Shown: positions 1-64,000 of the stretch, piece after piece
How the letters are laid out: every line of letters starts with the position of its first letter
How positions within the stretch are numbered: position 1 is the first letter of the stretch
Made by a program: the position numbers and the translations under genes
Notes under the pieces: model-generated
Database searches by the model: none
Seen by the model: the letters and a program-made list of their open reading frames with translations, nothing else
Told to the model about the DNA's origin: nothing
Assembly: GCA_024644465.1 (NCBI GenBank)
Contig: JAHEKY010000004.1
Span: forward strand, 1 to 64,000
DNA: 64,000 nucleotides
Direction: 5' to 3'
Source of the DNA: Ilumatobacteraceae bacterium
Lineage (GTDB): Bacteria; Actinomycetota; Acidimicrobiia; Acidimicrobiales; Ilumatobacteraceae

Positions 1-1199
1 CCCTCGGCCGACTCGACCGCGCCAAGGCCCACGACCAGGTCGAAGAGATCTCCTCGCAGTACGGCCTGCACCTCGACCCGGAGGCCTTGATCGAGGATCT
101 CCCGGTCGGCATCCAACAGCGGGTCGAGATCCTCAAGGTCCTGTTCCGCGACGCCAAGATCGTCGTGTTCGACGAACCGACGGCGGTGCTGACACCGCAG
201 GAGATCGAGGAGTTCTTCAAGATCGTCGAGTCGTTGAAGGCATCCGGCCGCGGCATCGTGTTCATCACGCACAAGCTGACCGAGGCGTTGCGCATCGCCG
301 ACCGGATCAGCGTCCTGCGCCGCGGCAAGACCGTCGGCGAGGCCGACCCGGCCGAGATCGACGAGATCGCCCTCGCCGAGATGATGGTCGGTCGCCCGGT
401 CCAGCTCGTCGTGGACAAGGAGACGGCACAGCCCGGAGACGCCACCCTCCAGGTCCGCGATCTCCATGTCGTCGACCCGACCGGCCGCACGCTCGTCGAC
501 CACGTCAGCTTCGAGGTGCACGCCGGCGAGATCGTCGGCGTGGCGGGTGTGCAGGGCAACGGCCAGACCGAGCTCGTCGAGGCCCTGACCGGCCTGCGCG
601 AGATCCTCGGCGGCTCGGTCCAGGTCGACGGTGTCGACCTGACCGACTCCTCACCGCGCGAGGTCCACCAGGCAGGCGTCGCCCACATCCCGGAGGACCG
701 GCAGCGATCGGGCCTCGTCGGCGACTTCACGGTCGCCGAGAACATGGTGCTCACGCGGTACCACGACGATCAGTTCAGCGACGGGATGCGGATGGACTGG
801 GACACCGCACGTTCGACCGCGGCCGACCTCGTCGAGCAGTACGACGTCCGCACACCGTCGATCCTGACGCCGGCAGGCACGTTGTCCGGCGGCAATCAGC
901 AGAAGGTGATCGTGGCGCGCGAGCTCAGCCGGGACCTACGACTCGTCATCGCGTCCCAGCCGACGCGCGGTGTCGACGTCGGTTCGATCGAATACATCCA
1001 CGCGCAGGTCGTGCTGGCCCGCGACGGAGGGGCCGCCGTGCTCGTCGTGTCGACCGAACTCGACGAAGTGATGGCGCTGGCCGATCGCGTGCTCGTGATG
1101 TATCGGGGCCGCATCGTCGCCGACATGGCGCGAGACGCAACGAACCACAGCGAAGTCGGGCTGTACATGGCCGGCGCGAAACAGGAGGCATCGGCATGA
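1..1199 (+). CDS. Nucleoside-type ABC transporter ATP-binding protein (5' end outside window)
   Basis: Energises uptake of a nucleoside or related solute with the two permeases downstream; acts at the inner face of the membrane. The frame is open from base 3 onward without a start, so the gene begins upstream. What remains is the end of the first nucleotide-binding domain (Walker B VVFDEPTAVL) and the whole second one: P-loop-like GVQGNGQTE, signature LSGGNQQK, and a degenerate Walker B ASQPTRGVD where the usual Asp-Glu is missing. That double-domain form with a degenerate second site is typical of the sugar/nucleoside family (NupO, RbsA). It overlaps the next gene by 4 nt (ATGA). The substrate-binding BMP lipoprotein expected with this family would lie upstream, outside the window. 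Nucleoside specificity is inferred from family and from nearby salvage genes; a sugar is the alternative. Confidence 0.9.
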   Translation, partial: LGRLDRAKAHDQVEEISSQYGLHLDPEALIEDLPVGIQQRVEILKVLFRDAKIVVFDEPTAVLTPQEIEEFFKIVESLKASGRGIVFITHKLTEALRIADRISVLRRGKTVGEADPAEIDEIALAEMMVGRPVQLVVDKETAQPGDATLQVRDLHVVDPTGRTLVDHVSFEVHAGEIVGVAGVQGNGQTELVEALTGLREILGGSVQVDGVDLTDSSPREVHQAGVAHIPEDRQRSGLVGDFTVAENMVLTRYHDDQFSDGMRMDWDTARSTAADLVEQYDVRTPSILTPAGTLSGGNQQKVIVARELSRDLRLVIASQPTRGVDVGSIEYIHAQVVLARDGGAAVLVVSTELDEVMALADRVLVMYRGRIVADMARDATNHSEVGLYMAGAKQEASA

Positions 1200-2380
1200 C
1201 GGACGTCGCAGCTCCGGTCGAGCAGCCCCCCAGGGGCGTCCTGCAGCGGGCGGTGGACCGCATCGACACGACCAACGCGATCGTCCTCCCGCTGCTCGCC
1301 TTCGTCAGCGCGCTCGTCATCGGCACGTTCGTGATCGCGCTGTCCGACATCGACAAACTCAAAGACGGCGACATCGGCGGCATCCTGACGACGATCAAGG
1401 ACGCCTACCTCGCGTTGCCGAAGGGTGCCTTCGACGGCTGGCGGCCGCTGAACGAGACGATCGTCGCGACGACGCCGTTGCTCCTCGCGGGTCTCGCCGT
1501 CGCGATCACCTTCAAGGCGGGGCTGTTCAACATCGGCGGAACCGGCCAGATGCTGATGGGCGGCATGGGTGCCGTCTGGATCGGGTTCACGATGAACGGG
1601 CCGGGCATCGTGCAGGTGCCGCTCGGCATCCTCGCCGGGATGGTCTGCGGGATGCTCTGGGGGATCGTCCCCGGTCTGCTGAAAGCGCGCGCCGGCGTCC
1701 ACGAAGTGATCTCGACGATCATGATGAACTTCATGGCCGCGTCGTTGGTGCTGTACACCCTCAAGACCGACGCATTCGTCCGGGAGGGGCGGAGCGACCC
1801 GATCTCCAAGCTGGTCACACCGGAGGGCCGCCTGCCCCGCCTGTTCGGCTTCCTCGACCGGCCGGAACTGCGCGCCCACATCGGCTTCCTGATCGCGATC
1901 GCCGCCGCGATCTTCTTCTGGTGGCTGCTGGAACGTACGACGATCGGCTTCGAGATCCGCGCCCAGGGCGCCAACTCCAGCGCCGCACGGTACGCGGGGA
2001 TGAAGCCCGGACTCCTGATCGTCACGTCGTTCGTCATCGCGGGCGGCTTCGCCGGTCTGGCCGGCGCCAGCGAGGTGCTCGGCACGCAGGGCCGGGCGAC
2101 GCAGGGATTCGCCGGCTCGATCGGGTTCGATGCGATCGCCGTCGCGCTCCTCGGACGATCGTCGCCGACCGGCACGGCCCTCGCTGCGTTGCTGTTCGGT
2201 GCGCTCCAGGCTGGTGGTCAGAAGATGCAGGTGGACACGGGCGTCCCGGTCGACCTCGTGCTGATCCTGCGAGCGCTGATCATCCTGTTCATCGCGGCAC
2301 CACTGCTGATGAAGGCGATCTGGCGGATCAAGGCCGAAGGGGCTGCCGCCGGCCCGTCGTTCGGGGGGTGGGGATCATGA
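1196..2380 (+). CDS. BMP-type ABC transporter permease, first subunit
   Basis: Integral membrane subunit of the nucleoside-type importer, 394 aa with about ten hydrophobic segments. It has the central motifs of BPD_transp_2 permeases: TFKAGLFNIGGTGQM near residue 104 and the MMNFMA segment near 178. The start overlaps the ATPase stop (ATGA) and the end overlaps the next permease start (ATGA), so the three genes are translationally coupled. It corresponds in position and family to B. subtilis NupP. An N-terminal soluble extension of roughly 35 residues precedes the first membrane segment. Confidence 0.9.
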   Translation: MTDVAAPVEQPPRGVLQRAVDRIDTTNAIVLPLLAFVSALVIGTFVIALSDIDKLKDGDIGGILTTIKDAYLALPKGAFDGWRPLNETIVATTPLLLAGLAVAITFKAGLFNIGGTGQMLMGGMGAVWIGFTMNGPGIVQVPLGILAGMVCGMLWGIVPGLLKARAGVHEVISTIMMNFMAASLVLYTLKTDAFVREGRSDPISKLVTPEGRLPRLFGFLDRPELRAHIGFLIAIAAAIFFWWLLERTTIGFEIRAQGANSSAARYAGMKPGLLIVTSFVIAGGFAGLAGASEVLGTQGRATQGFAGSIGFDAIAVALLGRSSPTGTALAALLFGALQAGGQKMQVDTGVPVDLVLILRALIILFIAAPLLMKAIWRIKAEGAAAGPSFGGWGS

Positions 2381-3642
2381 ACCAGCCCGCGACGTTGACC
2401 GACGCCTACCTCGGCCTCGCCGGATCGGTGACGCGCACTCCCGACCAGGTCAAACGGTCGCGCAACCTCGGCATCGCCTACTTCGTGCTCGCGGTCGTCA
2501 CGCTCGTCGTGTTCGCCCGCGGCGACGGCGGCACGTCGACGTTCGGCCTCGGCGGCGACTCGACGTTCGGGGTCCCCAGCATTCCGCTCGCGTGGATCTG
2601 CGCGGTCTCGTTCGCGGCGCTCGGCGGGGTGCAGATCTCACGCGGCACGGGCCGCTGGCAGTCCGCGCTGATCGCCGCCGCTGCCCTGCTGTTCGTGTTC
2701 ACGCTGATGGCGTGGGCGGCCGCCGGCAAGCAGTTCTCGCTGACCGGCACGCTGCACGATGCGCTGAAGGCATCGACGCCGCTCGTGTTCGGCGCGCTCG
2801 GCGGGATCATGTGCGAGCGGTCCGGCATCATCAACATCGCCATCGAAGGGCTGCTGCTGGCCGGCGCGTTCACGTCGGCCGTCGTCGGTTCGGTCGTCAA
2901 CATCTGGGTCGGGATCGGCGCCGCGATGGTCGTCAGCGCGCTGCTCGCGCTGATGCTGGCGTGGCTGACGATCAGGTTCCACGTCGACCAGGTGATCGTC
3001 GGCTTCGCGATCAACTTCTTCGTGCTCGGCCTGACGTCGTTCATCGACTCCCGCGTGCTCACCCGCAACCCCGAGTACAACGGCACGGGCACGATCTCGC
3101 AGTGGAAGGTCCCCGGGTTGCACCGCCTGCCGATCGTGGGACCGATCCTGTTCGAGCAGACGTTCTACGTGTACGTCGCGCTCGGCCTCGTCGCGTTCAT
3201 CGCGTGGGCGCTGTTCAAGACGAAGTGGGGGCTGCAGACCCGCGCCGTCGGCGAGCACCCGACCGCCGCGGGCACCTTGGGCATCGACGTGCTGCGGCGC
3301 CGGTACATCAACGTCACGCTCGCCGGCGCGATCAGCGGGTTCGGCGGGTCCTGGTGGACCGCCGACGTCGGCCGCTTCAACGAGAACATCACGAACGGGC
3401 GCGGGTTCATCGCGCTCGCCGTCGTGCTCGTCGGCCGGCACCATCCGGTGGGCGCGCTGATGGCCGCGCTCGTGTTCGGCTTCGCCGACGCCCTCGCGCT
3501 GAAGTTCAGCTTCCTCAACACCGGGATCCCGAGCGAGTTCCTCGAGCTCGCGCCGTTCCTCGTCACGCTCGTCGTCGTCGCCAGTGTCGGTCGCGGTGCC
3601 AGGGTCCCAGCCGCGCTCGGCCAACCCTACGAAGAGCAATAA
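2377..3642 (+). CDS. BMP-type ABC transporter permease, second subunit
   Basis: Second membrane subunit (421 aa), the NupQ-type partner of the upstream permease. I chose the ATG at 2377 because it overlaps the preceding stop in ATGA; a longer in-frame extension to 1921 would only be a shadow of that gene. The family motif ERSGIINIAIEGLLL is near residue 147, followed by repeated membrane spans. The N-terminal part carries extra hydrophobic segments before the conserved core. The gene ends the transporter operon; a large inverted repeat starts 5 nt after its stop. Confidence 0.9.
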   Translation: MNQPATLTDAYLGLAGSVTRTPDQVKRSRNLGIAYFVLAVVTLVVFARGDGGTSTFGLGGDSTFGVPSIPLAWICAVSFAALGGVQISRGTGRWQSALIAAAALLFVFTLMAWAAAGKQFSLTGTLHDALKASTPLVFGALGGIMCERSGIINIAIEGLLLAGAFTSAVVGSVVNIWVGIGAAMVVSALLALMLAWLTIRFHVDQVIVGFAINFFVLGLTSFIDSRVLTRNPEYNGTGTISQWKVPGLHRLPIVGPILFEQTFYVYVALGLVAFIAWALFKTKWGLQTRAVGEHPTAAGTLGIDVLRRRYINVTLAGAISGFGGSWWTADVGRFNENITNGRGFIALAVVLVGRHHPVGALMAALVFGFADALALKFSFLNTGIPSEFLELAPFLVTLVVVASVGRGARVPAALGQPYEEQ

Positions 3643-3647
3643 CCAGC

Positions 3648-3754
3648 TGCGGTGAGAGGTGAGAGGACCTGTCACCCCGAACTCTCACCGGAACGCACTC
3701 TCCCGACTCTCCGGTGAGATCTGGGGGCACCTGTGCCTCTCACCTCTCACCGCA
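3648..3754. repeat. Nested inverted repeat (19-bp outer and 10-bp inner arms)
   Basis: The outer arms at 3648-3666 and 3736-3754 are perfect 19-bp inverted repeats built from the unit GGTGAGAG. Between them, 3683-3692 and 3710-3719 form a perfect 10-bp inverted repeat (TCTCACCGGA / TCCGGTGAGA). The structure fills most of the gap between the converging ends of the permease gene and queF. It could be a bidirectional terminator or a small non-autonomous element with terminal inverted repeats; the sequence alone does not decide. Confidence 0.75.
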
Positions 3755-3770
3755 AGGGCGAGGAGATGGG

Positions 3771-4148
3771 TCAGGTGTCGTTCGTCAGTTCGCTGACGGC
3801 TCGGACCTCGATGCCGCCCCGGGGGCGTTGGGTCAGTGTCACGGTGACGCGCTGTGGCTTCGCCGTGGCCATGATCTCGCGGGCGATCTCGGCCGCGAGC
3901 GCCTCGGCGAACACGGCGCGGTCGCGGAATCCCCACAGGTAGAGCTTCAGGCTCTTCGACTCGACGCACCACTGCCCCGGCACGTACTCGATCACGACGG
4001 TCGACAGATCGGGCTGCTCGGTGACCGGGCACATCGAGCTCAACTCGTCGGTCGTGAACGTGACGCACGTGACGTCGGCGGGAGCCGGAAACACCTCGAC
4101 GTGTTCGATCGGGTGCCGGACGGTGCTCCCCAGTACGGTCAGATCCAT
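3771..4148 (-). CDS. queF: QueF-type NADPH-dependent preQ0 reductase, short form
   Basis: Predicted to reduce the nitrile of 7-cyano-7-deazaguanine (preQ0) to preQ1 in queuosine biosynthesis. At 125 aa it belongs to the short, unimodular QueF type. The thioimide-forming Cys40 lies in SMCPVTEQPD, with Asp47 following, and the NADPH-binding motif is ESKSLKLYLWGFRD (63-76). The usual FHE motif after it reads FAE, so the conserved His is replaced by Ala81 while Glu82 remains. The ATG at 4148 is chosen because a TAACCT box precedes it by 7 nt. No other queuosine gene is in the window. It is convergent with the transporter operon and divergent from the lipoprotein gene. Confidence 0.85.
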   Translation of the reverse strand: MDLTVLGSTVRHPIEHVEVFPAPADVTCVTFTTDELSSMCPVTEQPDLSTVVIEYVPGQWCVESKSLKLYLWGFRDRAVFAEALAAEIAREIMATAKPQRVTVTLTQRPRGGIEVRAVSELTNDT

Positions 4149-4155
4149 GTCACCC

Positions 4156-4161
4156 AGGTTA
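4156..4161 (-). promoter_or_regulatory. -10 box of queF (TAACCT, 7 nt before ATG)
   Basis: TANNNT hexamer on the minus strand whose expected transcription start falls on the ATG at 4148, suggesting a leaderless mRNA. Seen in sequence; activity is inferred. Confidence 0.45.
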
Positions 4162-4203
4162 CTCTCGGGTAACGAAACCGACGCCTGACCCGCTGGAGCA
4201 TCC

Positions 4204-5616
4204 GTGACACGCACGCCGAACCTGGGAGCCGCGACCGTCCTGGTCGCTGCCGCCCTCATCGCGGCCGCCTGTTCCGCCGACGCCGACACCCAGCCCGCGT
4301 CAGGCCAGCCGGCGCCGGCCCCCGCAGCCACCACGACAGTCGTACCCGCGGAGACGAGCCCCGCTGCGACGGCCGCACCGACGACAGCAGCCCCGCCGGC
4401 AACCGATGCACCCGTCGAGACGCCACCGCCCTCGACGACCGACCCCGAGCGGGCCGAGTCGATCGCGCAGGTCAACGAGTACATCGCGCAGGCCGCGGCG
4501 TTCGACCAGGCCGGCGCAGACATCCAGTTCCCGCAGGGGCTCACGTTCTCCGCCGGCGGGGCACCCGGGTACTCGCGCTACGTCTTCCGCGAGCACTCCG
4601 ACGGCGTCGTGCCGACGCTCGTCGAGGGCCCGATCGACGGCACGGTCCGGTGCCAGGACGAGGCGCTCCCCTGCTCGTACCAGGACCTGAAGCAGCTCCA
4701 CGCCTCGGGCGCGGCGATCCCTGCCGAGCTGCAGATGACGACCGCCGAACTCACCGAACTCGTCGGGCAGCTCGACGAACTCAACGCGTTCGCCGAGGCC
4801 CACCGCGACGTCGCGGCGGCATGCGCGGCCGGTTTCATCAGCGACCAGATCCAGACCCCGAACATGGGGTCGCACTTCTACAACATCAGCACGATCGGCA
4901 ACGGCTTCGATCCGGGTGAACCGGAGATCCTGCTCTACGCGCAGGCCGACGGCACGCTGCCCGACGGCGCGCTCGACCAGTGCGTCGACGGTGTGTGGAC
5001 CGGCGACCCGCTCGTGCTCGTCGGGACCGCGTTCATCATCCCGCCACAGGTGATCGGCGACGACCATCCCGCCACGTTCGCCGGCCCGATCGACAACTGG
5101 CACATCCACTACAACCTCTGCCGGGGCAACGCCCAGGGACGCGACTCGTTCCTCCCGAGGGCACAGTGCGAAGCAGAGGGGGGCAACTTCTCCGAGGCGC
5201 TCGGATGGATGCTGCACGCGTGGGTCGCCGACGACTTCGACAACCAACTCGGTGTCTTCAGCATGTGGAACTCGGCGATCACACCGGTGCTCGATCCGGA
5301 GACGATCAGGGAGTCCCGCGAGGTCAAGGGATCCGACTTCCCGGAGGGTGCGGAGCAGTCGCTGATCGCCGACTTCCTCTACTCCGGCGAGTTGACGGTC
5401 GCGACGGGCCAGCCACTGTTCTTCAACAACGTCGACGCCGTCCCGCACACGGTCACCGCGGGCACACCCGCCGAGCCGGCGCTCGACCGGTTCGATTCCG
5501 GCCTGCTCACCCCGGGCACCAATTTCGCGGTGACCTTCGACCAGCCGGGCACCTATTCGCTGTTCTGCTCGCTGCACCCGGACATGGTCGCGAGCGTCAC
5601 CGTGACCGAGTCGTAA
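4204..5616 (+). CDS. Cupredoxin-domain lipoprotein
   Basis: Exported lipoprotein of 470 aa. A signal sequence ends in a lipobox (LIAAACS, Cys23), followed by an Ala/Thr/Pro-rich linker to about residue 75. The last ~80 residues are a plastocyanin-like cupredoxin: His in AVPHTV and the Cys/His/Met set in FCSLHPDM give a complete type 1 copper site, so electron transfer or copper binding outside the membrane is likely. The middle ~250 residues are not a family I recognise; they are rich in conserved-looking His and aromatic motifs (GSHFYN, DNWHIHYNLC, MLHAWV) and four Cys. GTG start with GGAG 5 nt upstream (4195-4198). A dioxygenase gene begins 3 nt after the stop, so the two may be cotranscribed. 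Confidence 0.8.
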   Translation: MTRTPNLGAATVLVAAALIAAACSADADTQPASGQPAPAPAATTTVVPAETSPAATAAPTTAAPPATDAPVETPPPSTTDPERAESIAQVNEYIAQAAAFDQAGADIQFPQGLTFSAGGAPGYSRYVFREHSDGVVPTLVEGPIDGTVRCQDEALPCSYQDLKQLHASGAAIPAELQMTTAELTELVGQLDELNAFAEAHRDVAAACAAGFISDQIQTPNMGSHFYNISTIGNGFDPGEPEILLYAQADGTLPDGALDQCVDGVWTGDPLVLVGTAFIIPPQVIGDDHPATFAGPIDNWHIHYNLCRGNAQGRDSFLPRAQCEAEGGNFSEALGWMLHAWVADDFDNQLGVFSMWNSAITPVLDPETIRESREVKGSDFPEGAEQSLIADFLYSGELTVATGQPLFFNNVDAVPHTVTAGTPAEPALDRFDSGLLTPGTNFAVTFDQPGTYSLFCSLHPDMVASVTVTES

Positions 5617-5619
5617 GCC

Positions 5620-6504
5620 GTGCTCACCGCCGAACAGCGAGCGGCGTACGACCGGGACGGGTTCCTCGTCCTGCCCGACTTCGTCTCGGTCGCCGAGTGC
5701 ACGCGGTTGCGCGAGCGCGCCCTGCAGATCGTCGATGAATGGGAGCCGAGCGCCCGACGGTCGGTGTTCACGACCAACGAGCAGACCCGCACCTCGAACC
5801 AGGAGTTCCTCGACAGCGGATTCGGCACGTGGTGCTTCTTCGAAGAGGACGCGTTCGGCCCCGACGGCGAGTTGACGCAGCCGAAGGAGCTCTCGATCAA
5901 CAAGATCGGCCACGCCCAGCACGACACCGACGACGAGTTCCGGCGCTTCTCGTACGACCCTCGCCTCGGCACGATCGCTCGCGAGCTCGGCGTCGTCGAA
6001 CCGCTCGCGCTGCAGTCGATGTACATCTTCAAGCAGCCCCGCATCGGCGGCGAAGTGACGTGTCACCAGGACGCGACGTTCCTCTACACGGACCCGATCA
6101 CGGTGACGGGATTCTGGTTCGCGATCGAGAACGCGACGCTCGACAACGGGTGTCTGTGGGCCGCGCCGGGCGCGCATCGGGGCCCACTGCGTCAGCTGTT
6201 CAAGCGCGACGACCCCGACGACCCCGCCCGCGCCACCGGAGCGGTCTTCGAAGCGCTGGATGCGACTGCGTTGCCGACACCGCCCGCCGACGTCCATCAC
6301 CCGCGCGAGACCTCGTTCGTGCCGCTCGAGGTCGCCGCCGGGACGATGGTCGTGTTGCACGGCCTGCTGCCCCACTGGAGTGGGCCGAACCACTCGGCGA
6401 CGAGTCGCCATGCGTACTCATTGCATGCGATCTCGGCCGCTGCCGATTACCCGAGCTGGAACTGGCTGCAGCGGCCCGCAGACATGCCCCTGGGCGCGCT
6501 CTGA
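5620..6504 (+). CDS. Phytanoyl-CoA dioxygenase (PhyH) family protein
   Basis: Predicted Fe(II)/2-oxoglutarate-dependent hydroxylase, 294 aa, cytosolic. It opens with the family signature YDRDGFLVLPDF (residues 8-19). The metal facial triad is visible as CHQDATFLY (His-x-Asp near residue 150) and a distal His in VVLHGLLPHWSG near residue 250. Overall length and order match the PHYHD1-like branch. The substrate cannot be told from sequence. Starts with GTG 3 nt after the lipoprotein stop, suggesting translational coupling; an adenosine deaminase with its own promoter follows. Confidence 0.85.
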   Translation: MLTAEQRAAYDRDGFLVLPDFVSVAECTRLRERALQIVDEWEPSARRSVFTTNEQTRTSNQEFLDSGFGTWCFFEEDAFGPDGELTQPKELSINKIGHAQHDTDDEFRRFSYDPRLGTIARELGVVEPLALQSMYIFKQPRIGGEVTCHQDATFLYTDPITVTGFWFAIENATLDNGCLWAAPGAHRGPLRQLFKRDDPDDPARATGAVFEALDATALPTPPADVHHPRETSFVPLEVAAGTMVVLHGLLPHWSGPNHSATSRHAYSLHAISAAADYPSWNWLQRPADMPLGAL

Positions 6505-6535
6505 CCGCCACCGGCCGACTCGGGCGCCGCGTGGC

Positions 6536-6541
6536 TAACGT
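6536..6541 (+). promoter_or_regulatory. -10 box of add (TAACGT, 6 nt before ATG)
   Basis: TANNNT hexamer placed so that transcription would begin at the ATG at 6548, giving a leaderless mRNA. Confidence 0.45.
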
Positions 6542-6547
6542 GATGCC

Positions 6548-7633
6548 ATGACGACGGCCGAACTGATCACCCGAGCGCCCAAGGCACTCCTGCACGACCA
6601 CCTCGACGGCGGGTTGCGGCCGGCAACGGTCGTCGAGCTGGCGCAGGAGTTCGGCTATGACGACCTCCCCACGACCGACCCGGACGAACTGTCGAAGTGG
6701 TTCAACCGTGGCGCCAAGCGCAATGACCTCGTGCTCTACCTGGAGACGTTCGCCCACACCGTCGGCGTGATGCAGCATCGCGACGCGATCGAGCGCGTTG
6801 CGTTCGAGTGCGCCCAGGACCTCGCCGCCGACGGAGTCGTGTACGCCGAGGTGCGGTTCGCGCCGGAATTGCACATCGAGGCCGGTCTGACGCTCGACGA
6901 CGTCGTCGTCGCGGTGCTCGAGGGATTCCGGCGCGGCTCGGCCGGGACCGACCTCACGATCTACGCGCTCTGCTCGGCGATGCGTCAAGCGGCGCGCAGC
7001 CTCGAGATCGCGGAAGTCGCGGTCCGTCATCGCGATGCCGGCGTCGTCGGTTTCGACATCGCCGGACCGGAGGCAGGCTTCCCGCCGACGCGCCACCTCG
7101 ACGCGTTCCAGTACATCAAGCGCGAGAACTTCCACTCGACGATCCACGCCGGTGAGGCCTTCGGGCCGCCGTCGATCTGGGAGGCGGTCCAGTTCTGCGG
7201 TGCCGAACGACTCGGTCACGGTGTCCGCCTCGTCGACGACATCGACGTCGGCCCCGACGGCGACGCGACACTCGGCCAGCTGGCGAACTACGTACGCGAC
7301 GGCCGGATCCCGTTGGAGATCTGTCCGACGTCGAACGTCAACACCGGCGTCGTCGGGTCGATCGCCGAGCACCCGATCGGGCTGCTCCGACGGCTGCAGT
7401 TCCGCGTCACGGTCAACACCGACAACCGGTTGATGAGCGACACGACGATGAGCAACGAGATGATCCAACTCGCCGAGGCGTTCGGCTGGGGGCTGAGTGA
7501 CTTCCAGTGGCTGACGGTGAACGCGATGAAATCCGCGTTCGCGCCGTTTCCCGAGCGGCTCAAGTTGATCAACGGCATCATCAAGCCGAGGTACGCGATG
7601 CTGCAGGCCGAGCAGACGCTCGGGGTCGGCTGA
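6548..7633 (+). CDS. add: Adenosine deaminase
   Basis: Hydrolyses adenosine and deoxyadenosine to inosine and deoxyinosine in purine salvage; 361 aa, within the family's usual length. The N-terminal zinc motif reads [10 protein letters not shown] (His-x-His), HAGEAFG carries the next ligand region, ERLGHGVRL the catalytic His, CPTSNVNTG follows, and VNTDNR holds the distal Asp. The stop overlaps the upp start by one base, so the two are coupled. Together with the importer at 1-3642 it fits use of external nucleosides. The HDHLDGG form is the actinobacterial variant of the more usual HxHLDG. Confidence 0.95.
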
Positions 7634-8268
7634 TGGGCGTCGACACCGTCATCGTCGACCACCCGCTGGTGACCGACGCCCTCGCCCGGATCCGGGACGT
7701 GACGACGCCGAACGCGCTCTTCCGCCAGAACCTGGAACGGATCGGCACGCTGCTGATCGCCGAGGCGACGCTGACCCTGCCGACGGTCGACGGTGAGGTC
7801 GAGACGCCGCTCACGACGGCCGCGGTGCGGCGCCTCGCGGTGCAGCCGGTGATCGTGCCCATCCTGCGCGCCGGTCTCGGCTTCCTCGCGCCGGCGCAGC
7901 ACCTGCTGCCGGCCGCCGACATCGGCTTCATCGGCATCGCCCGCAACGAGCAGACACACGAACCCGAGCCGTACGTCAACAAGCTGCCCGAGTCGTTCCA
8001 GGGTCGGCCGGTGATCGTCGTCGACCCGATGCTGGCGACCGGTGGGTCGCTGATCCACACCTTGGAGCTGCTGATCGGCGCCGGCGCACAACAGCCCATC
8101 ACGGTCGTCGTCGCGCTCGCAGCCCCGGAGGGCATCGCCGCCGTCGAGGAGTCGGGCATCGACATCACGCTGTTCACGGCGGCCGTCGACGACCACCTCA
8201 ACGACAACGCCTACATCGTGCCGGGCCTCGGCGATGCCGGCGACCGTCAGTTCGGCGCCCCCGCCTGA
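7633..8268 (+). CDS. upp: Uracil phosphoribosyltransferase
   Basis: Converts uracil and PRPP to UMP (pyrimidine salvage), 211 aa. Family landmarks are the N-terminal region, the PILRAGLGF loop, the PRPP-binding VVDPMLATGGS near 135, and the C-terminal uracil-binding signature AYIVPGLGDAGDR. I chose the ATG at 7633 overlapping the add stop (TGATG); longer in-frame sequence upstream is antisense-like shadow of add. A REP-like palindrome follows 5 nt after the stop and probably ends the transcript. Confidence 0.96.
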   Translation: MGVDTVIVDHPLVTDALARIRDVTTPNALFRQNLERIGTLLIAEATLTLPTVDGEVETPLTTAAVRRLAVQPVIVPILRAGLGFLAPAQHLLPAADIGFIGIARNEQTHEPEPYVNKLPESFQGRPVIVVDPMLATGGSLIHTLELLIGAGAQQPITVVVALAAPEGIAAVEESGIDITLFTAAVDDHLNDNAYIVPGLGDAGDRQFGAPA

Positions 8269-8273
8269 CCCGT

Positions 8274-8298
8274 CAAAGTTGTGTCAGACACAACTTTG
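8274..8298. repeat. REP-like palindrome, copy 1 (inverted orientation)
   Basis: Perfect 12-bp arms (CAAAGTTGTGTC / GACACAACTTTG) around a single central A. The same core recurs at 9137-9171 and 38462-38494 with a central T, so this copy is in the opposite orientation. It starts 5 nt after the upp stop and 30 nt before the RAYT gene. Likely a REP element recognised by the adjacent RAYT, and a plausible transcription terminator. Confidence 0.8.
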
Positions 8299-8328
8299 CT
8301 GTGACACCGAGCCCGCAGACTCCGACGG

Positions 8329-9156
8329 ATGGGGAGATCACCACGTCCCGACGAGCCCGGCGGGCGCTTCCACGTGATGAATCGCGGGGTTGCCAAGCAG
8401 GCGACGTTTCGCTGCACGGAGGACCGAGTCGAGTTCGGGCGACTGTTGGCCCTGGGCCACGAGCGGTTTGGGGTCACGACGCACTCGTACTGCCTCATGG
8501 ACAACCACTTCCACCTGGTCCTTCACTGCCCGGACGGACACTTGTCCGAGTCCATGCAGCAGCTCGGTTCCGTGTTCACGCGCCACGCGAACGAGCGGAG
8601 CGGGCGCGACGGTCCGCTCTTCCGCGGCCGGTTTCGCTCGATCCGCATCACCGACGAGCACCAGCTGTTGAACACGGTCCGCTACGTACACCGCAATGCG
8701 CTCGACATTCCGGGGGTCTGCGCGGTCGATCGCTATCGGTGGTCGAGTCACCGGACGTACCTCGGACATCGGCGCGCACCCACGTGGATGGACACCGGGC
8801 CCGTGCTCGACATGTTCGGCCAGGATCGGCAGGCATTCGACGACTTCGTCTCGAACGATCGGTCGGCGCTGTGGCCGGTCGGCCCTGATGCGCTGCCCGA
8901 GATCGTGGAACTGGTCGTTGCCGAGCGACACGCCGACGTCGGCCCCGGCGTGCGACGCACGCTGCTGCTGCTCGTCCTCGAGCGGCTCTCCGACGGCGAT
9001 CGGTGCCGAGTCATTCGCATGCTCGGCTTCGAAGACGAGGTCCCGCTCCAACGTGCGCTTCGTCGGGCGGCACGACGCGCCGCAGCTGAGCCGTGGCTCG
9101 CCGACGCCGTCGAGCACGTGACACGTCTCGCTGGTGGACGACAAAGTTGTGTCTGA
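8329..9156 (+). CDS. REP-associated tyrosine transposase (RAYT), Y1/HUH family
   Basis: Single-strand DNA endonuclease-like protein of the IS200/Y1 superfamily, 275 aa. The HUH metal motif is HFH (60-62, in MDNHFHLVLH) and the candidate nucleophile is Tyr119 in VRYVHRNAL; GPLFRGRFRS (95-104) is also typical of RAYTs. The C-terminal ~130 residues are an Arg-rich extension. Palindromes lie on both sides, and the last codons (RQSCV) and stop are inside copy 2, so gene and element are physically fused. No second transposase or classical IS ends are seen. Known RAYTs are single-copy, vertically maintained genes tied to REP spread; that role is inferred here. Confidence 0.88.
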   Translation: MGRSPRPDEPGGRFHVMNRGVAKQATFRCTEDRVEFGRLLALGHERFGVTTHSYCLMDNHFHLVLHCPDGHLSESMQQLGSVFTRHANERSGRDGPLFRGRFRSIRITDEHQLLNTVRYVHRNALDIPGVCAVDRYRWSSHRTYLGHRRAPTWMDTGPVLDMFGQDRQAFDDFVSNDRSALWPVGPDALPEIVELVVAERHADVGPGVRRTLLLLVLERLSDGDRCRVIRMLGFEDEVPLQRALRRAARRAAAEPWLADAVEHVTRLAGGRQSCV

Positions 9157-9171
9157 CACAACTTTGTCGTC
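9137..9171. repeat. REP-like palindrome, copy 2 (longest)
   Basis: Perfect 17-bp arms (9137-9153 and 9155-9171) around a central T at 9154. The RAYT stop codon (9154-9156) lies at the centre, and the pgm stop on the other strand is 3 nt away, so the hairpin can terminate both converging genes. A 33-bp stretch (9139-9171) is identical to copy 3 at 38462-38494. Confidence 0.85.
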
Positions 9172-9174
9172 GGG

Positions 9175-10827
9175 CTACGACTCGCGGGAGGCGGCAAGGG
9201 CCTGGAGCAGGCGGTCGAGCTCGGCGGGGTCGAGGTCGACCGCTTCGCCGTACAACTTGACCTTGGGCTCGGTGCCGCTCGGGCGGACCTGCAAGCGCAC
9301 GCCATCGGTGAGCACCAACCGGACGAGGCTCGCCTCGGGGTACGACGACACCGACTCGACCTGCCGGCCGCCGATGTCCGCGGGCGGATCGGCTTCGATC
9401 TCGGCGACCCATGTCGCGCCGACCGACGGCGGAATCCTGACCGACAGCTCGGCGGTCGTGTAGCGCCCGAAGCGGGCGGCGATCGCGTCGAGGCGTTCCT
9501 GCAGCGTCACACCCTCGGAAGCTGCGAGCGCCGCGATTTCCGCCATCAGCACCGCCGCCGTGATGCCGTCCTTGTCGAGCGGTCGATCAGCGACGAGGTA
9601 GCCGAGCGCCTGCTCGTAGCCGAACACGAATCGCTGACCGACCGCGGCGCGTTCGGTCGCGATCTTGCCGATCCACTTGAACCCCGTGAACGTCTCCTCG
9701 CTGTGGACGCCGTGCGCCGCCGCCATCTTGGCGAGCAACGACGACGACACGAGCGTCGTGACGACGAGGCGGTCGTCGCCGGTGGTGTTGCCGAGGATGT
9801 GGTCGGCCATCAGCCAGCCGATCTCGTCACCCGAGAGCCGCCGCCACCCGCCGTCGGGCGTCGGGATCGCCGCCCCGAGCCGATCGGCGTCCGGGTCGTT
9901 GGCGAGTGCCACGGCGGCATCGGCGGCGGCTGCGGTTTCGAGGAGCAGGTCCATCGCCCCCGGTTCCTCGGGATTGGGGAACGACACCGTCGGAAACGTC
10001 CCGTCCGGCTCCTGCTGGGCTTCGACGACCGTCGGCGGATCGAACCCGGCGGCGATGAAGGCCCGCGCGATCGTTTCGCCCCCGACACCGTGCATTGCCG
10101 TGTACGCGACACGCACGCCGGCGACCTCGGGCCGGAGCCGCACGAGCGGTGCCGCCGCGACGTACGCCTCGGACCACGAGTCGTCGAGCCAGGTGATCAG
10201 GTGGTCGTCCTCCGCGGCCACCGGAACCCTGAGCGGGTCGAACTGGCCGATTCGCTCGGAGATCTCCGTGTCGACCGGGCTGACGATCTGCGAACCGGTC
10301 TCCAGGAACACCTTGTACCCGTTGTCGGCGGGCGGGTTGTGCGAGGCGGTGACGACGACGCCGGCGGCGGCTGCGAGCCCTGAGATCGACCACGCGAGCA
10401 CCGGCGTCGGCTGGACCCCGGGGTGGAGCATCGTCTTGATGCCCATCGCGGCCAGCACCCGAGCCGTGTCGTACGCGAAGAGATCGCTCTTGCGGCGGGC
10501 GTCGTGAGCGATCACGACGCCCCGAGTCGCCGCGTCGGGAACCGAGTCGAGCAACCACCGGCCGAGTCCGGCCGCCGCCTGACGTACGACGAGGCGATTC
10601 ATCCGCATCGAACCGGCCCCGACCGCGGCACGGAGACCGGCCGTACCGAACTGCAGACGTCCGGCGAAGCGCGCCGTGAGCTCCTCCACGGCGCCCGCCT
10701 CACCGTCCACGGCAGCGTCGATCAAGGCGACCAACTCGGCGCGGATGTCGTCGTCCGGCTCGGCGTCGCGCCACGCTGTGGCCGTTGCGAGCACATCGGT
10801 CTCCGTGGGGCCGCTGGTCTCAGTCAT
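9175..10827 (-). CDS. Phosphohexomutase/phosphopentomutase (PgcA-like)
   Basis: Alpha-D-phosphohexomutase superfamily enzyme, 550 aa, moving phosphate between C1 and C6 (or C5 for pentoses) through a phosphoserine. Landmarks in order: FGTAGLRAAVGAG near 60, the phosphoserine loop TASHNPPADNGYKV near 160, the Mg2+ loop NDPDADRLG near 310, and the phosphate-binding SGTEPKVKLYGE near the C-terminus. The length and FGTAGLR motif resemble the PgcA/PGM2 branch, which includes glucose-1,6-bisphosphate-using phosphoglucomutases and phosphopentomutases. Neighbouring nucleoside salvage genes favour a pentose role, the glucan genes a glucose role. Its start overlaps the end of the kinase gene by 8 nt, so they form one operon. 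Confidence 0.88.
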   Translation of the reverse strand: MTETSGPTETDVLATATAWRDAEPDDDIRAELVALIDAAVDGEAGAVEELTARFAGRLQFGTAGLRAAVGAGSMRMNRLVVRQAAAGLGRWLLDSVPDAATRGVVIAHDARRKSDLFAYDTARVLAAMGIKTMLHPGVQPTPVLAWSISGLAAAAGVVVTASHNPPADNGYKVFLETGSQIVSPVDTEISERIGQFDPLRVPVAAEDDHLITWLDDSWSEAYVAAAPLVRLRPEVAGVRVAYTAMHGVGGETIARAFIAAGFDPPTVVEAQQEPDGTFPTVSFPNPEEPGAMDLLLETAAAADAAVALANDPDADRLGAAIPTPDGGWRRLSGDEIGWLMADHILGNTTGDDRLVVTTLVSSSLLAKMAAAHGVHSEETFTGFKWIGKIATERAAVGQRFVFGYEQALGYLVADRPLDKDGITAAVLMAEIAALAASEGVTLQERLDAIAARFGRYTTAELSVRIPPSVGATWVAEIEADPPADIGGRQVESVSSYPEASLVRLVLTDGVRLQVRPSGTEPKVKLYGEAVDLDPAELDRLLQALAASRES

Positions 10828-11833
10828 CCGTCAAGAGGGTACGCAACTCGACGAGCGGCCGCGGCCCGACGTGGCTGATCACCTCGGCGGCAGCCACCGA
10901 TCCGATGTGGCCGCACGCTGCGAGATCGCGTCCCGACGTCAGACCGAACAGGAAGCCGGCCGCGAAGAGGTCACCGGCGCCGGTCGTGTCGACCACCCGC
11001 TCGACCGGCACGGCCGGGACCTCGAGCACGGCATCCGGTGTGACGACGACGCAACCCTCGGCCCCACGCGTCACGGCAGCCATCGCGCACTCCGATCGGA
11101 CCGCGGCGACCGCATCGTCGAAGCGGTCGACCTGGTAGAGGGCCCGCAGTTCGTCGGCGTTGCCGAAGAGCAGGTCGACGTGATCCCGCACGAGCGACCT
11201 GAAGTCGAGGCGATGCCGGTCGACGCAGAACGAGTCCGACAACGTGAGCGACACCGTCCGACCGTGGCGATGCGCGATCTTCGCCGCATGCCGGAACGCC
11301 GCCTTCGCATCGGGGCGATCGAACAGATAGCCCTCCATGTACAGCACCTTCGCCGAGGCGACCGACTCGTCGTCGACGTCGTCGACACCGAGGAAGCTGG
11401 ACACACCGAGGTACGTGTTCATCGTCCGCTCGGCGTCGGGCGTCACGACGATCACGCAGCGCCCCGTCGGCGTACCGTGATCGAGCCCGCCGCCGCGGAA
11501 CGGGACGCCGACCGCCTTCAGGTCGTGGCCGAAGACCTGGCCGAGCTCGTCGTCGTTGACCTTGCCGATGTACACCGCCTTGCCACCGAGGCTGGCGACG
11601 CCGCACATCGTGTTGGCCGCTGAGCCGCCGCTCATCTCCACGGCCGCGTCGAGCGACGCGTACAACTCGACCGCACGTTCGGTCTCCACCAGGGTCATCG
11701 CACCCTTGACCAGGGCGTTCTCGTCGAGGAAGTCGTCGTCGGCGTGGGCGATGACGTCGACCAGCGCGTTGCCGATCCCCACGACGTCGATGCTCGGGGG
11801 CTCGACCGACGATTCGGACGGGAATTCTGACAC
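10820..11833 (-). CDS. PfkB-family carbohydrate kinase, adenosine-kinase-like
   Basis: Ribokinase-fold kinase of 337 aa. The N-terminal GIGNALVDVIA and SGGSAANTMCGVASLG motifs and the C-terminal catalytic signature DTTGAGDLFAAGF (catalytic Asp) are intact. It resembles bacterial adenosine kinase/sugar kinase proteins of the same length. In this neighbourhood (add, upp, mutase) phosphorylation of a nucleoside or pentose is likely, but the substrate is not proven. The GTG at 11833 is chosen because a TATCGT box precedes it by 8 nt and because the longer ATG at 11860 would overlap the divergent pepN promoter box. Coupled to the mutase gene by an 8-nt overlap. Confidence 0.85.
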   Translation of the reverse strand: MSEFPSESSVEPPSIDVVGIGNALVDVIAHADDDFLDENALVKGAMTLVETERAVELYASLDAAVEMSGGSAANTMCGVASLGGKAVYIGKVNDDELGQVFGHDLKAVGVPFRGGGLDHGTPTGRCVIVVTPDAERTMNTYLGVSSFLGVDDVDDESVASAKVLYMEGYLFDRPDAKAAFRHAAKIAHRHGRTVSLTLSDSFCVDRHRLDFRSLVRDHVDLLFGNADELRALYQVDRFDDAVAAVRSECAMAAVTRGAEGCVVVTPDAVLEVPAVPVERVVDTTGAGDLFAAGFLFGLTSGRDLAACGHIGSVAAAEVISHVGPRPLVELRTLLTDD

Positions 11834-11841
11834 GACCGGCA

Positions 11842-11847
11842 ACGATA
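11842..11847 (-). promoter_or_regulatory. -10 box of the PfkB kinase gene (TATCGT, 8 nt before GTG)
   Basis: Minus-strand TANNNT hexamer that supports the GTG at 11833 as a leaderless start. It lies only 7 bp from the divergent pepN box. Confidence 0.4.
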
Positions 11848-11854
11848 CCGCCGG

Positions 11855-11860
11855 TACCAT
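11855..11860 (+). promoter_or_regulatory. -10 box of pepN (TACCAT, 7 nt before ATG)
   Basis: TANNNT hexamer directly preceding the pepN ATG at 11868 at leaderless spacing. The divergent starts at 11833 and 11868 leave only 34 bp for both promoters. Confidence 0.42.
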
Positions 11861-11867
11861 CCGCTCG

Positions 11868-14429
11868 ATGGCAGCCACCGCGCACGACCTGCAGGACACG
11901 CTCGATCCATATCGGCTCCCCACGTCCGTGCGGCCCACCCGCTACGACGTGCGGCTCACCCCGTCGCTGCCGGATTCGTCCTTCACCGGCGTGGTCTCGA
12001 TCCGGCTCGACATCGCCGTGCCGACCGACGTGCTCGTGCTCAACGCAGCGGAGTTGACGATCGACCACTGCTCGCTCGACGACGTCGACGCATCGTGGGA
12101 ACTCGACGACGAGAGCGAGCGGATGATCGTCCGCCCCGCGACGACGATCCCGGCCGGGAGTGCCAAGCTGACGATCGGCTTCGCCGGCATCCTCAACGAC
12201 AAGCTGCGCGGCTTCTACCGCAGTACCTACACCGACGCGGACGGCAACGAGCAGGTCATCGCCACCACCCAGATGCAGGCAACCGACTGCCGCCGGGCGT
12301 TCCCGTGCTGGGACGAACCCGACTTCAAGGCGGTCTTCGGGATCACACTCGACATCGATGACGGGCTGACGGCGATCTCGAACGGCCCCGAGATCGAACG
12401 GACGACCGGCGATGGCCGCACTGTGATCCGGTTCGCCGACACGATGGTCATGAGCACGTACCTCGTAGCGTTCGTCGTCGGCCACCTCGAGGCAACCGAC
12501 CGCGTCGATGTCGGTGGCACGCCGATGCGCGTCGTCCACGTGCCGGGCAAGCGTGGGCTCACGGCGTTCGGGCTCGATGTCGGCACGTTCTGCCTGCGGT
12601 GGTTCGAGGGGTACTACGGCATCCCCTACCCGGGCAACAAGGTCGACCTCGCCGGCTTGCCGGACTTCGCCGCCGGTGCGATGGAGAACCTGGGGTGCAT
12701 CACCTTCCGCGAGAGCCTGTTGCTCGTCGATCCTGCCACGAGCACGCAGAACGAGCAGCAACTCGTCGTCGACGTCGTCGCGCACGAACTCGCCCACATG
12801 TGGTTCGGCGATCTCGTCACGATGCGCTGGTGGAACGGCATCTGGCTCAACGAGGCGTTCGCGACGTTCATGGAGATCGCGGCGTGCGACGCCTACCGGC
12901 CCGATTGGGAACGCTGGACGAGCTTCGGCCTGGAGCGCAGCATCGCCTTCGACGTCGATGCCCTCGAGAGCACTCGTCCGGTCGAGTTCGAGGTTCGTTC
13001 GCCCGCCGACTGCGAGGGCATGTTCGACGTACTCACCTACCAGAAGGGCGGGGCGCTGCTGCGGATGCTGGAGCAGTACCTCGGGCCGGACAAGTTCCGG
13101 GAGGGCGTCAGCCACTACCTGCGGGTCCACGCCTACAAGAACACCGAGACGAACGACCTGTGGGACGCGATCGAGGCGACGTCGGGCGAACCCGTCCGCC
13201 GGATCATGGACTCCTGGATCTGGCAGCCCGGCTTCCCGCTGATCTCGGCGTCGCTGCGCGACGACGGCACGACGCTGCGGCTGGCACAGCGTCGGTTCCT
13301 GCTCGATCCGGCCGCCGCCGACACTCCCCACGACCAGACGTGGGTCGTGCCGATCCACGTGCGCAACGGTGAGGAGGTGTCGGTCGTCCTGCTCGACGCC
13401 GAACACGTCGATCTGCCGCTGTCGGAACCCGAAGCTCCCGTCGTCGTCAACGCCGGCGGCCACGGGTTCTTCCGCGTCGCATACGACGACGCACTGCGCG
13501 GCCGGCTCGGTCGCGAGACGCTCGCATCGATGAGCACGCTCGAGCGCTACAGCCTCGTCGACGACGCATGGACGTCGACGGTCGCGGGCCGGTTGTCCGC
13601 CGTCGACCTCCTCGACGTGCTCGAAGGCTTTGCCGACGAACGCGAGCACGCCGTCTGGCAGTCGATCGTCATCGCGCTGCGCGGTCTCGGCCGGCTCGTC
13701 GGCGACGCGGCTCGGCCCGAGTTCGAGGCCCGCGTCCGTTCGCTGGTGACTCCGGCGCTGACGTCGCTCGGCGAACCGACCGACGACGAAAGCGACCTCG
13801 ACGGCAAGTTGCGCGGGCTGCTGACGGCTGCGCTCGGCGTACTCGGCGCCGACACGGCGACACGAGAGCGTTGCCGGGAGTTGTTCGCGGCGGCAGGAGC
13901 GGATCCGACCGCGGTCGATCCGGAATTGACGGCGGCCGCGACGTCGGTCGTCGCGACGACCGGTGACACCGCCGACTACGAGCGGATGCAGCAGGCGTTC
14001 CTCGACGCGACGACACCGCAGGACCAGCTCCGCCACCTCTTCGCGCTCGCCGAGTTCGACAGCGAGACCCTGATCCTGCGGACGTGCGAGTTCGCGATGA
14101 GCCCGGCGGTCAAGACGCAGAATGCGCCGTTCCTGCTCCGAGCTGCGATCGCCAACCGCAAGCACGGGCCGACAGCCTGGACGTTCCTCCGCACGCACTG
14201 GGCGGAAGCGACCGAGGCGTTCCCGAGCAACACGATCGTGCGGATGGTCGACTCGGTGAAGCTGCTGACCGATCCGGAGCTCGTCGTCGACGTCCAGTCG
14301 TTCTTCGCCGAGCACCCGATCCCGCAAGCGGCGAAGACGCTGGAGCAGATCCTCGAGCGGCAACGGGTCAATGCGGCACTCGCCGAGCGCGACGCCGCTG
14401 CGCTCGATGCGTTCTTGCTCGGCGCTTGA
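11868..14429 (+). CDS. pepN: Aminopeptidase N (M1 family)
   Basis: Zinc aminopeptidase, 853 aa, removing N-terminal residues from peptides in the cytoplasm. The exopeptidase motif GAMENLG is near residue 270 and the zinc site HELAHMWFGD near 305, followed 18 residues later by Glu in LNEAFATF. The C-terminal half is the helical ERAP1-like domain, giving the actinobacterial/eukaryote-like PepN layout rather than the short M1 form. The ATG at 11868 is supported by the TACCAT box; further upstream sequence overlaps the divergent kinase gene. Ends 10 nt from the convergent methyltransferase gene. Confidence 0.95.
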   Translation: MAATAHDLQDTLDPYRLPTSVRPTRYDVRLTPSLPDSSFTGVVSIRLDIAVPTDVLVLNAAELTIDHCSLDDVDASWELDDESERMIVRPATTIPAGSAKLTIGFAGILNDKLRGFYRSTYTDADGNEQVIATTQMQATDCRRAFPCWDEPDFKAVFGITLDIDDGLTAISNGPEIERTTGDGRTVIRFADTMVMSTYLVAFVVGHLEATDRVDVGGTPMRVVHVPGKRGLTAFGLDVGTFCLRWFEGYYGIPYPGNKVDLAGLPDFAAGAMENLGCITFRESLLLVDPATSTQNEQQLVVDVVAHELAHMWFGDLVTMRWWNGIWLNEAFATFMEIAACDAYRPDWERWTSFGLERSIAFDVDALESTRPVEFEVRSPADCEGMFDVLTYQKGGALLRMLEQYLGPDKFREGVSHYLRVHAYKNTETNDLWDAIEATSGEPVRRIMDSWIWQPGFPLISASLRDDGTTLRLAQRRFLLDPAAADTPHDQTWVVPIHVRNGEEVSVVLLDAEHVDLPLSEPEAPVVVNAGGHGFFRVAYDDALRGRLGRETLASMSTLERYSLVDDAWTSTVAGRLSAVDLLDVLEGFADEREHAVWQSIVIALRGLGRLVGDAARPEFEARVRSLVTPALTSLGEPTDDESDLDGKLRGLLTAALGVLGADTATRERCRELFAAAGADPTAVDPELTAAATSVVATTGDTADYERMQQAFLDATTPQDQLRHLFALAEFDSETLILRTCEFAMSPAVKTQNAPFLLRAAIANRKHGPTAWTFLRTHWAEATEAFPSNTIVRMVDSVKLLTDPELVVDVQSFFAEHPIPQAAKTLEQILERQRVNAALAERDAAALDAFLLGA

Positions 14430-14439
14430 GTGCGGCCGA

Positions 14440-15219
14440 TCAGACCTTGCGCAGGAACCACACCTGTTCGCACGGGTACCGCTGCGACCACTCTGCGGGC
14501 ATCCAGAATTCCTCACCCGCGGCGGTGTCGGGGGCGCGCACCTCGACGTAGTCCTCGACTTCGAAGCCGGTCGTGCGGAACAGCGCCATCCACGCCGAGA
14601 TCGTCAGGTTGAACTCGATTCCGCCCGGGTCCTCGATCGCGTCGGTCCAGTCGAGTTGACCGAGACCGAAGTACGGGCGCTGCAACGTCGTGCTGGCCGG
14701 CTCGTCTCCCGCGGGCGACATGCAGATCATCGCCAGCGGGTGGTGTCCGAGGAACACCAGGCGGCCACCCGTTCGCAGCAGCCGATGGGCTTCGGGGATC
14801 CACTGCGCCGGGTCGCACCAGATCGCGGCACCGTACTCGCTGACTGCGAAGTCGAACGTCGCGTCGGGTCGCGGCACCGCCTCCGCGTTGCACTGCACCC
14901 AGGCGATGTCGTCGATCTCGTGGACGTCGGCAAGCCGCGTCGCGGTCGCCAACTGCTCGGCGGAGATGTCGACGGCGCAGACCGACGCGCCGCGACGGTG
15001 CATCCACGCCGACACGTAGCCCGTGCCGCAGCCCAATTCGATGGCGTCCAGGCCGGTCATGTCCGCCGGCAGCAACGAGAGGTCGGCGTCGGCGACGCCC
15101 CAGATCCCCCAGGTCGGCTCGGCGCGAGACCAGGCCCGCTCCCCGGCGACGACCCATCGGTCGGCAGTCGCGTCCCAGTGGCGACGGTTCTCGGCGACGT
15201 GCCGTGAGAGTTCGACCAT
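14440..15219 (-). CDS. Class I SAM-dependent methyltransferase
   Basis: Rossmann-fold methyltransferase of 259 aa, probably cytosolic. Motif I is AIELGCGTGYVSAW (near residue 60), motif II VCAVDISAEQL, and later DFAVSEYGAAIWCDP and LRTGGRLVFLG match motifs IV and V of the UbiE/COQ5-like set. The target molecule cannot be inferred from sequence or neighbours. The ATG at 15219 follows a TACTGT box by 6 nt. It stands alone between pepN (convergent) and the universal stress gene. Confidence 0.88.
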   Translation of the reverse strand: MVELSRHVAENRRHWDATADRWVVAGERAWSRAEPTWGIWGVADADLSLLPADMTGLDAIELGCGTGYVSAWMHRRGASVCAVDISAEQLATATRLADVHEIDDIAWVQCNAEAVPRPDATFDFAVSEYGAAIWCDPAQWIPEAHRLLRTGGRLVFLGHHPLAMICMSPAGDEPASTTLQRPYFGLGQLDWTDAIEDPGGIEFNLTISAWMALFRTTGFEVEDYVEVRAPDTAAGEEFWMPAEWSQRYPCEQVWFLRKV

Positions 15220-15225
15220 CGCCGC

Positions 15226-15231
15226 ACAGTA
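15226..15231 (-). promoter_or_regulatory. -10 box of the methyltransferase gene (TACTGT, 6 nt before ATG)
   Basis: Minus-strand TANNNT hexamer at leaderless spacing from the ATG at 15219. Confidence 0.42.
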
Positions 15232-15271
15232 TCCCGGGCCGGACCGCGCGGGACTCCTGATTTCGTCGCGA

Positions 15272-15697
15272 TCAGTCGGCGGCGGCCTCGGTGTTCGCGA
15301 CGAGGACGTCGCACGGCGCGAGCTTGATCACGTCGCTCGCGACCGAGCCGAGAATCCGCGCGACACCCTTGGTCCGCTTGTTGCCGACGACGATCGCCCG
15401 CGCGTCCAGTTGCTCGGCCTCGGCACACAGCGTCTTGGCGGGATCACCCTCACCGACCGACCTGCTGATCGCGTCGTGAGGCAGGGAGCGGACCACGGAG
15501 TCGAGGTACTCCTCGGCCTGCGTCACCCAATCGGAGTGGAAGACATCCCCGCCGACGTTGATGTTGACCGGTTTCGTGCGCTCGACGCACATCACCACGT
15601 GCAGGTTGGTGTCGTACGCTTTGGCGAGTTCCGCCGCTGCCTTCGCCGCGGCCCGCGCCGTCTCGGACCGATCGATGCCGACAATGATGTCCCTCAC
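15272..15697 (-). CDS. Universal stress protein (UspA family)
   Basis: Single-domain Usp of 141 aa, nucleotide-binding fold, usually induced by starvation or oxygen limitation. The N-terminal strand DIIVGIDRSETARAA carries the family Asp; the C-terminal AIVVGNKRTKGVARILG...S matches the ATP-binding loop approximately, with VLVAN as the last strand. GTG at 15697 is chosen because AGGAG (complement at 15704-15708) stands 6 nt upstream; the longer in-frame start at 15733 has no such site. Monocistronic by position. Confidence 0.9.
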   Translation of the reverse strand: MRDIIVGIDRSETARAAAKAAAELAKAYDTNLHVVMCVERTKPVNINVGGDVFHSDWVTQAEEYLDSVVRSLPHDAISRSVGEGDPAKTLCAEAEQLDARAIVVGNKRTKGVARILGSVASDVIKLAPCDVLVANTEAAAD

Positions 15698-15789
15698 CGT
15701 GTGCTCCTGTCTTCCGGGGCGTGCGTGCTGCACACCTGACAGGACGATAGATCATCGCCGGGAGCGCCGGGCCCAGAATGCGGATTGCG

Positions 15790-15862
<73 letters not shown>

Positions 15863-15867
15863 GAGGA

Positions 15868-15892
15868 CCCCCGCAGTGTACCGGTGCGGGGG
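15868..15892 (-). terminator. Hairpin after the membrane-protein gene
   Basis: Perfect 8-bp GC-rich arms (CCCCCGCA / TGCGGGGG) with a 9-nt loop, 7 nt beyond the stop of the gene ending at 15900 and 5 nt before the tRNA 5' end. No T-run follows, so intrinsic termination is uncertain. Confidence 0.45.
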
Positions 15893-15899
15893 CGGAATC

Positions 15900-16562
15900 T
15901 CAGCGGTGTTCGAGCCAGCCGTCGCCCCAGTGCTCGTCCTCGCGCTCGCGGACCTGCGCGAGGACGTAGACGTACCCGCAGAGGCCGAGGAAGGACAGCC
16001 CGAAGGCCCAAAGCATCGCGGACGACTGGGTCGTGGCCGCGAGGAACATCGTGGAGGCCGCAGTGACGACGAGGATGAACAACACGTTCATCCGGCGCCG
16101 CTTGACCGACGACATCGGATCGACGGGACGCTCGTGGCGGCCGGTCTGGAACCCGCCCGACTCCGGACGGCGGTGGCCACCCGACGGGTCGCCGTGGCTC
16201 CGGTAGCGGGTGGACTCGCCCGTGAGATCACGGACGGGTGCCGGCCGCTGCCGCGTCGCCGTGCCGCCCCGGCTCGGGGCGTGGCGGGCCGAGACCTGGC
16301 GGCTGGGGGCGTGCCGCTGCGCTGAGAACTGGCCCGGACGGCCACCCGCGGCCTGCCGCTGCAGCGGCGACTGGGTGAGCGGCCGCCCCATCGCACGGAC
16401 CGAACCGCGTGCCGGTGTCGCCGAACTCTGCAACTTGTTGAGCTGGCGACGGAAGTCCGACACCGACGAATTCGGCCGGTTGTCGATCCGCGAGCGGAGC
16501 ATCGGCGGGATCAGCACGGCGGCCCAAGCAGCCGCGACGACGAGGAGGACGAGTTTTGCCAT
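15900..16562 (-). CDS. Membrane protein with basic Arg/Ser/Gly-rich cytoplasmic linker
   Basis: Unrecognised 220-aa protein. It has an N-terminal membrane segment (residues 2-20, LVLLVVAAAWAAVLIPPML), then about 120 residues of low-complexity Arg/Ser/Pro/Gly-rich sequence, then two adjacent membrane segments near 152-195 and a charged C-terminus. The net positive linker suggests a cytoplasmic location and possible contact with nucleic acid or acidic lipid; this is inference only. Proteins of this layout are common in Actinomycetota and usually annotated hypothetical. A sigma70-like promoter lies upstream at 16641-16670, giving a 5' leader of about 70 nt. Confidence 0.7.
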   Translation of the reverse strand: MAKLVLLVVAAAWAAVLIPPMLRSRIDNRPNSSVSDFRRQLNKLQSSATPARGSVRAMGRPLTQSPLQRQAAGGRPGQFSAQRHAPSRQVSARHAPSRGGTATRQRPAPVRDLTGESTRYRSHGDPSGGHRRPESGGFQTGRHERPVDPMSSVKRRRMNVLFILVVTAASTMFLAATTQSSAMLWAFGLSFLGLCGYVYVLAQVREREDEHWGDGWLEHR

Positions 16563-16640
16563 GAGATCGAGAGTTCGTTCTGTTCGAGCGGCAGTGGCCG
16601 GCGGATGGCGACGGGGAGTCGTCGCCTGGCTGATGTGACG

Positions 16641-16670
16641 ATTCTACGACATTTGTGACAGTAAGGACAA
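16641..16670 (-). promoter_or_regulatory. Sigma70-like promoter of the 15900-16562 gene
   Basis: On the minus strand TTGTCC (16665-16670) and TAGAAT (16641-16646) are separated by 18 bp, close to -35/-10 consensus. It is one of the AT-richer spots in the window. Confidence 0.55.
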
Positions 16671-16706
16671 CATCTACGGTGCCGCCGGTCACATTTCGGT
16701 TGCGAG

Positions 16707-17207
16707 TCAGGTCACCGTCTCGGCGCGAGCATCGTCACGCCGGTACGTACCGGAGCGGCCACCGGTCTTCTCCCACAGCGCGAGCTCGGTGATCGTCATC
16801 GATCGATCGGCCGACTTGCACATGTCGTAGACCGTCAGCGCGGCGACGCTGCAGGCATGCAGCGCCTCCATCTCGACGCCGGTTCGCTCGACACATTCGA
16901 CGTGGGCCTCGATCGCGACGTGGTCGTCGCCCAGCTCGAAGTTGATCGACACGCTCGAGATCAAGAGCGGATGGCACAGCGGCACCATGTCCGACGTCCG
17001 CTTGGCGGCCTGGATCGCCGCAACCCGGGCGACCGACAGGACGTCGCCCTTCTTGACCTCTCGATTCGCGATCGCTGCGGTCGTCTCGGGCTTCATCATC
17101 ACCTTGCACCGGGCAACCGCTCTGCGGTGTGTCGGTTCCTTCGGCGCGACGTCGACCATGCGTGCGTGACCGGCGGGGTCGAGGTGGGTGAACTGGAGAT
17201 CGCTCAT
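16707..17207 (-). CDS. moaC: Cyclic pyranopterin monophosphate synthase MoaC
   Basis: Acts with MoaA to make cyclic pyranopterin monophosphate, the first step of molybdenum-cofactor synthesis; 166 aa, normal for MoaC. Signatures: ARMVDVAPKEPTHRRAVA at the N-terminus, KRTSDMVPLCHPLLIS near 70, the catalytic VECVERTGVEMEAL near 110 and YDMCKSAD near 128. ATG at 17207 has GAGAG 4-8 nt upstream. It is separated from moaA by a divergent DinB-fold gene, so the cofactor genes are close but not one operon. Confidence 0.96.
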   Translation of the reverse strand: MSDLQFTHLDPAGHARMVDVAPKEPTHRRAVARCKVMMKPETTAAIANREVKKGDVLSVARVAAIQAAKRTSDMVPLCHPLLISSVSINFELGDDHVAIEAHVECVERTGVEMEALHACSVAALTVYDMCKSADRSMTITELALWEKTGGRSGTYRRDDARAETVT

Positions 17208-17267
17208 GTGCTCTCAAACGGTAGCCGCGCCGGCGATGCGCGTCGGTACAGGCGCTGCCGCCGGCGT

Positions 17268-17273
17268 TACGAT
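17268..17273 (+). promoter_or_regulatory. -10 box of the 17280 gene (TACGAT, 6 nt before ATG)
   Basis: TANNNT hexamer at leaderless spacing; the same TACGAT-N6-ATG arrangement recurs at 37191 and 54889. Confidence 0.45.
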
Positions 17274-17279
17274 CCCGCC

Positions 17280-18035
17280 ATGTCGCTGCCCTACGACGCG
17301 GTCGAGCAACTGGGCGTGGACGGCGAGGCGCTGATCGCGCTGCTGACCCGAGCCGACCACGCGGCGACCGTGCGGTCGTGTCCCGGCTGGGATCTCGGCG
17401 AACTCGCTCGGCATCTCGGCGGGGTGTGGCACTTCTGGGCGTCGCTCGTCGAGCAGCGGATCACCGACGTCGGAGACCTCAGGACGATCGACCGCCCGCC
17501 ACCGCTGGCGGGCGACGAGCTGCTCGGCGGACTGGTGAATCAGCTCCGGCGGCTGTCCGTGGCATTGGAGGAATCGGCCCCCGACACCCCGGTGTGGACG
17601 TGGACCGGAGCGAACCGCGACGTCGAATGGGTTCGACGACGCATGGCCCAGGAGACCGCGGTGCACCGGTGGGATGCCGGCGACGCGGTCGGTCGCCGGA
17701 ACGCCGTACCGACCGTCGTCGCGGCGGACGGCGTCGACGAGTTCCTGACGTGGTTCGCGGCGCGCGAACGCAGCGAGGGGGCGCGCAAGGTCGGCGGAAC
17801 CGTCCAACTGCACTGCACCGACACCGGCCGATCGGACGTCGACGGCGACTGGTTCGTCGCCGCGATGAAGGAACCCGCCGCAAGGTTCAGCCGCGGGCGC
17901 CGTCGCGCCGACGCCGAGATCCGCGGCACCGCGCACGACGTCCTGCTGTGGCTGTGGCGCCGCGACGGCGACGTCGACCTCGTCGGCGACGAGGTCGTCG
18001 CACGAAGATTCCGCGCCTTCACCGACCTCACCTGA
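17280..18035 (+). CDS. Maleylpyruvate-isomerase-family (DinB-fold) mycothiol-type enzyme
   Basis: 251-aa protein of the mycothiol-dependent maleylpyruvate isomerase family. The N-terminal four-helix metal-binding domain shows LARHLGGVWHFW near 45 and AQETAVHRWDAGDAV near 130, whose His residues are the expected metal ligands. The C-terminal third resembles the MDMPI C-terminal domain. Members range from isomerases to uncharacterised thiol enzymes, so the reaction is unknown. Its family is a hallmark of mycothiol-making actinobacteria. It sits alone on the plus strand inside the molybdenum-cofactor genes. Confidence 0.85.
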   Translation: MSLPYDAVEQLGVDGEALIALLTRADHAATVRSCPGWDLGELARHLGGVWHFWASLVEQRITDVGDLRTIDRPPPLAGDELLGGLVNQLRRLSVALEESAPDTPVWTWTGANRDVEWVRRRMAQETAVHRWDAGDAVGRRNAVPTVVAADGVDEFLTWFAARERSEGARKVGGTVQLHCTDTGRSDVDGDWFVAAMKEPAARFSRGRRRADAEIRGTAHDVLLWLWRRDGDVDLVGDEVVARRFRAFTDLT

Positions 18036-18050
18036 CGCCCGTGCGCGGCG

Positions 18051-19061
<1,011 letters not shown>

Positions 19062-19067
19062 CGGCAC

Positions 19068-19073
19068 AGTCTA
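19068..19073 (-). promoter_or_regulatory. -10 box of moaA (TAGACT, 6 nt before ATG)
   Basis: Minus-strand hexamer followed by GTGCCG and the ATG. Nearly the same string (CAGACTGTGCCGATG) precedes the gene at 58205. Confidence 0.45.
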
Positions 19074-19078
19074 CGAGG

Positions 19079-20290
19079 TCACCGGAGCATGAGCACGGCG
19101 ACGTCTCCGCCCGCAGGCACGCCGTCGCCGTCGGGCACGACCGCCATGGCGTCGGCGGCGGCCGTGGCGGCCAGTTGATGGCTGCCCTGCGCGCCGACCG
19201 GGCGCACGTGGAACCGTCCGTCGTCCGCGAACTCGCCGTTGACGCGCATGAAGTGGACCTTGCCGTCCGGCGAACGCCGCAGGTCGGCGTCGGAGACAGC
19301 GACGAGGTGGGTCCGCGTCAGCGTGCGATGCCCCATCATCCTGCGCAGTGCCGGTCGGGCGAGCAACTCGAAGCTGACGATCGAACTCACCGGGTTGCCC
19401 GGAAGGCCGAAGATCGGTTTGCCGAGCAGCCGGCCGAACGCGAACGGCTTCGCCGGCTTGATCGCGATCTGCATCCAGGTCATGTCGGCGATCGCACGGA
19501 GGACGTGCTTGACGACGTCGTAGTCGCCCATCGACACCCCGCCGCTCGACACGATCGCATCGGAGTCGGCGGCCGCACCGCGCAGGACGCGCTCGAGTTC
19601 GTCGGGGTCGTCGCGGACGACGCCGAGGTCGACGACGTCGCAGCCTGCTTCCGCGAGCAGCGCAGCGAGCATCGTCTTGTTGCTCTCCCGGATCTGGCCG
19701 AGTTCGAGCGGTGCACCGTCGTCGACGAGTTCGTCACCGGTCGACAGCACTGCGACTCGGACGCGAGGGTGGACGAGCACGGACCGGGCGTTGACACTCG
19801 CGAGCACGCCGGCGATCGCCGGCGTGACCTGCATGCCCGCCGGGAAGAGTTCATCGCCGATCCGGACATCGTCACCTGCCGACCTGATCGCAGCCCCTTG
19901 GTGCACGCTCGCGTTCACCTGCACCCGTTCGACGCCGCCGTCCGTCGGCAGGAGCTCGGTGTCCTCGACCATCACGACCGCGTCCGCTCCGGGCGGCAGC
20001 GGTGCGCCGGTCATGATCCGGACGGCCTCGCCGGGGCCGACCGCACGATCAGGCGCGGCGCCGGCGGCGATCTCGCCGACGACGACGAGAACCTTCGGCA
20101 CGGCAGCGACGTCGTCGGAGCGGATCGCATACCCGTCGACGGCGGTGTTCGCGAACGGAGGAACGACTTCGGCCGCCACGACCGGTTCCGCGAGCACGAG
20201 GCCGATCGACTCGGCCCGCGGCACCGATGTCGGCGGCAGTGCCGGGCAGGAGCCGAGCACGAAGGCCTGCGCATCTTCCAGCGGCGTCAT
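19079..20290 (-). CDS. moeA: Molybdopterin molybdenumtransferase MoeA
   Basis: Inserts molybdate into adenylated molybdopterin, the last general step of cofactor synthesis; 403 aa. Order of landmarks: N-terminal ANTAVDGYAIRSDD-type segment (PPFANTAVDGYAIR near 44), the MoCF-binding GDELVDDGAPLELGQIRESN region near 205, SSGGVSMGDYDVVK near 245 and GLPGNPVSS near 300, with the C-terminal domain IV. ATG at 20290 is preceded by TACGAT at 7 nt. It runs in the same direction as moaA, 17 nt downstream. Confidence 0.96.
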   Translation of the reverse strand: MTPLEDAQAFVLGSCPALPPTSVPRAESIGLVLAEPVVAAEVVPPFANTAVDGYAIRSDDVAAVPKVLVVVGEIAAGAAPDRAVGPGEAVRIMTGAPLPPGADAVVMVEDTELLPTDGGVERVQVNASVHQGAAIRSAGDDVRIGDELFPAGMQVTPAIAGVLASVNARSVLVHPRVRVAVLSTGDELVDDGAPLELGQIRESNKTMLAALLAEAGCDVVDLGVVRDDPDELERVLRGAAADSDAIVSSGGVSMGDYDVVKHVLRAIADMTWMQIAIKPAKPFAFGRLLGKPIFGLPGNPVSSIVSFELLARPALRRMMGHRTLTRTHLVAVSDADLRRSPDGKVHFMRVNGEFADDGRFHVRPVGAQGSHQLAATAAADAMAVVPDGDGVPAGGDVAVLMLR

Positions 20291-20297
20291 CTTCCCG

Positions 20298-20303
20298 ATC
20301 GTA
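20298..20303 (-). promoter_or_regulatory. -10 box of moeA (TACGAT, 7 nt before ATG)
   Basis: Minus-strand TANNNT hexamer at leaderless spacing from the ATG at 20290. Confidence 0.43.
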
Positions 20304-20327
20304 CGGACATCTGCGATCGTCGCGTCG

Positions 20328-20333
20328 TAAGGT
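20328..20333 (+). promoter_or_regulatory. -10 box of the 20341 gene (TAAGGT, 7 nt before ATG)
   Basis: TANNNT hexamer at leaderless spacing; divergent from the moeA box 24 bp away. Confidence 0.38.
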
Positions 20334-20340
20334 CGAGGTG

Positions 20341-20898
20341 ATGACGACGGCGTTGACCGCTTTCCCGGCCGATGGCTACACGGCCCGCTGGCAACGCTGG
20401 GACGAGCAGGGCGGCGACACGATCCACCTGCGCTGGGAGAACGAAGGGTGGACGGCCACCGGCGAGGTCGCCGGCGCCAACGTCAGCTACGTCCTGCGAT
20501 TGTCCGCGATGTGGCAGGTCCGCCAGTTCCTCCTGTTCCGGGACATGGACGAACCCGATCTGTGGCTCGGCAACGACGGGTCCGGCCGCTGGGGCGAGAT
20601 CAACGGCGCCCACCGGCCCGACCTCGACGGGTGCCACGACATCGACCTGCCGGTGACACCGTTCACGAACACGGTGCCGATCCGCCGGCTGCAACTCGAC
20701 GTCGGCCACGCTGCCGACCTGTCGACCGCGGTCGTCGATGTGGAGACGCTCGGCGTCGTCCCGGTGCGCCAGCGCTACCACCACGTCCGCGAGCGGCGCT
20801 TCGCGTACGCCAACCTCGACTCGGGCTTCGAAACCGAGTTCGACGTCGACGAGTACGGGCTCGTCCATGACTACCCGGATCACTTCCGCCGCGTGTGA
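20341..20898 (+). CDS. Putative glycolipid-binding protein (DUF1089 type)
   Basis: 185-aa soluble protein resembling the family annotated as putative glycolipid-binding. Typical features are the WENEGWTATG strand, VSYVLRLSAMWQVRQFLLFRDM near 50-71, the WGEINGAHRPDLDGCHDIDLPVTPFTNTVPIRRL block near 80-118 and the C-terminal FETEFDVDEYGLVHDYP. No catalytic motif or signal peptide is seen; the binding role is taken from the family name and not tested here. It ends 16 nt from convergent galU. The ATG at 20341 fits the TAAGGT box; upstream sequence overlaps moeA. Confidence 0.75.
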   Translation: MTTALTAFPADGYTARWQRWDEQGGDTIHLRWENEGWTATGEVAGANVSYVLRLSAMWQVRQFLLFRDMDEPDLWLGNDGSGRWGEINGAHRPDLDGCHDIDLPVTPFTNTVPIRRLQLDVGHAADLSTAVVDVETLGVVPVRQRYHHVRERRFAYANLDSGFETEFDVDEYGLVHDYPDHFRRV

Positions 20899-20914
20899 TC
20901 GCGGTGCCGCCAGG

Positions 20915-21781
20915 TCAGTGCTTGAGCTCGGCGAGGAACTCGGCGAGCGGGCCGCGCAGATCGGGGTTGACGAGGCCGAGTTCGATCGTCGCGATGAGGA
21001 ACCCGAGCGGGTTGCCCGTGTCATGCCGGCTGACATCGGAGACGACGGCGTGGAACGGCGACCGGGCTGCCTGCGCGCGGAGCGCGTCGGTCAGTTGCAG
21101 TTCGCCGGCGCGCCCCGGCCGGAGGGCCGCGATCTCGGTCCAGGCGTCGGGGGTGAGCACGTACCGACCCGTCAGGATGAAGTTGCTCGGAGCGTCGTCG
21201 GGGTCCGGCTTCTCGACGAGGTCCTTCACCGGGATGACGCCGTCGGCGGTGAGTTCGCCTGCGGGATCGATGACGCCGTAGGAGCTGACCTCCTCACGCG
21301 GGACGTTCACGACGGCGACGACGCTGCCGCCCGTCGACGAGCAGACGCCGTTCATCTGCGCGAGCAGCGCGGACGACCCCATCAGTTCGTCGGGGAGCAT
21401 CACCGCGAACGGTTCGTCGCCGACCGCTTCGCGGGCGCAGCCGACCGCATGCCCGAGGCCGCGCGGCTCGTCCTGGTAGACGACAGTGGCGCGCCAGTCC
21501 TTGCCGATCGCCCGGAGGCGGTCGGCGACGTCGGTCTTGCCGGCGTCGTCGAGCGCGGCGATCAACTTGTCGTCACGTTCGAAGTAATCAGCGATCGCCG
21601 GCTTGTCACGGCTGCTGACGACCACGATGTGATCGATGCCGGCACCGAGCGCTTCGTCGATCACGATCTGCAGCGCCGGTTGGTCGCCGATCGGGAAGAG
21701 TTCCTTCGGGACGGCCTTGGTCGCGGGGAGAAAGCGCGTGCCGAGACCGGCGGCGGGAATCACAGCACTTCGGACCTGCAT
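20915..21781 (-). CDS. galU: UTP-glucose-1-phosphate uridylyltransferase
   Basis: Makes UDP-glucose from glucose-1-phosphate and UTP; 288 aa, the usual bacterial GalU size. The nucleotide-binding start AVIPAAGLGTRFLPATKAVPKE and later the EKPDPDDAPSN and GRYVLTP motifs are intact. UDP-glucose links the mutase, galT and cell-envelope sugar genes here. The ATG at 21781 is preferred because TATGGT lies 7 nt upstream; the alternative ATG at 21793 falls inside that box. Confidence 0.95.
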   Translation of the reverse strand: MQVRSAVIPAAGLGTRFLPATKAVPKELFPIGDQPALQIVIDEALGAGIDHIVVVSSRDKPAIADYFERDDKLIAALDDAGKTDVADRLRAIGKDWRATVVYQDEPRGLGHAVGCAREAVGDEPFAVMLPDELMGSSALLAQMNGVCSSTGGSVVAVVNVPREEVSSYGVIDPAGELTADGVIPVKDLVEKPDPDDAPSNFILTGRYVLTPDAWTEIAALRPGRAGELQLTDALRAQAARSPFHAVVSDVSRHDTGNPLGFLIATIELGLVNPDLRGPLAEFLAELKH

Positions 21782-21788
21782 GGGCGCC

Positions 21789-21794
21789 ACCATA
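21789..21794 (-). promoter_or_regulatory. -10 box of galU (TATGGT, 7 nt before ATG)
   Basis: Minus-strand TANNNT hexamer supporting the shorter galU start. Confidence 0.42.
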
Positions 21795-21870
21795 CCGACC
21801 CGACCCGCGATGCGCCCGGACCGCCGGCGGGACTCAACGCGGCCCGAAGTCGGTATCTTTTGACCTTGCC

Positions 21871-22221
21871 ATGCCGACGTACGTGTACAAGTTCATCGAC
21901 TCGGGTGAGACGATCGAGGTCCAGCAGTCGTTCACCGACGAGACCCTGACCGAGTACGTGCACCCCACGACCGGAGCGGTCCTCCCGGTCAAGAAGGTGT
22001 TCCAGCCCGTCGGCGTCACGTTCAAGGGCAGCGGCTTCTTCCGCACCGACAACCGCGGTTCGAAGTCGTCATCGTCCTCGTCCGACAGCGCCTCGTCGAG
22101 CGACGCCCCGGCGTCGGACTCGAAGACCGAACCGTCGACGACGGCCGACCCGAAGTCGAAGAGCACGAAGGACGCCAAGTCCGCGACGGCCCCGGTGCCG
22201 GCCGCGGCGAAGTCCGATTGA
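21871..22221 (+). CDS. FmdB-like protein lacking the zinc-ribbon cysteines
   Basis: 116 aa. The first ~62 residues follow the FmdB-family pattern (MPTYVYKF..., EVQQSF, FKGSGFFRTDNRG) but all four expected CxxC cysteines are gone; there is no Cys in the whole protein. The second half is a low-complexity Ser/Asp/Lys/Ala tail (about residues 63-116). FmdB members are small putative regulators of unclear function; without cysteines this one cannot form the usual zinc ribbon. TATCTT lies 11 nt upstream of the ATG. Its stop overlaps the mtnP start, so the two are coupled. Confidence 0.8.
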   Translation: MPTYVYKFIDSGETIEVQQSFTDETLTEYVHPTTGAVLPVKKVFQPVGVTFKGSGFFRTDNRGSKSSSSSSDSASSSDAPASDSKTEPSTTADPKSKSTKDAKSATAPVPAAAKSD

Positions 22222-23027
22222 TGCTGATCCCCCTCGTCGACGAAGCGTCCGAGTTGGGCGCCGAGATCGGCGTGTTCGGCGGATCGGGCTTCTACGACTT
22301 CCTCGACGACGCGACCGACGTCGACATCGTCACGCCGTACGGATCGCCGGCGGCACCGGTCGCGATCGGCACGGTCGCCGGCCGTCGGATCGCTTTCCTC
22401 GCACGGCACGGCCGCCGCCATGACTACGCCGCGCACCGCGTGCCGTTCCAGGCGAACGTGTGGGCGATGGCCTCGCTCGGCGTCCGCTCGATCATCGCGC
22501 CGTGTTCGGTCGGGTCGTTGCAGCCGGACCTCCATCCGGGCGAGTTCGCCGTCGTCGATCAACTCGTCGACCGCACGACGAACCGCAACGACACGTTCCA
22601 CGACGTCGGTGCGCCGCAGGGCACGCCGGGCGCCGACGGCCCGGTCCATCATCAGACCTTTGCCGAGCCCTACGCGCCCGAGGTCCGCGAGGCGCTGATC
22701 TCCGCCGGCCACAGCCTCACCGACGTCACGGTCCACGACGGCGCGACGATGGTCGTCATCAACGGACCGCGCTTCTCGACGAAGGCGGAGAGCTCGTGGT
22801 TCCGGAACATGGGTTGGCACGTCGTCAACATGACGGGCTATCCCGAGGCCGTTCTCGCAGCAGAAGCCGGCATCCCCTACGCCACCGTCGCGCTGATCAC
22901 CGACTACGACGCCGGCGTCGACGGTCACGAGCCGGTCACGATGGACGCAGTGTTCGCGACGGTGACACGCAACGTCGACAACGTGCGCCGGCTGATCAGC
23001 GCCGCCGTCCCGCACCTCCCGGCCTGA
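22221..23027 (+). CDS. mtnP: S-methyl-5'-thioadenosine phosphorylase
   Basis: Phosphorolysis of methylthioadenosine to adenine and 5-methylthioribose-1-phosphate, a by-product salvage step; 268 aa. Motifs: phosphate loop GVFGGSGFYDFL near 16, RHGRRHDYAAHRVPFQANVWA near 58, and the base/ribose site NMTGYPEAVLAAEAGIPYA followed by ITDYDAG, which favours 6-aminopurine substrates over the PNP type. ATG at 22221 shares its A with the upstream stop (TGATG). It adds to the purine salvage theme of the window. Whether it also takes other purine nucleosides is open. Confidence 0.92.
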   Translation: MLIPLVDEASELGAEIGVFGGSGFYDFLDDATDVDIVTPYGSPAAPVAIGTVAGRRIAFLARHGRRHDYAAHRVPFQANVWAMASLGVRSIIAPCSVGSLQPDLHPGEFAVVDQLVDRTTNRNDTFHDVGAPQGTPGADGPVHHQTFAEPYAPEVREALISAGHSLTDVTVHDGATMVVINGPRFSTKAESSWFRNMGWHVVNMTGYPEAVLAAEAGIPYATVALITDYDAGVDGHEPVTMDAVFATVTRNVDNVRRLISAAVPHLPA

Positions 23028-23110
23028 CTCCCGGCCCGCGCACCACTCACGCGGGTCGATATCCTGTCGACGCCGACTCCTCCCCCGCTCGTTCGTCCCG
23101 AGGAGTCACC

Positions 23111-23695
23111 ATGCCCGCTCACCTGTTCGTCGCCGCACGCCTGCGCAACCTCCTGGCTCGCCAACCGTGGATCTACTGGTCGGCGGTCATCGCGATCGCC
23201 GTGGGCGCGGCCTTCGTCGTCAAGTCGCAGCTCGACGGAGCGGAAGCGGCGCGCTCCTCGTGGGAGGACACCCGCCCCGTGCTCGTCGCCCGGCACGATG
23301 TCGACCCCGACAGCCCGGTCGTCGCCGACACGGTCGAGCTGCCGGTCGCGGCCGTCCCGGCCACCGCGATCGACGCGCTGCCCGATGGCGCGCTCGCCCA
23401 CCGGCGCATCGGTGCGGGCGAGATCCTGGTCGCCGCGGACGTCGTCGCCGCACCAGGCCCTGCACGACACGCGACGGTGGGCAACGTCGTCGTCGGGCTC
23501 GTCGATCCGCTCAGCCCTGCAGCGGCGATCGGGCTCGACGTCCAGGTGGCGTCCGACGGCGTCGTGCTCGCCGCTGAAGCAACCGTCGTCGACGTCGTCG
23601 GCGACGTCGTGTTCGTCGAGGTCCGCGAGAGCGACGGCCCGGCGGTCGCCGCAGCAGCACAGGCAGGACGGGCGTCGCTGCTGTTCGTGCCGTGA
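23111..23695 (+). CDS. Membrane-anchored SAF-domain protein
   Basis: 194 aa: a short basic N-terminus, one membrane segment (about residues 20-38, YWSAVIAIAVGAAFVV), then an extracytoplasmic SAF domain starting near 55 (RPVLVARHDVDPDSPV ... PDGALAHRRIGAGEIL). The order resembles CpaB/FlgA-type pilus or flagellar assembly proteins, but no pilus, flagellar or secretion gene is near, so the partner is unknown. Start fixed by AGGAG at 23101-23105, 5 nt before the ATG; a TATCCT box at 23060-23065 is a possible -10, giving a leader of about 40 nt. Ends 10 nt from convergent uppP. Confidence 0.75.
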   Translation: MPAHLFVAARLRNLLARQPWIYWSAVIAIAVGAAFVVKSQLDGAEAARSSWEDTRPVLVARHDVDPDSPVVADTVELPVAAVPATAIDALPDGALAHRRIGAGEILVAADVVAAPGPARHATVGNVVVGLVDPLSPAAAIGLDVQVASDGVVLAAEATVVDVVGDVVFVEVRESDGPAVAAAAQAGRASLLFVP

Positions 23696-23705
23696 CGGGC
23701 CGTCG

Positions 23706-24551
23706 CTAGCCGATGTTGTCGCGCCAGTCCGCGGCGAGCACGACGAGCACGACGAGGCCGAGCGCGATCCGGTAGACCACGAACGGCATCAGCGTGCGGG
23801 TACTGACGAGGCGAATCGTGCCCCACACCGCGACGAGGCCGGCGAGGCACGACGTGACGATGCCGACCGCCATCGGTACGAGCAGATCTTCGTAGCCGCC
23901 GTCGGCGAACAACTTGGCCATCTTGAACACGACCGCCCCGAAGATGACCGGCAGGGACATGACGAAGCTGGCACGGACGGCGGCATCGCGATCGAAGCCC
24001 ATCCAGCGTGCCCCGGTCATCGTGATCCCCGATCGCGACGTGCCGGGGTTCAGTGCGAGCGCCTGCATGCCGCCCACGACGAGTGCGTCCTTCTTGCCGA
24101 ACGACTCGACCTTGCGTCGACCCGTCGCGCGGTCGGCGATCGCCAGCAGGATGCCGAACCCGATCAGCGAGATCGCGATGATGAACGGTGTCCCGAGTCT
24201 GGTGTCGATCGCATTCTCGAACAGCGCGCCCGCTGCTGCGGCGGGCACGGTCGCGAGGACGAACAACCAGGCGAGGCGCCCGTCCGGCGTCGCCGGCCGC
24301 GAGCGCGAGAACACGAGTTTCGTGCCCTCGACCACATAGACGGCGACGTCGCGGCGGAAGTACGCGAGCACGGCGATGAACGTGCCGAGATGGAGGGCGA
24401 CATCGAACGACTTCTTCAGCGACTCGTCGTCGAAGTCGTCCCACCCGAGCAGCCACGGGACGAGTTGCAGGTGCCCGCTCGATGAGATCGGCAGGAACTC
24501 CGAGAGGCCCTGGACGACGCCGAGGACGATCGCGTGGAAGATCGGCACCAC
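23706..24551 (-). CDS. uppP: Undecaprenyl-diphosphatase UppP/BacA
   Basis: Recycles undecaprenyl diphosphate to the monophosphate carrier for peptidoglycan synthesis; 281-aa integral membrane protein with about eight spans. The catalytic signatures are LGVVQGLSEFLPISSSGHL (near 9-27) and ALNPGTSRSGITMTGA (near 160). BacA-type proteins also give low-level bacitracin tolerance. Two successive GTG codons (24551 and 24548) could start it. Neighbouring SDR and murA genes make cell-envelope context plausible, though it is transcribed alone. Confidence 0.95.
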   Translation of the reverse strand: MVPIFHAIVLGVVQGLSEFLPISSSGHLQLVPWLLGWDDFDDESLKKSFDVALHLGTFIAVLAYFRRDVAVYVVEGTKLVFSRSRPATPDGRLAWLFVLATVPAAAAGALFENAIDTRLGTPFIIAISLIGFGILLAIADRATGRRKVESFGKKDALVVGGMQALALNPGTSRSGITMTGARWMGFDRDAAVRASFVMSLPVIFGAVVFKMAKLFADGGYEDLLVPMAVGIVTSCLAGLVAVWGTIRLVSTRTLMPFVVYRIALGLVVLVVLAADWRDNIG

Positions 24552-24620
24552 GCAGTTCTACCCGGTCCCCCGCCGGTCGGGCGGGCATCGCATCCGGTCA
24601 CGGCTGCCGACCCGGGCACC

Positions 24621-24626
24621 TACGCT
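24621..24626 (+). promoter_or_regulatory. -10 box of the SDR gene (TACGCT, 6 nt before ATG)
   Basis: TANNNT hexamer at leaderless spacing from the ATG at 24633. Confidence 0.43.
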
Positions 24627-24632
24627 GGGCCG

Positions 24633-25451
24633 ATGGCAGTGCGTAGTCGCAGGCGACTCATGCTGATCACGGGCGGATCTGGGTTCCTCGGCCGCCATCT
24701 GACCCAGGGCGCGGCGACAGCACAGTGGGAGCTGATCGCCCCGTCGTCGGCGTCGATGGACGTGCGTCGGCGGTCGTCGGTCGCTTCTGCGATCGCCGAC
24801 TGGAAGCCCACTGCGGTCGTCCACCTGGCGTACCGCAAGGGCGACCGGCCGACGACGGTCGACGGAAGTCGCCACGTCGCGGAGGCGGCCGCGGCATGTG
24901 GCGCCCGGTTGGTCCACCTGTCGTCGGACGTGATCTTCCCCGGTCGGATGGCGCCGTACGGGGAGGACGATCCGGCGCGGCCGCTCACCGAGTACGGCCG
25001 CCACAAGCGCGATGCGGAACAGGCGGTGCTCAGTGCCTGCCCGGCCGCGGTCGTCGTGCGGACGTCGCTGCTGTACGGCACCGACGACGTCGCGACGATC
25101 CAGCACGACGTCCGGCGGGCCCTCAGCGGGCCCGACCGGCAACCGATGACGTTCTTCACCGACGAGATCCGGTGCCCGGCGCACGCCACCGATGTCGCCG
25201 CGGCCGTTGCGGAACTCGCGCGGCGGCCGGAGGTCTCCGGCCCATTGCACGTCGCCGGGCCGGAGCCCGTCAGCCGGGCCGACTTCGCTCGCACCGTCGC
25301 ACGGTGGCTCGGCCTCGACTCGCTCGCGTTGAAGACGTCGACGATCGCCGAAGCCGGACTCGTGCGCCCGGCCCGCGTCGTGCTCGACACCCGCCGCGCG
25401 CTGGACCTCGGCATCGTGTGCCGCCCGATCGACGAATTCCTCGGCCGCTGA
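24633..25451 (+). CDS. NAD(P)-dependent reductase/epimerase, dTDP-4-dehydrorhamnose-reductase-like
   Basis: Extended short-chain dehydrogenase of 272 aa. The dinucleotide loop is MLITGGSGFLGRHL (near 10-23), the active-site Tyr-x-x-x-Lys is YGRHK (near 122), and LSSDVIFPGRMAPYGED (near 95-110) and FFTDEIRCPAHATDVA match RmlD-type reductases. The likely product is an activated deoxyhexose for envelope glycans, but no rmlA/B/C lie here, so the exact sugar is uncertain. Followed by a 246-bp gap packed with hairpins. Confidence 0.82.
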   Translation: MAVRSRRRLMLITGGSGFLGRHLTQGAATAQWELIAPSSASMDVRRRSSVASAIADWKPTAVVHLAYRKGDRPTTVDGSRHVAEAAAACGARLVHLSSDVIFPGRMAPYGEDDPARPLTEYGRHKRDAEQAVLSACPAAVVVRTSLLYGTDDVATIQHDVRRALSGPDRQPMTFFTDEIRCPAHATDVAAAVAELARRPEVSGPLHVAGPEPVSRADFARTVARWLGLDSLALKTSTIAEAGLVRPARVVLDTRRALDLGIVCRPIDEFLGR

Positions 25452-25530
25452 ACCGCCCGCTGACCGTTCTGAGGACATTGTGATGCGGAATCCGCAACGA
25501 TCCGTCCACAGAACAACGTTCGACGCACAG

Positions 25531-25576
25531 CCGCTGGAACCGGCGACTGCACCGCAGTCGCCGAACTGACGCCGCA
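25531..25576. repeat. 46-bp direct repeat with hairpin, copy A
   Basis: Matches 25648-25693 at 44 of 46 positions. It contains a 9-bp-arm hairpin (25541-25549 / 25555-25563, loop CACCG). Confidence 0.75.
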
Positions 25577-25609
25577 CACGACACCCGCGCCGGGCGCCGC
25601 AGGCGACCG

Positions 25610-25653
25610 CTCGGGCACCGCCCGAGGACTCCGGGGCAGCGGCACCGCCGCTG
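25610..25653. repeat. Two adjacent hairpins with ACC triloops
   Basis: CTCGGGC-ACC-GCCCGAG (25610-25626) and CAGCGGC-ACC-GCCGCTG (25637-25653), each with perfect 7-bp arms. They lie between the two 46-bp repeats, and the second overlaps the start of copy B. Confidence 0.6.
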
Positions 25654-25693
25654 GAACCGGCGACTGCACCGCAGTCGCCGGTCTGACGCCGCA
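25648..25693. repeat. 46-bp direct repeat with hairpin, copy B
   Basis: Second copy of the repeat at 25531. Its hairpin arms are 25658-25666 / 25672-25680. It runs directly into the terminator-like hairpin at 25681-25703. Confidence 0.75.
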
Positions 25694-25703
25694 GGCGTCA
25701 GAC
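25681..25703 (-). terminator. Hairpin over the tldE stop codon
   Basis: Perfect 10-bp arms (GTCTGACGCC / GGCGTCAGAC) with a GCA triloop; the tldE stop (25698-25700) lies in one arm. Likely terminator, without a T-run. Confidence 0.5.
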
Positions 25704-27077
25704 CCCGGACATCGTGACGTCGCGGATGACCAGGCTCATCCCGCTGGCGCGCATCGGCAGCCAGTCGATGTCGCCGCCGATTTCGACGATGTCGGTCAGC
25801 ATCCGCTGCAGCGTCGAGGCGATCGTGAACTCGCGCACGGGTGCGCCGACCTCGCCGCCGGAGATCAGCAGCCCGGCGGCGCCGGTCGAGAAGTCGCCGC
25901 TGATCGGGTTGACACCGGAGTGCAGCCCCTGCATCGACTGCACCAACAGACCGTCGTCGACGTCCGCGATCAGCTCGGCCTGGGACCGGGTGCCGGGCAC
26001 GAGCGACAGCGCGAGGCAACCGACGCCGGGCGTGCCGGCGAATCCGCCCCGAGTCGCGTTGCCGGTCGAGACCGTGCCGGCACGGCGACCCGAGTACGAG
26101 TTGTGCACGAACCGGCGCAGCACGCCGTTCTCGATCAACACGTTGCGCCGCGCCGCAAGACCCTCACCATCGACATCGGTCGCGGTGTAGGCGAGCGGGT
26201 TCGTCGGGTCGTCGACGAGTGTCACGTTCGACGCAGCGACGTCGTCGCCGAGGCGGTCGCGGAACAACGAGCGACCCTTGACGACCGCCTCGCCGTTCAG
26301 CGTCGACGAGATCACTCCGAGGAACTGCGCCGTGACGAACGGGTCGAGCACGACGGTCAACCGTTTGCTGGCAGGCTTCGTCGCACCGAGGAGCCGAGTC
26401 GCCCGATCGGCCGCCTCGCGAGCTGCTTTGTCCAGGTCGAAGTCGTGCGGGGAACGCCCGACCGAGAAGCCGAATCCGGTCTGTGTCTCGGCGTCGTCGC
26501 CATCGCCCTCGTCGGCGAGCGTCGAGACCGACACGTAGCAGCCGTTCTCGCGTCCGGACTTGCGGATGCCTGTCGTGCTCGCGACGGCCGACTCGCCAAA
26601 CGCGTCCACGTAGTTCGCGTCGTCGACGCGAACCCGCGGGTCGACGCCCGACGTGCGCTTCTCGAGTTGTTTCGCGAGATCGATCTTGTCGTCGGTCGGA
26701 TACTCGGCGAGCGCTTCGTTCCAGAGCGACTGCGCAGTCACCTCGACACCATCGGGCTGCGCCAGCGCGGCGAACTCGTCCGGCTGACCGAACTGCTGGT
26801 TGTCGCGGGCCTCCGCGAGCACCTCGTCGATCGCACCCGGATCGAGCGTGCCGGCGTACGCGAAGCCCGTACGGCCGTCGCGGATCACACGGATGCCGAT
26901 GCCTTCGCTCTGCGCGGCGACGAAGTGTTCGACCGCGCCCTGGTAGACGCGGACTTCGGTCTCGCCCCCGCGCGTCACGTATGCCTCGATCTCTTCGCCC
27001 GGCACCGCCTGGGCGACGACCCGATCAGCGACCGTCTGGAGGTCGGACTCGAACCCGGTGCCGCCGTCGGCGGTCAT
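25698..27077 (-). CDS. tldE: TldE/PmbA metalloprotease partner subunit
   Basis: 459 aa. With TldD it forms the heterodimeric zinc protease known for cleaving microcin leader peptides, CcdA and unfolded peptides. As expected for TldE/PmbA the HExxxH motif is absent; conserved stretches include SEGIGIRVIRDGRTGFAYA (near 60-78), NPLAYTATDVDGEGL and GDFSTGAAGLLI near the C-terminus. ATG at 27077 overlaps the tldD stop by 4 nt (ATGA), so the pair is coupled. No leader-peptide substrate gene is visible nearby; a longer in-frame start at 27164 would overlap tldD. Confidence 0.93.
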   Translation of the reverse strand: MTADGGTGFESDLQTVADRVVAQAVPGEEIEAYVTRGGETEVRVYQGAVEHFVAAQSEGIGIRVIRDGRTGFAYAGTLDPGAIDEVLAEARDNQQFGQPDEFAALAQPDGVEVTAQSLWNEALAEYPTDDKIDLAKQLEKRTSGVDPRVRVDDANYVDAFGESAVASTTGIRKSGRENGCYVSVSTLADEGDGDDAETQTGFGFSVGRSPHDFDLDKAAREAADRATRLLGATKPASKRLTVVLDPFVTAQFLGVISSTLNGEAVVKGRSLFRDRLGDDVAASNVTLVDDPTNPLAYTATDVDGEGLAARRNVLIENGVLRRFVHNSYSGRRAGTVSTGNATRGGFAGTPGVGCLALSLVPGTRSQAELIADVDDGLLVQSMQGLHSGVNPISGDFSTGAAGLLISGGEVGAPVREFTIASTLQRMLTDIVEIGGDIDWLPMRASGMSLVIRDVTMSGV

Positions 27078-28465
27078 GCGGCGGTGCCACCGATCGTCAT
27101 CGCCGTGACGCGCAAGGTCGGCTGGCCGTCGCCGACCGGCACGCCCTGGCCGTCCTTGCCGCACGTGCCGGGGTTGCCCATCGCAAAGTCGTTGCCGAGC
27201 ATGTCGATGTCCTTGAGCACCTGCGGGCCGTTGCCGATCAGGTTCCCCTCGCGGAGTGGTTCGGTGATCTCACCGTTCTCGATCATGTATGCCTCGGTCA
27301 TGCCGAACACGAAATCGCCGGTGGCCGTGTTGACGCTGCCGCCGCCGAGCTTCGCCACGTAGACGCCGTTGGCCGTCGAGGAGATGATGTCGTCGGGCTC
27401 GCTGGGCCCGTCGAGCACGAACGTGTTGGTCATGCGCACCATCGGCAGATGCTGGTAGCTCTGGCGGCGCCCGTTGCCGGACTGCGGCCGACCTTCCTTG
27501 CGGGCGCGGAGGTAGTCCCACATGTAGTCCGTGAGCACGCCGTCCTCGATCAGCACGTTGCGCTGCGTGATGTGGCCCTCGTCGTCGAAGCCGAGCGTGC
27601 CCCACTCACCCGGCATCGTGCCGTCGTCGACGAGCGTCACGAGCGGGGAGGCGACGAGTTGCCCGACCTTGCCGGCGTAGACGCTGGCGTCCTTCTGGAT
27701 GTGATCGGCCTCGAGGCCGTGGCCACAGGCCTCGTGGAACAGCACCCCGCCCGACCCGTTCTTGATCACGACGGGGACGGCGCCGGAGGGCGCCGGGCGG
27801 GCGCGCAGCTTCGTGATCGCCTGGCGCGCCGCATCGCGTGCGAGTGCTTCGACGTCGACGGTGTCGAAGATCTCGAACCCGACGGTGTGGCCCATCGACT
27901 GGAACCCGGTCTGCATGCCCGTGTCGCCGTCGGCGACGACGCTGATCCGCAACAGGGTGCGGACGACTTCGTCGTCGACGTGTACGCCGTCGGTGTTCGC
28001 GACGAGTGTCCGCTTGCTGCTGTCGCCGTACCCGGCCGAGACCTGCACGATCTCCGGGCCGGAGTCACGCGCCGCGTCGTCCATCCGCTGGAGCAACTCG
28101 ACCTTGCGCGCCTTCGCGATCGCGTCGGGCAGGTGGACGACGGTGTTCGGTCGGTGCGGGGCCGACTTTGTGAGTGCCACCGTGCGTACGCCGCCGCCGC
28201 CCGAACTCGCAGCCGATGCCGCGGCATCGGCGGCGCGCGCCAGCCCCGACTCGGTCAGATCCGAGGTGTAGGCGAAGCCGGTCGTCTCACCCGCGATGAC
28301 GCGGATGCCGGCCCCCCGGTCGCGACCACTGGTGACCTGTTCGATTCGCCCGTCGTCGAGACCTGCCGACGTCGACGCCTTGTCCTCGGCGTACACCTCT
28401 GCGAAATCGGCGCCCGTGCGCACTGCACCGGCGAGTACTCGTTCCAGGACGTCGTCGTCGATCAC
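27074..28465 (-). CDS. tldD: TldD metalloprotease catalytic subunit
   Basis: 463 aa, catalytic half of the TldD/TldE protease. The zinc motif reads LFHEACGHGLEADHI (His-Glu-x-x-x-His, near residue 235), and RRQSYQHLPMVRMTNTF (near 330) and GGSVNTATGDFVFGMTEAY are family blocks. The GTG start at 28465 is supported by a TATCCT box 7 nt upstream. Complete pair in the usual order D-E, convergent with the hairpin cluster. Confidence 0.95.
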   Translation of the reverse strand: MIDDDVLERVLAGAVRTGADFAEVYAEDKASTSAGLDDGRIEQVTSGRDRGAGIRVIAGETTGFAYTSDLTESGLARAADAAASAASSGGGGVRTVALTKSAPHRPNTVVHLPDAIAKARKVELLQRMDDAARDSGPEIVQVSAGYGDSSKRTLVANTDGVHVDDEVVRTLLRISVVADGDTGMQTGFQSMGHTVGFEIFDTVDVEALARDAARQAITKLRARPAPSGAVPVVIKNGSGGVLFHEACGHGLEADHIQKDASVYAGKVGQLVASPLVTLVDDGTMPGEWGTLGFDDEGHITQRNVLIEDGVLTDYMWDYLRARKEGRPQSGNGRRQSYQHLPMVRMTNTFVLDGPSEPDDIISSTANGVYVAKLGGGSVNTATGDFVFGMTEAYMIENGEITEPLREGNLIGNGPQVLKDIDMLGNDFAMGNPGTCGKDGQGVPVGDGQPTLRVTAMTIGGTAA

Positions 28466-28472
28466 CCCGCAG

Positions 28473-28478
28473 AGGATA
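28473..28478 (-). promoter_or_regulatory. -10 box of tldD (TATCCT, 7 nt before GTG)
   Basis: Minus-strand TANNNT hexamer at leaderless spacing from a GTG start. Confidence 0.45.
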
Positions 28479-28550
28479 GGGGCCGCACCAAACGATGACA
28501 GGCCGATGACGGTTCGGTGATGAAAAGTGCCGTGATGCTCCGAACTGCGT

Positions 28551-28556
28551 TAGCGT
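28551..28556 (+). promoter_or_regulatory. -10 box of the 28564 gene (TAGCGT, 7 nt before GTG)
   Basis: TANNNT hexamer at leaderless spacing; the preceding 50 bp are AT-richer than their surroundings. Confidence 0.42.
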
Positions 28557-28563
28557 TTTCGAA

Positions 28564-28947
28564 GTGGAACTCGAAACGGGTATGCGCGGGGATGCGAAGT
28601 TGACGGTGACCGAGGCGGACACGGCGGCGGCACTCGGATCGGGCACGGTCGACGTGCTCGGTTCGCCACGCCTGATCGCGCTCTGCGAGGAGGCGTGTCA
28701 GAACGCACTCAACGGACACCTCGACGCCGGCAAGACGAGCGTCGGCATGCGGGTGCAGTTCGACCATCTGCAGCCGACTCCGGTCGGTGCGGAGGTGCTC
28801 GCAGAGGCGGTGCTCAAGAAGATCGACGGCCGTCGGCTCAAGTTCGACGTCTCGGCCAGCGATGCGGGCGGGCTGGTCGCGGCCGGCAAGATCACCCGCG
28901 TCGTCGTCGGTCTCGACCACTTCATGGAGAAGTGTTCGGCATCGTGA
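28564..28947 (+). CDS. Hot-dog thioesterase, FlK-like
   Basis: 127 aa, single hot-dog domain resembling fluoroacetyl-CoA-thioesterase-like proteins. The catalytic region can be aligned: SPRLIALCEEAC (Ser where FlK has Thr, and the Glu) and VQFDHLQPTP (His), so a thioester hydrolase triad is plausible with a Thr-to-Ser change. The acyl-CoA substrate is unknown; no fluorometabolite genes occur. The GTG start fits the TAGCGT box. Short genes like this are often housekeeping thioesterases. Confidence 0.75.
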   Translation: MELETGMRGDAKLTVTEADTAAALGSGTVDVLGSPRLIALCEEACQNALNGHLDAGKTSVGMRVQFDHLQPTPVGAEVLAEAVLKKIDGRRLKFDVSASDAGGLVAAGKITRVVVGLDHFMEKCSAS

Positions 28948-29018
28948 CATCGGGTCACGTGCCAGCGTGACGTATCCGTTGCACCACGGTTCCCGCGTCG
29001 TCAGATGCCGAGTTGCCG

Positions 29019-29024
29019 TACAGT
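29019..29024 (+). promoter_or_regulatory. -10 box of the PAP2 gene (TACAGT, 9 nt before ATG)
   Basis: TANNNT hexamer; transcription would start within about 2 nt of the ATG at 29034. Confidence 0.38.
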
Positions 29025-29033
29025 GTGACCCGC

Positions 29034-29912
29034 ATGAAGGTCGCACCCGCTTCCCTCGCGCCCGAGCGCGAACACCGGAAGTACTGGTGGAAGGAAGCCC
29101 TCATCGTCGCGACCTTCTACGTGATCTACACGTGGATCCGAAACCTGTTCGGCTCGAACACGATCGCCTCGACGGGGATCCCGGTCCACGCGTTCACCAA
29201 CGCCGAGCGCGTCATCCGGTTCGAGCAGTGGATGGGCTTGTACCACGAGGAGACCGTGCAGGGCTGGTTCCTGCCGTATCGGTGGTTCATCCAATTCTGG
29301 AACGTGTACTACGGCACGGCCCACTTCGTCGTCACCCTGGCCGTGTTCGTGGTCCTCTACGTCAAGCGCGCCGACGTCTTTCCCCAGTGGCGCAACACGC
29401 TCGCCGCGATGACCGCCCTGGCGATCATCGGGTTCGCGTTCTTCCCGCTGATGCCCCCGCGGCTGCTCGACGAACCCTGCCCGATCCCGGGCCGCGATCC
29501 GCTGCGCTACGGCGGCCGGTGCATCCCGAGTGACGTCCGCCCGAGCGGCGGGTTCGGCTTCGTCGACACGCTCGCCGACTACGGCGGGCCGTGGTCGTTC
29601 GACTCCGAGACGATCGCCTCGATCTCGAACCAGTACGCAGCGATGCCGAGCCTGCACATCGGGTGGTCGACATGGTGTGCGATCGCGGTCTGGCCGCTCT
29701 TGCGCCGACGCTGGACGAAGATCGCCCTCCTGCTCTACCCGGCAGCGACGCTGTTCTGCATCGTCGTGACCGGCAACCACTACTGGATCGACGGTGTCGG
29801 CGGAATCGTCGTCTTCGGCGTCGGCGCGGTGATCGGCTGGGGCCTGCACCGCTGGAATCAGGACCGTCTCGACCGTCAGATCGCCCGCACGATCAGCACC
29901 GGTGCGGGCTGA
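29034..29912 (+). CDS. PAP2-superfamily membrane phosphatase/transferase (AUR1-like)
   Basis: 292-aa polytopic membrane protein of the PAP2_3 branch, which includes inositol-phosphorylceramide-synthase-like enzymes. The catalytic motifs are MPSLHIGWSTW (near 205, first His) and GNHYWIDGVGG (near 245, His and Asp). About six membrane segments surround them. It may transfer or remove phosphate from a polyprenyl or phosphatidylinositol-type lipid; the exact lipid is unknown. I preferred the ATG at 29034 over a TTG at 29013 because the latter overlaps the promoter box. galT follows after 66 nt with its own box. Confidence 0.82.
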   Translation: MKVAPASLAPEREHRKYWWKEALIVATFYVIYTWIRNLFGSNTIASTGIPVHAFTNAERVIRFEQWMGLYHEETVQGWFLPYRWFIQFWNVYYGTAHFVVTLAVFVVLYVKRADVFPQWRNTLAAMTALAIIGFAFFPLMPPRLLDEPCPIPGRDPLRYGGRCIPSDVRPSGGFGFVDTLADYGGPWSFDSETIASISNQYAAMPSLHIGWSTWCAIAVWPLLRRRWTKIALLLYPAATLFCIVVTGNHYWIDGVGGIVVFGVGAVIGWGLHRWNQDRLDRQIARTISTGAG

Positions 29913-29963
29913 CCCGACGCGCCTCGGCGGGGGCGCTGTCACCGCGGCCGGGCCGATCGGTCC

Positions 29964-29969
29964 TAGCAT
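29964..29969 (+). promoter_or_regulatory. -10 box of galT (TAGCAT, 9 nt before ATG)
   Basis: TANNNT hexamer close to the ATG at 29979; near-leaderless spacing. Confidence 0.38.
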
Positions 29970-29978
29970 TGGCACACG

Positions 29979-30962
29979 ATGAGTCAAATGCGTCTGAATC
30001 CGCTCAACGGGCGATGGGTCACGATCGTCGCTGAGCGCGCCAAGCGGCCGAGCGATTTCGCGCCCCGCGACCGGACGGAGGACCCCGACGGCGACCGCCG
30101 CTGCCCGTTCTGCCCCGGCAACGAGGAGGAGACGCCGCCGGCCCTGGAGACGACCGAGGCGGACGGCACCTGGTCGATGCGTGTCATCCCGAACCGTTAC
30201 CCGGCCTTCGACGGAGACGACGGCTTCGCGGTGCACAACCTCGGTCCGGTCTTCGTCCAGGCCGAGGCGAGCGGCATCCACGAGGTGTTCGTCTACACGC
30301 CGGAGCACGACAGCGGTCTCCACGAACTCGACGATCAGCACGCGGCGGACATGATGCACGCATTGCGCCGCCGGTTCTCCGACCACTCCGACATCACCCA
30401 AGTGCGTTACACGCAGGCGATCGTCAACCACGGACGCGAAGCCGGCGCGTCGATCGCCCATCCGCACGGGCAGATCCTCGGCCTGCCGTTCGTACCCGGC
30501 GAAGTGCTCGACGAGGAGCGGGCGTTCGCTCGCTTCGCCGGCGGCTGCCTGCTCTGCACGACGATCGAAGCGGAGATCGCCGCCGACGAGCGGGTCGTCT
30601 TCGCGACCGACGACGTCGTCGTGATCACCCCGTACTGGAGCGGCTCACCCTTCGAGCTGCTGATCATCCCCCGCGTCCACGAGCCGCACCTCCAGGACGC
30701 GGACGACAGCAGCCTCGTCGCTGTCGGGCTCGCCCTGCGCGACGCAATCGGCCACCTCAACGCCGTGATCGGCGACGTCGCCTACAACCTCGGCTTCCAC
30801 ACCGCGCCGCATCAGCACACCGGTCAGTACCACTGGCACGCCCACGTGTGGCCGAACCTGGTCACGCAGGCCGGCTTCGAACGCGGGACCGGCGTGATGA
30901 TCAACGTCGTCCCGCCCGAGCAGGCGTGCAGCACGCTGCGATCCGTCGCCGCCCCGGCGTGA
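29979..30962 (+). CDS. galT: Galactose-1-phosphate uridylyltransferase
   Basis: Leloir-pathway enzyme exchanging UMP between UDP-glucose and galactose-1-phosphate; 327 aa. CPFCPGNEEETPP (near 43) gives two zinc-ligand cysteines; the active HPHGQ is near 162 (IAHPHGQILGLP) and the second HIT-type block is APHQHTGQYHWHAHVWP near 275. No galK or galE is in the window, so function in general NDP-sugar exchange (or as an ADP-using relative) remains possible. An SRPBCC gene follows after 7 nt and is probably cotranscribed. Confidence 0.9.
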   Translation: MSQMRLNPLNGRWVTIVAERAKRPSDFAPRDRTEDPDGDRRCPFCPGNEEETPPALETTEADGTWSMRVIPNRYPAFDGDDGFAVHNLGPVFVQAEASGIHEVFVYTPEHDSGLHELDDQHAADMMHALRRRFSDHSDITQVRYTQAIVNHGREAGASIAHPHGQILGLPFVPGEVLDEERAFARFAGGCLLCTTIEAEIAADERVVFATDDVVVITPYWSGSPFELLIIPRVHEPHLQDADDSSLVAVGLALRDAIGHLNAVIGDVAYNLGFHTAPHQHTGQYHWHAHVWPNLVTQAGFERGTGVMINVVPPEQACSTLRSVAAPA

Positions 30963-30969
30963 TCGCCCG

Positions 30970-31449
30970 ATGAGCGACGTCACGGTCTCGATCGATCTCG
31001 ACGCCGGCCCGGCGGAGGTCTGGGCGGTCGTCGAACCGATCGAGCGGCACGTGGACTGGATGGCGGACGCGGTCGCGATCCGGTTCGAGACGGAACAGAC
31101 CCGCGGCGTCGGAACGAAGTTCTTGTGCGACACCAAGGTCGGCCCGATCCGGCTGACCGATCACATGGAGATCACCGAATGGAGACCCGCCGTCGACGCC
31201 GACGCCGACTCACCGGGCGTCGACGGTGTGATGGGTGTCGTGCACACGGGTGTCGTCACGGGCCGCGGCGTGTTCACGATCGAGCCGCTCTCGGACGGCA
31301 CCGGTTCCAAGTTCACCTGGTCCGAGAACCTGGACTTCCCGTGGTACCTCGGTGGCCGGCTCGGGGAGATCATCGCCGGGCGGTTCGTGCTCGGCGCGAT
31401 CTGGAAGCGCAACCTGCGCGGCCTCAAGCGCATCGTCGAAGGCGGCTGA
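30970..31449 (+). CDS. SRPBCC (START/polyketide-cyclase-like) family protein
   Basis: 159-aa single-domain protein of the helix-grip fold: N-terminal strand VTVSIDLDAGPAEVWAVVEPIERHVDWM, central strands around DHMEITEWRP, and a long C-terminal helix ending IWKRNLRGLKRIVEGG. Such proteins bind hydrophobic ligands or act as cyclases/aromatases; nothing in the sequence shows which. Separated from galT by 7 nt. Its stop is 2 nt from the end of convergent glgB. Confidence 0.8.
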   Translation: MSDVTVSIDLDAGPAEVWAVVEPIERHVDWMADAVAIRFETEQTRGVGTKFLCDTKVGPIRLTDHMEITEWRPAVDADADSPGVDGVMGVVHTGVVTGRGVFTIEPLSDGTGSKFTWSENLDFPWYLGGRLGEIIAGRFVLGAIWKRNLRGLKRIVEGG

Positions 31450-31451
31450 CC

Positions 31452-33413
31452 TCAGCCGGGGCTGGGCGCGGCGAGCCACACGACCGACAGCGGCCCGACG
31501 TCGAGCATCGCCGACGAGGCCTGGCCCTGCCACGGCGAGTCTTCCCCGACGACGTCGTCGACCGGGTCGACTCCGGCGGCGACCGAGTCCGCGTCGAAGC
31601 CACGGTGGCCGCTCCCCCACCAGTTCGGCGAATCGGTGTCGAGCACGACCTGCCACGTCCCGCCCCACGGCAGCCCGACGCGGTAGCCCGGCCGCGGTAC
31701 CGGCGTGAAGTTGGCGATACACACGACTGCCGACGCGCCGTCGACGCCCCACCTCGTGAACGCGAACACGCTGTCCTGCGCGTTGTCGGCATCGAGCCAC
31801 TCGAACCCCGCCGGATCGGTGTCGCGCTCCCACAGCGCGGGCCACGTGTCCGATGTCGCGTTCATCGACTGGATCAGGTCGTGGACACCCCGGTGCGGTG
31901 CGTACTCGGCGAGATGCCACGGCAACTCTGCGCCGTCGTTCCACTCCTGCCATGACGCCAGCTCGGTCCCCATGAAGACGAGCGGTGCTCCCGGCATCGC
32001 CCACTGCCAGGCGAGCAGGCAGCGCAGGTTGGCGAACTTCTGCCAATCGTCGCCGCTCATCTTGTGCAGGAGGCTGCCCTTGCCGTGGACGACCTCGTCG
32101 TGGCTGAGCGGCAGCACGAACCGCTCGTTGTACGCGTACAGCTGCGCGAAGGTCATCTCGTTGTGGTGGTACTTGCGGTGGATGGGGTCGTGCGCGAGAA
32201 AGCCGAGCGAGTCGTGCATCCAGCCGAGGTTCCACTTGTGACTGAAGCCGAGTCCGCCGTCGGCGACCGGGTGCGTGACGCCCGGCCACGCCGTCGACTC
32301 CTCGGCGATCATCAACGCGTCGGGGAACTCCTCCGCGACGACCGTGTTCGTCTCCTGCAGGAGCGCGATCGCTTCGAGGTGCTCGCGGCCGCCGTACCGG
32401 TTGGGCGACCACTCCCCGTCGTCGCGTGAGTAGTCGAGGTACAGCATCGACGCGACCGCGTCGACGCGCAGACCGTCGACGTGGAACTCGTCGAGCCAGT
32501 ACAACGCGTTCGCGACGAGGAAGTTGCGCACCTCGTTGCGGCCGAAGTCGAAGACGTATGTGCCCCAGTCGGGCTGTTCGCCGCGCTGTGGATTCGGGTG
32601 TTCGTAGAGCGGCGTGCCGTCGAAGCGGCCGAGACTCCAGTCGTCCTTCGGGAAGTGCGCGGGCACCCAGTCGACGATCACACCGACGCCGCGGGCGTGG
32701 AGCGCGTCGACGAATCGGCGCATCCCGTCGGGGTTGCCGAACCGGGCGGTCGGGGCGAAGTATCCGGACACCTGGTAGCCCCACGAACCACCGAACGGGT
32801 GCTCGGCGACCGGCAGCAGCTCGACGTGCGTGAATCGGAGGTCGGCGACGTAGTCGCCGACCTGTGTCGCCAGCTCGTCCCACGTCTCGACGCCGCGCTT
32901 CCACGAACCGAGGTGAACCTCGTAGATCCGCATCGGCGCGTCGCCCTCGAGGGTCGCCGCGCGCCGGGACATCCAGTCGTCGTCGGCCCAGGTGTGTTCG
33001 GTCGGCGTCGGTACGACGCTCGCGTCGCTCGGTGGTGCCTCGGTCTGGCGCGCCATCGGGTCGGCCTTGCGCAGCGTCCGCCCGTTCGAACCGAGGATCT
33101 CGTACTTGTAGCAATCACCGCCTGCCGCGGACGGGCACACGACCGACCAGACCCCGGTCGGGCGGTCCGTCGTGATCTGCGTCATCGCCTCGGGCTGCCA
33201 CCCGTTCCAGTCTCCGACGACCGAGACCGCCTGCGCGTTCGGCGCCCACACCGCGAACCGCACCGACGGCGAACCCGCCGTGCCGACCGGTTGCGGGCCG
33301 AGCACCTCCCACAGCCGGCGGTGGTTGCCCTCACCGAGGAGGTGGAGATCGAGCTCCCCGATCGAACTCGAGGGTCCCCGTTGCGAGCCGGCCGGATGCG
33401 AAGAAGAGGTCAT
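31452..33413 (-). CDS. glgB: 1,4-alpha-glucan branching enzyme
   Basis: Introduces alpha-1,6 branches into glycogen; GH13 enzyme of 653 aa. An N-terminal CBM48-like module (VRFAVWAPNAQAVSVVGDWN near 50) precedes the barrel: HVELLPVAEHPF near 190, nucleophile Asp in DGLRVDAVASMLYLDYSRDDG near 290, acid/base Glu in LMIAEESTAWPGVT near 345, and LSHDEVVHGKGSLLHKM near 410. The ATG at 33413 is preferred to a GTG at 33419 because TACTGT is 8 nt before the ATG. Divergent from the glucan synthase gene with overlapping promoter boxes. Confidence 0.96.
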   Translation of the reverse strand: MTSSSHPAGSQRGPSSSIGELDLHLLGEGNHRRLWEVLGPQPVGTAGSPSVRFAVWAPNAQAVSVVGDWNGWQPEAMTQITTDRPTGVWSVVCPSAAGGDCYKYEILGSNGRTLRKADPMARQTEAPPSDASVVPTPTEHTWADDDWMSRRAATLEGDAPMRIYEVHLGSWKRGVETWDELATQVGDYVADLRFTHVELLPVAEHPFGGSWGYQVSGYFAPTARFGNPDGMRRFVDALHARGVGVIVDWVPAHFPKDDWSLGRFDGTPLYEHPNPQRGEQPDWGTYVFDFGRNEVRNFLVANALYWLDEFHVDGLRVDAVASMLYLDYSRDDGEWSPNRYGGREHLEAIALLQETNTVVAEEFPDALMIAEESTAWPGVTHPVADGGLGFSHKWNLGWMHDSLGFLAHDPIHRKYHHNEMTFAQLYAYNERFVLPLSHDEVVHGKGSLLHKMSGDDWQKFANLRCLLAWQWAMPGAPLVFMGTELASWQEWNDGAELPWHLAEYAPHRGVHDLIQSMNATSDTWPALWERDTDPAGFEWLDADNAQDSVFAFTRWGVDGASAVVCIANFTPVPRPGYRVGLPWGGTWQVVLDTDSPNWWGSGHRGFDADSVAAGVDPVDDVVGEDSPWQGQASSAMLDVGPLSVVWLAAPSPG

Positions 33414-33421
33414 CGGCACCC

Positions 33422-33427
33422 ACAGTA
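33422..33427 (-). promoter_or_regulatory. -10 box of glgB (TACTGT, 8 nt before ATG)
   Basis: Minus-strand TANNNT hexamer. It shares bases 33426-33427 with the -10 box of the divergent GT4 gene. Confidence 0.42.
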
Positions 33428-33431
33428 GGGT
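33426..33431 (+). promoter_or_regulatory. -10 box of the GT4 gene (TAGGGT, 8 nt before GTG)
   Basis: TANNNT hexamer at leaderless spacing, overlapping the divergent glgB box by 2 bp. Confidence 0.4.
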
Positions 33432-33439
33432 GCGCGGAC

Positions 33440-34615
33440 GTGCGTGTGCTGATGGCGTCCTGGGACTTCCCTCCGAAGGAGACCGGTGGCACCGCCGCGC
33501 ACGTCGCCGGATTGAGCCAGGCGCTCGCCGCCGAGGGCCACGACGTCGTCGTCCTGACCGTTGCCCACCCGCGCGTCGATCGCGAGGCCGAACGCGTCGG
33601 CCCGGTACGGGTCGTGCGTGGCGTGACCGATCTGCCGTGGCTGCCGAAGACGGAGCCCGTGTCGCGGACCGCGTCGGCGAACCACGCGCTCGTCAAGCTC
33701 GGGGCGAGCCTGCCCGACCTGCTCGATGGCTGGCGCCCCGACGTCGTGCACGGCCACGACTGGCGGATGGGGTGGACGGCCGACACGGTCGCAGCACTGT
33801 TCGACGTGCCGTTCGTGCTGACGATGCACGGCACCGAACGCGTGCGCCACGGCGGCGAGCTGCCACCCGGGACGCCGTCGGACATCAACTCGATCGAGTG
33901 GTGGCTGGCGTTCCAGGCCGACCGGCTGATCTCGCCGACGAAGTTCATGGTCGACCAGCTGATCACCGGCTTCGAGCTGCCGCCGGAGCTCGTCGCACGC
34001 GTCCCGAACGGCATCGATCCCGACCTGTGGAAGGTTCCCGGCGAGGAACCTGTCGAGCGGGAACCCTTCGTGCTGTCGTGGGGACGGGTGCAGTTCGAGA
34101 AGGGTTTCCAGGTCCTCGCCCGGGCGATGACGCTGGTCCGGACGCGGGTACCCGGCGTGCACTGCACGATCGCGGGCCGCGGCAGCTACTTGCCGGAGTT
34201 GCAGTCCCAGCTCGATGTCGAGGGCGTCAGCGACATCATCGACCTGCCGGGGTTCGTCAACGACGTCGAACTGCGGCGGCTGACGCAGCGCGCTGGTTGC
34301 GTCGTCATCCCCAGCCTGTACGAACCGTTCGGGCTCGTCGCCCTCGAAGCGCTCGCTGCGGGGGCGCCGCTGATCGTCGCGCGGACCGGCGGCCTCTCGG
34401 AGCTGATCGAGGGCACCGACGCCGGCCTGACATTCGAACCCGGCCGCGCGAACGACCTGGCGAGCTGCATCGAGCGGGTGCTCAACGACCGGTTCCTCGC
34501 GTCGGAGCTGACGACCAACGCCCGGGAACTGATCGAGCGGAAGTACTCGTGGCAGGCGATCGCCGTGTCGACGGCGAGGGTGTACCAGGCTGCACGTACC
34601 GCCCGTGCCTCTTGA
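33440..34615 (+). CDS. GT4 glycosyltransferase, probable alpha-glucan synthase
   Basis: 391-aa GT-B enzyme. The N-terminal domain begins VLMASWDFPPKETGGTAAHVAGLSQAL-like with the acceptor-site Gly-Gly; the C-terminal donor domain has the EX7E-type block SLYEPFGLVALEAL (near 292-305). Placed between glgB and glgP, it is the only glucan synthase candidate here, so it may act as the ADP- or UDP-glucose-using glycogen synthase (or the maltose-1-phosphate synthase GlgM type known in actinobacteria). Donor is not determined. GTG at 33440 is fixed by TAGGGT 8 nt upstream. Confidence 0.82.
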   Translation: MRVLMASWDFPPKETGGTAAHVAGLSQALAAEGHDVVVLTVAHPRVDREAERVGPVRVVRGVTDLPWLPKTEPVSRTASANHALVKLGASLPDLLDGWRPDVVHGHDWRMGWTADTVAALFDVPFVLTMHGTERVRHGGELPPGTPSDINSIEWWLAFQADRLISPTKFMVDQLITGFELPPELVARVPNGIDPDLWKVPGEEPVEREPFVLSWGRVQFEKGFQVLARAMTLVRTRVPGVHCTIAGRGSYLPELQSQLDVEGVSDIIDLPGFVNDVELRRLTQRAGCVVIPSLYEPFGLVALEALAAGAPLIVARTGGLSELIEGTDAGLTFEPGRANDLASCIERVLNDRFLASELTTNARELIERKYSWQAIAVSTARVYQAARTARAS

Positions 34616-34628
34616 GCGGACACGTCGT

Positions 34629-34634
34629 TACGCT
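34629..34634 (+). promoter_or_regulatory. -10 box of glgP (TACGCT, 9 nt before ATG)
   Basis: TANNNT hexamer in the 28-bp gap after the GT4 gene; a local promoter in addition to read-through is possible. Confidence 0.35.
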
Positions 34635-34643
34635 GCGGACGCA

Positions 34644-37130
34644 ATGCGCCCGAATCACCAATTCAACGTCGTCAGCGAGATCCCCGAGTCGCTGTCGGCC
34701 GTCCCGGACCTCGCCGCCAATCTCCATTGGGCGTGGGACCGTCAACTCGCCGCGATCTTCGATCGCCTCGACGGTTCGACCGACGGCCGGTCATGGCGGC
34801 TCACCGGCCAGCATCCCGTCGACCTCGTCCGTCGGACGTCGCCGACGCGCTGGCAGGACCTCGCTGCGGACGACGCCTTCGTCGACGAGGTCCGCGCCGC
34901 GCACGCTCGCCTGACCGGAGCGATCGACGGGCCGACGTGGTTCACCGACCGCCAGGCCGACCCCGGGTCGCCGCTCCAGTCGGTCGCGTACTTCTCACCG
35001 GAGTTCGGCATCACCGAGGCGTTGCCGCAGTACTCCGGGGGCCTGGGCGTGCTCGCCGGCGACCACCTCAAGGCGTCGTCCGACCTCGGCGTGCCCCTGA
35101 TCGGCGTCGGCCTGCTCTACGCAGAGGGCTACTTCCATCAGCAGCTGAACAGCGACGGCTGGCAGGAGGAGCACAACGAGCGAATCGACCCGGCCGCCCT
35201 CGGCATCCGCCCGACCGGCCGGTCGGTCGAGGTCGACCTGTGGGGCGTGACCGCCAAGGTCAACGTCTGGCGGGTCGATGTCGGCCGCATCGAGCTGTAC
35301 CTGCTCGACACGAACGACCCCGAGAACCCACCGGAGATCGTCGCGATCACGAACCGGCTGTACGGCGGCGACGAACAGCACCGCCTCCGCCAGGAGATCG
35401 TGCTCGGCATCGGCGGCGTGCGCGCCCTGCGCGCGCTCGACCTCCACCCGCAGGTGTTCCACACGAACGAAGGGCACGCCGGGTTCCTCGGGCTCGAACG
35501 GGTCCGCGAGTTCACCGAGGCCGGTCTCGAGTTCGCCGAAGCGATCGAGGCCGCCCGGGCCGGCGGCGTGTTCACGACCCACACGCCCGTCCCCGCGGGC
35601 ATCGACCGGTTCCCCCGGCAGTTGTTCGAGCCGTACTTCGCGGACTTCGCGAAGCAGTGCGGCGTCGAGTTCGAGGAGTTGTACGCCCTCGGGCAACGAG
35701 CCGACGAGCCCGACGAGAAGTTCAACATGGCCGTGATGGGGCTGCGGCTCGCGGCACGCTCCAACGGCGTCGCCCGGCTCCACGGCGAGGTCTCCCGCGA
35801 GATGTTCGGGGGCATGTGGCCGGCCCTGCCGCCGAGCGACACGCCGATCGGCCACGTGACCAACGGCGTGCACGCCCGGAGCTGGGTGAGCGATCGCACC
35901 GACGAGTTGCTGACGACGGTGATCGGCGACGACTGGCACCTCACCGGGCCCGAGGCGTGGGCACGCGTCCATGACATCGACGACGCCCGGATCTGGGCCG
36001 TCCGCCGCGCCGGTCGCCAGGAGCTCGTCGACATGGTCCGCGAGCGCCTCGGCCACGATCTGCTCGATCCGGACATCCTGACGATCGGCTTCGCCCGCCG
36101 CTTCGCGACGTACAAGCGGGCGAACCTGCTGCTCGCACAGATGGACCGTCTCAAGGCCCTGCTGCTCGACGCCGATCGGCCCGTGCAGTTCGTCTTCGCG
36201 GGCAAGGCCCACCCGGCCGACCACCCCGGCAAGGCATTGATCCAGGAGATCGCACGGATGGCCGCCGACGCCGACGTCCGCCACCGCTTCGTGTTCATCC
36301 CCGACTACGACATCGGCATCGCCCGCACGATGTACCACGGGTGCGACGTGTGGTTGAACACGCCCCGCCGCCCGAACGAGGCGTGCGGTACGAGCGGTGA
36401 GAAGGCGGCGCTGAACGGTGTGCTCAACTGCTCGATCAGCGACGGCTGGTGGGCGGAGATGTCGACGGGTGACAACGGCTTCGACATTCCGTCGTTCGAC
36501 GACGACCACGACCTCGCCCGGCGCGACCGGCGCGAGGCCTCCGCCACGTTCGACGTGATCGAGAGCGAGATCGTGCCGCTGTTCTACGAGCGCACGGACG
36601 ATGTTCCACTCGGTTGGATCGGCCGCATCAAGACCAACTGGGCCACGCTCGGCTGGAACGTCATCGCCGCACGCATGGTGCGCGACTACGTCACCGCGCT
36701 GTACGAGCCGGCCGCCGCGACATCGGATCTGTGCCGCGCCGACGGCGCAGCGGTGGCAATAGAACTCGCCGCGTGGAAGGCCGGGGTCGCCTCGGTGTGG
36801 GATGCGGTGACCGTCGAGCTGCTCGACGATGCCTCGGACATCACCGATGGCGTCTCGGGTGCACCGCGCGAGGTGCGGGTGCGCGTCGACTCGGGCGAAC
36901 TCCGGGTCGACGAACTCGTCGTGCAGGTCGTGCACGGCCCGATCGCCAGCGACGGCGCGTTCGACGAACGGCGGATGGAGCGCGTCGCGTTGGAACCCGG
37001 CGAGGACGGCGTCTTCAGCGGCTCGTTCGCGCCGTCCGACTCGGGCCCATGGGGCGTGACGGCCAGGGCGCTGCCCTTCCACCCGGCGCTCAGCAGCGTG
37101 TACGACACCGGCCTCGTCGCCCTGGGCTGA
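34644..37130 (+). CDS. glgP: Alpha-glucan phosphorylase, GT35 (DUF3417 type)
   Basis: Releases glucose-1-phosphate from glycogen or maltodextrin; 828 aa. The N-terminal ~110 residues (NLHWAWDRQLAAIFDRLD) are the DUF3417 module of the actinobacterial phosphorylase type, followed by VAYFSPEFGITEALPQYSGGLGVLAGDHLK. The PLP lysine lies in CGTSGEKAALNG near 595 and the phosphate-site region in RFATYKRANLLL near 490. A C-terminal Ig-like extension of ~120 residues follows the catalytic core. The ATG at 34644 is preferred to the GTG at 34605, which overlaps the GT4 gene. Its product can feed the mutase at 9175 and GalU. Confidence 0.93.
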   Translation: MRPNHQFNVVSEIPESLSAVPDLAANLHWAWDRQLAAIFDRLDGSTDGRSWRLTGQHPVDLVRRTSPTRWQDLAADDAFVDEVRAAHARLTGAIDGPTWFTDRQADPGSPLQSVAYFSPEFGITEALPQYSGGLGVLAGDHLKASSDLGVPLIGVGLLYAEGYFHQQLNSDGWQEEHNERIDPAALGIRPTGRSVEVDLWGVTAKVNVWRVDVGRIELYLLDTNDPENPPEIVAITNRLYGGDEQHRLRQEIVLGIGGVRALRALDLHPQVFHTNEGHAGFLGLERVREFTEAGLEFAEAIEAARAGGVFTTHTPVPAGIDRFPRQLFEPYFADFAKQCGVEFEELYALGQRADEPDEKFNMAVMGLRLAARSNGVARLHGEVSREMFGGMWPALPPSDTPIGHVTNGVHARSWVSDRTDELLTTVIGDDWHLTGPEAWARVHDIDDARIWAVRRAGRQELVDMVRERLGHDLLDPDILTIGFARRFATYKRANLLLAQMDRLKALLLDADRPVQFVFAGKAHPADHPGKALIQEIARMAADADVRHRFVFIPDYDIGIARTMYHGCDVWLNTPRRPNEACGTSGEKAALNGVLNCSISDGWWAEMSTGDNGFDIPSFDDDHDLARRDRREASATFDVIESEIVPLFYERTDDVPLGWIGRIKTNWATLGWNVIAARMVRDYVTALYEPAAATSDLCRADGAAVAIELAAWKAGVASVWDAVTVELLDDASDITDGVSGAPREVRVRVDSGELRVDELVVQVVHGPIASDGAFDERRMERVALEPGEDGVFSGSFAPSDSGPWGVTARALPFHPALSSVYDTGLVALG

Positions 37131-37190
37131 CCCCGCGTTGCGCCGGGCCGACACCGGGATTCCGCCCCCGGGCCGGCGGCTCCGGCTCGG

Positions 37191-37196
37191 TACGAT
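37191..37196 (+). promoter_or_regulatory. -10 box of the MFS gene at 37203 (TACGAT, 6 nt before ATG)
   Basis: TANNNT hexamer at leaderless spacing. Confidence 0.45.
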
Positions 37197-37202
37197 CGCC
37201 GG

Positions 37203-38420
37203 ATGCGGGTGACGTCACCTCGGGTGCCCGCCGGCGCTCCGCCCTCGCCGATGCGACTGCTCGTCGCGTTCGGCGGCTTGATGGGTTCGCTCGCGGCCGG
37301 GTACGGCGTGTTGTTCACGATCGTCGCGGACTACCGCGACGAGTACGGCATCAGCGAATCGGCGATCGGCATCGTGATCGGCACGGGGTTCCTGTCCGGC
37401 TTCCTCGCGCAGATCACGATCGCGCCACTCGCCGATCGCGGGCACGCGAAACGGCTCGTGCTGATCGGGGTCGTCATCAACGTCGCCGGGCTGCTGCTGA
37501 TGGCGATGGGCACGACGCTGACACCGATTCTGATCGGGCGGTTCGTGTCGGGCATCGGCATCGGCACGGCCAGCCCGGCAGTGAAGCGCATCGTCATCCT
37601 GGCCGACCCGACGAACCTCGGTCAGAACATGGGGCGGCTGCTCGCCGCCGACGTGTTCGGCTTCGCGATCGGGCCGGCGATCTCGGCCGTGCTGGTCGGG
37701 CCGTTCGGCATCCCGGCGCCGTTCGTCGTCGTTGCCGCCGCGACCCTCGTACTCGTGCCGTTCGTTGCCCGGGTCGATGTCGTCGAGGCGGAGGAACCGC
37801 CGCAGCGGCGCTTCGCGTTCGACCTGCTCCGGATCCGCCCGTTCGCCGGTGCCGTCGTGCTCGGCGCCGTCGCGTTCGTGATGATCGGTGCGTTCGACGC
37901 ACTGTGGGACGTCGTCCACAACGACCTCGGGACGTCCGACTGGATCGCGAACCTCGGGATCACGCTGTTCGGGATCCCGCTGATCTTCCTGGGGCCACCG
38001 GGCGGGCGACTCGCGCAGACGTGGGGTCCGTTCCGGCTGAGTTCGATCGGGCTGTTCTTCGCCGCGATCCTGATGTGCATCTACGGCTTCCTGCCCAGCG
38101 GCGGGCTGATCTTCGCCGTTGCGATGGTCCACGCGATCTCCGACGGGCTGACGATCTCGGCGTCGGGCGTCGCGGTCGGGATGGTCGTTCCCGACGACCG
38201 GCAGGCGGGCGCGCACGGCGTGATCGGCGCGGCACAGGCTGTTTCGGCCGGCGTGATGGCCGGTACGACCGGAGCGCTGTATGACCGGTTCGGTCAGGCG
38301 ACGGCGTATGTCGTCGCCGGGGTCGTCATGGCCACGATGACGGCGACGGGCCTGTGGCTCGCCCGCTCGGCGTGGGGGATCACTCGGCCACTCGGGGCAT
38401 CGTCGAACACCGCCTCGTAG
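37203..38420 (+). CDS. MFS transporter
   Basis: 405-aa major facilitator protein with 12 predicted spans. The loop 2-3 signature is visible as PLADRGHAKRLVLIG (near 76-90) and repeats weakly after the central loop; GRFVSGIGIGTASPAVKR (near 120) is the motif-C-like region of drug/solute antiporters. Substrate unknown. It is the last gene of the glucan-rightward group but has its own TACGAT promoter box, so linkage to glycogen metabolism is not established. Ends before a hairpin (38430-38460). Confidence 0.88.
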   Translation: MRVTSPRVPAGAPPSPMRLLVAFGGLMGSLAAGYGVLFTIVADYRDEYGISESAIGIVIGTGFLSGFLAQITIAPLADRGHAKRLVLIGVVINVAGLLLMAMGTTLTPILIGRFVSGIGIGTASPAVKRIVILADPTNLGQNMGRLLAADVFGFAIGPAISAVLVGPFGIPAPFVVVAAATLVLVPFVARVDVVEAEEPPQRRFAFDLLRIRPFAGAVVLGAVAFVMIGAFDALWDVVHNDLGTSDWIANLGITLFGIPLIFLGPPGGRLAQTWGPFRLSSIGLFFAAILMCIYGFLPSGGLIFAVAMVHAISDGLTISASGVAVGMVVPDDRQAGAHGVIGAAQAVSAGVMAGTTGALYDRFGQATAYVVAGVVMATMTATGLWLARSAWGITRPLGASSNTAS

Positions 38421-38429
38421 CCGTGTCCA

Positions 38430-38460
38430 GTCGGTTGTCTCGCCTGACGCGACAACCGAC
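38430..38460 (+). terminator. Hairpin after the MFS gene
   Basis: Perfect 10-bp arms GTCGGTTGTC / GACAACCGAC with an 11-nt loop, 9 nt after the stop at 38420. A likely terminator, immediately followed by REP copy 3. Confidence 0.55.
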
Positions 38461-38461
38461 C

Positions 38462-38494
38462 CGACAAAGTTGTGTCTGACACAACTTTGTCGTC
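38462..38494. repeat. REP-like palindrome, copy 3
   Basis: Thirty-three bases identical to 9139-9171, with 15-bp perfect arms (38462-38476 / 38478-38492) around T38477. It touches the echA stop codon (38493-38495 on the minus strand). It lies about 29 kb from the RAYT gene. Confidence 0.85.
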
Positions 38495-39269
38495 AGGAGC
38501 CGGTGAACTCGGCCTTTCCGGGGCCGTGTTCGAGGAAGCTCTTGACGCCGATCTGGGAGTCCTCGGTGCCGAACACCTCGACGAAGCCGGCCCGCTCACC
38601 CGCGAGGCCGTCGGCGAGCGACGTCGAGAGACCGGCGTCGATCACCCGTTTGCAGATCGCCTGAGCGGTCAGCGCGCCCTTGGCGACCTCGGCCCCGAGC
38701 GCGATCGCCCGGTCGTGCAGTTCCTCGGGAGCCACCACCTCGTCGGCGAGGCCGATCCGCAGCGCCTCGTCGGCCTTGACCGGACGGCCGGTGATGCACA
38801 TCTCCTTCGCACGGCTGGCACCAACCGTTCGCGCCAGGCGCTGGGTGCCACCACCGCCCGGGATGATGCCGAGCAGGATCTCCGGCTGGCCGAACACCGC
38901 CCGCTCGGACGCGATGCGATAGTCGCAGCCCAGCGCGAGTTCGCACCCGCCCCCGAGCGCGTACCCGCTGACCGCCGCGATCACGAATCGGGGAAGTGCG
39001 GCCAGCGCGTCGATCGTCGCGTGGAACGCTTCACCGATCGGCCCCGCCTCCTCCTGGCCCCCGAACTGGGAGATGTCGGCACCGGCCGCGAAGATCCTTT
39101 CACCGCCGGTGACGACGACCGCTCCGGGCAGGTCGGCGGCGAGCTCGTCGACGACCGCGCGCAGCTCGGTGAGCAACTCCTGGGAGAGCGGATTCACCTT
39201 GCCGTTGGCAAGCGTCACGATGGCGACACCGTCGTCGCGTCGTTCCAGCGTCAGCAGTTCGTAGGCCAT
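38493..39269 (-). CDS. Enoyl-CoA hydratase/isomerase family protein
   Basis: Crotonase-fold enzyme of 258 aa. The first oxyanion-hole segment is ERIFAAGADISQF (near 55-67) and the second is VSGYALGGGCELALGCDYRIAS near 98; catalytic Glu candidates lie in FGQPEILLGIIPGGGGTQRL near 125, consistent with a true 2-enoyl-CoA hydratase of fatty-acid beta-oxidation. The ATG at 39269 has CAGACT 6 nt upstream. meaB ends 50 nt upstream, so an acyl-CoA/propionate context is plausible. Confidence 0.92.
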   Translation of the reverse strand: MAYELLTLERRDDGVAIVTLANGKVNPLSQELLTELRAVVDELAADLPGAVVVTGGERIFAAGADISQFGGQEEAGPIGEAFHATIDALAALPRFVIAAVSGYALGGGCELALGCDYRIASERAVFGQPEILLGIIPGGGGTQRLARTVGASRAKEMCITGRPVKADEALRIGLADEVVAPEELHDRAIALGAEVAKGALTAQAICKRVIDAGLSTSLADGLAGERAGFVEVFGTEDSQIGVKSFLEHGPGKAEFTGS

Positions 39270-39319
39270 GGCGCGAGTCTGCCCGATCACCGCCCGCAGC
39301 GGCCCATCGCAGGACCGGG

Positions 39320-40282
39320 TCAGGCATCGACGGCGGCGAGCATCTCGTCCGCGGCAGACCACGGGTCGATCGTGTGCGCCACGACCTCCTCCGTCAGTTC
39401 GTCCCAGCGGTCGCCCGTGCAGATCTCCCGTGCCCGCCGGCCGAGCCGCGCGGCGATGATCTCGCGCAGCTCCTGGCGGAGCCGGAACGTGCGTCGTCGC
39501 TGCAGTTCGCCGGACTCCTCGGCGGCGCTGCGGTGGCGCAGCACGGCGTCCCACAACTCGACGACGCCTTCTCCGGTCGACCCGACGGTCGCCACGATCG
39601 GCGGGCGCCACGCGTCGGCCGGCAGCTCGGAGAGGTCGAGCATCTGCATCAGGTCCCGGCGTGTCTCCTCGACGCCGTCGCGGTCGGCCTTGTTGATCAC
39701 GAACACGTCGGCGATCTCCATCAGGCCGGCCTTGTTCGCCTGGACGCTGTCGCCCCAGCCCGGATTGACGACGACGACGGTCGTATCGGCCTTCCCCGCG
39801 ACCTCGACCTCGACCTGGCCGACGCCGACGGTCTCGACGATGATCCAGTGCCGACCGATCGCGTCGAGCAGCCGGACCGCCTCCGGTGTCGCCAGCGACA
39901 GGCCGCCGAGGTGGCCGCGCGTCGCCATCGAGCGGATGAACACGCCGGGGTCGGTCGCGTGTTCCTGCATCCGCACGCGGTCGCCGAGGATCGCTCCGCC
40001 CGTGAACGGCGACGACGGGTCGATCGCGAGCACCGCGATCTCGAGTTCGAGCGAGCGGAGGTGGGTGATGATCGCGCTGGTCAGTGTGCTCTTGCCGGCC
40101 CCTGGTGCGCCGGTCATCCCGATCGTGTAGGCATCGCCGCTGTGGGCGTACGCGAGCCGGCCGACCTCGCGCGCCTCGTCGTCGCCCCGTTCGATCAGCG
40201 ACAGCAGCCGGGCGAGCGCACGGCGATCACCGTCGAGCGCTGCGCGGAACAGTTCGGCGGGCGGGATCTGTCGACGGGCCAC
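39320..40282 (-). CDS. meaB: Methylmalonyl-CoA-mutase-associated GTPase MeaB
   Basis: G3E-family GTPase chaperone that protects and reloads B12 on methylmalonyl-CoA mutase; 320 aa. Walker A is GAPGAGKSTL (near 57-66), followed by the family-specific AIDPSSPFTGGAILGDRVRM near 88-107, Walker B EVE/VVNPGW region and NKADRDG (GTP specificity) near 200. Mutase genes are not in the window, but B12 uptake and salvage genes are (59238 on). Nfu lies 24 nt upstream on the same strand, so the two probably share a transcript. Confidence 0.94.
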   Translation of the reverse strand: MARRQIPPAELFRAALDGDRRALARLLSLIERGDDEAREVGRLAYAHSGDAYTIGMTGAPGAGKSTLTSAIITHLRSLELEIAVLAIDPSSPFTGGAILGDRVRMQEHATDPGVFIRSMATRGHLGGLSLATPEAVRLLDAIGRHWIIVETVGVGQVEVEVAGKADTTVVVVNPGWGDSVQANKAGLMEIADVFVINKADRDGVEETRRDLMQMLDLSELPADAWRPPIVATVGSTGEGVVELWDAVLRHRSAAEESGELQRRRTFRLRQELREIIAARLGRRAREICTGDRWDELTEEVVAHTIDPWSAADEMLAAVDA

Positions 40283-40306
40283 GGGGAGTGCGGGCGGGCC
40301 CTGGCC

Positions 40307-40558
40307 TCAGGCCAGCGCCTCTTCGGCGATGTTGACGACCTCGGTCACGCCGTCGACACGGTCGCGCATGATTCGTTCGATACCGGCCTTGAGCGTCTGC
40401 GTCGATGCGGGGCAGCCGACGCACGCCCCGACGAGTTCGACCTCGACGACGCCGGTGTCCTCGTGCACTTCGTGCAGCACGATGTCGCCGCCGTCGGCTT
40501 GGAGTGCCGGACGGATGACCTCGATCGTCGCTTCCACTTGTGTCCGCATCGCCCTCAT
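40307..40558 (-). CDS. Nfu-type Fe-S scaffold (NifU C-terminal domain)
   Basis: 83-aa protein made of the NifU C-terminal domain alone; carries 4Fe-4S clusters to target enzymes such as MoaA-type radical-SAM proteins. The CxxC is in VGACVGCPASTQTL (near residues 48-61) and RPALQADGGDIVL is the conserved N-terminal helix. The ATG at 40558 is chosen because AGGAAAG precedes it; ATGs at 40579 and 40549 are alternatives. Divergent from the small membrane-protein gene. Confidence 0.9.
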   Translation of the reverse strand: MRAMRTQVEATIEVIRPALQADGGDIVLHEVHEDTGVVEVELVGACVGCPASTQTLKAGIERIMRDRVDGVTEVVNIAEEALA

Positions 40559-40596
40559 CTTTCCTGATCCGCGGTTCATTCAATCAGCGCAGGCCG

Positions 40597-40602
40597 TACG
40601 AT
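40597..40602 (+). promoter_or_regulatory. -10 box of the 40611 gene (TACGAT, 8 nt before GTG)
   Basis: TANNNT hexamer at leaderless spacing from a GTG start. Confidence 0.4.
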
Positions 40603-40610
40603 CCTTCGCC

Positions 40611-40790
40611 GTGGCTTCGATGTTCGCAGCCCGGTCGGCCGGGCCGCTGCTCGCTCACCAGGGCGGATGGGACGAGATCGCGCTGATCGGCGTCCCGATC
40701 CTGGTCATCGCCGCGTTGCTCGTGCTCGCGAAGCGTCGCGTCGATGCGCTCGACGGTGAGCGGTCGGGGGTTCCGCGGGACGATCGCTGA
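40611..40790 (+). CDS. Small single-span membrane protein
   Basis: 59 aa, unrecognised. One membrane segment (about residues 22-37, IALIGVPILVIAALLVL) follows a short polar start and is followed by a charged tail KRRVDALDGERSG. The TACGAT box and the one-base overlap of its stop with the next start (TGATG) support it as a real gene coupled to the acetyltransferase. GTG at 40611 or ATG at 40620 could start it. Function unknown. Confidence 0.65.
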   Translation: MASMFAARSAGPLLAHQGGWDEIALIGVPILVIAALLVLAKRRVDALDGERSGVPRDDR

Positions 40791-41317
40791 TGGCCGGTGT
40801 TCCGGCGATCCGGCCCGAGATGGCGGACGACCACGACGCGATCCACAGCGTCGTCGCCTCGGCGTTCGGGTCCGACGACGAAGCGGACCTCGTCGAAGCG
40901 ATCCGATCCTCGCCCGAGTACGTCGCCGAGCTGGCGCTCGTCGCGACGATCGCGGACGAGGTGGTCGGGCACGTGATGGTCAGCGGGGCGTTGCTGCGCA
41001 CTGCCGACGACGACCTCCCGATCATGATGCTGTCGCCGCTCGCCGTCGCCCCCGCCCATCAGCGGCAGGGCGTCGGCAGCGCGCTCGTGCGGGCGGTGAC
41101 CTCGATCGCGGACCGACGGGGCGAACCGCTCGTCGTGTTGGAGGGTGGACCTGCCTTCTACACGCGGCTCGGGTTCGAGCCGGCCGCCGGGTTGGGCATC
41201 CACATCGACCTGCCCGACTGGGCACCGCCGGAGGCGGCCCAGGTGATGCGCCTCAGCGCGTACGACCCGTCGTTGCGGGGCACGGTCATCTACCCGCCGG
41301 CGTTCGACGGGCTCTGA
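40790..41317 (+). CDS. GNAT N-acetyltransferase
   Basis: 175-aa single-domain acetyltransferase. The acetyl-CoA-binding motif A is LSPLAVAPAHQRQGVGSALVRA (Q/RxxGxG/A form RQGVGS, near 86-91), preceded by VVGHVMVSGALL; FYTRLGFEPAAGLGI is the following strand. Close to the YhbS-type subgroup; target not known. Its ATG shares a base with the small membrane-protein stop, and its own stop directly abuts the end of the convergent membrane glycosyltransferase. Confidence 0.86.
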   Translation: MAGVPAIRPEMADDHDAIHSVVASAFGSDDEADLVEAIRSSPEYVAELALVATIADEVVGHVMVSGALLRTADDDLPIMMLSPLAVAPAHQRQGVGSALVRAVTSIADRRGEPLVVLEGGPAFYTRLGFEPAAGLGIHIDLPDWAPPEAAQVMRLSAYDPSLRGTVIYPPAFDGL

Positions 41318-42811
41318 TCACCCGGGTGGCGGGCACGCGACGGGAGTGCGCGGCGTCACCCGGAACAGCTCGCCGCCGTCGACCGCCTCGACGGTCGCCA
41401 ACTCGACGACCGCGAGGAGATCGGGCCGGATCTCGAACGGCGTCCCGCCATTCGCGTTGAGCAGCCCCGGGAACCAGGCGAGGTAGGTCGGTCGGTCGCA
41501 GGCCCGGCGCGTGAGCTCGCCGGGCGACAGCGGGAAGTGGCTGTTGCCGGGCGTCGGCCGCGTGAACGCGAATTCGACCCGGTCGCGTTCCGTGTGCCAC
41601 CACACGCGCCACGGGTTGTTGGTCACGACCGCGGCATCGTCCGGAAGTGCGTCGACGCGCTCGTACAGCGCCGGTGAGAACTGCTGCGGGTTCGCCGCCG
41701 AACCAATCAGCCGGTCCGGGCCGTTCCACGCCGCGAGCATCCCGGCGAACATCCAAGCGATGGCGACCACGGTCGCACCGGCTCGAACGGCCCGGTGGCC
41801 GAGGCGACCATCAGCGGCGACGACGACGAAGTAGATCAGCGCGATCAGCGTCGGGAACAGGATCCGGGCCTCGATGTGCGTCCCGGTGAGCGCCCGCGAA
41901 GCGAGCGGCAGGACGATCGAAGTGAGCGCGTACGTCGCCATCCCCGCGTCGAGGACGTTCCAGCGACGCTGCAGGGCGACCGCCATCACCGCGCCGAGGA
42001 GACCGACGAGGGCGACGGCCCCGGCCGGCTCGGTCATCGGGCCGACGTCGTCGAGGTCGATCACCAGCCGGCCGAGCGCCACGACGAGGTGGTCGACGAG
42101 CGTGTCGAGCGACTCCCCGGCGCCGCCGCGGAAGTGCGGGCCGAGAGGGTCACCGGTCGCCGCGAGATTGCGGGCCATCCAGATCGTCGCGAGTGACCCG
42201 GACACACCGAGGTACGCGCCGCCGCAGCGAACGGCGCGACGCCGATCGGCGCGCGATGCCACGACGACCATCACGAGCCCGGTCACGACGAGCCCGGCAC
42301 CCGCGTAGCGCGTCAGGAAACCGAGCCCGGCGAGCAGACCGGCCCCGGCGGCCCGTCGCGTCGTCACCCCCTCGCGCCGCAACACGTAGATCATCGCGAG
42401 CGACAGCGCGACGTACGGGCCCTCGCTCCACACCGTCTGCTCCGTGCGGATCGCGGCCTGCGCCAGTACGTACAGCAGCCCGCCGGCAACCGCCGCGGGC
42501 CAACGAACCCGCGCCGCGAGGACTCCGACGAGCAACGCCGCGGTGACGGCGGCGGCGGCCGCGCCGACGAGTGCAGCCCACGTGAGGCTGCGCCCACCGA
42601 TCGCGAGGAGCGCTGGGAAGACGGGTGGGAAATGCGCCAGCTGCTGACCGGTGAAGTCCCGGTAGCCGTCGACGTCGCGCAGGTTCTCGGCGGCCGACAG
42701 GTACGTGATCGAGTCGGCGCTGAGGACCGGGTCGTCGCGCGTCGCGATCAGCACCGCGGCGGCGCCGACAGCCGCGAGGGTCGCCTGCCCGATCAGGACC
42801 CGCCGATCCAT
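41318..42811 (-). CDS. GT-C membrane glycosyltransferase (ArnT/PMT-like)
   Basis: 497-aa polytopic protein with about 11 membrane segments, resembling the PMT/ArnT superfamily that uses polyprenyl-linked sugars. The first periplasmic loop carries SADSITYLSAAENLRDVDGY (near 31-50), in the place of the catalytic acidic loop, and the C-terminal ~110 residues form a soluble domain with a motif ALPDDAAVVTNNPWRVWW. Sugar and acceptor are unknown. The ATG at 42811 lies 5 nt after the GNAT gene stop, so the two are cotranscribed. Its end touches the convergent gene with no spacer. Confidence 0.78.
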   Translation of the reverse strand: MDRRVLIGQATLAAVGAAAVLIATRDDPVLSADSITYLSAAENLRDVDGYRDFTGQQLAHFPPVFPALLAIGGRSLTWAALVGAAAAAVTAALLVGVLAARVRWPAAVAGGLLYVLAQAAIRTEQTVWSEGPYVALSLAMIYVLRREGVTTRRAAGAGLLAGLGFLTRYAGAGLVVTGLVMVVVASRADRRRAVRCGGAYLGVSGSLATIWMARNLAATGDPLGPHFRGGAGESLDTLVDHLVVALGRLVIDLDDVGPMTEPAGAVALVGLLGAVMAVALQRRWNVLDAGMATYALTSIVLPLASRALTGTHIEARILFPTLIALIYFVVVAADGRLGHRAVRAGATVVAIAWMFAGMLAAWNGPDRLIGSAANPQQFSPALYERVDALPDDAAVVTNNPWRVWWHTERDRVEFAFTRPTPGNSHFPLSPGELTRRACDRPTYLAWFPGLLNANGGTPFEIRPDLLAVVELATVEAVDGGELFRVTPRTPVACPPPG

Positions 42812-42816
42812 CCGCG

Positions 42817-43815
42817 TCAGGAGATCGGCTTGGTGTAGACGGCTTCGAGCGCTCGGAGTTCGAAGCCGAGGCGCTGGTACAGCTGGAACGCGCCGCCGGC
42901 ATTGTTCGTGTCGGCGCCGAGCGCAGCCTCGGACATCCCCCGTTTCTTCAGCTCGTGGAGGCTCATCGCGAGCAGTGTTCCCGCGATGCCCCGGTTGCGC
43001 CAGTCGCGGTGCGTCGAGATGTACTCGGTGTACCCGCGCAGGTAGCCCCGCTGCGCATTCTCCTCGTGGTTGATGTAGGGCTTCACCTGGCCGACGATCG
43101 TGTCGCCCGCCCACGCCACCTTCCACAGCGACTCGTCACGATCGGGGTCCTCGATCATCTCCGCGTAGTCCTCCTCGGTCGGCTCGCGGAAGTCCCATTC
43201 ACCGCGGAACGCCTCGTGGTGGGCTTCGACGATCGGACGGATCTGGTCCTCGGTGACCGGACGAACCTCGACGCCGTCGGGCAGCGTTCGGTCGGGGACG
43301 TCGTCGAGGTGCGGCCGCACGAGGAACGCTTCCCATTCGGTCGGGGTGTAGCCGCGTTCCTCGAGCCACGCCGCCTCGCCGACCGGTGGCTCGCCGTGGC
43401 CGGGGTGGCTCGCGTAGGCGCGGTAGCGCGCCGCGTCCGCATCGGCCGCCCACGGGCTCATGTGGGCCTCTTGCGCCTCGACGATTGCGCCGAACAGCGA
43501 TCGGCTCAGGTGGTCCGGCAGCGTCGGGGCGAAGACGACGCAATCACGCACGCCGGTGCCGAGGTCCTCCCACGAGACCCGCGAGTAGCCGACCGGCGTG
43601 CCGTCGTGTTCGAGGATCGCGATGTCGGTGTCGGGGTCGCAGTCCTGGAGATGGGCGTAGCTCGTGTCGAGCTGCTCGACGGTCGGGAGTTGGGGGTCAC
43701 CGTGGTGCTGCCGGTACGCGCCGAGGATCGGCGCCATCACCGTGTGATCGGACCGGCCGCGGTAGGCGCGTGCCGAGTAGGTCTCGGGAAGCTGCATCCG
43801 GTCGGCGAGGTGCAT
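42817..43815 (-). CDS. Tandem-GNAT acetyltransferase (mycothiol-synthase-like layout)
   Basis: 332 aa with two GNAT-like halves. The N-terminal half (to about 150) looks degenerate; the C-terminal half has the acetyl-CoA motif HRDWRNRGIAGTLLAMSLHELKKRG (R-x-x-G-x-A near 275) and NNAGGAFQLYQRLGFEL. The two-domain plan resembles mycothiol synthase (MshD) and related proteins, but length and sequence do not prove that activity. ATG at 43815 follows TAGTGT by 6 nt. It leads a two-gene operon with the GT-C protein. Confidence 0.8.
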   Translation of the reverse strand: MHLADRMQLPETYSARAYRGRSDHTVMAPILGAYRQHHGDPQLPTVEQLDTSYAHLQDCDPDTDIAILEHDGTPVGYSRVSWEDLGTGVRDCVVFAPTLPDHLSRSLFGAIVEAQEAHMSPWAADADAARYRAYASHPGHGEPPVGEAAWLEERGYTPTEWEAFLVRPHLDDVPDRTLPDGVEVRPVTEDQIRPIVEAHHEAFRGEWDFREPTEEDYAEMIEDPDRDESLWKVAWAGDTIVGQVKPYINHEENAQRGYLRGYTEYISTHRDWRNRGIAGTLLAMSLHELKKRGMSEAALGADTNNAGGAFQLYQRLGFELRALEAVYTKPIS

Positions 43816-43821
43816 GCGGCC

Positions 43822-43827
43822 ACACTA
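43822..43827 (-). promoter_or_regulatory. -10 box of the tandem-GNAT gene (TAGTGT, 6 nt before ATG)
   Basis: Minus-strand TANNNT hexamer at leaderless spacing. Confidence 0.42.
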
Positions 43828-43864
43828 CGTGGGACGCCCGGCGTCGTGCCCGGGACTTTCGGGG

Positions 43865-44686
43865 TCAGCTGAGCAGGGCGGCAGCGCCGATCGCGAGCGC
43901 GAGGCCGGCGGTCTGTCTGCGGTCGAGCCGTTCGCCGAGGACGACGACGGCGAGCAGCACGGTCGTCGCCGGGAAGAGGCTGACGAGGGCGCCGACGATG
44001 GCGAGCTCACCGTCGAGCGTCGACCAGAGGAAGAACCCGTTGGCCGTCATGTCGAGCGCTCCCGCGCTGACGGCGATGCCGGCGGTTCGCAGCGGAGGCG
44101 GGGACGGTCGGATGATCGCGGCGGCGACGAGCAGCGCGGTGACCGATGTGACACGTGCCGCGAGGAGCGGCACGGCGCCGGCATCGTCCGGCGTCTGCGC
44201 GAGGAGCACGAAGAACGCGCCGAATCCGAGCCCCGCGCCGACCGCCAGTGAGACCGGCCGCAGCGACGCGTCGCTCAGCCGGAGGTCGCCGCCCGCGAGG
44301 AGCCACACCGCGACCGGGATCAGACCGAGGCCGGCGATGGCGAACCCGTCCGGCCGATCGCCGGTTGCGACACCGACGACGACGGGCACCGTGGCGGCGA
44401 CGATCGCGCTCAGCGGGCTGACGAGCCGATTCGGTCCGCCCGCCAGGCCCTCGTACAGCAGCATGAGCCCGACGAGGCCGGCGAGCCCGCCGGCGGCGCC
44501 CCACCCGAGCGCTGCCCCGCCCCACCGACCGTCGATCATCACCACGAGCACGAGGGCGAGCAACCCGCCGGAGATGTTGGTGATCAACGTGACGACGGCG
44601 ACCGACGCCCTGCGCGTGGCGAGTCCGCCGAGGAAGTCCGCGACGCCGAACGTGCAGGCAGATGCGAGCGCGAGCAGGGCAGGCAT
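43865..44686 (-). CDS. EamA/DMT-family transporter
   Basis: 273-aa protein with ten predicted membrane segments in two five-span EamA halves. The first half starts ALLALASACTFGVADFLGG; the second contains VVVLGERLDRRQTAGLALAIGAAALL, the typical glutamate-containing last spans. Such proteins export metabolites or amino acids; the substrate cannot be told. Start ATG 44686 with AGGA upstream. It lies 322 bp downstream of murA on the same strand, with a strong hairpin between them. Confidence 0.85.
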   Translation of the reverse strand: MPALLALASACTFGVADFLGGLATRRASVAVVTLITNISGGLLALVLVVMIDGRWGGAALGWGAAGGLAGLVGLMLLYEGLAGGPNRLVSPLSAIVAATVPVVVGVATGDRPDGFAIAGLGLIPVAVWLLAGGDLRLSDASLRPVSLAVGAGLGFGAFFVLLAQTPDDAGAVPLLAARVTSVTALLVAAAIIRPSPPPLRTAGIAVSAGALDMTANGFFLWSTLDGELAIVGALVSLFPATTVLLAVVVLGERLDRRQTAGLALAIGAAALLS

Positions 44687-45008
44687 CAGCGTCCTGCGGC
44701 GAGACCGGGCGCGACCGAGACAGCCATCGCGGCCGCATCGTACTGGCGGACCGTCACCGGCGAAGCGAGCGTGCGCGACGTGCGCCGTCGCTGCTCGACC
44801 GCCGGTCGGGCCACGACGGCGACCCTCCCGGCGCCGGCATGGTCGGACACCTCGCGCCGTTCACCTCTGTTCGATTTCGACCATCGAGGTCGGGCGGTGA
44901 TGATGTCCCCGCCCGGGACGGGACATCATCATCGCAACCGACGTTTCGAACAGACGTGAACTGCGCACGTCACCGTGGCGGGCGGCTGACCATCCGGTTC
45001 GAAGCGCG
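44687..45008. other. 322-bp gap between murA and the EamA gene
   Basis: No credible gene: in-frame stretches here lack family similarity or a start signal. The only structure I see is the hairpin at 44898-44931. The left part presumably holds the EamA promoter. Confidence 0.6.
44898..44931 (-). terminator. Long hairpin downstream of murA
   Basis: Perfect 12-bp arms TGATGATGTCCC / GGGACATCATCA with a 10-nt loop, 77 nt beyond the murA stop. It has no T-run. It could be a terminator or an operator/RNA element. Confidence 0.5.
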
Positions 45009-46280
45009 TCAGCAGCGCGCGATGCTGGCGCCGACCGCGGAGAGGCGACCGACGAGGTCGTCGTACCCGCGATCGATGTGGTGCACCCCCGAGATCGTCG
45101 TCTCGCCCTCGGCTGCGAGGCCGGCGACGACCATCGCCGCACCGGCGCGGATGTCATGCGCCTTGACCGGCGCGCCGGAGAGCCGAGGCACGCCACGCAC
45201 GACCGCATGATGGCCGGTCGTCGTGACGTCGGCGCCGAGCCGCTGCAGTTCCTCCACGTAGCGGAACCGGCCCGGGTAGAGGTTCTCGGTGACGATCCCG
45301 ACCCCGTCGGCGACCGCGAGCATCGTGATGATCAGCGGCTTGTAGTCGGTCGCGATGCCGGGGTACGGCAACGTCGCGATGTCGATCGACCGCAGCCGCT
45401 CGGGCGCGTGCACGTGCAGCCCGTCCGCGATGTCCGTGAGTTGCAGCCCCATGTCCGTGAACCGGTCGAGCAGCATCGTCATGTCGGCCGGACGGATCCC
45501 GCGCACGTCGAGTTCGCCCTGCGAGACGGCCGCGGCTGCGAGATACGTCGCCGCTTGGATGCGATCGGGCACCGTGTGGTGCCGCACCGGCCGCAAACCG
45601 TCCCGCCCGACACCCTCGATCGTCAGCTTCGACGTACCGATGCCGCTGATGTCGGCACCCATCGCCGCGAGGAAGTTGCAGAGGTCGGTGATCTCCGGCT
45701 CGCGGGCGGCGTTGTCGATCGTCGTCCTGCCGTCGGCGAACACCGCAGCGGTCAGCAGGTTCTCCGTCGCACCGACGCTCGGGAAGTCGAAGATGATGTC
45801 GGCACCGTGCAGCCGCTCGCAGCGCGCCTCGAGGTAGCCGTGACTGAACTTGAACTCCGCGCCCATCGCCTCGAGCCCCGACACGTGCATGTCGATCGGG
45901 CGCGAACCGAAGTCGTCCCCGCCCGGCATCGACAGCCGGACCTCACCGCAACGGGTCAGCAGCGGGCCGAGCACGTTGATCGACGCCCGGATCTTCTCGA
46001 CGAGTTCGTACGGCGCGACCGGCGTGATGTCGCCCGTGTTCGTCAACAGCAGCACGCCGGGCTCGGGCCGGATCATCTCGACGCCGATCGCCGCCAGCAG
46101 TTCCCCCATGATCGCGACGTCGACGATGTCAGGGACGTTCGTCAGTTCGAACCTGCCGTCGGTGAGGATCGTCGTCGCCATCAACTTGAGTACGGAGTTC
46201 TTCGCGCCGGGGACGTCGACGGTTCCGGCCAGTGGGCCGCTGCTGCGCACGACGATCGTGTCGGTCGGGGTTGCGTTCAT
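45009..46280 (-). CDS. murA: UDP-GlcNAc 1-carboxyvinyltransferase MurA
   Basis: First committed step of peptidoglycan synthesis: transfers enolpyruvate from PEP to UDP-GlcNAc; 423 aa. Opening block GTVDVPGAKNSVLKL and later SVGATENLLTAA, YPGIATDYKPL are conserved. In the active loop (RLSMPGGDDFGSRP) the usual PEP-binding Cys is Asp122, the change found naturally in mycobacteria and known to give fosfomycin insensitivity. ATG at 46280; a CATACT box lies 8 nt upstream and overlaps the divergent MFS promoter. Confidence 0.96.
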   Translation of the reverse strand: MNATPTDTIVVRSSGPLAGTVDVPGAKNSVLKLMATTILTDGRFELTNVPDIVDVAIMGELLAAIGVEMIRPEPGVLLLTNTGDITPVAPYELVEKIRASINVLGPLLTRCGEVRLSMPGGDDFGSRPIDMHVSGLEAMGAEFKFSHGYLEARCERLHGADIIFDFPSVGATENLLTAAVFADGRTTIDNAAREPEITDLCNFLAAMGADISGIGTSKLTIEGVGRDGLRPVRHHTVPDRIQAATYLAAAAVSQGELDVRGIRPADMTMLLDRFTDMGLQLTDIADGLHVHAPERLRSIDIATLPYPGIATDYKPLIITMLAVADGVGIVTENLYPGRFRYVEELQRLGADVTTTGHHAVVRGVPRLSGAPVKAHDIRAGAAMVVAGLAAEGETTISGVHHIDRGYDDLVGRLSAVGASIARC

Positions 46281-46288
46281 CGCCCCCC

Positions 46289-46296
46289 AGTATGCT
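46289..46296. promoter_or_regulatory. Overlapping divergent -10 boxes of murA and the MFS gene
   Basis: TATGCT (46291-46296, plus) lies 6 nt before the GTG at 46303. On the minus strand CATACT (46289-46294) lies 8 nt before the murA ATG at 46280. The boxes share four bases. Confidence 0.4.
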
Positions 46297-46302
46297 CCCG
46301 GC

Positions 46303-47991
46303 GTGAAGCCCGGCGGTCGCATCGTGACGCGAACCTGGCCGAGTGACGACGAGCACCGGTCGATGGTCATGGCCCCTCGCGACGACCTCGTTCGCGAGGT
46401 CCGGGCGCCTTCCGCCGACGACGGCGACGACCGCGAAACCGGCGGCTCCACCCGTTCGACGTTCGACCTGGAGCACGGCCCGTTCTCCAGCTACGAGCGC
46501 GTCGTCGACGTCACCGCCGACGAGATCGTCGAGCGCACGACCTACCGCCTGACGATCCCCTGGTTCGGCTGGCTGTTCAAGGTCCCGGTCCGACAGGTGA
46601 TCGCCCGCCGACTCTCGTCTCGGGGGTGGTGGACACCGCCGGATCAGCTCGATGCGACCCAGGTACTCGTGATCGGCCTGCTCGCCGCAGCGTCGATGAG
46701 CGCCGCGTTCATCAACACGCTGTTCACCCAGACGGTCAACTTCGCAGCAGAGGACTTCGGCGTCGGTGACGCCGGCATCGGCTACGCGGGGGCGATCGTA
46801 CGGGCCGGCATCATCATCGCCCTGCCGGCGGCGATCATGGCCGACCGCGTCGGCCGCCGGCGCATCATCGCGATCGTCGCCTGGCTCGCGCCACTGCTGT
46901 CGCTGCTCGGCGCGCTCGCACCGAACTTTGCGGTGCTCGTCACAACGCAGACGGTCGCCCGGCCGATGGGCATCGCACTCGCGTTCCTGATCGGTGTCGT
47001 GGCGGCCGAGGAGATGCCGAAGAGCAGCAGGGCGTACGCGATCAGCGTGCTCGCGATGGCGAGCGGGTTCGGCGCCGGCGTGGCGGTGATGTCGCTCGGC
47101 CTCGCCGACCTCGGCGAGTCGGGCTGGCGCCTCGTGTACGTCGTGTCGCTCGTCTGGTGCCTCGTCGCACTCGACCTGACCCGGCGGCTGCCGGAGACCC
47201 GCAGGTTCGCGGCGAGCGCTGCGGCAGAAGCCGCCGACCTCGCAGCAACGGACGCACGACTCGAGACCAGCCTCGTCGGGCCCCGCGTCGATGACGGCGG
47301 ACGGGTCGACGACGAGCCGCACCACCCCGACCCCGCCGCGTCCGGCTGGCCGACGGCGATCTCGGTTCGTACCCGTGCGCCGCGGCTCGACCGGCGCCGC
47401 ATCACGTTGCTCGCCGCCGTCGCGTTCATCGGCAACGTGTTCGTCGCCCCGGCGAGCTTCTTCCAGAACAACTACCTCACCGATGTCCGGGACTTCTCCG
47501 GCCTCGCGATCGGCGTCTTCTCGATCGTCGTCGGCACGCCCGCAGGCATCGGGCTGATCATCGGTGGCCGGATCGCCGACACGCGGGGCCGCAAGCCGTT
47601 GATCGCGCTCGTGCTCCCTGCTTCGGCGGTCGCCGTCGTGCTCGCGTTCTCGTTCGGGCCGCCGTTGCTGTGGGCGTCTGCGTTCCTCGCAGCGACGCTC
47701 GGCAGCATGGCCTACCCCGCGATGGCCGTCTACCGCGCCGAGCTGTTCCCGACGGGAAACCGCAGCCGCGCCGCCGGGTTGATCACGGCATCAGCCCTGC
47801 TCGGCGGTATCGGCGGGCTCGTGCTGACCGGTCGGCTGATCGACGCCGGGTGGTCCTACGGTGCGGTCATGCTGCTGCTGGCGAGCGCCCAGTTGATCGT
47901 GACGCTGATCGTGCTGACGTCGTACCCCGAGACCGCCCACACCGAACTCGAAGAACTCAACCCCGAGGACGCGCCGCTGACGATCATGTGA
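46303..47991 (+). CDS. MFS transporter with long N-terminal extension
   Basis: 562 aa. About 110 soluble N-terminal residues (including STFDLEHGPFSSYERVVDVTADEIVE) precede 12 membrane segments; the first has the span LVIGLLAAASMSAAFINTLF. MADRVGRRRII (near 181) and RIADTRGRKPLI are the duplicated loop motifs of sugar-porter-like carriers. A charged loop of ~50 residues (near 310-360) separates the halves. Substrate unknown. GTG 46303 fits the TATGCT box; ATG 46363 is the alternative and would shorten the extension by 20 residues. Confidence 0.85.
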   Translation: MKPGGRIVTRTWPSDDEHRSMVMAPRDDLVREVRAPSADDGDDRETGGSTRSTFDLEHGPFSSYERVVDVTADEIVERTTYRLTIPWFGWLFKVPVRQVIARRLSSRGWWTPPDQLDATQVLVIGLLAAASMSAAFINTLFTQTVNFAAEDFGVGDAGIGYAGAIVRAGIIIALPAAIMADRVGRRRIIAIVAWLAPLLSLLGALAPNFAVLVTTQTVARPMGIALAFLIGVVAAEEMPKSSRAYAISVLAMASGFGAGVAVMSLGLADLGESGWRLVYVVSLVWCLVALDLTRRLPETRRFAASAAAEAADLAATDARLETSLVGPRVDDGGRVDDEPHHPDPAASGWPTAISVRTRAPRLDRRRITLLAAVAFIGNVFVAPASFFQNNYLTDVRDFSGLAIGVFSIVVGTPAGIGLIIGGRIADTRGRKPLIALVLPASAVAVVLAFSFGPPLLWASAFLAATLGSMAYPAMAVYRAELFPTGNRSRAAGLITASALLGGIGGLVLTGRLIDAGWSYGAVMLLLASAQLIVTLIVLTSYPETAHTELEELNPEDAPLTIM

Positions 47992-48015
47992 CCCGGCGCG
48001 CGCGGCGACCGGTAC

Positions 48016-48714
48016 TCACGTCTCGACCATCAGGATCCGGCGGGCTTCGGCGAGATCGCTCATCGCCTTCGCCGCGTCGAGCCGATCACCGCCGTGATCC
48101 GGGTGGACGCCGCGCATCCGCTCCCGGAAGTTCGCAGTGACCTGACGCTTCGACGGCCGCTTCTCGCCCGCCGGGAAACCGAGAACTTCCAACGCCCACG
48201 AGAGCGGATCGGCCATCGCCTCCAATGTCGTCGTCTGCGATCCGGCGAGATGGGCGATCAGGGAGGGCCCGATCGGCCCTCGCCAGCGCGCCGCCTTCTG
48301 CAGCACCTTGGTGACGCCGTTGCGGTGTTCCGGCGCCAACCGCTCCGTCGCATACACCGCACCCAGTACCTGCGCGAGGTCGGTGCCGGCGCTGTTGAAG
48401 TCGAACGAGATGTCGTCGCCGTCGCCGAGCAGCCGGTGATGGCTGACCGCGAGCCCGTGCCGGTCGATCTGGAAGCGGTGACGCAGCCGGGGCTGCACCA
48501 CCCGCGTGCCGTCACCGACTTCGTTGATCAGCCGATGGACGTCCGGGATCAGGTCGTCGGCGATGCCGTCGAGGTGGGCGGCGACGACGGACCCGAGCAA
48601 CAGCCCGCCGAAGCCTGGGCTCGGGTCGACCGGCAACACCATGTGACCGAGTGCGATGCGCCGGGTCGGCACCGCGGGCCGCGTGTGCCAGATCTCGAGT
48701 TCGGCCAGCAACAT
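48016..48714 (-). CDS. J-domain protein (DnaJ-like C-terminal domain)
   Basis: 232 aa. The last ~60 residues look like a J-domain: WALEVLGFPAG, then KRQVTANFRERMRGVHPDHGGD with the HPD tripeptide that stimulates DnaK ATPase. The N-terminal ~165 residues are unrecognised, with an unusual His-rich central stretch (RLRHRFQIDRHGLAVSHHR). The J-domain at the C-terminus is opposite to canonical DnaJ. It follows the unknown two-repeat protein by 15 nt and appears to be in one operon with it and the S9 peptidase, which might place it in protein quality control (inference). Confidence 0.75.
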   Translation of the reverse strand: MLLAELEIWHTRPAVPTRRIALGHMVLPVDPSPGFGGLLLGSVVAAHLDGIADDLIPDVHRLINEVGDGTRVVQPRLRHRFQIDRHGLAVSHHRLLGDGDDISFDFNSAGTDLAQVLGAVYATERLAPEHRNGVTKVLQKAARWRGPIGPSLIAHLAGSQTTTLEAMADPLSWALEVLGFPAGEKRPSKRQVTANFRERMRGVHPDHGGDRLDAAKAMSDLAEARRILMVET

Positions 48715-48729
48715 CGCCGCGAGTGCGAC

Positions 48730-49539
48730 TCAGACGTAGGGGCGCAGCAGCGAACGCAGCTCCTGCGCGAGGCCGATGACGTCGGACGCGGCGACATCGT
48801 CGTCGTCCTTCGACGCCCCCGCCGTGCCGGCGGCGTCGGCGACGAACCGCTCGACGATCCGGTCGACACCGTCGACCGCGCTCGCCCAGGTCCGCGGGGC
48901 GAACGCGTATGGCGGATGCCGCTTGTCGATCACGTCGTGCAACTCGACCAACTTCCGGCGGGACTTCGCGTCGAGCGGGTCCTTCGCGAGCTTGTCCGCC
49001 GCGAGGAAGATCGTGCTGAGCGCACCGTCGGGTGGCTCGTGATCGCCGCTGTCGCCTGCGCTGAGCAGCTCGCCGCTCTCGATCGCATCGAGCAGGTCGT
49101 CGACGGCATCCTCGGCGTCGGCCGCGACGACGACGGTCGTGCCTTCCCACCGGTGCGGCACCTCGGAGGCCACGAGCGCGTCGGTGAGCACGCTGCGGTC
49201 GGCGTCGGTCCACTCGTCGAGACCGAACTCGGTCGACGGCTGATCTTCGTCGAGACCGATCGGAAACGGCCCGAAGAGCTGTTCGAGCTGCTCGAACAGC
49301 TCGTCCATGCGCTCCTCGACGACTTCCGGGACGACGAGCTCGGCGCCGACCCAGGCATGCGGCACCGTCGCCTCGGCCATTGCCTCGGACAGCTCGGCCT
49401 GCTGCTCGAATGTCCACGCCGACAGGTCGTAGTGGACCTTGACGATCGTGTCGTCGTTCGGATCGAATTCGATCGGCTGACCCCTGTCGGCGGTTTCGTT
49501 CTGTTGCTCGGCGCCGCCGCCTCTGCTCACTATTGCCAC
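48730..49539 (-). CDS. Unknown protein with two internal repeats
   Basis: 269 aa, unrecognised, acidic and soluble. Two related segments of ~50 residues stand in tandem: YDLSAWTFEQQAELSEAM...VPHAWVGAELVVPEVVEERMDELFEQ (near 37-88) and FGLDEWTDADRSVLTDAL...VPHRWEGTTVVVAADAEDAVDDLLD (near 103-150). Shared features are W-T, VPH-W and a following amphipathic helix. The C-terminal ~110 residues are helical (KSRRKLVELHDVIDKRHPPYAF). GTG at 49539 or 49530; both overlap the S9 peptidase end. Genes in this operon: S9 peptidase, this protein, J-domain protein. Confidence 0.7.
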   Translation of the reverse strand: MAIVSRGGGAEQQNETADRGQPIEFDPNDDTIVKVHYDLSAWTFEQQAELSEAMAEATVPHAWVGAELVVPEVVEERMDELFEQLEQLFGPFPIGLDEDQPSTEFGLDEWTDADRSVLTDALVASEVPHRWEGTTVVVAADAEDAVDDLLDAIESGELLSAGDSGDHEPPDGALSTIFLAADKLAKDPLDAKSRRKLVELHDVIDKRHPPYAFAPRTWASAVDGVDRIVERFVADAAGTAGASKDDDDVAASDVIGLAQELRSLLRPYV

Positions 49540-51314
49540 GGTGTCACGCTACCGGCCAGGAACCGCTCGGTCCGTTCGTACTCGTCACGGACGTTGGCCG
49601 GATCGCGAAACCCGTGGCCCTCGCCCTCGTAGACGACGAGTTCGACCGATCCACCTGCGGATCGCATCGCCGCGGCGACCGACTCGCTCTGGGCGAGCGG
49701 GACGACGTCGTCGTCGGTGCCGTGGAACATCAGCAGGGGCGCGGAGATCCGGTCCGCCCGGTTGATCGGCGACAGCACCTCGAACGAGCTCGATCCGACG
49801 AGCGTGTCGGTGTAGTGGGCTTCGAATCGGTGCGTCGCCTCGGCCAGTGCAGCGAGGTCGCTGACCGGATAGGACGCGACGCCGCAGGCGACGAGGCCGG
49901 GATGATCTGCGAGGAGCCCGAGCACCGTCAGCCCGCCGGAGGACCCCCCGATGATCGCCGTCGACTCCGGGCCGGCCCAGCCCGCAACGTGCGCATGTGC
50001 GATCAGCGCCGCTGTGTCGTCGACGTCGAGCCGGCCCCACTGTCCGTTGAGCGCCTGCTGGTAGGCGCGGCCGTGGCCCGTCGTGCCGCGCGGATCGACG
50101 ACGAGCACGTCCCAACCGCGGCTCCACCAGTACGCGATCCGCGGCCGGAAGTCGGCCTGCCACTGGTCGGTCGGCCCGCCGTGGACCCAGCACAGCAGCC
50201 GCCCCGATCCAGCGGCGTACCGCCGGGCGTGCAGCGTCGTGTCGCCGCGGGCGACGTCGATCAACTGTGGTTCGGGCAGCCCGTGGCCGGACCACCCGAA
50301 CGGCGGCCCGACGGCGAGCACGGTCCGCGGGGGCTTCGTCCCCGGTGAGTCGTCGAGCGCCGCCATGTCGTAGCGAACGACCTGCGTCGGTGTGACCGCG
50401 CCGGTGCGCAGGGCGACGAGGTCAGCACCCCGCCACGTCAGTTGACCGTGCCCGCCTCTGCCGACATCGGTGACGGTGCCGGTCGTGAGCTCGACGACGC
50501 AGAGCCGACCGAAGCCGCGTTCGTTGCGGCAGAACGCGACGTGGCGCCCGTCCGGCGACGGCACGAACGAGCGCTGGCCCATCCCCCATGTCGGCCCGGC
50601 GTGCTCGAACGGCTCGGCGAGCAGCGGATCGTCACCGATGTGCACGTTCAACCAGCCGGACGCATCGTGGACGCAGACACCGGTGCCGTCGGGCATGAAG
50701 CCTGGCTGTTGGACCGCCGCTCCCGGCGGGCGCCACCGCTCGATCGCGCCCGTCGCGGCGTTCGTCGTCACGACAAAGGCGGCATCCCACGGCATCGCGG
50801 GAGGGTTCCAGGCCTGCCACACGACGGTGGAGGCGCACGGTGCCACGGCCGGATCGAAGCAGAACTCGTCGGCGCCGTCGTCGAGACGGACGGGATCACC
50901 AGCGACGCTCTCACCATCCAGCGGGAGTCGCCAGACCTGCCCCTCGTCGAGCGCGAACACGAGGAACGATCCGTCCGGCGCGAACGCCGGCGCGCGGGCG
51001 TCCCCGCCGAGTGACGTCCACTGCTGCGCGCCGCCCGTCATCGTCTGGAACCACAACTCGCCGGCGGCGCAGTACACGATGCCGGTCCCGTCGGGGTGCC
51101 AGTCGAAGCAGCCGCCCCCGAGCCCGCGCCCGGGCGACGGGTCCGGCCCGGCGGTCAGCAGCCGCTCCGGCCCGCCCACGGTCGGCACGATCACGATCGA
51201 CGCGGCACCACGCCACCGCTCGACGAACGCCACGAACGCGCCGTCCGGAGACAGTTTCGGCTCCGTCAGGTCCCTGCCCGCCAGCAACAGCTCGATCGGG
51301 ATCGGCGCGTCCAT
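49530..51314 (-). CDS. S9-family prolyl-oligopeptidase-like serine peptidase
   Basis: 594 aa, cytosolic in appearance (no signal peptide). The N-terminal ~360 residues are a beta-propeller with WD-like repeats (LSPDGAFVAF, FAPDGSFLVF, PSPDGRHVAF); the C-terminal alpha/beta-hydrolase domain has the nucleophile Ser in IIGGSSGGL, Asp in HGTDDDVVP and His in GEGHGFRD. Cleaves short peptides, probably after small or Pro residues. The ATG at 51314 has TACAGT exactly 6 nt upstream; a longer start at 51368 is rejected on that basis. Overlaps the following unknown gene by 10 nt. Confidence 0.9.
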   Translation of the reverse strand: MDAPIPIELLLAGRDLTEPKLSPDGAFVAFVERWRGAASIVIVPTVGGPERLLTAGPDPSPGRGLGGGCFDWHPDGTGIVYCAAGELWFQTMTGGAQQWTSLGGDARAPAFAPDGSFLVFALDEGQVWRLPLDGESVAGDPVRLDDGADEFCFDPAVAPCASTVVWQAWNPPAMPWDAAFVVTTNAATGAIERWRPPGAAVQQPGFMPDGTGVCVHDASGWLNVHIGDDPLLAEPFEHAGPTWGMGQRSFVPSPDGRHVAFCRNERGFGRLCVVELTTGTVTDVGRGGHGQLTWRGADLVALRTGAVTPTQVVRYDMAALDDSPGTKPPRTVLAVGPPFGWSGHGLPEPQLIDVARGDTTLHARRYAAGSGRLLCWVHGGPTDQWQADFRPRIAYWWSRGWDVLVVDPRGTTGHGRAYQQALNGQWGRLDVDDTAALIAHAHVAGWAGPESTAIIGGSSGGLTVLGLLADHPGLVACGVASYPVSDLAALAEATHRFEAHYTDTLVGSSSFEVLSPINRADRISAPLLMFHGTDDDVVPLAQSESVAAAMRSAGGSVELVVYEGEGHGFRDPANVRDEYERTERFLAGSVTPWQ

Positions 51315-51320
51315 GCCCGG

Positions 51321-51326
51321 ACTGTA
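51321..51326 (-). promoter_or_regulatory. -10 box of the S9 peptidase gene (TACAGT, 6 nt before ATG)
   Basis: Minus-strand TANNNT hexamer at leaderless spacing. Confidence 0.42.
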
Positions 51327-51389
51327 CGGGCCCGGTGATCCGGTGCCGGGCACCACGTCGCCGGCCATCGTCGTGATGCCGTCGGCCGA

Positions 51390-51395
51390 TACGGT
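51390..51395 (+). promoter_or_regulatory. -10 box of glpX (TACGGT, 6 nt before ATG)
   Basis: TANNNT hexamer at leaderless spacing. Confidence 0.42.
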
Positions 51396-51401
51396 GGGCG
51401 G

Positions 51402-52394
51402 ATGGCTTCATCTCGTGAGAACCCGGACCGCAACCTCGCCATGGAGCTGGTGCGGGCGACCGAGTCGGCATGCCTCGCCGCGGCGCGCTGGGTCGGACGC
51501 GGCGACAAGAACGGCGCCGACCAGGCGGCGGTCGAAGCGATGCGGCTGTCACTGTCGACCGTCTCGATGAGCGGCACGGTCGTCATCGGCGAGGGCGAGA
51601 AGGACCACGCCCCGATGCTGTACAACGGCGAGCTGGTCGGCGACGGCACCGACCCGGAGGTCGACGTCGCCGTCGACCCGATCGACGGCACGACGCTGAC
51701 CGCGATGGGCAAGACGAACGCGCTGTCGGTGATCGCCGTGTCGGATCGCGGGTCGATGTTCGACCCCGGCCCGTCGTACTACATGAACAAGATCGCAGTG
51801 GGTCCCGCTGCGGTCGGCGCGATCGACATCACCGCCAGTCCGACCCAGAACCTGCGGTGGATCGCGAAGTCGAAGGGAGAAGACGTCCGCGACCTCACCG
51901 CGATCATCCTCGACCGGCCGCGGCATGCCGAGCTGATCGCCGAGGTACGCGAGAGCGGCTGCCGGATCCGCCTGATCACCGACGGCGACGTCTACGGGTC
52001 GGTCGCGACGTGTTGGCCCGACGCGGGCGCCGACGTGTTGCTGGGCATCGGTGGTACGCCGGAGGCCGTCGTCTCCGCCGCGGCGATGAAGGCGATGGAC
52101 GGTGAGATCCAGGCCCAGCTGTGCCCGCAGAGCGACGAAGAACGCAACGCGCTGCTCGGCGCGGGCTACGACCTCGACCAGATCCTCGATCAGAACGACC
52201 TGATCAAGGGCGACAACTGTTTCTTCGCCGCGACGGGTCTGACCGACGGTGCGCTGCTGCGCGGCGTCCGCTTCGACACCGCCGGCGCCCGCACGCAGAG
52301 CCTCGTGATGCGCTCGCGCAGCGGCACGGTCCGGATGATCGATGCTCGCCACCGGATGAAGAAGCTGCGCGAGTTCGCGGCGATCGACTACTGA
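51402..52394 (+). CDS. glpX: Class II fructose-1,6-bisphosphatase GlpX
   Basis: Hydrolyses fructose-1,6-bisphosphate to fructose-6-phosphate in gluconeogenesis; 330 aa, the usual size. Metal and substrate motifs: [17 protein letters not shown] near 25, [12 protein letters not shown] near 62, VDPIDGTTL near 88 and [20 protein letters not shown] near 205, all intact. It supplies hexose phosphate to the mutase and glucan genes. Its end overlaps the convergent aldolase gene by 7 nt. It is the only gene on its strand between two minus-strand operons. Confidence 0.96.
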
Positions 52395-53182
52395 CGCCCG
52401 TCGAACCCACCGACGACCGACGGATCCGGTACGACGGATCGGCACAGCCACTGGAACACGCGCCAGCCCGTGAGGTCCTGGGCCATCGTCGACGCCGCGA
52501 TCGTCGCGGCCTCGTCGGAGATCGCCCGGCCGTCCGGCGCCTTCACGTGGACCTCGGCCACGCGCTCGGCCATCACGAACCAGCCGACCGCTTCTTCGAC
52601 CGTCCGGCCGACGGTCAGCGGGCCGTGGTTGCGGAGGATGCACAGTTTTGCGTCGCCCAGCGCCGCCGCGATCCGCTTGCCGCCGTCGGTCGACAGCACT
52701 TCGACCTCCTCGTCGTCGAACATCGCCTGGTCGAACACGAACGCCGTCGATTCCTGGCTGAGCGCGCGGAACGGCTGGACGTTCGCCGACCACGGCGTGC
52801 CGAACTGGGTGTGGGTGTGGCATGCACTGACGACGTCCGGTCGGGCTGCGAGCAGTGGCGCATGGATGTTGTAGCCCGCCACGTTGACCGCGCCGGTGCT
52901 CTTGCCGTCGGCGTCCATCACGGCGCCTCCCGGGCCGACGAGTACCAGGCGGTCGACGGTCGCTTCGGCGAACGGCACGCCCCAGTCGAGCAGCCAGAAG
53001 TGGTCGGTCAGCTCCGGGTCACGGGCGGAGATGTGCCCGTCGCCCAGTTGGCCCCAGCGTTGGGCGGCGAAGATGCGGTACCCGAGCGCACACATCCGCT
53101 TGCGGTGGGCGCGCTCGGCGGCCGGAGAACGGACGGTGCCATACGGCTCGACGCCGGGGAACTCGGGGTACTGGTCGGCCAT
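52388..53182 (-). CDS. Class II aldolase/adducin family protein
   Basis: 264 aa. Zinc ligands are seen as [10 protein letters not shown] (His-x-His near 120) and a distal His in [20 protein letters not shown] near 205; an upstream Glu/Asp pattern (GHISARDP) matches the phosphate loop. Family members include fuculose- and rhamnulose-phosphate aldolases and decarboxylases; substrate unknown. The ATG at 53182 has TACGCT 6 nt upstream, preferred over a TTG at 53200. The glpX overlap is 7 nt. Confidence 0.86.
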
Positions 53183-53188
53183 CGCGTC

Positions 53189-53194
53189 AGCGTA
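53189..53194 (-). promoter_or_regulatory. -10 box of the class II aldolase gene (TACGCT, 6 nt before ATG)
   Basis: Minus-strand TANNNT hexamer at leaderless spacing; it directly follows the terminator hairpin of the M28 gene. Confidence 0.43.
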
Positions 53195-53199
53195 CGCCA

Positions 53200-53239
53200 A
53201 CGGCAGCCGGCAGGATCTCGCGAGCCTGCCGGCTGCCGT
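53200..53239 (-). terminator. Strong hairpin after the M28 peptidase gene
   Basis: Perfect 15-bp arms (53200-53214 / 53225-53239, starting ACGGCAGCCGGCAGG) with a 10-nt loop, 26 nt beyond the peptidase stop. No long T-run follows. Position between the two co-directional genes supports a terminator. Confidence 0.65.
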
Positions 53240-53265
53240 GGTCTATCTCGTTGCGAGGACGGCCG

Positions 53266-54744
53266 TCAGGCGGCCACCTCGTCGTGGTCGTGATCCGGTT
53301 TGAAGTTGCCCTTGCTCTTCGCGCCGTTGATCAGCTCGGTGCTCATCGCGTAGTTCAGCGTGGCGTAGGCCACCGCGTCGCTGTTGACGTCGAGGGCATG
53401 CAGGCTGATGTTCGCGAAGGTGTCGCAGGCGAGGTGGTAGCAGGGGTCGTACTGCTGTCCGGCCGTGCCACCGTACGTCAATGCCTCGGCCGCGGTCTTG
53501 ATCCCCTCGGCACCGGTGAACAGGCCACCGGCCGGGATGCCGACCGCGATGAACGGCCCGTAGTCGGACCGTCCCGAGAAGTCGGTGTCCTGGAACGGCT
53601 CGCCGACCGAGTTGTAGTACCGCTCGAACGTGTCCTCGATCTGAGCGGAACCCGGGGGTACGAACCCCGGAGGCTTCACGAAGGTCGACTCGTCACCGTC
53701 GTAGACGCCGAAGAAGTAGTTCGGCGACCCGATCATGTCGAAGTTGAGGTAGAGCGCGATCTTGTTGCGCTCGGCCGTCGACAGACCGTTGACGTAGTGT
53801 GTCGACCCGACCAGGCCCGACTCCTCGGCGCCCCACCAGGCGAAGCGGACCGCGTTGCGAGGCTTCACCTTCGCCATCTGCTCGGCGACTTCGAGGATCG
53901 CCGCGCTGCCCGAACCGTTGTCCTGGATGCCCGGCCCGGCGTTCACCGAGTCGAGGTGCGCGCCGACCATCACGACGTTGTTCTTGTTGCCGTGCTTCGT
54001 CTCGGCGATCACGTTCGACGTCGTGGCCTGGCCCCGGAACGTGTCGGTCTTCAGCCGCATCACGAGCCCCGACGTGGAGGCCAGTTGCTGGCCGACCGCC
54101 TGCGTCACGGCCGTCACCCCGATGTTCAGCGTGAACGTGCTGCCGAGTGTGCCGTTGAGTGTGCCGGGGATGTTGTTGTAGATGACGACACCGGCCGCAC
54201 CCGCGTTGAACGCGTTCGTCGCCTTGATTGCGAACGTGCACGCCCCGCGGCTGATCAACGCGATGTTGCCTGGCGTGAAGCCTGCGAAGTCGCTCGCGAC
54301 GCATCCGGTGATCGCCGACGGCGTGCTGACCGGGGCGGTGACGTCACCGCTGCCGGAGTAGGACATGATGTTGTTCACGACGGGCCCGACCGGGGTCGGC
54401 GCGAACTGCTCGAGGACGGACGGGGTCAGCGAGATGAACGTCTGGAACTGGAAGCTCTGAACGGTCACCTTGTAACCGGCCGCGGTCATCCGGTCGGCCA
54501 CATAGGCCGCCGATTGGTCGTAACCGGGCGTGCCCGAGGTACGAATTCCTGCGTTTGCGTCTGCAATCGCCTGGAACGCGGCCTGGTGTTCGCGGACGCC
54601 GTCGACCGTCACGCACTCCAGCAGTTTGGCAATCGTGTTGTTGCTACGGGACTCACAGGACTGGGGTCCTGCGGAGGCCCCCGGGGAACCGACGATCGCG
54701 GTCCCACACACCAGCGCGAACGCCAGCATCGTCTTCTTGAGCAC
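53266..54744 (-). CDS. Secreted M28-family zinc aminopeptidase with PA domain
   Basis: 492 aa. A signal peptide (KKTMLAFALVCGTAIVGSPGASA, about 1-26) marks export. A PA (protease-associated) insert spans about 140-240 (GNIALISRGACTF). The metal-binding core is VMVGAHLDSVNAGPGIQDNGSG (His and bridging Asp near 287-305), WWGAEESGLVG (Glu pair near 330) and the late YHLACDTF. It resembles secreted Leu/Lys aminopeptidases. Disulfide candidates: several Cys. GTG at 54744 is fixed by AGGAG 5 nt upstream. The His/Asp-rich C-terminal tail (KPDHDHDEVAA) is unusual. Confidence 0.9.
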   Translation of the reverse strand: MLKKTMLAFALVCGTAIVGSPGASAGPQSCESRSNNTIAKLLECVTVDGVREHQAAFQAIADANAGIRTSGTPGYDQSAAYVADRMTAAGYKVTVQSFQFQTFISLTPSVLEQFAPTPVGPVVNNIMSYSGSGDVTAPVSTPSAITGCVASDFAGFTPGNIALISRGACTFAIKATNAFNAGAAGVVIYNNIPGTLNGTLGSTFTLNIGVTAVTQAVGQQLASTSGLVMRLKTDTFRGQATTSNVIAETKHGNKNNVVMVGAHLDSVNAGPGIQDNGSGSAAILEVAEQMAKVKPRNAVRFAWWGAEESGLVGSTHYVNGLSTAERNKIALYLNFDMIGSPNYFFGVYDGDESTFVKPPGFVPPGSAQIEDTFERYYNSVGEPFQDTDFSGRSDYGPFIAVGIPAGGLFTGAEGIKTAAEALTYGGTAGQQYDPCYHLACDTFANISLHALDVNSDAVAYATLNYAMSTELINGAKSKGNFKPDHDHDEVAA

Positions 54745-54749
54745 TTCGT

Positions 54750-54754
54750 CTCCT
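54750..54754 (-). promoter_or_regulatory. Ribosome binding site of the M28 gene (AGGAG)
   Basis: Minus-strand AGGAG, 5 nt before the GTG at 54744. It decides the start and shows that this gene, unlike many neighbours, is leadered. Confidence 0.7.
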
Positions 54755-54888
54755 CTTCGTCGAGTCCAGGTGATGTCCTGGAGAATCGCAGACACTACTC
54801 CGATGACGAACCGGCGAACATGGGCTCTTACCTGGTGGTTCTCCGACACTCGGCGGACGTTGCGACGACCGTCGGCGCCGGGCCGTTC

Positions 54889-54894
54889 TACGAT
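54889..54894 (+). promoter_or_regulatory. -10 box of the MOSC gene (TACGAT, 6 nt before ATG)
   Basis: TANNNT hexamer at leaderless spacing. Confidence 0.45.
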
Positions 54895-54900
54895 GGCCGG

Positions 54901-55461
54901 ATGGCCGAAACGCAACCGGACGCGACCGGGACCGTCGTCGCCGTCAGTCGCAACCGCAGCCACGAGTTCTCGAAGTCGGCGGTGCCGGCGATCGAACTCG
55001 TCGCCGGGCTCGGTGTCGACGACGACGCCCACGCCGGTGCCGCGGTCCGTCACCGCTCACGCGTTGCGCAGGACCCAGATCAACCCAACCTGCGCCAGGT
55101 CCACCTGATCGCGTCGGAGCTGCTCGACGAGGTGAACGGCCACGGCCACGGCGTCGAACCCGGGATGCTGGGCGAGAACATCACCACCTCGGGCCTCGAT
55201 CTCGTCGGCCTCCCGGTCGGCGCGATGTTGCGGCTCGGCGCAACCGCGCTCGTGGCGATCACCGGGCTGCGCAACCCGTGCAAGCAGATCGAAGCGTTCG
55301 ACCGGGGCCTCCTCGAGAAGATGTTCGTCGACCACGACGGCAGGAAGGTCGGGCGGACCGGCGTGATGGGCGTCGTCGTCGCCGGCGGCGTCGTGCGACC
55401 GGGTGACCCGATCGCCGTGCGCTACCCCGCCGGGACGCTGACGCCGCTCGAACGCGTCTGA
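54901..55461 (+). CDS. MOSC-domain protein
   Basis: 186-aa protein consisting of a MOSC domain, the sulfur-carrier module of molybdenum-cofactor sulfurases and the YiiM/mARC group. Seen are QVHLIASELLDEV near 65, MLGENITTSGLDLVGLPVGAML near 83-104 and the conserved Cys in TGLRNPCKQIEAF near 125. It lies 35 kb from moaA/moeA, so the link to the cofactor is by family only. ATG at 54901 is chosen from its TACGAT box; longer in-frame sequence upstream is shadow of the M28 gene. Confidence 0.88.
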   Translation: MAETQPDATGTVVAVSRNRSHEFSKSAVPAIELVAGLGVDDDAHAGAAVRHRSRVAQDPDQPNLRQVHLIASELLDEVNGHGHGVEPGMLGENITTSGLDLVGLPVGAMLRLGATALVAITGLRNPCKQIEAFDRGLLEKMFVDHDGRKVGRTGVMGVVVAGGVVRPGDPIAVRYPAGTLTPLERV

Positions 55462-55467
55462 CCCGCC

Positions 55468-58131
55468 TCAGCTCGCGCGCTCGGCGCCAGACTGCTCGAG
55501 CGCCGCATCCAGGGCATCGATCGCGATGTGCCCGGCCTGCGTGACGCTGAGGTGCGCACCGGCGGACTGGTGGACGTCGAGCGCGTCACCGAGCGCCGTC
55601 GCCAGCGTCCGCCTGGCGTTCGCACGCGGCCGGTGACCGTGCCCGATCATCGACCCGACGAGGCGCGCCCCCGTCTCGGCGTCGCCACCGCGCGTCAGGG
55701 CGATCGCCGTCACGCCGAAGAGATGGCTCGCGCCGACGTAGTAGTGCCGATCCAATGCCTCCCGAATCGCCGAGCGGCAGTGCCGCAACGCCTCGGCGAC
55801 GTCGACGCGTTCGACCGTGAAGTGCAGGATCAGCCCGTCGAGCAGGTGCTTGACGAGGTGGTCGCGCGGCATCGAATGCAGCCACTCCAGACCCTCGGAC
55901 CAGATCGTCAGCGCCGTGTCGACGTCGTGTGCCGCGATCGACATCCCCTGCGCCCACGCGGCGAGCGAACGAGCGCTCACCGATCCGGTGTCGGTGGCGA
56001 TCCGCGACGTCGCCGATGCGTGTACTCGCGCTTCGTCGGTGATGCCGTATGTCGCCAGGTGGAACGTGCGGAAGGCCTCTGCCCACAGCCGGCTGCCGAC
56101 CGTGGCCGGGCGCGATGCCAACCACGCGGACGTGAGCTCGTCACTCGCCTCGCGGGTGAAGTTGCTGTTCAGGAACACCGCCGCGAGTGCGGTCCGGCAG
56201 AACCCGCCGGGATCGTCGGGGTTCGTCCGGAGGCCCGCCTCGGCGAGCTCGGTCACCTGACCGTTCACGGTGAGGTACGCCCCGAGGGCGGCGATGCCGC
56301 AGAGGTCACTGAAGCGCGGATGTTCTTCGATCTCCGGTGCGCGGAGCAGGTCGGACGCCCAGGTGAACAGCTCCGAACGCATCGCGAACGTCGCGTACCA
56401 GGCGAGTGACACGACGATCTCCGCTCGACGTTCCACGTCGCCTGCCGCGCTGAACGTGTCGACGGCGACGCGCAGGTTGTCCCATTCGTTGTCGAGCACG
56501 CGCCAGGCGTCGGGTTCCGCCGCGGTGAACAGCCGCTCGCTCTCGCGACGAGCGATGGCGAGCAGCTGTGTGGCGTGACGCTCCTGGTAGCGCTCCTGCC
56601 GTTCGTGGACGGCGAGCTTGTCGGCAGCGAACCTGCGCATCGTCTCGAGCAAGCTGAATCGACGGTGGCCGTCCTCCAGCGTGCTGACGACCATCGATTG
56701 GTCGACGAGGGCGAGCACGAGTCGGGGGATCTCACCGGCGGCAACGTCGCCGTCGCTGCAGATCGCGGCGATGTCCGCCAACGTCGCGCCGCCGGCGAAG
56801 ACCGACAGCCGCTCGAAAACCGAAGCTTCCTGCGGGGACAACAGCCGATACGACCACTGCACCGTCTCGCGCAGCACACCGCCCGTCGGGTCGAGCCCAG
56901 ATTCGTCCTGACGCAGCGCATCGTCACCGAGTCCGGCGACGAGTTCCTGCGGCGTCATCAGCCGAATCCGGGCCGCCGCGACCTCGATCGCGAGCGGGAT
57001 CCCGTCGACTCGCGCGACGAGGTCGCGGACTGCCGTCTCGTTGCCGTCCGTCAGGGAGAACGTCATGTCGTGCTGCATCGCCCGGCTCACGAACAGCTCG
57101 ACCCCGATCGTGTCGGGTGGGAGCGGCGCGACGTCGAGCAACTGCTCACCGGGCACGCCGAGTGCGGCGCGACTCGTGGCGAGTATCGCCACGCCGGGCG
57201 CGTCGGCCAGCCGGTCGACGATCCCCGCCACCGCGGTCGCGACGTGTTCACAGTTGTCGAAGACGAGCAGCAGGTCGCGTTCCGAGACGAAGTCGGCGAT
57301 CGAGGTCAGCAGGTCCATGCCGGCCTGTTGCCGTGCGCCGATCTGGTCGGCCACCGATCCGAGCACTGCATCGGGATCGGCCACCGGGGCCAGCGTGCAG
57401 AACCGGACCGCGCGCTCGTTCGCCGTCGCGATCTGCTGGCCGATTTCGATCGCAAGCCGGGTCTTGCCGACGCCGCCGGGGCCGATCAGCGTGACGAGAC
57501 GATGACCGCGACCGAGCAAGGCCACTGCGGCACGAACTTCGTCCGCCCGCCCCAGGATCGACGTCCGCATGCGCGGCAGATTCGACGGCGGCGTGGCGCG
57601 GCGAAGCGGGCGCGGGTCCGATTCCACACCGTCGGCCCGCAGCCGGAAGACCTCCTCGACACCGATGCCGCGCAACACCTGCGACCCCTCGCTGCGCAGA
57701 TCGAAGCCGGGCAGCAGGCCCGCCGTCGCCGCCGAGCACACGATCTGGTTGCCGTTGCCGAGGTCGGCGACCCGTGCCGACCGGTTCGGCACGGGCCCGA
57801 AGTAGTCGTCATCCGTCGGCTCGACATCACCGGTGTGCAGTCCGATCCGCACCCGCAGCCGATCGCGCACCTCTGGCGACTCCTGCTGCAATCGTCGGTG
57901 GATCTCGATCGCGGCGTGCGCGGCGGCCGGCGCGCTCTGGAACGCGGCCCAACATCCGTCACCCATGTGCTTGATGATCGACCCGGCACCGGCTTCGATC
58001 ACCTCCGCGACGACCCGGTCGTGGACGGCCAGTGCGCGCCGCATCTCGGCAGGCGCGTCCTCCCACTGCGTCGAGCTGTCCTCGATGTCGGTCAGTAGGA
58101 ACGTCACCGTCCCGGACGGCAGGCCACCCAT
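55468..58131 (-). CDS. Adenylate-cyclase-domain STAND ATPase regulator
   Basis: 887 aa. Residues ~8-165 are a class III nucleotidyl cyclase domain: metal Asp15 (FLLTDIEDSS), base-contact Lys54 and metal Asp58 (IIKHMGDGC), and Asn116/Arg120 (NRSARV) are all present, so catalysis is possible. A P-loop ATPase follows (TLIGPGGVGKTRL, 217-224; Walker B LLLVFDNCEH; ATSRAALG sensor) as in AfsR/STAND proteins, then helical TPR-like repeats from ~540 on. There is no C-terminal LuxR helix-turn-helix. This layout is frequent in actinobacteria; signal and output are unknown. ATG at 58131 is chosen at the domain boundary. Confidence 0.88.
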   Translation of the reverse strand: MGGLPSGTVTFLLTDIEDSSTQWEDAPAEMRRALAVHDRVVAEVIEAGAGSIIKHMGDGCWAAFQSAPAAAHAAIEIHRRLQQESPEVRDRLRVRIGLHTGDVEPTDDDYFGPVPNRSARVADLGNGNQIVCSAATAGLLPGFDLRSEGSQVLRGIGVEEVFRLRADGVESDPRPLRRATPPSNLPRMRTSILGRADEVRAAVALLGRGHRLVTLIGPGGVGKTRLAIEIGQQIATANERAVRFCTLAPVADPDAVLGSVADQIGARQQAGMDLLTSIADFVSERDLLLVFDNCEHVATAVAGIVDRLADAPGVAILATSRAALGVPGEQLLDVAPLPPDTIGVELFVSRAMQHDMTFSLTDGNETAVRDLVARVDGIPLAIEVAAARIRLMTPQELVAGLGDDALRQDESGLDPTGGVLRETVQWSYRLLSPQEASVFERLSVFAGGATLADIAAICSDGDVAAGEIPRLVLALVDQSMVVSTLEDGHRRFSLLETMRRFAADKLAVHERQERYQERHATQLLAIARRESERLFTAAEPDAWRVLDNEWDNLRVAVDTFSAAGDVERRAEIVVSLAWYATFAMRSELFTWASDLLRAPEIEEHPRFSDLCGIAALGAYLTVNGQVTELAEAGLRTNPDDPGGFCRTALAAVFLNSNFTREASDELTSAWLASRPATVGSRLWAEAFRTFHLATYGITDEARVHASATSRIATDTGSVSARSLAAWAQGMSIAAHDVDTALTIWSEGLEWLHSMPRDHLVKHLLDGLILHFTVERVDVAEALRHCRSAIREALDRHYYVGASHLFGVTAIALTRGGDAETGARLVGSMIGHGHRPRANARRTLATALGDALDVHQSAGAHLSVTQAGHIAIDALDAALEQSGAERAS

Positions 58132-58204
58132 TTGCTCAGCTTGGCACGACCGCCGCCCGCCCCCGGACGGCGCCCGCTCGCCGGGGTCCGGCCAGACTGT
58201 GCCG

Positions 58205-59224
58205 ATGTCATCACCCGCTGATCCTGCGACGCTCGCCGACCTGACGACGCCGGCGCTCGTCGTCGAGTCCTCGGTGTTCGAGGCGAACTGCGCGGCGATC
58301 GACGCCGTGCTACCCGGGCCGCGGTTGCGTCCACACGTCAAGGCGTTCAAGTCCACGGCGCTCGCCCGCCGCCTCGCACGGTCGGGACACAACGCGTTCT
58401 GCGCGGCCACCGCACGCGAGATCGAGGGGATGGCGGCGGCCGGCCTCGGTGACGACCTCCTCCTCGCGAACGAATCGCTCGACGTCAGGCGTCTGGGAGC
58501 GATCGCCGACACCGCCGCGATCACGGTGGCGGTCGACTCCGAGGAGACGATCGCCGCGGCAGCCGCCGGTGGCGTGCGCGCCGTGTTGATCGACGTCGAC
58601 ATCGGCCTGCCACGGTGTGGCTGCGACCCGGCCGACGCCGGCCGCCTGGCGGACCGGGCCCGCGCCGCCGGCCTCGACGTGCGCGGCGTGATGGGCTACG
58701 AGGGCCATCTGATGATGGTCGCCGACCGTGCGGAGCGAATCGAGCGAGTCGCCGCGGCCACGACGGTACTGCTCGACGCAGCGGCCGACGTCGGCGGTGG
58801 CATCGTGTCCGGCGGCGGAACGGGCACGTTCGACACGAACACGTGGTGCACCGAGATCCAGGCAGGCAGCTACTGCCTGATGGACACCCAGTACCTCCAG
58901 CTCGACCTGCCGTTCGACCTCGCGCTGAACGTCCTCGCGACCGTGATCTCGGTCAGCCGCAAGGGTTGGATCGTGGTCGATGCCGGTCTCAAGGCCCTGG
59001 GGATGGACCACGGAGAGCCGTCGTGGGAGCACGGCCGGATCTTCTTCTGCTCCGACGAGCACACGACACTGCAGCCGGACGTCGCGGCCGACTGGCGCGT
59101 CGGCGACCTCGTACGGCTGCAACCGGCCCACGTCGATCCGACGGTCGCGAAGCACGAGCAACTGTGGGTGGTCGACGGCGACGACATCGTCGACCGGTGG
59201 CCCGTCGACCTCCGCGGTTGGTAG
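58205..59224 (+). CDS. Fold-type III PLP enzyme, D-threonine-aldolase-like
   Basis: 339 aa, alanine-racemase-type barrel plus C-terminal D-serine-dehydratase-like domain. The PLP lysine is in RLRPHVKAFKS (near 43), and the phosphate region SGGGTGTFD near 200; the metal-binding pair His-x-Asp in PAHVDPTVAKHEQ near 310 matches D-threonine aldolases and D-serine dehydratases. Likely splits or dehydrates a D-hydroxy amino acid; exact substrate unknown. ATG 58205 has CAGACT 6 nt upstream, the same spacer as moaA. Confidence 0.85.
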   Translation: MSSPADPATLADLTTPALVVESSVFEANCAAIDAVLPGPRLRPHVKAFKSTALARRLARSGHNAFCAATAREIEGMAAAGLGDDLLLANESLDVRRLGAIADTAAITVAVDSEETIAAAAAGGVRAVLIDVDIGLPRCGCDPADAGRLADRARAAGLDVRGVMGYEGHLMMVADRAERIERVAAATTVLLDAAADVGGGIVSGGGTGTFDTNTWCTEIQAGSYCLMDTQYLQLDLPFDLALNVLATVISVSRKGWIVVDAGLKALGMDHGEPSWEHGRIFFCSDEHTTLQPDVAADWRVGDLVRLQPAHVDPTVAKHEQLWVVDGDDIVDRWPVDLRGW

Positions 59225-59237
59225 CCCGTGTCACACC

Positions 59238-60053
59238 TCACGGTGCGGGGGCGCCGCGACGCGGGACGACGATCACGGTCGTGTCGCCGGTGGCGTCATC
59301 GGTCTCGACGTCCACGGTGACGCAGACGTTGTAGACGTCGCCGAGCCGCTCTGCGGTCAGCACGTCCGCCGCGACCCCCGACGCGACGACGACGCCGTGG
59401 TGGAGCATCGTCAGCCGATCGGTGTACGTCGCGGCGAGCGTCAGGTCGTGCATCGCCGACACGACGGTGAGCTCGTCGTGGCGCCGAAGCTCGGCGACGA
59501 GTTCCAGCGCCTGCTGCTGATGGCCGATGTCGAGCGCCGACGTCGGTTCGTCGAGCAGCAGGACGGGTGCTTGCTGCGCGAGCGCGCGGGCGAGGACGAC
59601 CCGCTGGCGCTCACCGCCGCTCAACTCGCCGAGCAGGCGATCGGCGAACGGTTCCAGTTCCAGCCGCCGGAGGACGTCGGCGACGACCACCCGGTCGTTG
59701 TGGGACTCGGAACCGAAGTAGTTGATGTACGGCGAGCGGCCGAGCAGCGCATACTCGCGCGCCGTCATGTCGTCGGGGATCAGCGGCTGCTGCGGGACGT
59801 AGGCGATGAGCGCGGCCCGCTCGCGATCAGACATCTCCCGGACGTCGCGACCGTCGATCCCGATCTCACCGCCGTGTTCGACGAGCCCGACGATCGCGCG
59901 CAGCAGCGACGACTTGCCGGCACCGTTCGGCCCGATCAGGCCCACCCACTCGCCCGCCGCCACCTCGTCGGTGAACGGTGCGACCGCGGTCGTCCGGCGG
60001 CTCGCGCGCCGCCCGTACGTGACGGTGACGCCGTCGAGCCCGACGCCGCTCAC
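59238..60053 (-). CDS. btuD: Cobalamin-type ABC transporter ATP-binding protein
   Basis: 271-aa ATPase of the FecE/BtuD class. Walker A GLIGPNGAGKSSLL (near 37-50), Q-loop YVPQQPLIP, signature LSGGERQRV and Walker B VLLLDEPTSALD, H-switch SAMHDLTLA are complete. A GTG start overlaps the permease stop by 4 nt (GTGA). It works with the permease and binding protein encoded just upstream; cobalamin is inferred from the riboswitch and corrinoid genes, since iron-siderophore systems share this fold. Confidence 0.9.
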   Translation of the reverse strand: MSGVGLDGVTVTYGRRASRRTTAVAPFTDEVAAGEWVGLIGPNGAGKSSLLRAIVGLVEHGGEIGIDGRDVREMSDRERAALIAYVPQQPLIPDDMTAREYALLGRSPYINYFGSESHNDRVVVADVLRRLELEPFADRLLGELSGGERQRVVLARALAQQAPVLLLDEPTSALDIGHQQQALELVAELRRHDELTVVSAMHDLTLAATYTDRLTMLHHGVVVASGVAADVLTAERLGDVYNVCVTVDVETDDATGDTTVIVVPRRGAPAP

Positions 60054-61087
60054 GCCGTGACCTTCCTGGTGCGCAGCAGGTAGATGAAGAACGGCGCCCC
60101 GATGAACGCGGTGACGACGCCGATCGGTGTCTCGGCCGGCCTCGTCAGCATCCGGCCCGGCACGTCGGCGAGGATCAGGAACGCCGCCCCTCCCATCAGC
60201 GACAGCGGCAGAAGGCGCCGGTGGCCCGCACCAGCGAGCAGCCGCACGACGTGCGGCACGACGAGGCCGACGAAGCCGATCAGGCCGCTGACCGACACGA
60301 CGGCGGCGGTGCCGAGCGTCGCCGCGACCACGATCACGAGCCGGGTCCGACCGACGGACACGCCGAGGGTCGCGGCTTCCTCGTCGCCGACGCGGAACAC
60401 GTCGAGATGACGGCGGTGGAGCATCAGCACGATCGAGCTGACGACGACGTAGGGCACGACGAGCCGCACATCGGCCCACGTCGCCCCCGACAGCCGACCG
60501 AGGATCCACTGGAACACCTCTCGGATCACTTCGAGGTTGCGCTGCAGGATGAACGTCTGCACCGCGGTGGCGAACGACACGACCGCCACACCGGCGAGCA
60601 CGAGAGTGACGCCCGATCGCGAGCCGCCGAACGCCGCGCCGACGGTGTACGTCACCATCACCGTCGCGAGCGCGAAGAGGAACGCCACCGTCGGAACCGG
60701 ATCGAGCGGCCACGACGCGGTGACGCCTCGACCGATCGTCAGTGCGATCGTCGCCCCGAGGCCGGCACCCGCCGCCGCGCCGAGCAGGTACGGGTCGACG
60801 AGCGGGTTGCGGAAGACGCCCTGATAGCTGGCACCGGCGATCGACAGCATGCCGCCGACCAGCCCGCCGAGTGCGACGCGCGGCATCCGGATCTGCCAGA
60901 CGATCTTCCATTCCGCCTCACTGACCCCCGTGTCGAACGAGACGAGCGGCAGCCGATTGACGAGTTCGAGCGGCACCCGCCACCAATCCGGGCCGGCTGG
61001 GCCGGTGGAGGCACCGACGACGACCGCGAACAGCAGGAACGCGGCGCCGGCGAGCAGCCAGGTACGGTCCCGCCGAGCGGTGTCCAT
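60050..61087 (-). CDS. btuC: Cobalamin-type ABC transporter permease (FecCD family)
   Basis: 345 aa with about ten membrane segments. FecCD landmarks are MPRVALGGLVGGMLSIAGASYQGVFRNPL (near 70-97), the coupling-helix region GVSVGRTRL and GLIGFVGLVVPHVVRLL (near 267-283). Starts 6 nt after the binding-protein stop and overlaps the ATPase gene by 4 nt, giving a tight three-gene operon. Substrate is inferred from context. Confidence 0.92.
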   Translation of the reverse strand: MDTARRDRTWLLAGAAFLLFAVVVGASTGPAGPDWWRVPLELVNRLPLVSFDTGVSEAEWKIVWQIRMPRVALGGLVGGMLSIAGASYQGVFRNPLVDPYLLGAAAGAGLGATIALTIGRGVTASWPLDPVPTVAFLFALATVMVTYTVGAAFGGSRSGVTLVLAGVAVVSFATAVQTFILQRNLEVIREVFQWILGRLSGATWADVRLVVPYVVVSSIVLMLHRRHLDVFRVGDEEAATLGVSVGRTRLVIVVAATLGTAAVVSVSGLIGFVGLVVPHVVRLLAGAGHRRLLPLSLMGGAAFLILADVPGRMLTRPAETPIGVVTAFIGAPFFIYLLRTRKVTA

Positions 61088-61093
61088 CTCAGC

Positions 61094-62059
61094 TCACGAG
61101 GCCGATGCGGCGGCCTGCTCGACGGCGGCGGCGACCGCCTCGAGATAGTCGACGATCCGCGGCCCCCAGCGGGAGGCGATGTCGTCGTCCATCGGGATCA
61201 CGTTGCCGTTCTCGACTGCCGCGATCGTGTCCCAGCCCGGCCGAGCAGCGACCGCCTCCGCGTCCACGCCGCAGCACTTCGTGTCGGCGAGGAAGATCAG
61301 GTCGGGATCGGCCGAGACGAGGAACTCGGCGTTCAGCTGGGGAAAACCGAAGTTCTCCCCCTCGGCGCGGTCGGCGACGTTGTGCAGCCCGACGAGGGAG
61401 TAGATGTCACCGATGAACGTCGTCGAGTCGGCGCTGTAGAGCGTGTCGTCGAGCTCGTGGTAGAAGGTCAGCGGGCGCTCGATCACGGGGAGGCCGGCGA
61501 CGATCTCGGTGACGCGCGCCTGCATCCCGGCGACGACCGCTGCCGCCTCGGCATCGTGACCGGTGATCGCGCCGAGCTGGCCGAGTTGGTCGTAGGTGTC
61601 CTCGATCGTGACCGCCGCAGGGCCGTCCCACGCCGGGATGTCGAGTGCCGCGAGCTGGTCGCCGAGCCCGGTGAAGTCACCACCGGTGATGACGAGGTCG
61701 GGCGCGTATGCGGCGATCGCCTCGACGTTCGGCTCGAATCCCGACAGCTCGTTCGGGAGCTGTCGTGCCTCCGCCGGATGGTCGGAGAACTGGTCGACGG
61801 CGACGAGCAGGTCGCCGGCGCCGATCGCGAACAGCATCTCGGTGTGCGTCGGGCTGAGCGACACGATCCGCTCCGGCACGTCCCCCTCGGGGCCCGGCAC
61901 GTCGGTCCCCGCGACCGTTCCGTCCGGTCCGGGGCCGGTTGCGGTCGTGTCGGTGGCGGCGTCGGCGGTCGGCCCCGCGTCGGTGGCATCGCTGCCGCAG
62001 GCCGCGGTCAGCAGCGCCAACCCGACGAGCGCGCCGAGTACCCGTGTTCCTGAACGCAT
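61094..62059 (-). CDS. btuF: Cobalamin-type substrate-binding lipoprotein
   Basis: 321-aa exported lipoprotein. Signal sequence with lipobox LLTAACG (Cys21), a ~35-residue linker rich in Asp/Thr/Gly, then the two-lobe periplasmic-binding fold (VPERIVSLSPTHTEMLFAIGAGDLLVAVD near 61). A Cys-Cys pair occurs in ADTKCCGVDAEAV near 250. The first gene after the cobalamin riboswitch, so B12 or a corrinoid is the likely ligand. Homologues of this fold also bind siderophores. Confidence 0.88.
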   Translation of the reverse strand: MRSGTRVLGALVGLALLTAACGSDATDAGPTADAATDTTATGPGPDGTVAGTDVPGPEGDVPERIVSLSPTHTEMLFAIGAGDLLVAVDQFSDHPAEARQLPNELSGFEPNVEAIAAYAPDLVITGGDFTGLGDQLAALDIPAWDGPAAVTIEDTYDQLGQLGAITGHDAEAAAVVAGMQARVTEIVAGLPVIERPLTFYHELDDTLYSADSTTFIGDIYSLVGLHNVADRAEGENFGFPQLNAEFLVSADPDLIFLADTKCCGVDAEAVAARPGWDTIAAVENGNVIPMDDDIASRWGPRIVDYLEAVAAAVEQAAASAS

Positions 62060-62157
62060 GTGTGTCTCCGATGCTCCGCGGAGCCGTTGGGAGAACAAGC
62101 TGGGCCCGTCCGGCGGAGCCGGGTGCGTACCTTCCCTTGCCTCGAGGGTCTGTCGCG

Positions 62158-62273
62158 TCGTGCGGGCAGGCGACCGGGCTCGCGTGACACGGTCTGCGAC
62201 CGGATCACGACCACCGTTGCGGGACAGCGCCGGAATCTCACCGGACTTCGCTACACGCACGACTTGTGCTGGT
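62158..62273 (-). promoter_or_regulatory. Cobalamin riboswitch upstream of btuF
   Basis: On the minus strand the conserved core reads AAGTCCGGTGAGATTCCGG (complement near 62232-62250), then CTGTCCCGCAACGGT, and ends in a B12-box-like GAGCCCGGTCGCCTGCCC (complement near 62164-62181). These are the landmarks of the cobalamin aptamer. Downstream hairpins (CCGGCTCCGCCGG near 62110-62122, and GCTCCGCGGAGC near 62074-62085, next to the btuF start) could be the expression platform. Edges are approximate. Expected effect: B12 binding lowers transporter expression. Confidence 0.85.
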
Positions 62274-62279
62274 GTCGAC

Positions 62280-62285
62280 ATCGTA
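62280..62285 (-). promoter_or_regulatory. -10 box of the riboswitch-btuFCD transcript (TACGAT)
   Basis: Minus-strand TANNNT hexamer with a start predicted near 62273, just before the aptamer. Confidence 0.4.
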
Positions 62286-62297
62286 CTGCGCGCTGCG

Positions 62298-62303
62298 TAG
62301 CCT
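62298..62303 (+). promoter_or_regulatory. -10 box of cobO (TAGCCT, 9 nt before ATG)
   Basis: TANNNT hexamer close to the cobO ATG. It diverges from the riboswitch promoter, 12 bp away, leaving no room for a separate riboswitch on this side. Confidence 0.38.
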
Positions 62304-62312
62304 CCCACTCGC

Positions 62313-62906
62313 ATGACAGACGAGCAGACCGCCGCAGCGGACGCGGGCGCCGTCCCGACCGAGGACCCGCGTCCGGACGGGCTGCGCCGGGCCGATTCGC
62401 TCGTGATCGTCAACACCGGCGACGGCAAGGGCAAGTCGTCGTCGGCATTCGGGATGATGATCCGTGCCCTCGCCCGCGACTGGAACGTCGCCGTCGTCCA
62501 GTTCGTCAAGTCCGGCAACTGGAAGGTCGGCGAGGAGAAGATCGGCCGGCAGCTCGGCGTCGACTGGCACGCCTTCGGTGACGGGTTCACCTGGGACTCC
62601 GACAACCTCGACGACGACAGGGCCCACGCCGCCGAGGGCTGGGCCACCGCGGTGGAGATCATGAACGCGGGCGAGCACGAGTTGGTGATCTTCGACGAGC
62701 TGACCTATCTGTCGTCGTTCGGCTGGGTCGACATCGCCGAGATCGTGGGCCCGATCGCCGCGCGCCCCCGTCACGTCAACGTGATCGTGACCGGGCGCGA
62801 TGCCGCTCCGGAACTGATCGATCTGGCCGACACCGTGACCGAGATGCGCGACGTCAAGCACGCGTACAACGCCGGGATCCGTGCGATGCGCGGACTCGAC
62901 TACTGA
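62313..62906 (+). CDS. cobO: Cob(I)yrinic acid a,c-diamide adenosyltransferase
   Basis: Attaches the adenosyl group to corrinoids (CobA/CobO/BtuR type), 197 aa. The altered P-loop NTGDGKGKSSSAFGMMIRAL (near 32-51), VVQFVKSGNW near 60, and LVIFDELTYLSSFGW (near 125) followed by the C-terminal VTEMRDVKHAYNAGI are all family marks. It starts a corrinoid-salvage operon with cobU (7 nt gap) and cobT. Its promoter shares the 250-bp region with the btuF riboswitch. Confidence 0.95.
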   Translation: MTDEQTAAADAGAVPTEDPRPDGLRRADSLVIVNTGDGKGKSSSAFGMMIRALARDWNVAVVQFVKSGNWKVGEEKIGRQLGVDWHAFGDGFTWDSDNLDDDRAHAAEGWATAVEIMNAGEHELVIFDELTYLSSFGWVDIAEIVGPIAARPRHVNVIVTGRDAAPELIDLADTVTEMRDVKHAYNAGIRAMRGLDY

Positions 62907-62913
62907 CCGACCG

Positions 62914-63471
62914 ATGGACGAGACGTCGCTGACGTTGTTGATCGGCGGGGCCCGCAGTGGAAAGACGGCACTCGCCGTCGACCTCGCGCGGCGGTACGCC
63001 GCCGGCGGTGGAGCAGTCACGTATCTGGCGACGGCGCCGGCGGTCGATGCCGACATGGAGCAGCGCATCGCCCGGCACCGCCGGGAGCGGCCGGCGGAGT
63101 GGGTGACGATCGAGGCCGAGCTCGACATCGCCGCCGCGCTCCAGGGCGCGACGCCCGGCATGGTGATCCTCGACTGCCTGACGCTGTGGACGTCGAACCT
63201 GATCTGGCACGACCTCGCGGACGACGAGATCCGCGTGCGCGCCGAAACATCCGCCGCAGCGGCCGCCGGTCGTCGGGGCCCGATCGTCGCGATCACGAAC
63301 GAAGTCGGGCTCGGCATCGTGCCGGACAACGCGGTCGCCCGCCGCTACCGCGACATCCACGGATGGGTCAACCAGACGTGGGCGGCGCGGGCGACGACCG
63401 TGCTGCACATGGTCGCAGGGCGGGCGGTCCGCCTCGACGACCCGCGGACGCTGCTCGACGAGTTGCGGTGA
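62914..63471 (+). CDS. cobU: Adenosylcobinamide kinase/guanylyltransferase
   Basis: 185 aa. Phosphorylates adenosylcobinamide and transfers GMP to it in nucleotide-loop assembly. P-loop LLIGGARSGKTALAVDLA (near 8-25), YLATAPAVDADMEQRIARHRRERP (near 38-61, including the His that carries GMP), ILDCLTLWTSNL near 87 and VAITNEVGLGIVPDN near 126 are complete. Short N-terminus as in CobP/CobU. Starts 7 nt after cobO; its stop overlaps a GTG candidate of cobT by 4 nt. Confidence 0.95.
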   Translation: MDETSLTLLIGGARSGKTALAVDLARRYAAGGGAVTYLATAPAVDADMEQRIARHRRERPAEWVTIEAELDIAAALQGATPGMVILDCLTLWTSNLIWHDLADDEIRVRAETSAAAAAGRRGPIVAITNEVGLGIVPDNAVARRYRDIHGWVNQTWAARATTVLHMVAGRAVRLDDPRTLLDELR

Positions 63472-63485
63472 GCAAGACTCGCCCC

Positions 63486-64000
63486 ATGACGCTGTTGCAC
63501 GACCGCATCGCGGACCTGCCCACGTGTGATGCCGACGCCCGAGCCGCCGTCGAGAAGCGTGCCGTCGACATCCTCCGCCCGACCGGTGCGCTGGCGTGGC
63601 TCGACGAGACCGCGGTCTGGATGGCCGGGTGGCAGCGCTCCGATCAGCCGGCGGTCCGTCGGCCGGCCGGTTTGATCTTCGCTGCGGATCACGGCATCGC
63701 CGCCGCGGTCGAGGTCAGTGCGTACCCGCCCGACGTCACCGCCCAGATGCTCGCGGCCTACCGGGCAGGCCGATCGACGATCGACGCGTTCGCCCGCATC
63801 GCCGGGGCGTCGGTCACGGCGGTCGACGTCGGCGTCGGGTACCCGACCGGCGACATCCGCACCGAGCCGGCGATGTCAGCAGAACGCTTCGACGAGGTCG
63901 TGCAGGTCGCCCTCGACGCCGTCGAGCGGTTGGACTGCGATCTGCTCGTCCTCGGCGAGATGGGCATCGGCAACACGACCGCGGCCGCCGCGATCGCGGC
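63486..64000 (+). CDS. cobT: Nicotinate-nucleotide-dimethylbenzimidazole phosphoribosyltransferase (3' end outside window)
   Basis: First 171 residues of CobT, which makes alpha-ribazole phosphate for the lower ligand of B12. Recognised by LIFAADHGIAA (near 60-70), the SAYPPDVTAQML region and LVLGEMGIGNTTAAAA (near 154-169). ATG 63486 is used; a GTG at 63468 in the same frame would overlap the cobU stop (GTGA) and add six residues, and is equally possible. The rest lies beyond base 64000. Confidence 0.92.
   Translation, partial: MTLLHDRIADLPTCDADARAAVEKRAVDILRPTGALAWLDETAVWMAGWQRSDQPAVRRPAGLIFAADHGIAAAVEVSAYPPDVTAQMLAAYRAGRSTIDAFARIAGASVTAVDVGVGYPTGDIRTEPAMSAERFDEVVQVALDAVERLDCDLLVLGEMGIGNTTAAAAIA

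Follow-up and report, generated by a model that had tools for sequence, protein, structure and literature searches.

An Ilumatobacteraceae bacterium carries a RAYT gene, coding for a Y1/HUH transposase, between two palindromes, which raises the question of whether gene and palindromes form a module with further copies elsewhere. The stretch analyzed, of 64,000 nucleotides (the window), is contig C125 in a draft genome (G000) of 195 contigs and 3.37 Mb, 83% complete. Its relevant features are collected in Table 1.

Table 1. Features of the transposase locus and the third palindrome of the window
Feature	Position	Strand	Description
upp-like gene (uracil phosphoribosyltransferase), upstream neighbor	7633..8268	+	ORF, coding model, name read from translation
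Upstream palindrome CAAAGTTGTGTC-A-GACACAACTTTG	8274..8298	.	Arms 12/12, central A
RAYT/TIRYT gene, 275 aa	8329..9156	+	HUH and Y1 core, then C-terminal helical domain
HUH motif codons H60-F61-H62	8506..8514	+	H60 and H62 invariant in alignment
Catalytic Tyr119 codon	8683..8685	+	Invariant in alignment
Helical bundle at the C terminus (residues 186-267), perhaps a diverged helix-turn-helix	8884..9129	+	AlphaFold secondary structure
Downstream palindrome GACGACAAAGTTGTGTC-T-GACACAACTTTGTCGTC	9137..9171	.	Arms 17/17, central T; codes for the last residues and the stop
Stop codon TGA	9154..9156	+	Its T (9154) is the center of the downstream palindrome
Phosphoglucomutase/phosphomannomutase-like gene, convergent downstream neighbor	9175..10827	-	ORF, coding model, name read from translation
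Third window copy, center T	38462..38492	.	In the gap between convergent genes

The original prediction described a RAYT gene bracketed by palindromes, the second of which has perfect 17-bp arms, encodes the last residues of the protein and is centered on its stop codon. All of these elements were recovered: both palindromes are perfect, they surround an intact HUH/Tyr open reading frame, and the central T of the downstream one is the first base of the TGA codon. The "opposite orientation" also ascribed to them is restricted to the central base, A versus T, because the two palindromes share a 25-nt stretch that differs at its center alone. Three core sites were seen in the window versus 0.2 expected; the palindromes are not due to chance. 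Folding as single-stranded DNA gave -10.3 kcal/mol for the upstream palindrome (z about -4.7) and -18.1 kcal/mol for the downstream one (z about -8.3).

The protein has the HUH motif and catalytic Tyr of HUH Y1 transposases in a Y1_Tnp fold. H60, H62 and Tyr119, on which the prediction of such an enzyme rested, are invariant among 32 aligned homologues, as are R101, N123 and S139. Pfam Y1_Tnp (PF01797) matched with an E value of 5.3e-5 (23.8 bits, cutoff 23), and the NCBIfam equivalog REP_Tyr_transpos (NF047646) gave 50.7 bits, below its cutoff of 80. A PDB search with the protein sequence yielded zero matches. The top PDB structural match of the AlphaFold model (pLDDT 90.3) was 4ER8, the E. 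coli RAYT in complex with a REP hairpin (E=1.1e-6, TM-score 0.77 by target length), followed by the ISDra2 and IS608 transposases.

The alignment of the 32 homologues displays the motifs NHFH, FRG, YVHRN and SS, with NA after the catalytic Tyr (YVHRNA), where RAYT subclass 2.1 has NP. Motifs and long C-terminal extension place the protein in this subclass ("TIRYT"), as judged by comparison with Table 1 of PMC6006769 rather than with that paper's own profiles. Subclass 2.1 is the one associated with terminal inverted repeats (PMC3733652, PMC6006769) and corresponds to Bertels group 1 as cited in PMC6006769. Like TIRYTs, the window protein has NH[YF]H, F(Q/R), Y[IV]H-N and SS together with the extension. 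Where TIRYTs have a C-terminal helix-turn-helix (Bac_DnaA_C, HTH_23/28), it shows a helical bundle in the model and no Pfam helix-turn-helix match; its relatives give Sigma70_r4_2, or DnaA_C/HTH_28 below threshold.

The gene is single-copy in the draft genome, and its palindrome is not. The core GTTGTGTC-W-GACACAAC, of 17 bp, has 70 exact sites in G000, and 93 sites when at most 2 mismatches are allowed, so the family extends beyond the bracketing copies; the reversed core, used as a control, has 0. Perfect arms of the exact copies range from 8 to 19 nt. Among 69 of these copies, the conserved unit stops about 14 nt from the center, and position 13 carries compensatory pairs (A-T 28, T-A 23), being complementary in 78% of the copies versus 41% after shuffling (z 6.6). 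Covariation is weaker at positions 14-16, and none is significant beyond. In the same 69 copies no conserved bases of the GT[AG]G foot type were found at the palindrome edge, and none are conserved beyond it. Rough gene calls, made with a simple codon-usage caller that was trained on the window, put 68 of the 75 copies classified in intergenic DNA, which makes up about 9% of the window. Their gaps are tandem for 35 copies, convergent for 28 and divergent for 5; convergent gaps are over-used (28/68 copies versus 12/56 gaps, p=3e-4). The center commonly falls 15-20 nt from a stop codon.

Other repeats were also seen. Some G000 copies, for example C122:9393, C172:2070 and C65:7763, form a subfamily whose stem has one internal mismatch, C/T or A/G, at position 9. 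A second hairpin family, about GAGTCGTAGTCGTGCCAGGCACGGCGACGACTC, is present in G001, the sister species, and in G000 (L250:5043, L248:2489, L267:7987, L008:277). A third palindrome, ACATCTGGTGCCAGGCACCAGATGT, is found in G000, with a relative in G001 (L026:2872, L090:3573, L260:11065), and is similar to the repeat that accompanies the RAYT of G016 at L035.

We searched 80 genomes, the window's own and 79 relatives, and detected a RAYT homologue in 16. In a named collection, the nearest homologue is that of Ilumatobacter sp. SS_bin_52, and such relatives place the window's genome in the genus Ilumatobacter. Palindromes also adjoin close homologues. The gene is bracketed by its own inverted palindromes GTCAAAGTTGTGCC-W-GGCACAACTTTGAC in G001, by CGGACGGTTTGTCTC-W-GAGACAAACCGTCCG in G006, by CCGAGATAGTGCC-W-GGCACTATCTCGG in G016 and by TCACGTTGTGTC-W-GACACAACGTGA in Ilumatobacter MO_167.B34, and GGTGTC-W-GACACC cores bracket a second gene of G006 and the gene of G007. 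The predicted actinobacterial setting of a compact transposase-palindrome module is supported, among Ilumatobacter relatives.

Copies were counted for selected cores, that of G016, for example, being left out. The G000 core has 70 copies in G000, 2 in G001 and 0 in the remaining 78 of the 80 genomes; the G001 core has 91 in G001 and 2 in G000; the G006 core has 51 in G006 and 0 in 21 other genomes. A further core is present 33 times in G006 and 16 times in G007, each with a RAYT bracketed by that core. Outside genomes with the matching gene, the four cores counted are hardly ever multicopy. In G080, the RAYT is 50% identical and the inner core, the same as in G000, has 39 copies. A single-contig genome of another genus, G045 (loci L097, L100), holds 22 copies of the G001-type AGTTGTGCC-W-GGCACAACT; no RAYT was detected in it, by searches the second of which ran without a positive control, and this counts against the module. 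Bracketing, copy number and cognate specificity are otherwise plain in the genomes themselves.

The Acidimicrobiia homologues form one group of the RAYT tree (26 rows, SH-aLRT 95). A single origin of palindromic repeats was not supported on this tree, which needs at least 5 changes, though the starred branches force only 2. Distant homologues (Nitrospira, Betaproteobacteria and others) carry GGGGTCA-type repeats like those described for TIRYTs (PMC3733652), and GGGGWSAS-type repeats were met in relatives such as L037, L040, L115, L120 and L139. The GTCA of the distant repeats coincides with the center of the Ilumatobacteraceae palindromes, which may be self-complementary versions of TIRYT repeats. 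At L162:2750-3740, from an uncultured member of the Acidimicrobiales, several GGGGTC-W-GACCCC palindromes stand in a row upstream of the RAYT gene, and one is centered on its stop codon.

A stop lies at the palindrome center because the core GTC-TGA-C falls in the right frame, as it does for GTC-T-GAC cores in the window gene, L111, L049 and L162. Genes with a GCC-T-GGC core have no stop at the center and reading continues; the G001 protein runs through its palindrome (VKVVPGTTLT...). As the central T shows no preference for the gene strand (42 versus 38), a stop codon inside the palindrome is not a general rule.

The central base also sets the arrangement of copies. Among close homologues, the upstream palindrome has a central A and the downstream one a central T wherever both are readable. 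Close pairs (<=120 bp) in the sequence examined comprise 8 A-to-T, 4 A-A, 2 T-T and 0 T-to-A; from position lists come three more A-to-T pairs for G006 (2121758/2121787, 2227909/2227966, 4272732/4272773) and two for G080 (C182, C195). Combined, A-to-T outnumbers T-to-A 13:0, and therefore the short units share the polarity of the gene's own bracket. G000 itself has five A-to-T pairs and no T-to-A pair. Most of its copies are single rather than paired, which counts against the module. A replication-strand bias is expected for this enzyme class; it was weak in G006 (p=0.049, uncorrected, with the origin taken as the start of the record), and none was visible in G045, which likewise weighs against the module.

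The sister species offered a view of the family over time. Its RAYT gene occupies the same locus, where 2.7 kb align contiguously at 79% identity; the proteins are 68% identical, and the upp-like and phosphoglucomutase-like neighbors are conserved within the genus. G016 has upp and the mutase gene adjacent, separated by about 11-40 bases, with no RAYT between them. In G003 (L205), the short upp-pgm gap holds a single palindrome of another family, GGTCACACTGTGCCTGACACAGTGTGACC, where G000 and G001 have RAYT.

We then compared palindrome sites between the sisters, in a set biased by the choice of G001 stretches around G001's own palindromes. For thirteen G000 palindromes, both flanks aligned and the corresponding G001 gap also contained a palindrome, often at the identical nucleotide. 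In G001, 10 of these are GCC-W-GGC (switched), 2 are GTC-W-GAC (unswitched) and 1 is mixed, GCC-G-GAC. At the ten switched sites, eight dispersed and two beside the gene, GTGTC/GACAC in G000 stands against GTGCC/GGCAC in G001; the core is otherwise unaltered, and identity of the flanks is mostly 80-95%. The central A/T is flipped at C11:7387 and C113:12289, and one further site, C176:13417, has no palindrome in G001. A 524-kb sample of G001 taken without such bias allowed a verdict at six loci. A GCC-type palindrome is present at two (degenerate at one of them), and the family is absent from four, among them the cleanly empty C102:66579 and a gap in which a GGGGTCAG-type element takes the place of a G000 pair. 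Elsewhere, the core type is GTGTC in G080 and GTGCC in G045. Polarity, empty sites and shared sites with switched cores are likewise directly visible.

Genes beside palindromes differ between the sisters as well. At L251:5690-6500 (G001 C86), a dioxygenase-like gene (PhyH-type by reading) lies between A and T palindromes; the counterpart in G000, C37:20753, has a single palindrome only, which suggests gain or loss of the bracketed gene. At L006:750-2030 (G000 C20), a transporter gene (MFS-like by reading) stands beside a palindrome, carries a degenerate GTCAGACACGTGTCTGACAC at its far edge and is missing in G001 (L242).

Paired substitutions at ten sites are implausible as independent mutations, and therefore conversion or re-insertion is needed. 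The switched and empty sites argue that the palindromes are mobile and that existing sites are re-written or receive re-insertions; the agent is presumably the cognate enzyme, the activity of which we infer. It is quite conceivable, and we propose it tentatively, that the transposase homogenizes dispersed palindromes in place by a homing-like conversion. If so, a changed enzyme specificity would lead dozens of inherited copies to switch both arms together, and conversion would contribute as much as new insertion to maintaining the family. It is rather unlikely that the shared positions with different cores represent independent insertions into the same hot spots, a view that contests this one step and not the module as such. 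Some gaps are reused, as shown by the other-family palindrome in the upp-pgm gap of G003, by the GGGGTCAG-type element that faces a G000 pair, and by the two copies at C10:13708, one in each species, about 20 bp apart within the gap. However, several shared copies lie at the identical nucleotide with matching edges (C21, C27, C113, C172), few coincidences are expected when roughly 90 copies are spread over thousands of gene ends, and one G001 copy is half-switched (C2:7439).

The palindromes might also be RNA hairpins under selection, acting as bidirectional terminators or 3'-end stabilizers, with a RAYT gene that merely adjoins two of them. Their proximity to stops, their frequency in convergent gaps and their strong hairpins fit this proposal, and REPs are generally thought to act as RNA too (PMC3733652). 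We consider it improbable nonetheless: the sequence varies by species, following the local RAYT, pairs show A-to-T polarity, the sister lacks palindromes at 4 of 6 unbiased loci, and no U-tract follows the stem. It is very improbable that the locus is an ordinary insertion sequence of the IS200/IS605 type, with subterminal hairpins and miniature derivatives, for despite the same catalytic family and the ISDra2 and IS608 structural matches, the genome has one gene copy, at the same locus as in the sister, with a Y-HRN motif rather than Y---Q and with subclass 2.1 motifs.

Thus, the locus is probably a REPtron-like module of the TIRYT kind, in which one HUH/Tyr transposase is associated with its own dispersed palindromes. 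The enzyme, at the same locus in both sisters, would recognize its palindrome as a single-stranded hairpin. The polarity of the palindrome would come from its loop, CAG on one strand and CTG on the other. The A-to-T units, namely, the gene itself and REPIN-like pairs of 30-60 bp, look like the processed form. We infer that this protein cuts and rejoins hairpins while the DNA is single-stranded; they would spread to gene ends, where they may do little harm. By putative re-writing or re-insertion at existing copies, the family would track the preferred core of the enzyme. No target-site rule was found, which counts against this reading.

The prediction of a compact RAYT-REP module holds as far as transposase and palindromes are concerned, and not for the Gammaproteobacterial GTAG type, given the lack of a GT[AG]G foot and the subclass 2.1 motifs. 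Canonical GTAG REPtrons (RAYT groups 2 and 3; Nunvar 2010, PMC2817692; Corneloup 2021, PMC8266576) similarly combine a single-copy HUH gene with flanking inverted palindromes and with dispersed, intergenic palindromes that change together with the gene, whereas here there is no GTAG foot, the central base carries polarity, and the protein is of another subclass with a long C-terminal domain. As in REPINs (Bertels and Rainey 2011, PMC3116915), short inverted pairs occur, here always of one polarity, but they are a minority and single palindromes dominate. IS200/IS605 elements differ by Y---Q in place of YVHRNA and by the one transposase copy here. Protein motifs are shared with TIRtrons, in which inverted repeats also bracket the gene and can overlap its 3' end. 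GGGGWSAS in the terminal inverted repeats is common to some, not all, described TIRYTs (PMC3733652); here, in contrast, a near-perfect palindrome has the core GTGTC-W-GACAC, which shares only GTCAG with that consensus; it is found 70-93 times, and there are cognate versions throughout the Ilumatobacteraceae.

Inverted palindromes around RAYTs, their joint change with the gene and REP-supplied stop codons are already published, orthologous rayt loci with changed but still palindromic REPs having been reported in 2010 (Nunvar 2010, PMC2817692). So are moderately repeated, sometimes self-complementary TIR families: some were found repeated in the genome and a few self-complementary (Di Nocera 2013, PMC3733652). 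A 2018 survey listed no REP-like sequences for subclass 2.1 and, in Actinobacteridae, only subclass 1.1 (Quentin 2018, PMC6006769). We found no publication on Ilumatobacter palindromes in the openly accessible literature. As far as its papers show, a high-copy, cognate-specific palindrome family for subclass 2.1 in Acidimicrobiia is new, as are a polarity set by the central base and the switch of core at sites common to sister species.

These observations extend multicopy cognate palindromes to a RAYT subclass reported without any, and their range to the Acidimicrobiia. The gene locus and many positions of palindromes are common to the two sisters, which differ by one clean change of the core in both arms, and it is therefore possible to test directly whether a RAYT re-writes existing copies. 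The pair is a good natural system for how palindromes spread and stay identical.

Follow-up and report, generated by a model that had tools for sequence, protein, structure and literature searches.

The 64,000-nucleotide stretch of DNA analysed here (the window) contains a compact array of direct and inverted repeats flanked by two convergent genes, one on the plus strand with its end at 25451 and one on the minus strand with its end at 25698. The protein encoded by the latter is PmbA/TldE-like, matching the NCBIfam PmbA model with an E value of 1.4e-39 and 136 bits, under the curated cut-off of 438. The original prediction described two 46-bp repeats 117 bp apart and a cluster of five hairpins in this gap. 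The 46-bp unit is contained in a longer, 59-nt direct repeat, whose copies at 25525-25583 and 25642-25700 are 90% identical and spaced 117 bp apart. All five hairpins are perfect, four having an ACC loop as read on the plus strand (25541-25563, 25610-25626, 25637-25653 and 25656-25682) and one a GCA loop (25680-25704). The cluster is not a product of chance: the 21-nt hairpin, searched against the window with up to 3 mismatches, gave 4 matches (2 sites on both strands) against 0.01 expected, and the RNA of either strand has an unusually low folding energy, with z scores of -6.46 for the plus strand (25525-25712) and -4.22 for the minus strand (25480-25712) and 0 of 200 shuffles as low in each case.

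Results

Organization of the array

Most of the hairpins are parts of a single minus-strand structure that begins at the stop codon of the PmbA/TldE-like gene. The minimum-energy fold of the minus strand includes a junction with a closing helix, and the structure is made up of the following parts:

25698 to 27164, minus strand: PmbA/TldE-like gene, start uncertain (27164 or 27077)
25703 to 25709, minus strand: closing helix, 5' strand TCCGGGG, in the last sense codons before the stop (from minus-strand folds and the stem test)
25698 to 25700, minus strand: TGA stop codon of the PmbA/TldE-like gene
25683 to 25701, minus strand: hairpin H1, TGC loop, with the stop codon within its 5' arm
25656 to 25682, minus strand: hairpin H2, 12 bp, GGT loop, in the proximal repeat copy
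25637 to 25653, minus strand: hairpin H3, 7 bp, GGT loop
25630 to 25636, minus strand: closing helix, 3' strand CCCCGGA (from minus-strand folds and the stem test)
25622 to 25629, minus strand: pyrimidine-rich stretch GTCCTCGG, directly 3' of the closing helix
25610 to 25626, minus strand: hairpin H4, CTCGGGC/GCCCGAG, nearly constant among the loci found
25591 to 25609, minus strand: H5-like stem CGGTCGCC TGC GGCGCCCG, from the match to covariance model R1
25525 to 25583, minus strand: partial tandem copy of the array, 59 nt, 90% identical, with one perfect hairpin left (25541-25563)

The array starts at the stop codon, and H1 to H4 follow one another at gaps of 0, 2 and 10 nt. The closing helix is 7 bp long and encloses three hairpins; the pyrimidine-rich stretch and a further hairpin lie 3' of it, the stretch doubling from 25626 onward as the 5' arm of H4. 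The cluster had been placed at 25531-25703, and an array is indeed found there, but its core is better set at 25591-25709 because the closing helix extends into the gene; with the partial copy included, the array starts at 25525. A simple scan found neither sigma-70 promoters nor simple terminators, and no Rfam 15 family reaches its gathering score over the array in the window. Among four member loci of the family described below, Rfam matches at E values of up to 0.5 were confined to tRNAs and one antisense family overlapping them. Elsewhere in the window, a cobalamin riboswitch was detected on the minus strand at 62148-62273 (34.4 bits; gathering score, 31.5).

An imperfect palindrome at 25466-25514 lies just 3' of the plus-strand gene and is probably the REP-like family reported earlier from this DNA. 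Its part at 25480-25514, which forms the first 35 bases of the gap, has 11 other sites in the genome at E values below 0.02, including three that cluster within 1.5 kb of contig C27. The only Y1_Tnp domain (PF01797) found in the genome lies at 8371-8694 in a 283-aa open frame (26 bits; cut-off, 23), and this gene is a candidate RAYT for the palindrome.

The array belongs to a family

The exact 21-nt hairpin occurs at this locus only in the 3.37-Mb draft genome, yet related arrays are present at 14 loci. A nucleotide search with the gap showed that its array part resembles sites on contigs C151, C27, C166, C175 and C115, as well as weaker ones. The related sites have short hairpins in a similar order but with other stems and loops, and those on C151, C27 and C175 start at a stop codon; the C166 array is oriented opposite to the neighbouring gene, and the C115 match lies inside a called gene and lacks hairpins. 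A covariance model (R1) comprising H3, the linker, H4 and H5 was constructed from 13 sequences, most of them first gathered via the H4 motif, and was searched against 60 genomes including this one, with stricter filters at the loss of some weak matches. Within the window it matches 25591-25653 with 70.3 bits. At E values of up to 1, it has 21 matches in this genome, 22 in G001, 8 in G003, 7 in G006, 3 in G004, 2 in G005, 1 in G007 and 1 weak match in G002; G008 and G009 have none. Seven of the 10 genomes of the genus, this one and six of nine congeners, have matches at E values of up to 0.01, and each of the 50 genomes outside the genus has at most 2 weak matches (best E value, 0.023).

The occurrence of related arrays at these 14 loci and in relatives bears out the proposal that the array represents a second repeat family, distinct from the neighbouring palindrome. 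The original prediction took a repeat unique in the genome and absent from orthologous gaps as the mark of a chance local duplication. Although the exact hairpin is unique, the family exists and the orthologous gap of G001, which encodes the most similar protein, contains an array. The loops, proposed to be all purine/C-rich, are so in the window; across the family they vary freely (TCC, TTC, TGC, GGT, TGAC and others).

Nineteen of the 21 matches in this genome were laid out as the 14 loci. Tandem copies occur on C151, C175 and C80, and C96 seems to duplicate the C155 end, apart from a single base in the tail. Twelve of the 14 loci lie directly 3' of a same-strand stop codon; at the remaining two, C3 and C166, no same-strand gene was called upstream. 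Genes were called by our own codon-based caller without the use of annotation. Over all genomes laid out, the array is on the gene's strand and between -10 and 78 nt from the stop in 41 of 44 loci, a count that excludes extra copies, truncated arrays and arrays inside a gene. The layout lists 56 matches, of which 15 were left out of the stem test described below, leaving 41 loci: 9 extra tandem copies, 2 arrays cut at the contig start (C96 and C21), 1 inside a gene (G006_338), and C3, its G001 orthologue C23 and C166, for which no same-strand upstream gene was called. R1 matches weaker than an E value of about 0.06 were omitted from the layout, except G006_338, as was one stronger match, the second copy on C21 of G001. 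Because the 445 kb sampled from this genome were partly picked for contigs with hits, they cannot serve to estimate the frequency of arrays.

The family layout consists of the closing helix, followed by GTC, TTTT or similar, then H4 (CTCGGGC/GCCCGAG or a variant) and one of two kinds of tail. The near-constancy of H4 is due in part to the first collection of loci by its sequence. A 16-nt tail motif has four exact copies in this genome, all inside arrays. As in the window, the 3' half is repeated in tandem at L058:19197-19463, L072:14980-15158, L171:353-505 and L195:824-967, the periods ranging from 87 to 114 nt.

The H4 pattern CTCGGGC-n-GCCCGAG had 19 sites in the 10 genomes of the genus against 6 for a reversed-pattern control; in the 50 outside genomes, where it was uninformative, it had 36 sites against 53. 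A stricter DNA pattern matched, within a genome collection, two contigs of an Ilumatobacter MAG and one Devosia contig, the latter with other hairpins in its surroundings and unrelated by eye, and had no match in viral contigs. A blind descriptor search of 751 stops in seven genomes gave 12 matches, 6 of which are arrays, against 3 in a start-side control, and missed the C27 and C175 arrays.

The closing helix is fitted to the gene it follows

In the first loci read, the 7-nt segment after the third hairpin was the reverse complement of the gene's last codons or stop codon. R1 contains neither coding sequence nor linker pairs, and the closing helix is thus an independent test of the structure. 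At the 41 loci, the linker was compared with the sequence between 33 nt upstream and 14 nt downstream of the stop codon's end. A helix of at least 6 exact pairs is present in 30 loci and of at least 7 in 19, whereas linkers swapped between non-orthologous loci (n=1606) reach 6 pairs in 7.1% and 7 pairs in 1.2% of cases. With one locus per family, 19 of 28 have at least 6 pairs, where 2.2 would be expected, and the observed mean was not attained in any of 20,000 permutations. The result holds for held-out families, from which the loci where the helix was first noticed and their orthologues had been removed: 13 of 20 have at least 6 pairs, against 11% by swapping, again with 0 of 20,000 permutations. 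The 5' strand starts between position -15 and the first base of the stop codon in 27 of the 30 loci, the other three being at -24, -24 and +3. The possibility that the arrays are simply independent tandem hairpins was rejected, the closing helix accounting for the 10-nt spacer between H3 and H4.

The helix is not universal. Six exact pairs are lacking in 11 of the 41 loci, three of which (the C27/C145 pair and C149) fall short by a single mismatch or G-U and pair at 6 of 7 positions; at others, such as L11 in G006 and GuaA in G003, the helix is broken. The minimum-energy fold is closed by the helix in 10 of 16 loci as cut, including the window; in the other 6, and in a longer cut of the G001 sigma-factor locus, the lowest-energy fold lacks it.

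Comparison of orthologues revealed compensating changes between coding sequence and 3' untranslated region. In the C27/C145 gene, TTG-TGA in one genome corresponds to CTG-TAG in the other, and the 3' untranslated regions match with TCCCAAA and CTCCAGA, respectively. The RodA/FtsW-like gene ends in CGG-CGG-ATG or CGC-AGG-ATG, matched by ATCCGCC or CTCCTGC, and the C155/C128 oxidoreductase gene has GCC-GCC-GAC or GCA-GCG-GAC, matched by GTCGGCG or GTCCGCT. The compensated coding changes are all synonymous, or exchange one stop codon for another (TGA/TAG). One-sided changes in the helix also occur, in the Rho gene in G000 and in LeuRS in G004. Within H3 to H5, both sides of a pair have changed in 191 of 1333 cells, against a shuffled mean of 49.8, and the covariation score is 0.325, against 0.097 in shuffles, in a structure-fitted alignment with some chance matches among its rows.

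Strand, stability and the T-rich stretch

G-U pairs outnumber A-C oppositions in the stems by 34 to 7 (5:2 in the closing helix and 29:5 in H3-H5), pointing to the sense-strand RNA as the molecule that folds. The corresponding p of 2.5e-5 holds only for independent cells, which those of related rows are not, and the excess may be inflated by the fitting of a sense-strand model and by shared ancestry. Among the 34 loci that form at least 6 of 7 pairs, the 5 nt 3' of the closing helix are 61% T, against an intergenic background of 15.6%; T makes up only 18% after H4, and A before the 5' strand makes up 22%, against 15.9%. The T-stretch is short, is often TTTC or GTCC (GTCCT in the window) and has G as its first base in 11 of the 34 loci, including the window. 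The median folding z of the arrays is -4.3, with 31 of 41 below -3, and that of 150 sampled stops is -0.2, with 8 below -3 (controls of 110 nt with 40 shuffles; arrays of 55-143 nt with 60 shuffles). In the blind descriptor search, most sampled stops lacked such a structure, so the arrays are not the general terminator of this genome. None of 399 sampled stops of this genome is followed within 90 nt by a simple hairpin with a T-tract (5 T in 7), nor was one found in shuffled sequence.

Host genes and turnover

Eighteen host genes, mutually unrelated, were examined. Those for an RpoD-type sigma factor, LeuRS, GuaA, Rho, an NDMA-dependent alcohol dehydrogenase and a PHP-domain protein pass NCBIfam cut-offs, whereas the RodA/FtsW-family protein passes only that of a RodA subfamily and the PmbA/TldE, PBP2-like and quinone/lipoamide-dehydrogenase-like oxidoreductase genes are named from matches below cut-off. 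Pfam identified NUDIX, BipA/TypA, FtsK, FtsH-like M41 peptidase, MoaA-like radical SAM, S7, L11 and serine dehydratase proteins; the C27 protein has no Pfam match at E values of up to 1e-5. The window array belongs to a family of branched RNA folds found at stop codons, mostly those of housekeeping genes, in Ilumatobacter-type bacteria.

The presence of arrays in orthologous gaps, called by eye, is patchy. This genome and G001 have an array in the PmbA/TldE gap, which lacks one in G002, G003, G006, G007 and G008, and in the sigma-factor gap, which lacks one in G002, G003, G004, G006, G007, G008 and G009. In the GuaA gap, arrays are present in this genome and G006, degenerate in G003 and G005, and absent from G001, G002, G004, G007 and G008. 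Together with the sequence common to non-orthologous arrays, this patchiness indicates that members spread or are replaced, while most retain, or acquire anew, a closing helix that matches the gene they follow. A different long perfect palindrome, GTCAAAGTTGTGCCAGGCACAACTTTGAC, lies shortly after two stops in G001, at L209 (the GuaA gap) and at L076 near 19117, one of which corresponds to an array in this genome.

Arrays also lie directly 3' of L11 in G006 (L189) and G007 (L200), with a same-strand gene 130 and 121 nt beyond, respectively. The position of the G006 array (G006_880), between L11 and a same-strand gene 130 nt on, is an odd place for a full terminator. If the gene beyond the array is L1 in G006 and G007, the element would sit within a usual ribosomal-protein operon. 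At L134:440-600 and its orthologue L120, the closing helix (CACAGTG/CACTGTG in L134) is kept in two genomes with no same-strand gene called upstream and a plus-strand gene about 90 nt (G000) or 26 nt (G001) on. This array could be the end of an unannotated small RNA, or a leader attenuator.

Discussion

The array is best explained as a multibranched intrinsic terminator that is anchored at the stop codon and formed by the 3'-terminal part of the PmbA/TldE-like mRNA, a reading to which we assign a probability of roughly 0.6. Computation shows the fold, the family and the orientation of its members, as well as the compensating changes and the T-rich stretch; termination we infer from the combination of a helix and a T-rich stretch at gene ends, which is the format of an intrinsic terminator, the helix here being the base of a branched fold. 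In the proposed mechanism, the gene's last codons would pair with the 7-nt segment about 70 nt downstream, closing over three hairpins. This helix would form behind RNA polymerase once the downstream segment has been made, and the U-rich stretch would then free the transcript as in an ordinary intrinsic terminator, with release predicted in the first 5 nt of the pyrimidine-rich stretch (25625-25629). The 5' strand and H1 lie inside the footprint of a ribosome at the stop codon, so folding should wait until the ribosome has left. H4 and H5 may serve as a back-up, and the packed fold may shield the end of the mRNA. Doubts about termination come from H4, which is retained despite its place past the point of predicted release, and from the T-stretch, which is short and in part replaced by GTC.

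In an alternative, the fold would protect the mRNA 3' end or signal its processing, halting 3' exonucleases or being cut by an RNase, with termination further on or by Rho. A stable, compact fold that begins at the stop codon, hairpins kept beyond the T-stretch, and a genome that encodes Rho, from a gene that itself bears an array (C134), would all suit such a role, for which a T-rich stretch right after the closing helix is needless. We regard this explanation as unlikely.

That the arrays are dispersed DNA repeats of the REP/BIME or MITE kind, with stems generated by quasi-palindrome correction through template switching and with no RNA function, is in our judgement quite unlikely. Template switching could produce perfect stems without selection, and sequence common to unrelated loci, patchiness between orthologues and frequent tandem copies are what such repeats would show. 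A DNA repeat gives no reason, however, for the fixed strand and distance from the stop in 41 of 44 loci, for the excess of G-U over A-C, for the T-stretch or for coding-side changes that are synonymous. Like REP and BIME elements mobilised by RAYTs (Y1 transposases), the arrays are dispersed palindromic units in intergenic gaps; unlike them, they lack a short conserved palindrome and have a strand and place fixed relative to the stop codon. Membership in the REP/BIME group was rejected on the differing stems and this single orientation, the REP-like palindrome at 25466-25514 being a separate element. Of the original reading, then, a repeat family in its own right survives; its BIME-like nature does not, the units not being REP pairs, 41 of 44 lying on the gene's strand after the stop and 30 of 41 having a closing helix, and neither does loop composition as a feature of the family.

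A further scheme, which we consider improbable, is that a dispersed element spreads between gene ends and fits itself to each site by copying, upon arrival or later, the host's last codons in reverse complement into itself; each copy would then be a host-closed terminator that may sense the departure of the ribosome.

It is very improbable that the element acts on translation, with pairing at the stop codon stimulating readthrough, pausing or ribosome recycling. The stop codon does lie in or next to H1 or the closing helix at most loci, and TGA is the stop codon at 40 of 41 loci (p 0.01, taking 85% as the expected share; 86% in the genes sampled from this genome). However, loops of 3 to 5 nt shift the downstream frame between loci and between orthologues, the host genes are unrelated, and the T-stretch goes unexplained. 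Chance local duplication of hairpins between convergent genes, to which the restriction of the exact hairpin to this locus might have pointed, is refuted by the family members in the genome and its relatives, the orthologous G001 array, the closing-helix test and the covariation.

Hairpin clusters just 3' of stop codons have been tied to transcript ends by RNA-seq in 13 genomes, and poly-U is not required for these terminators (Gupta & Pal 2021, PMC8355165). The window array agrees with the definition of such clusters given there, hairpins less than 15 nt apart and within about 80 nt of the stop. The arrays differ from those clusters in their recurring architecture, with a closing helix made with coding sequence, a T-rich stretch directly after it, shared sequence and covariation; none of the words branched, cruciform, multiloop, orthologous and covariation is used in that article. 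The arrays have the stable GC-rich helix at the gene end of classical rho-independent terminators and, taken over 34 loci, a T-rich stretch directly after it. They differ from these in that the helix closes over two to three hairpins, with its 5' strand in or near the last codons, and in that the T-stretch is short and mixed with C. In the literature searched, from which most subscription journals were missing, nothing was found on such a structure.

The mode of transcript termination in high-GC actinobacteria is still debated, and programs that look for single hairpins would miss a branched fold whose closing helix uses coding sequence. The family also provides a clear case in which the 3' untranslated region changes in step with synonymous codons and one stop codon. 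Should the family indeed spread, it would have to be asked by what route the repeat comes by a segment that pairs with the end of every new host gene.
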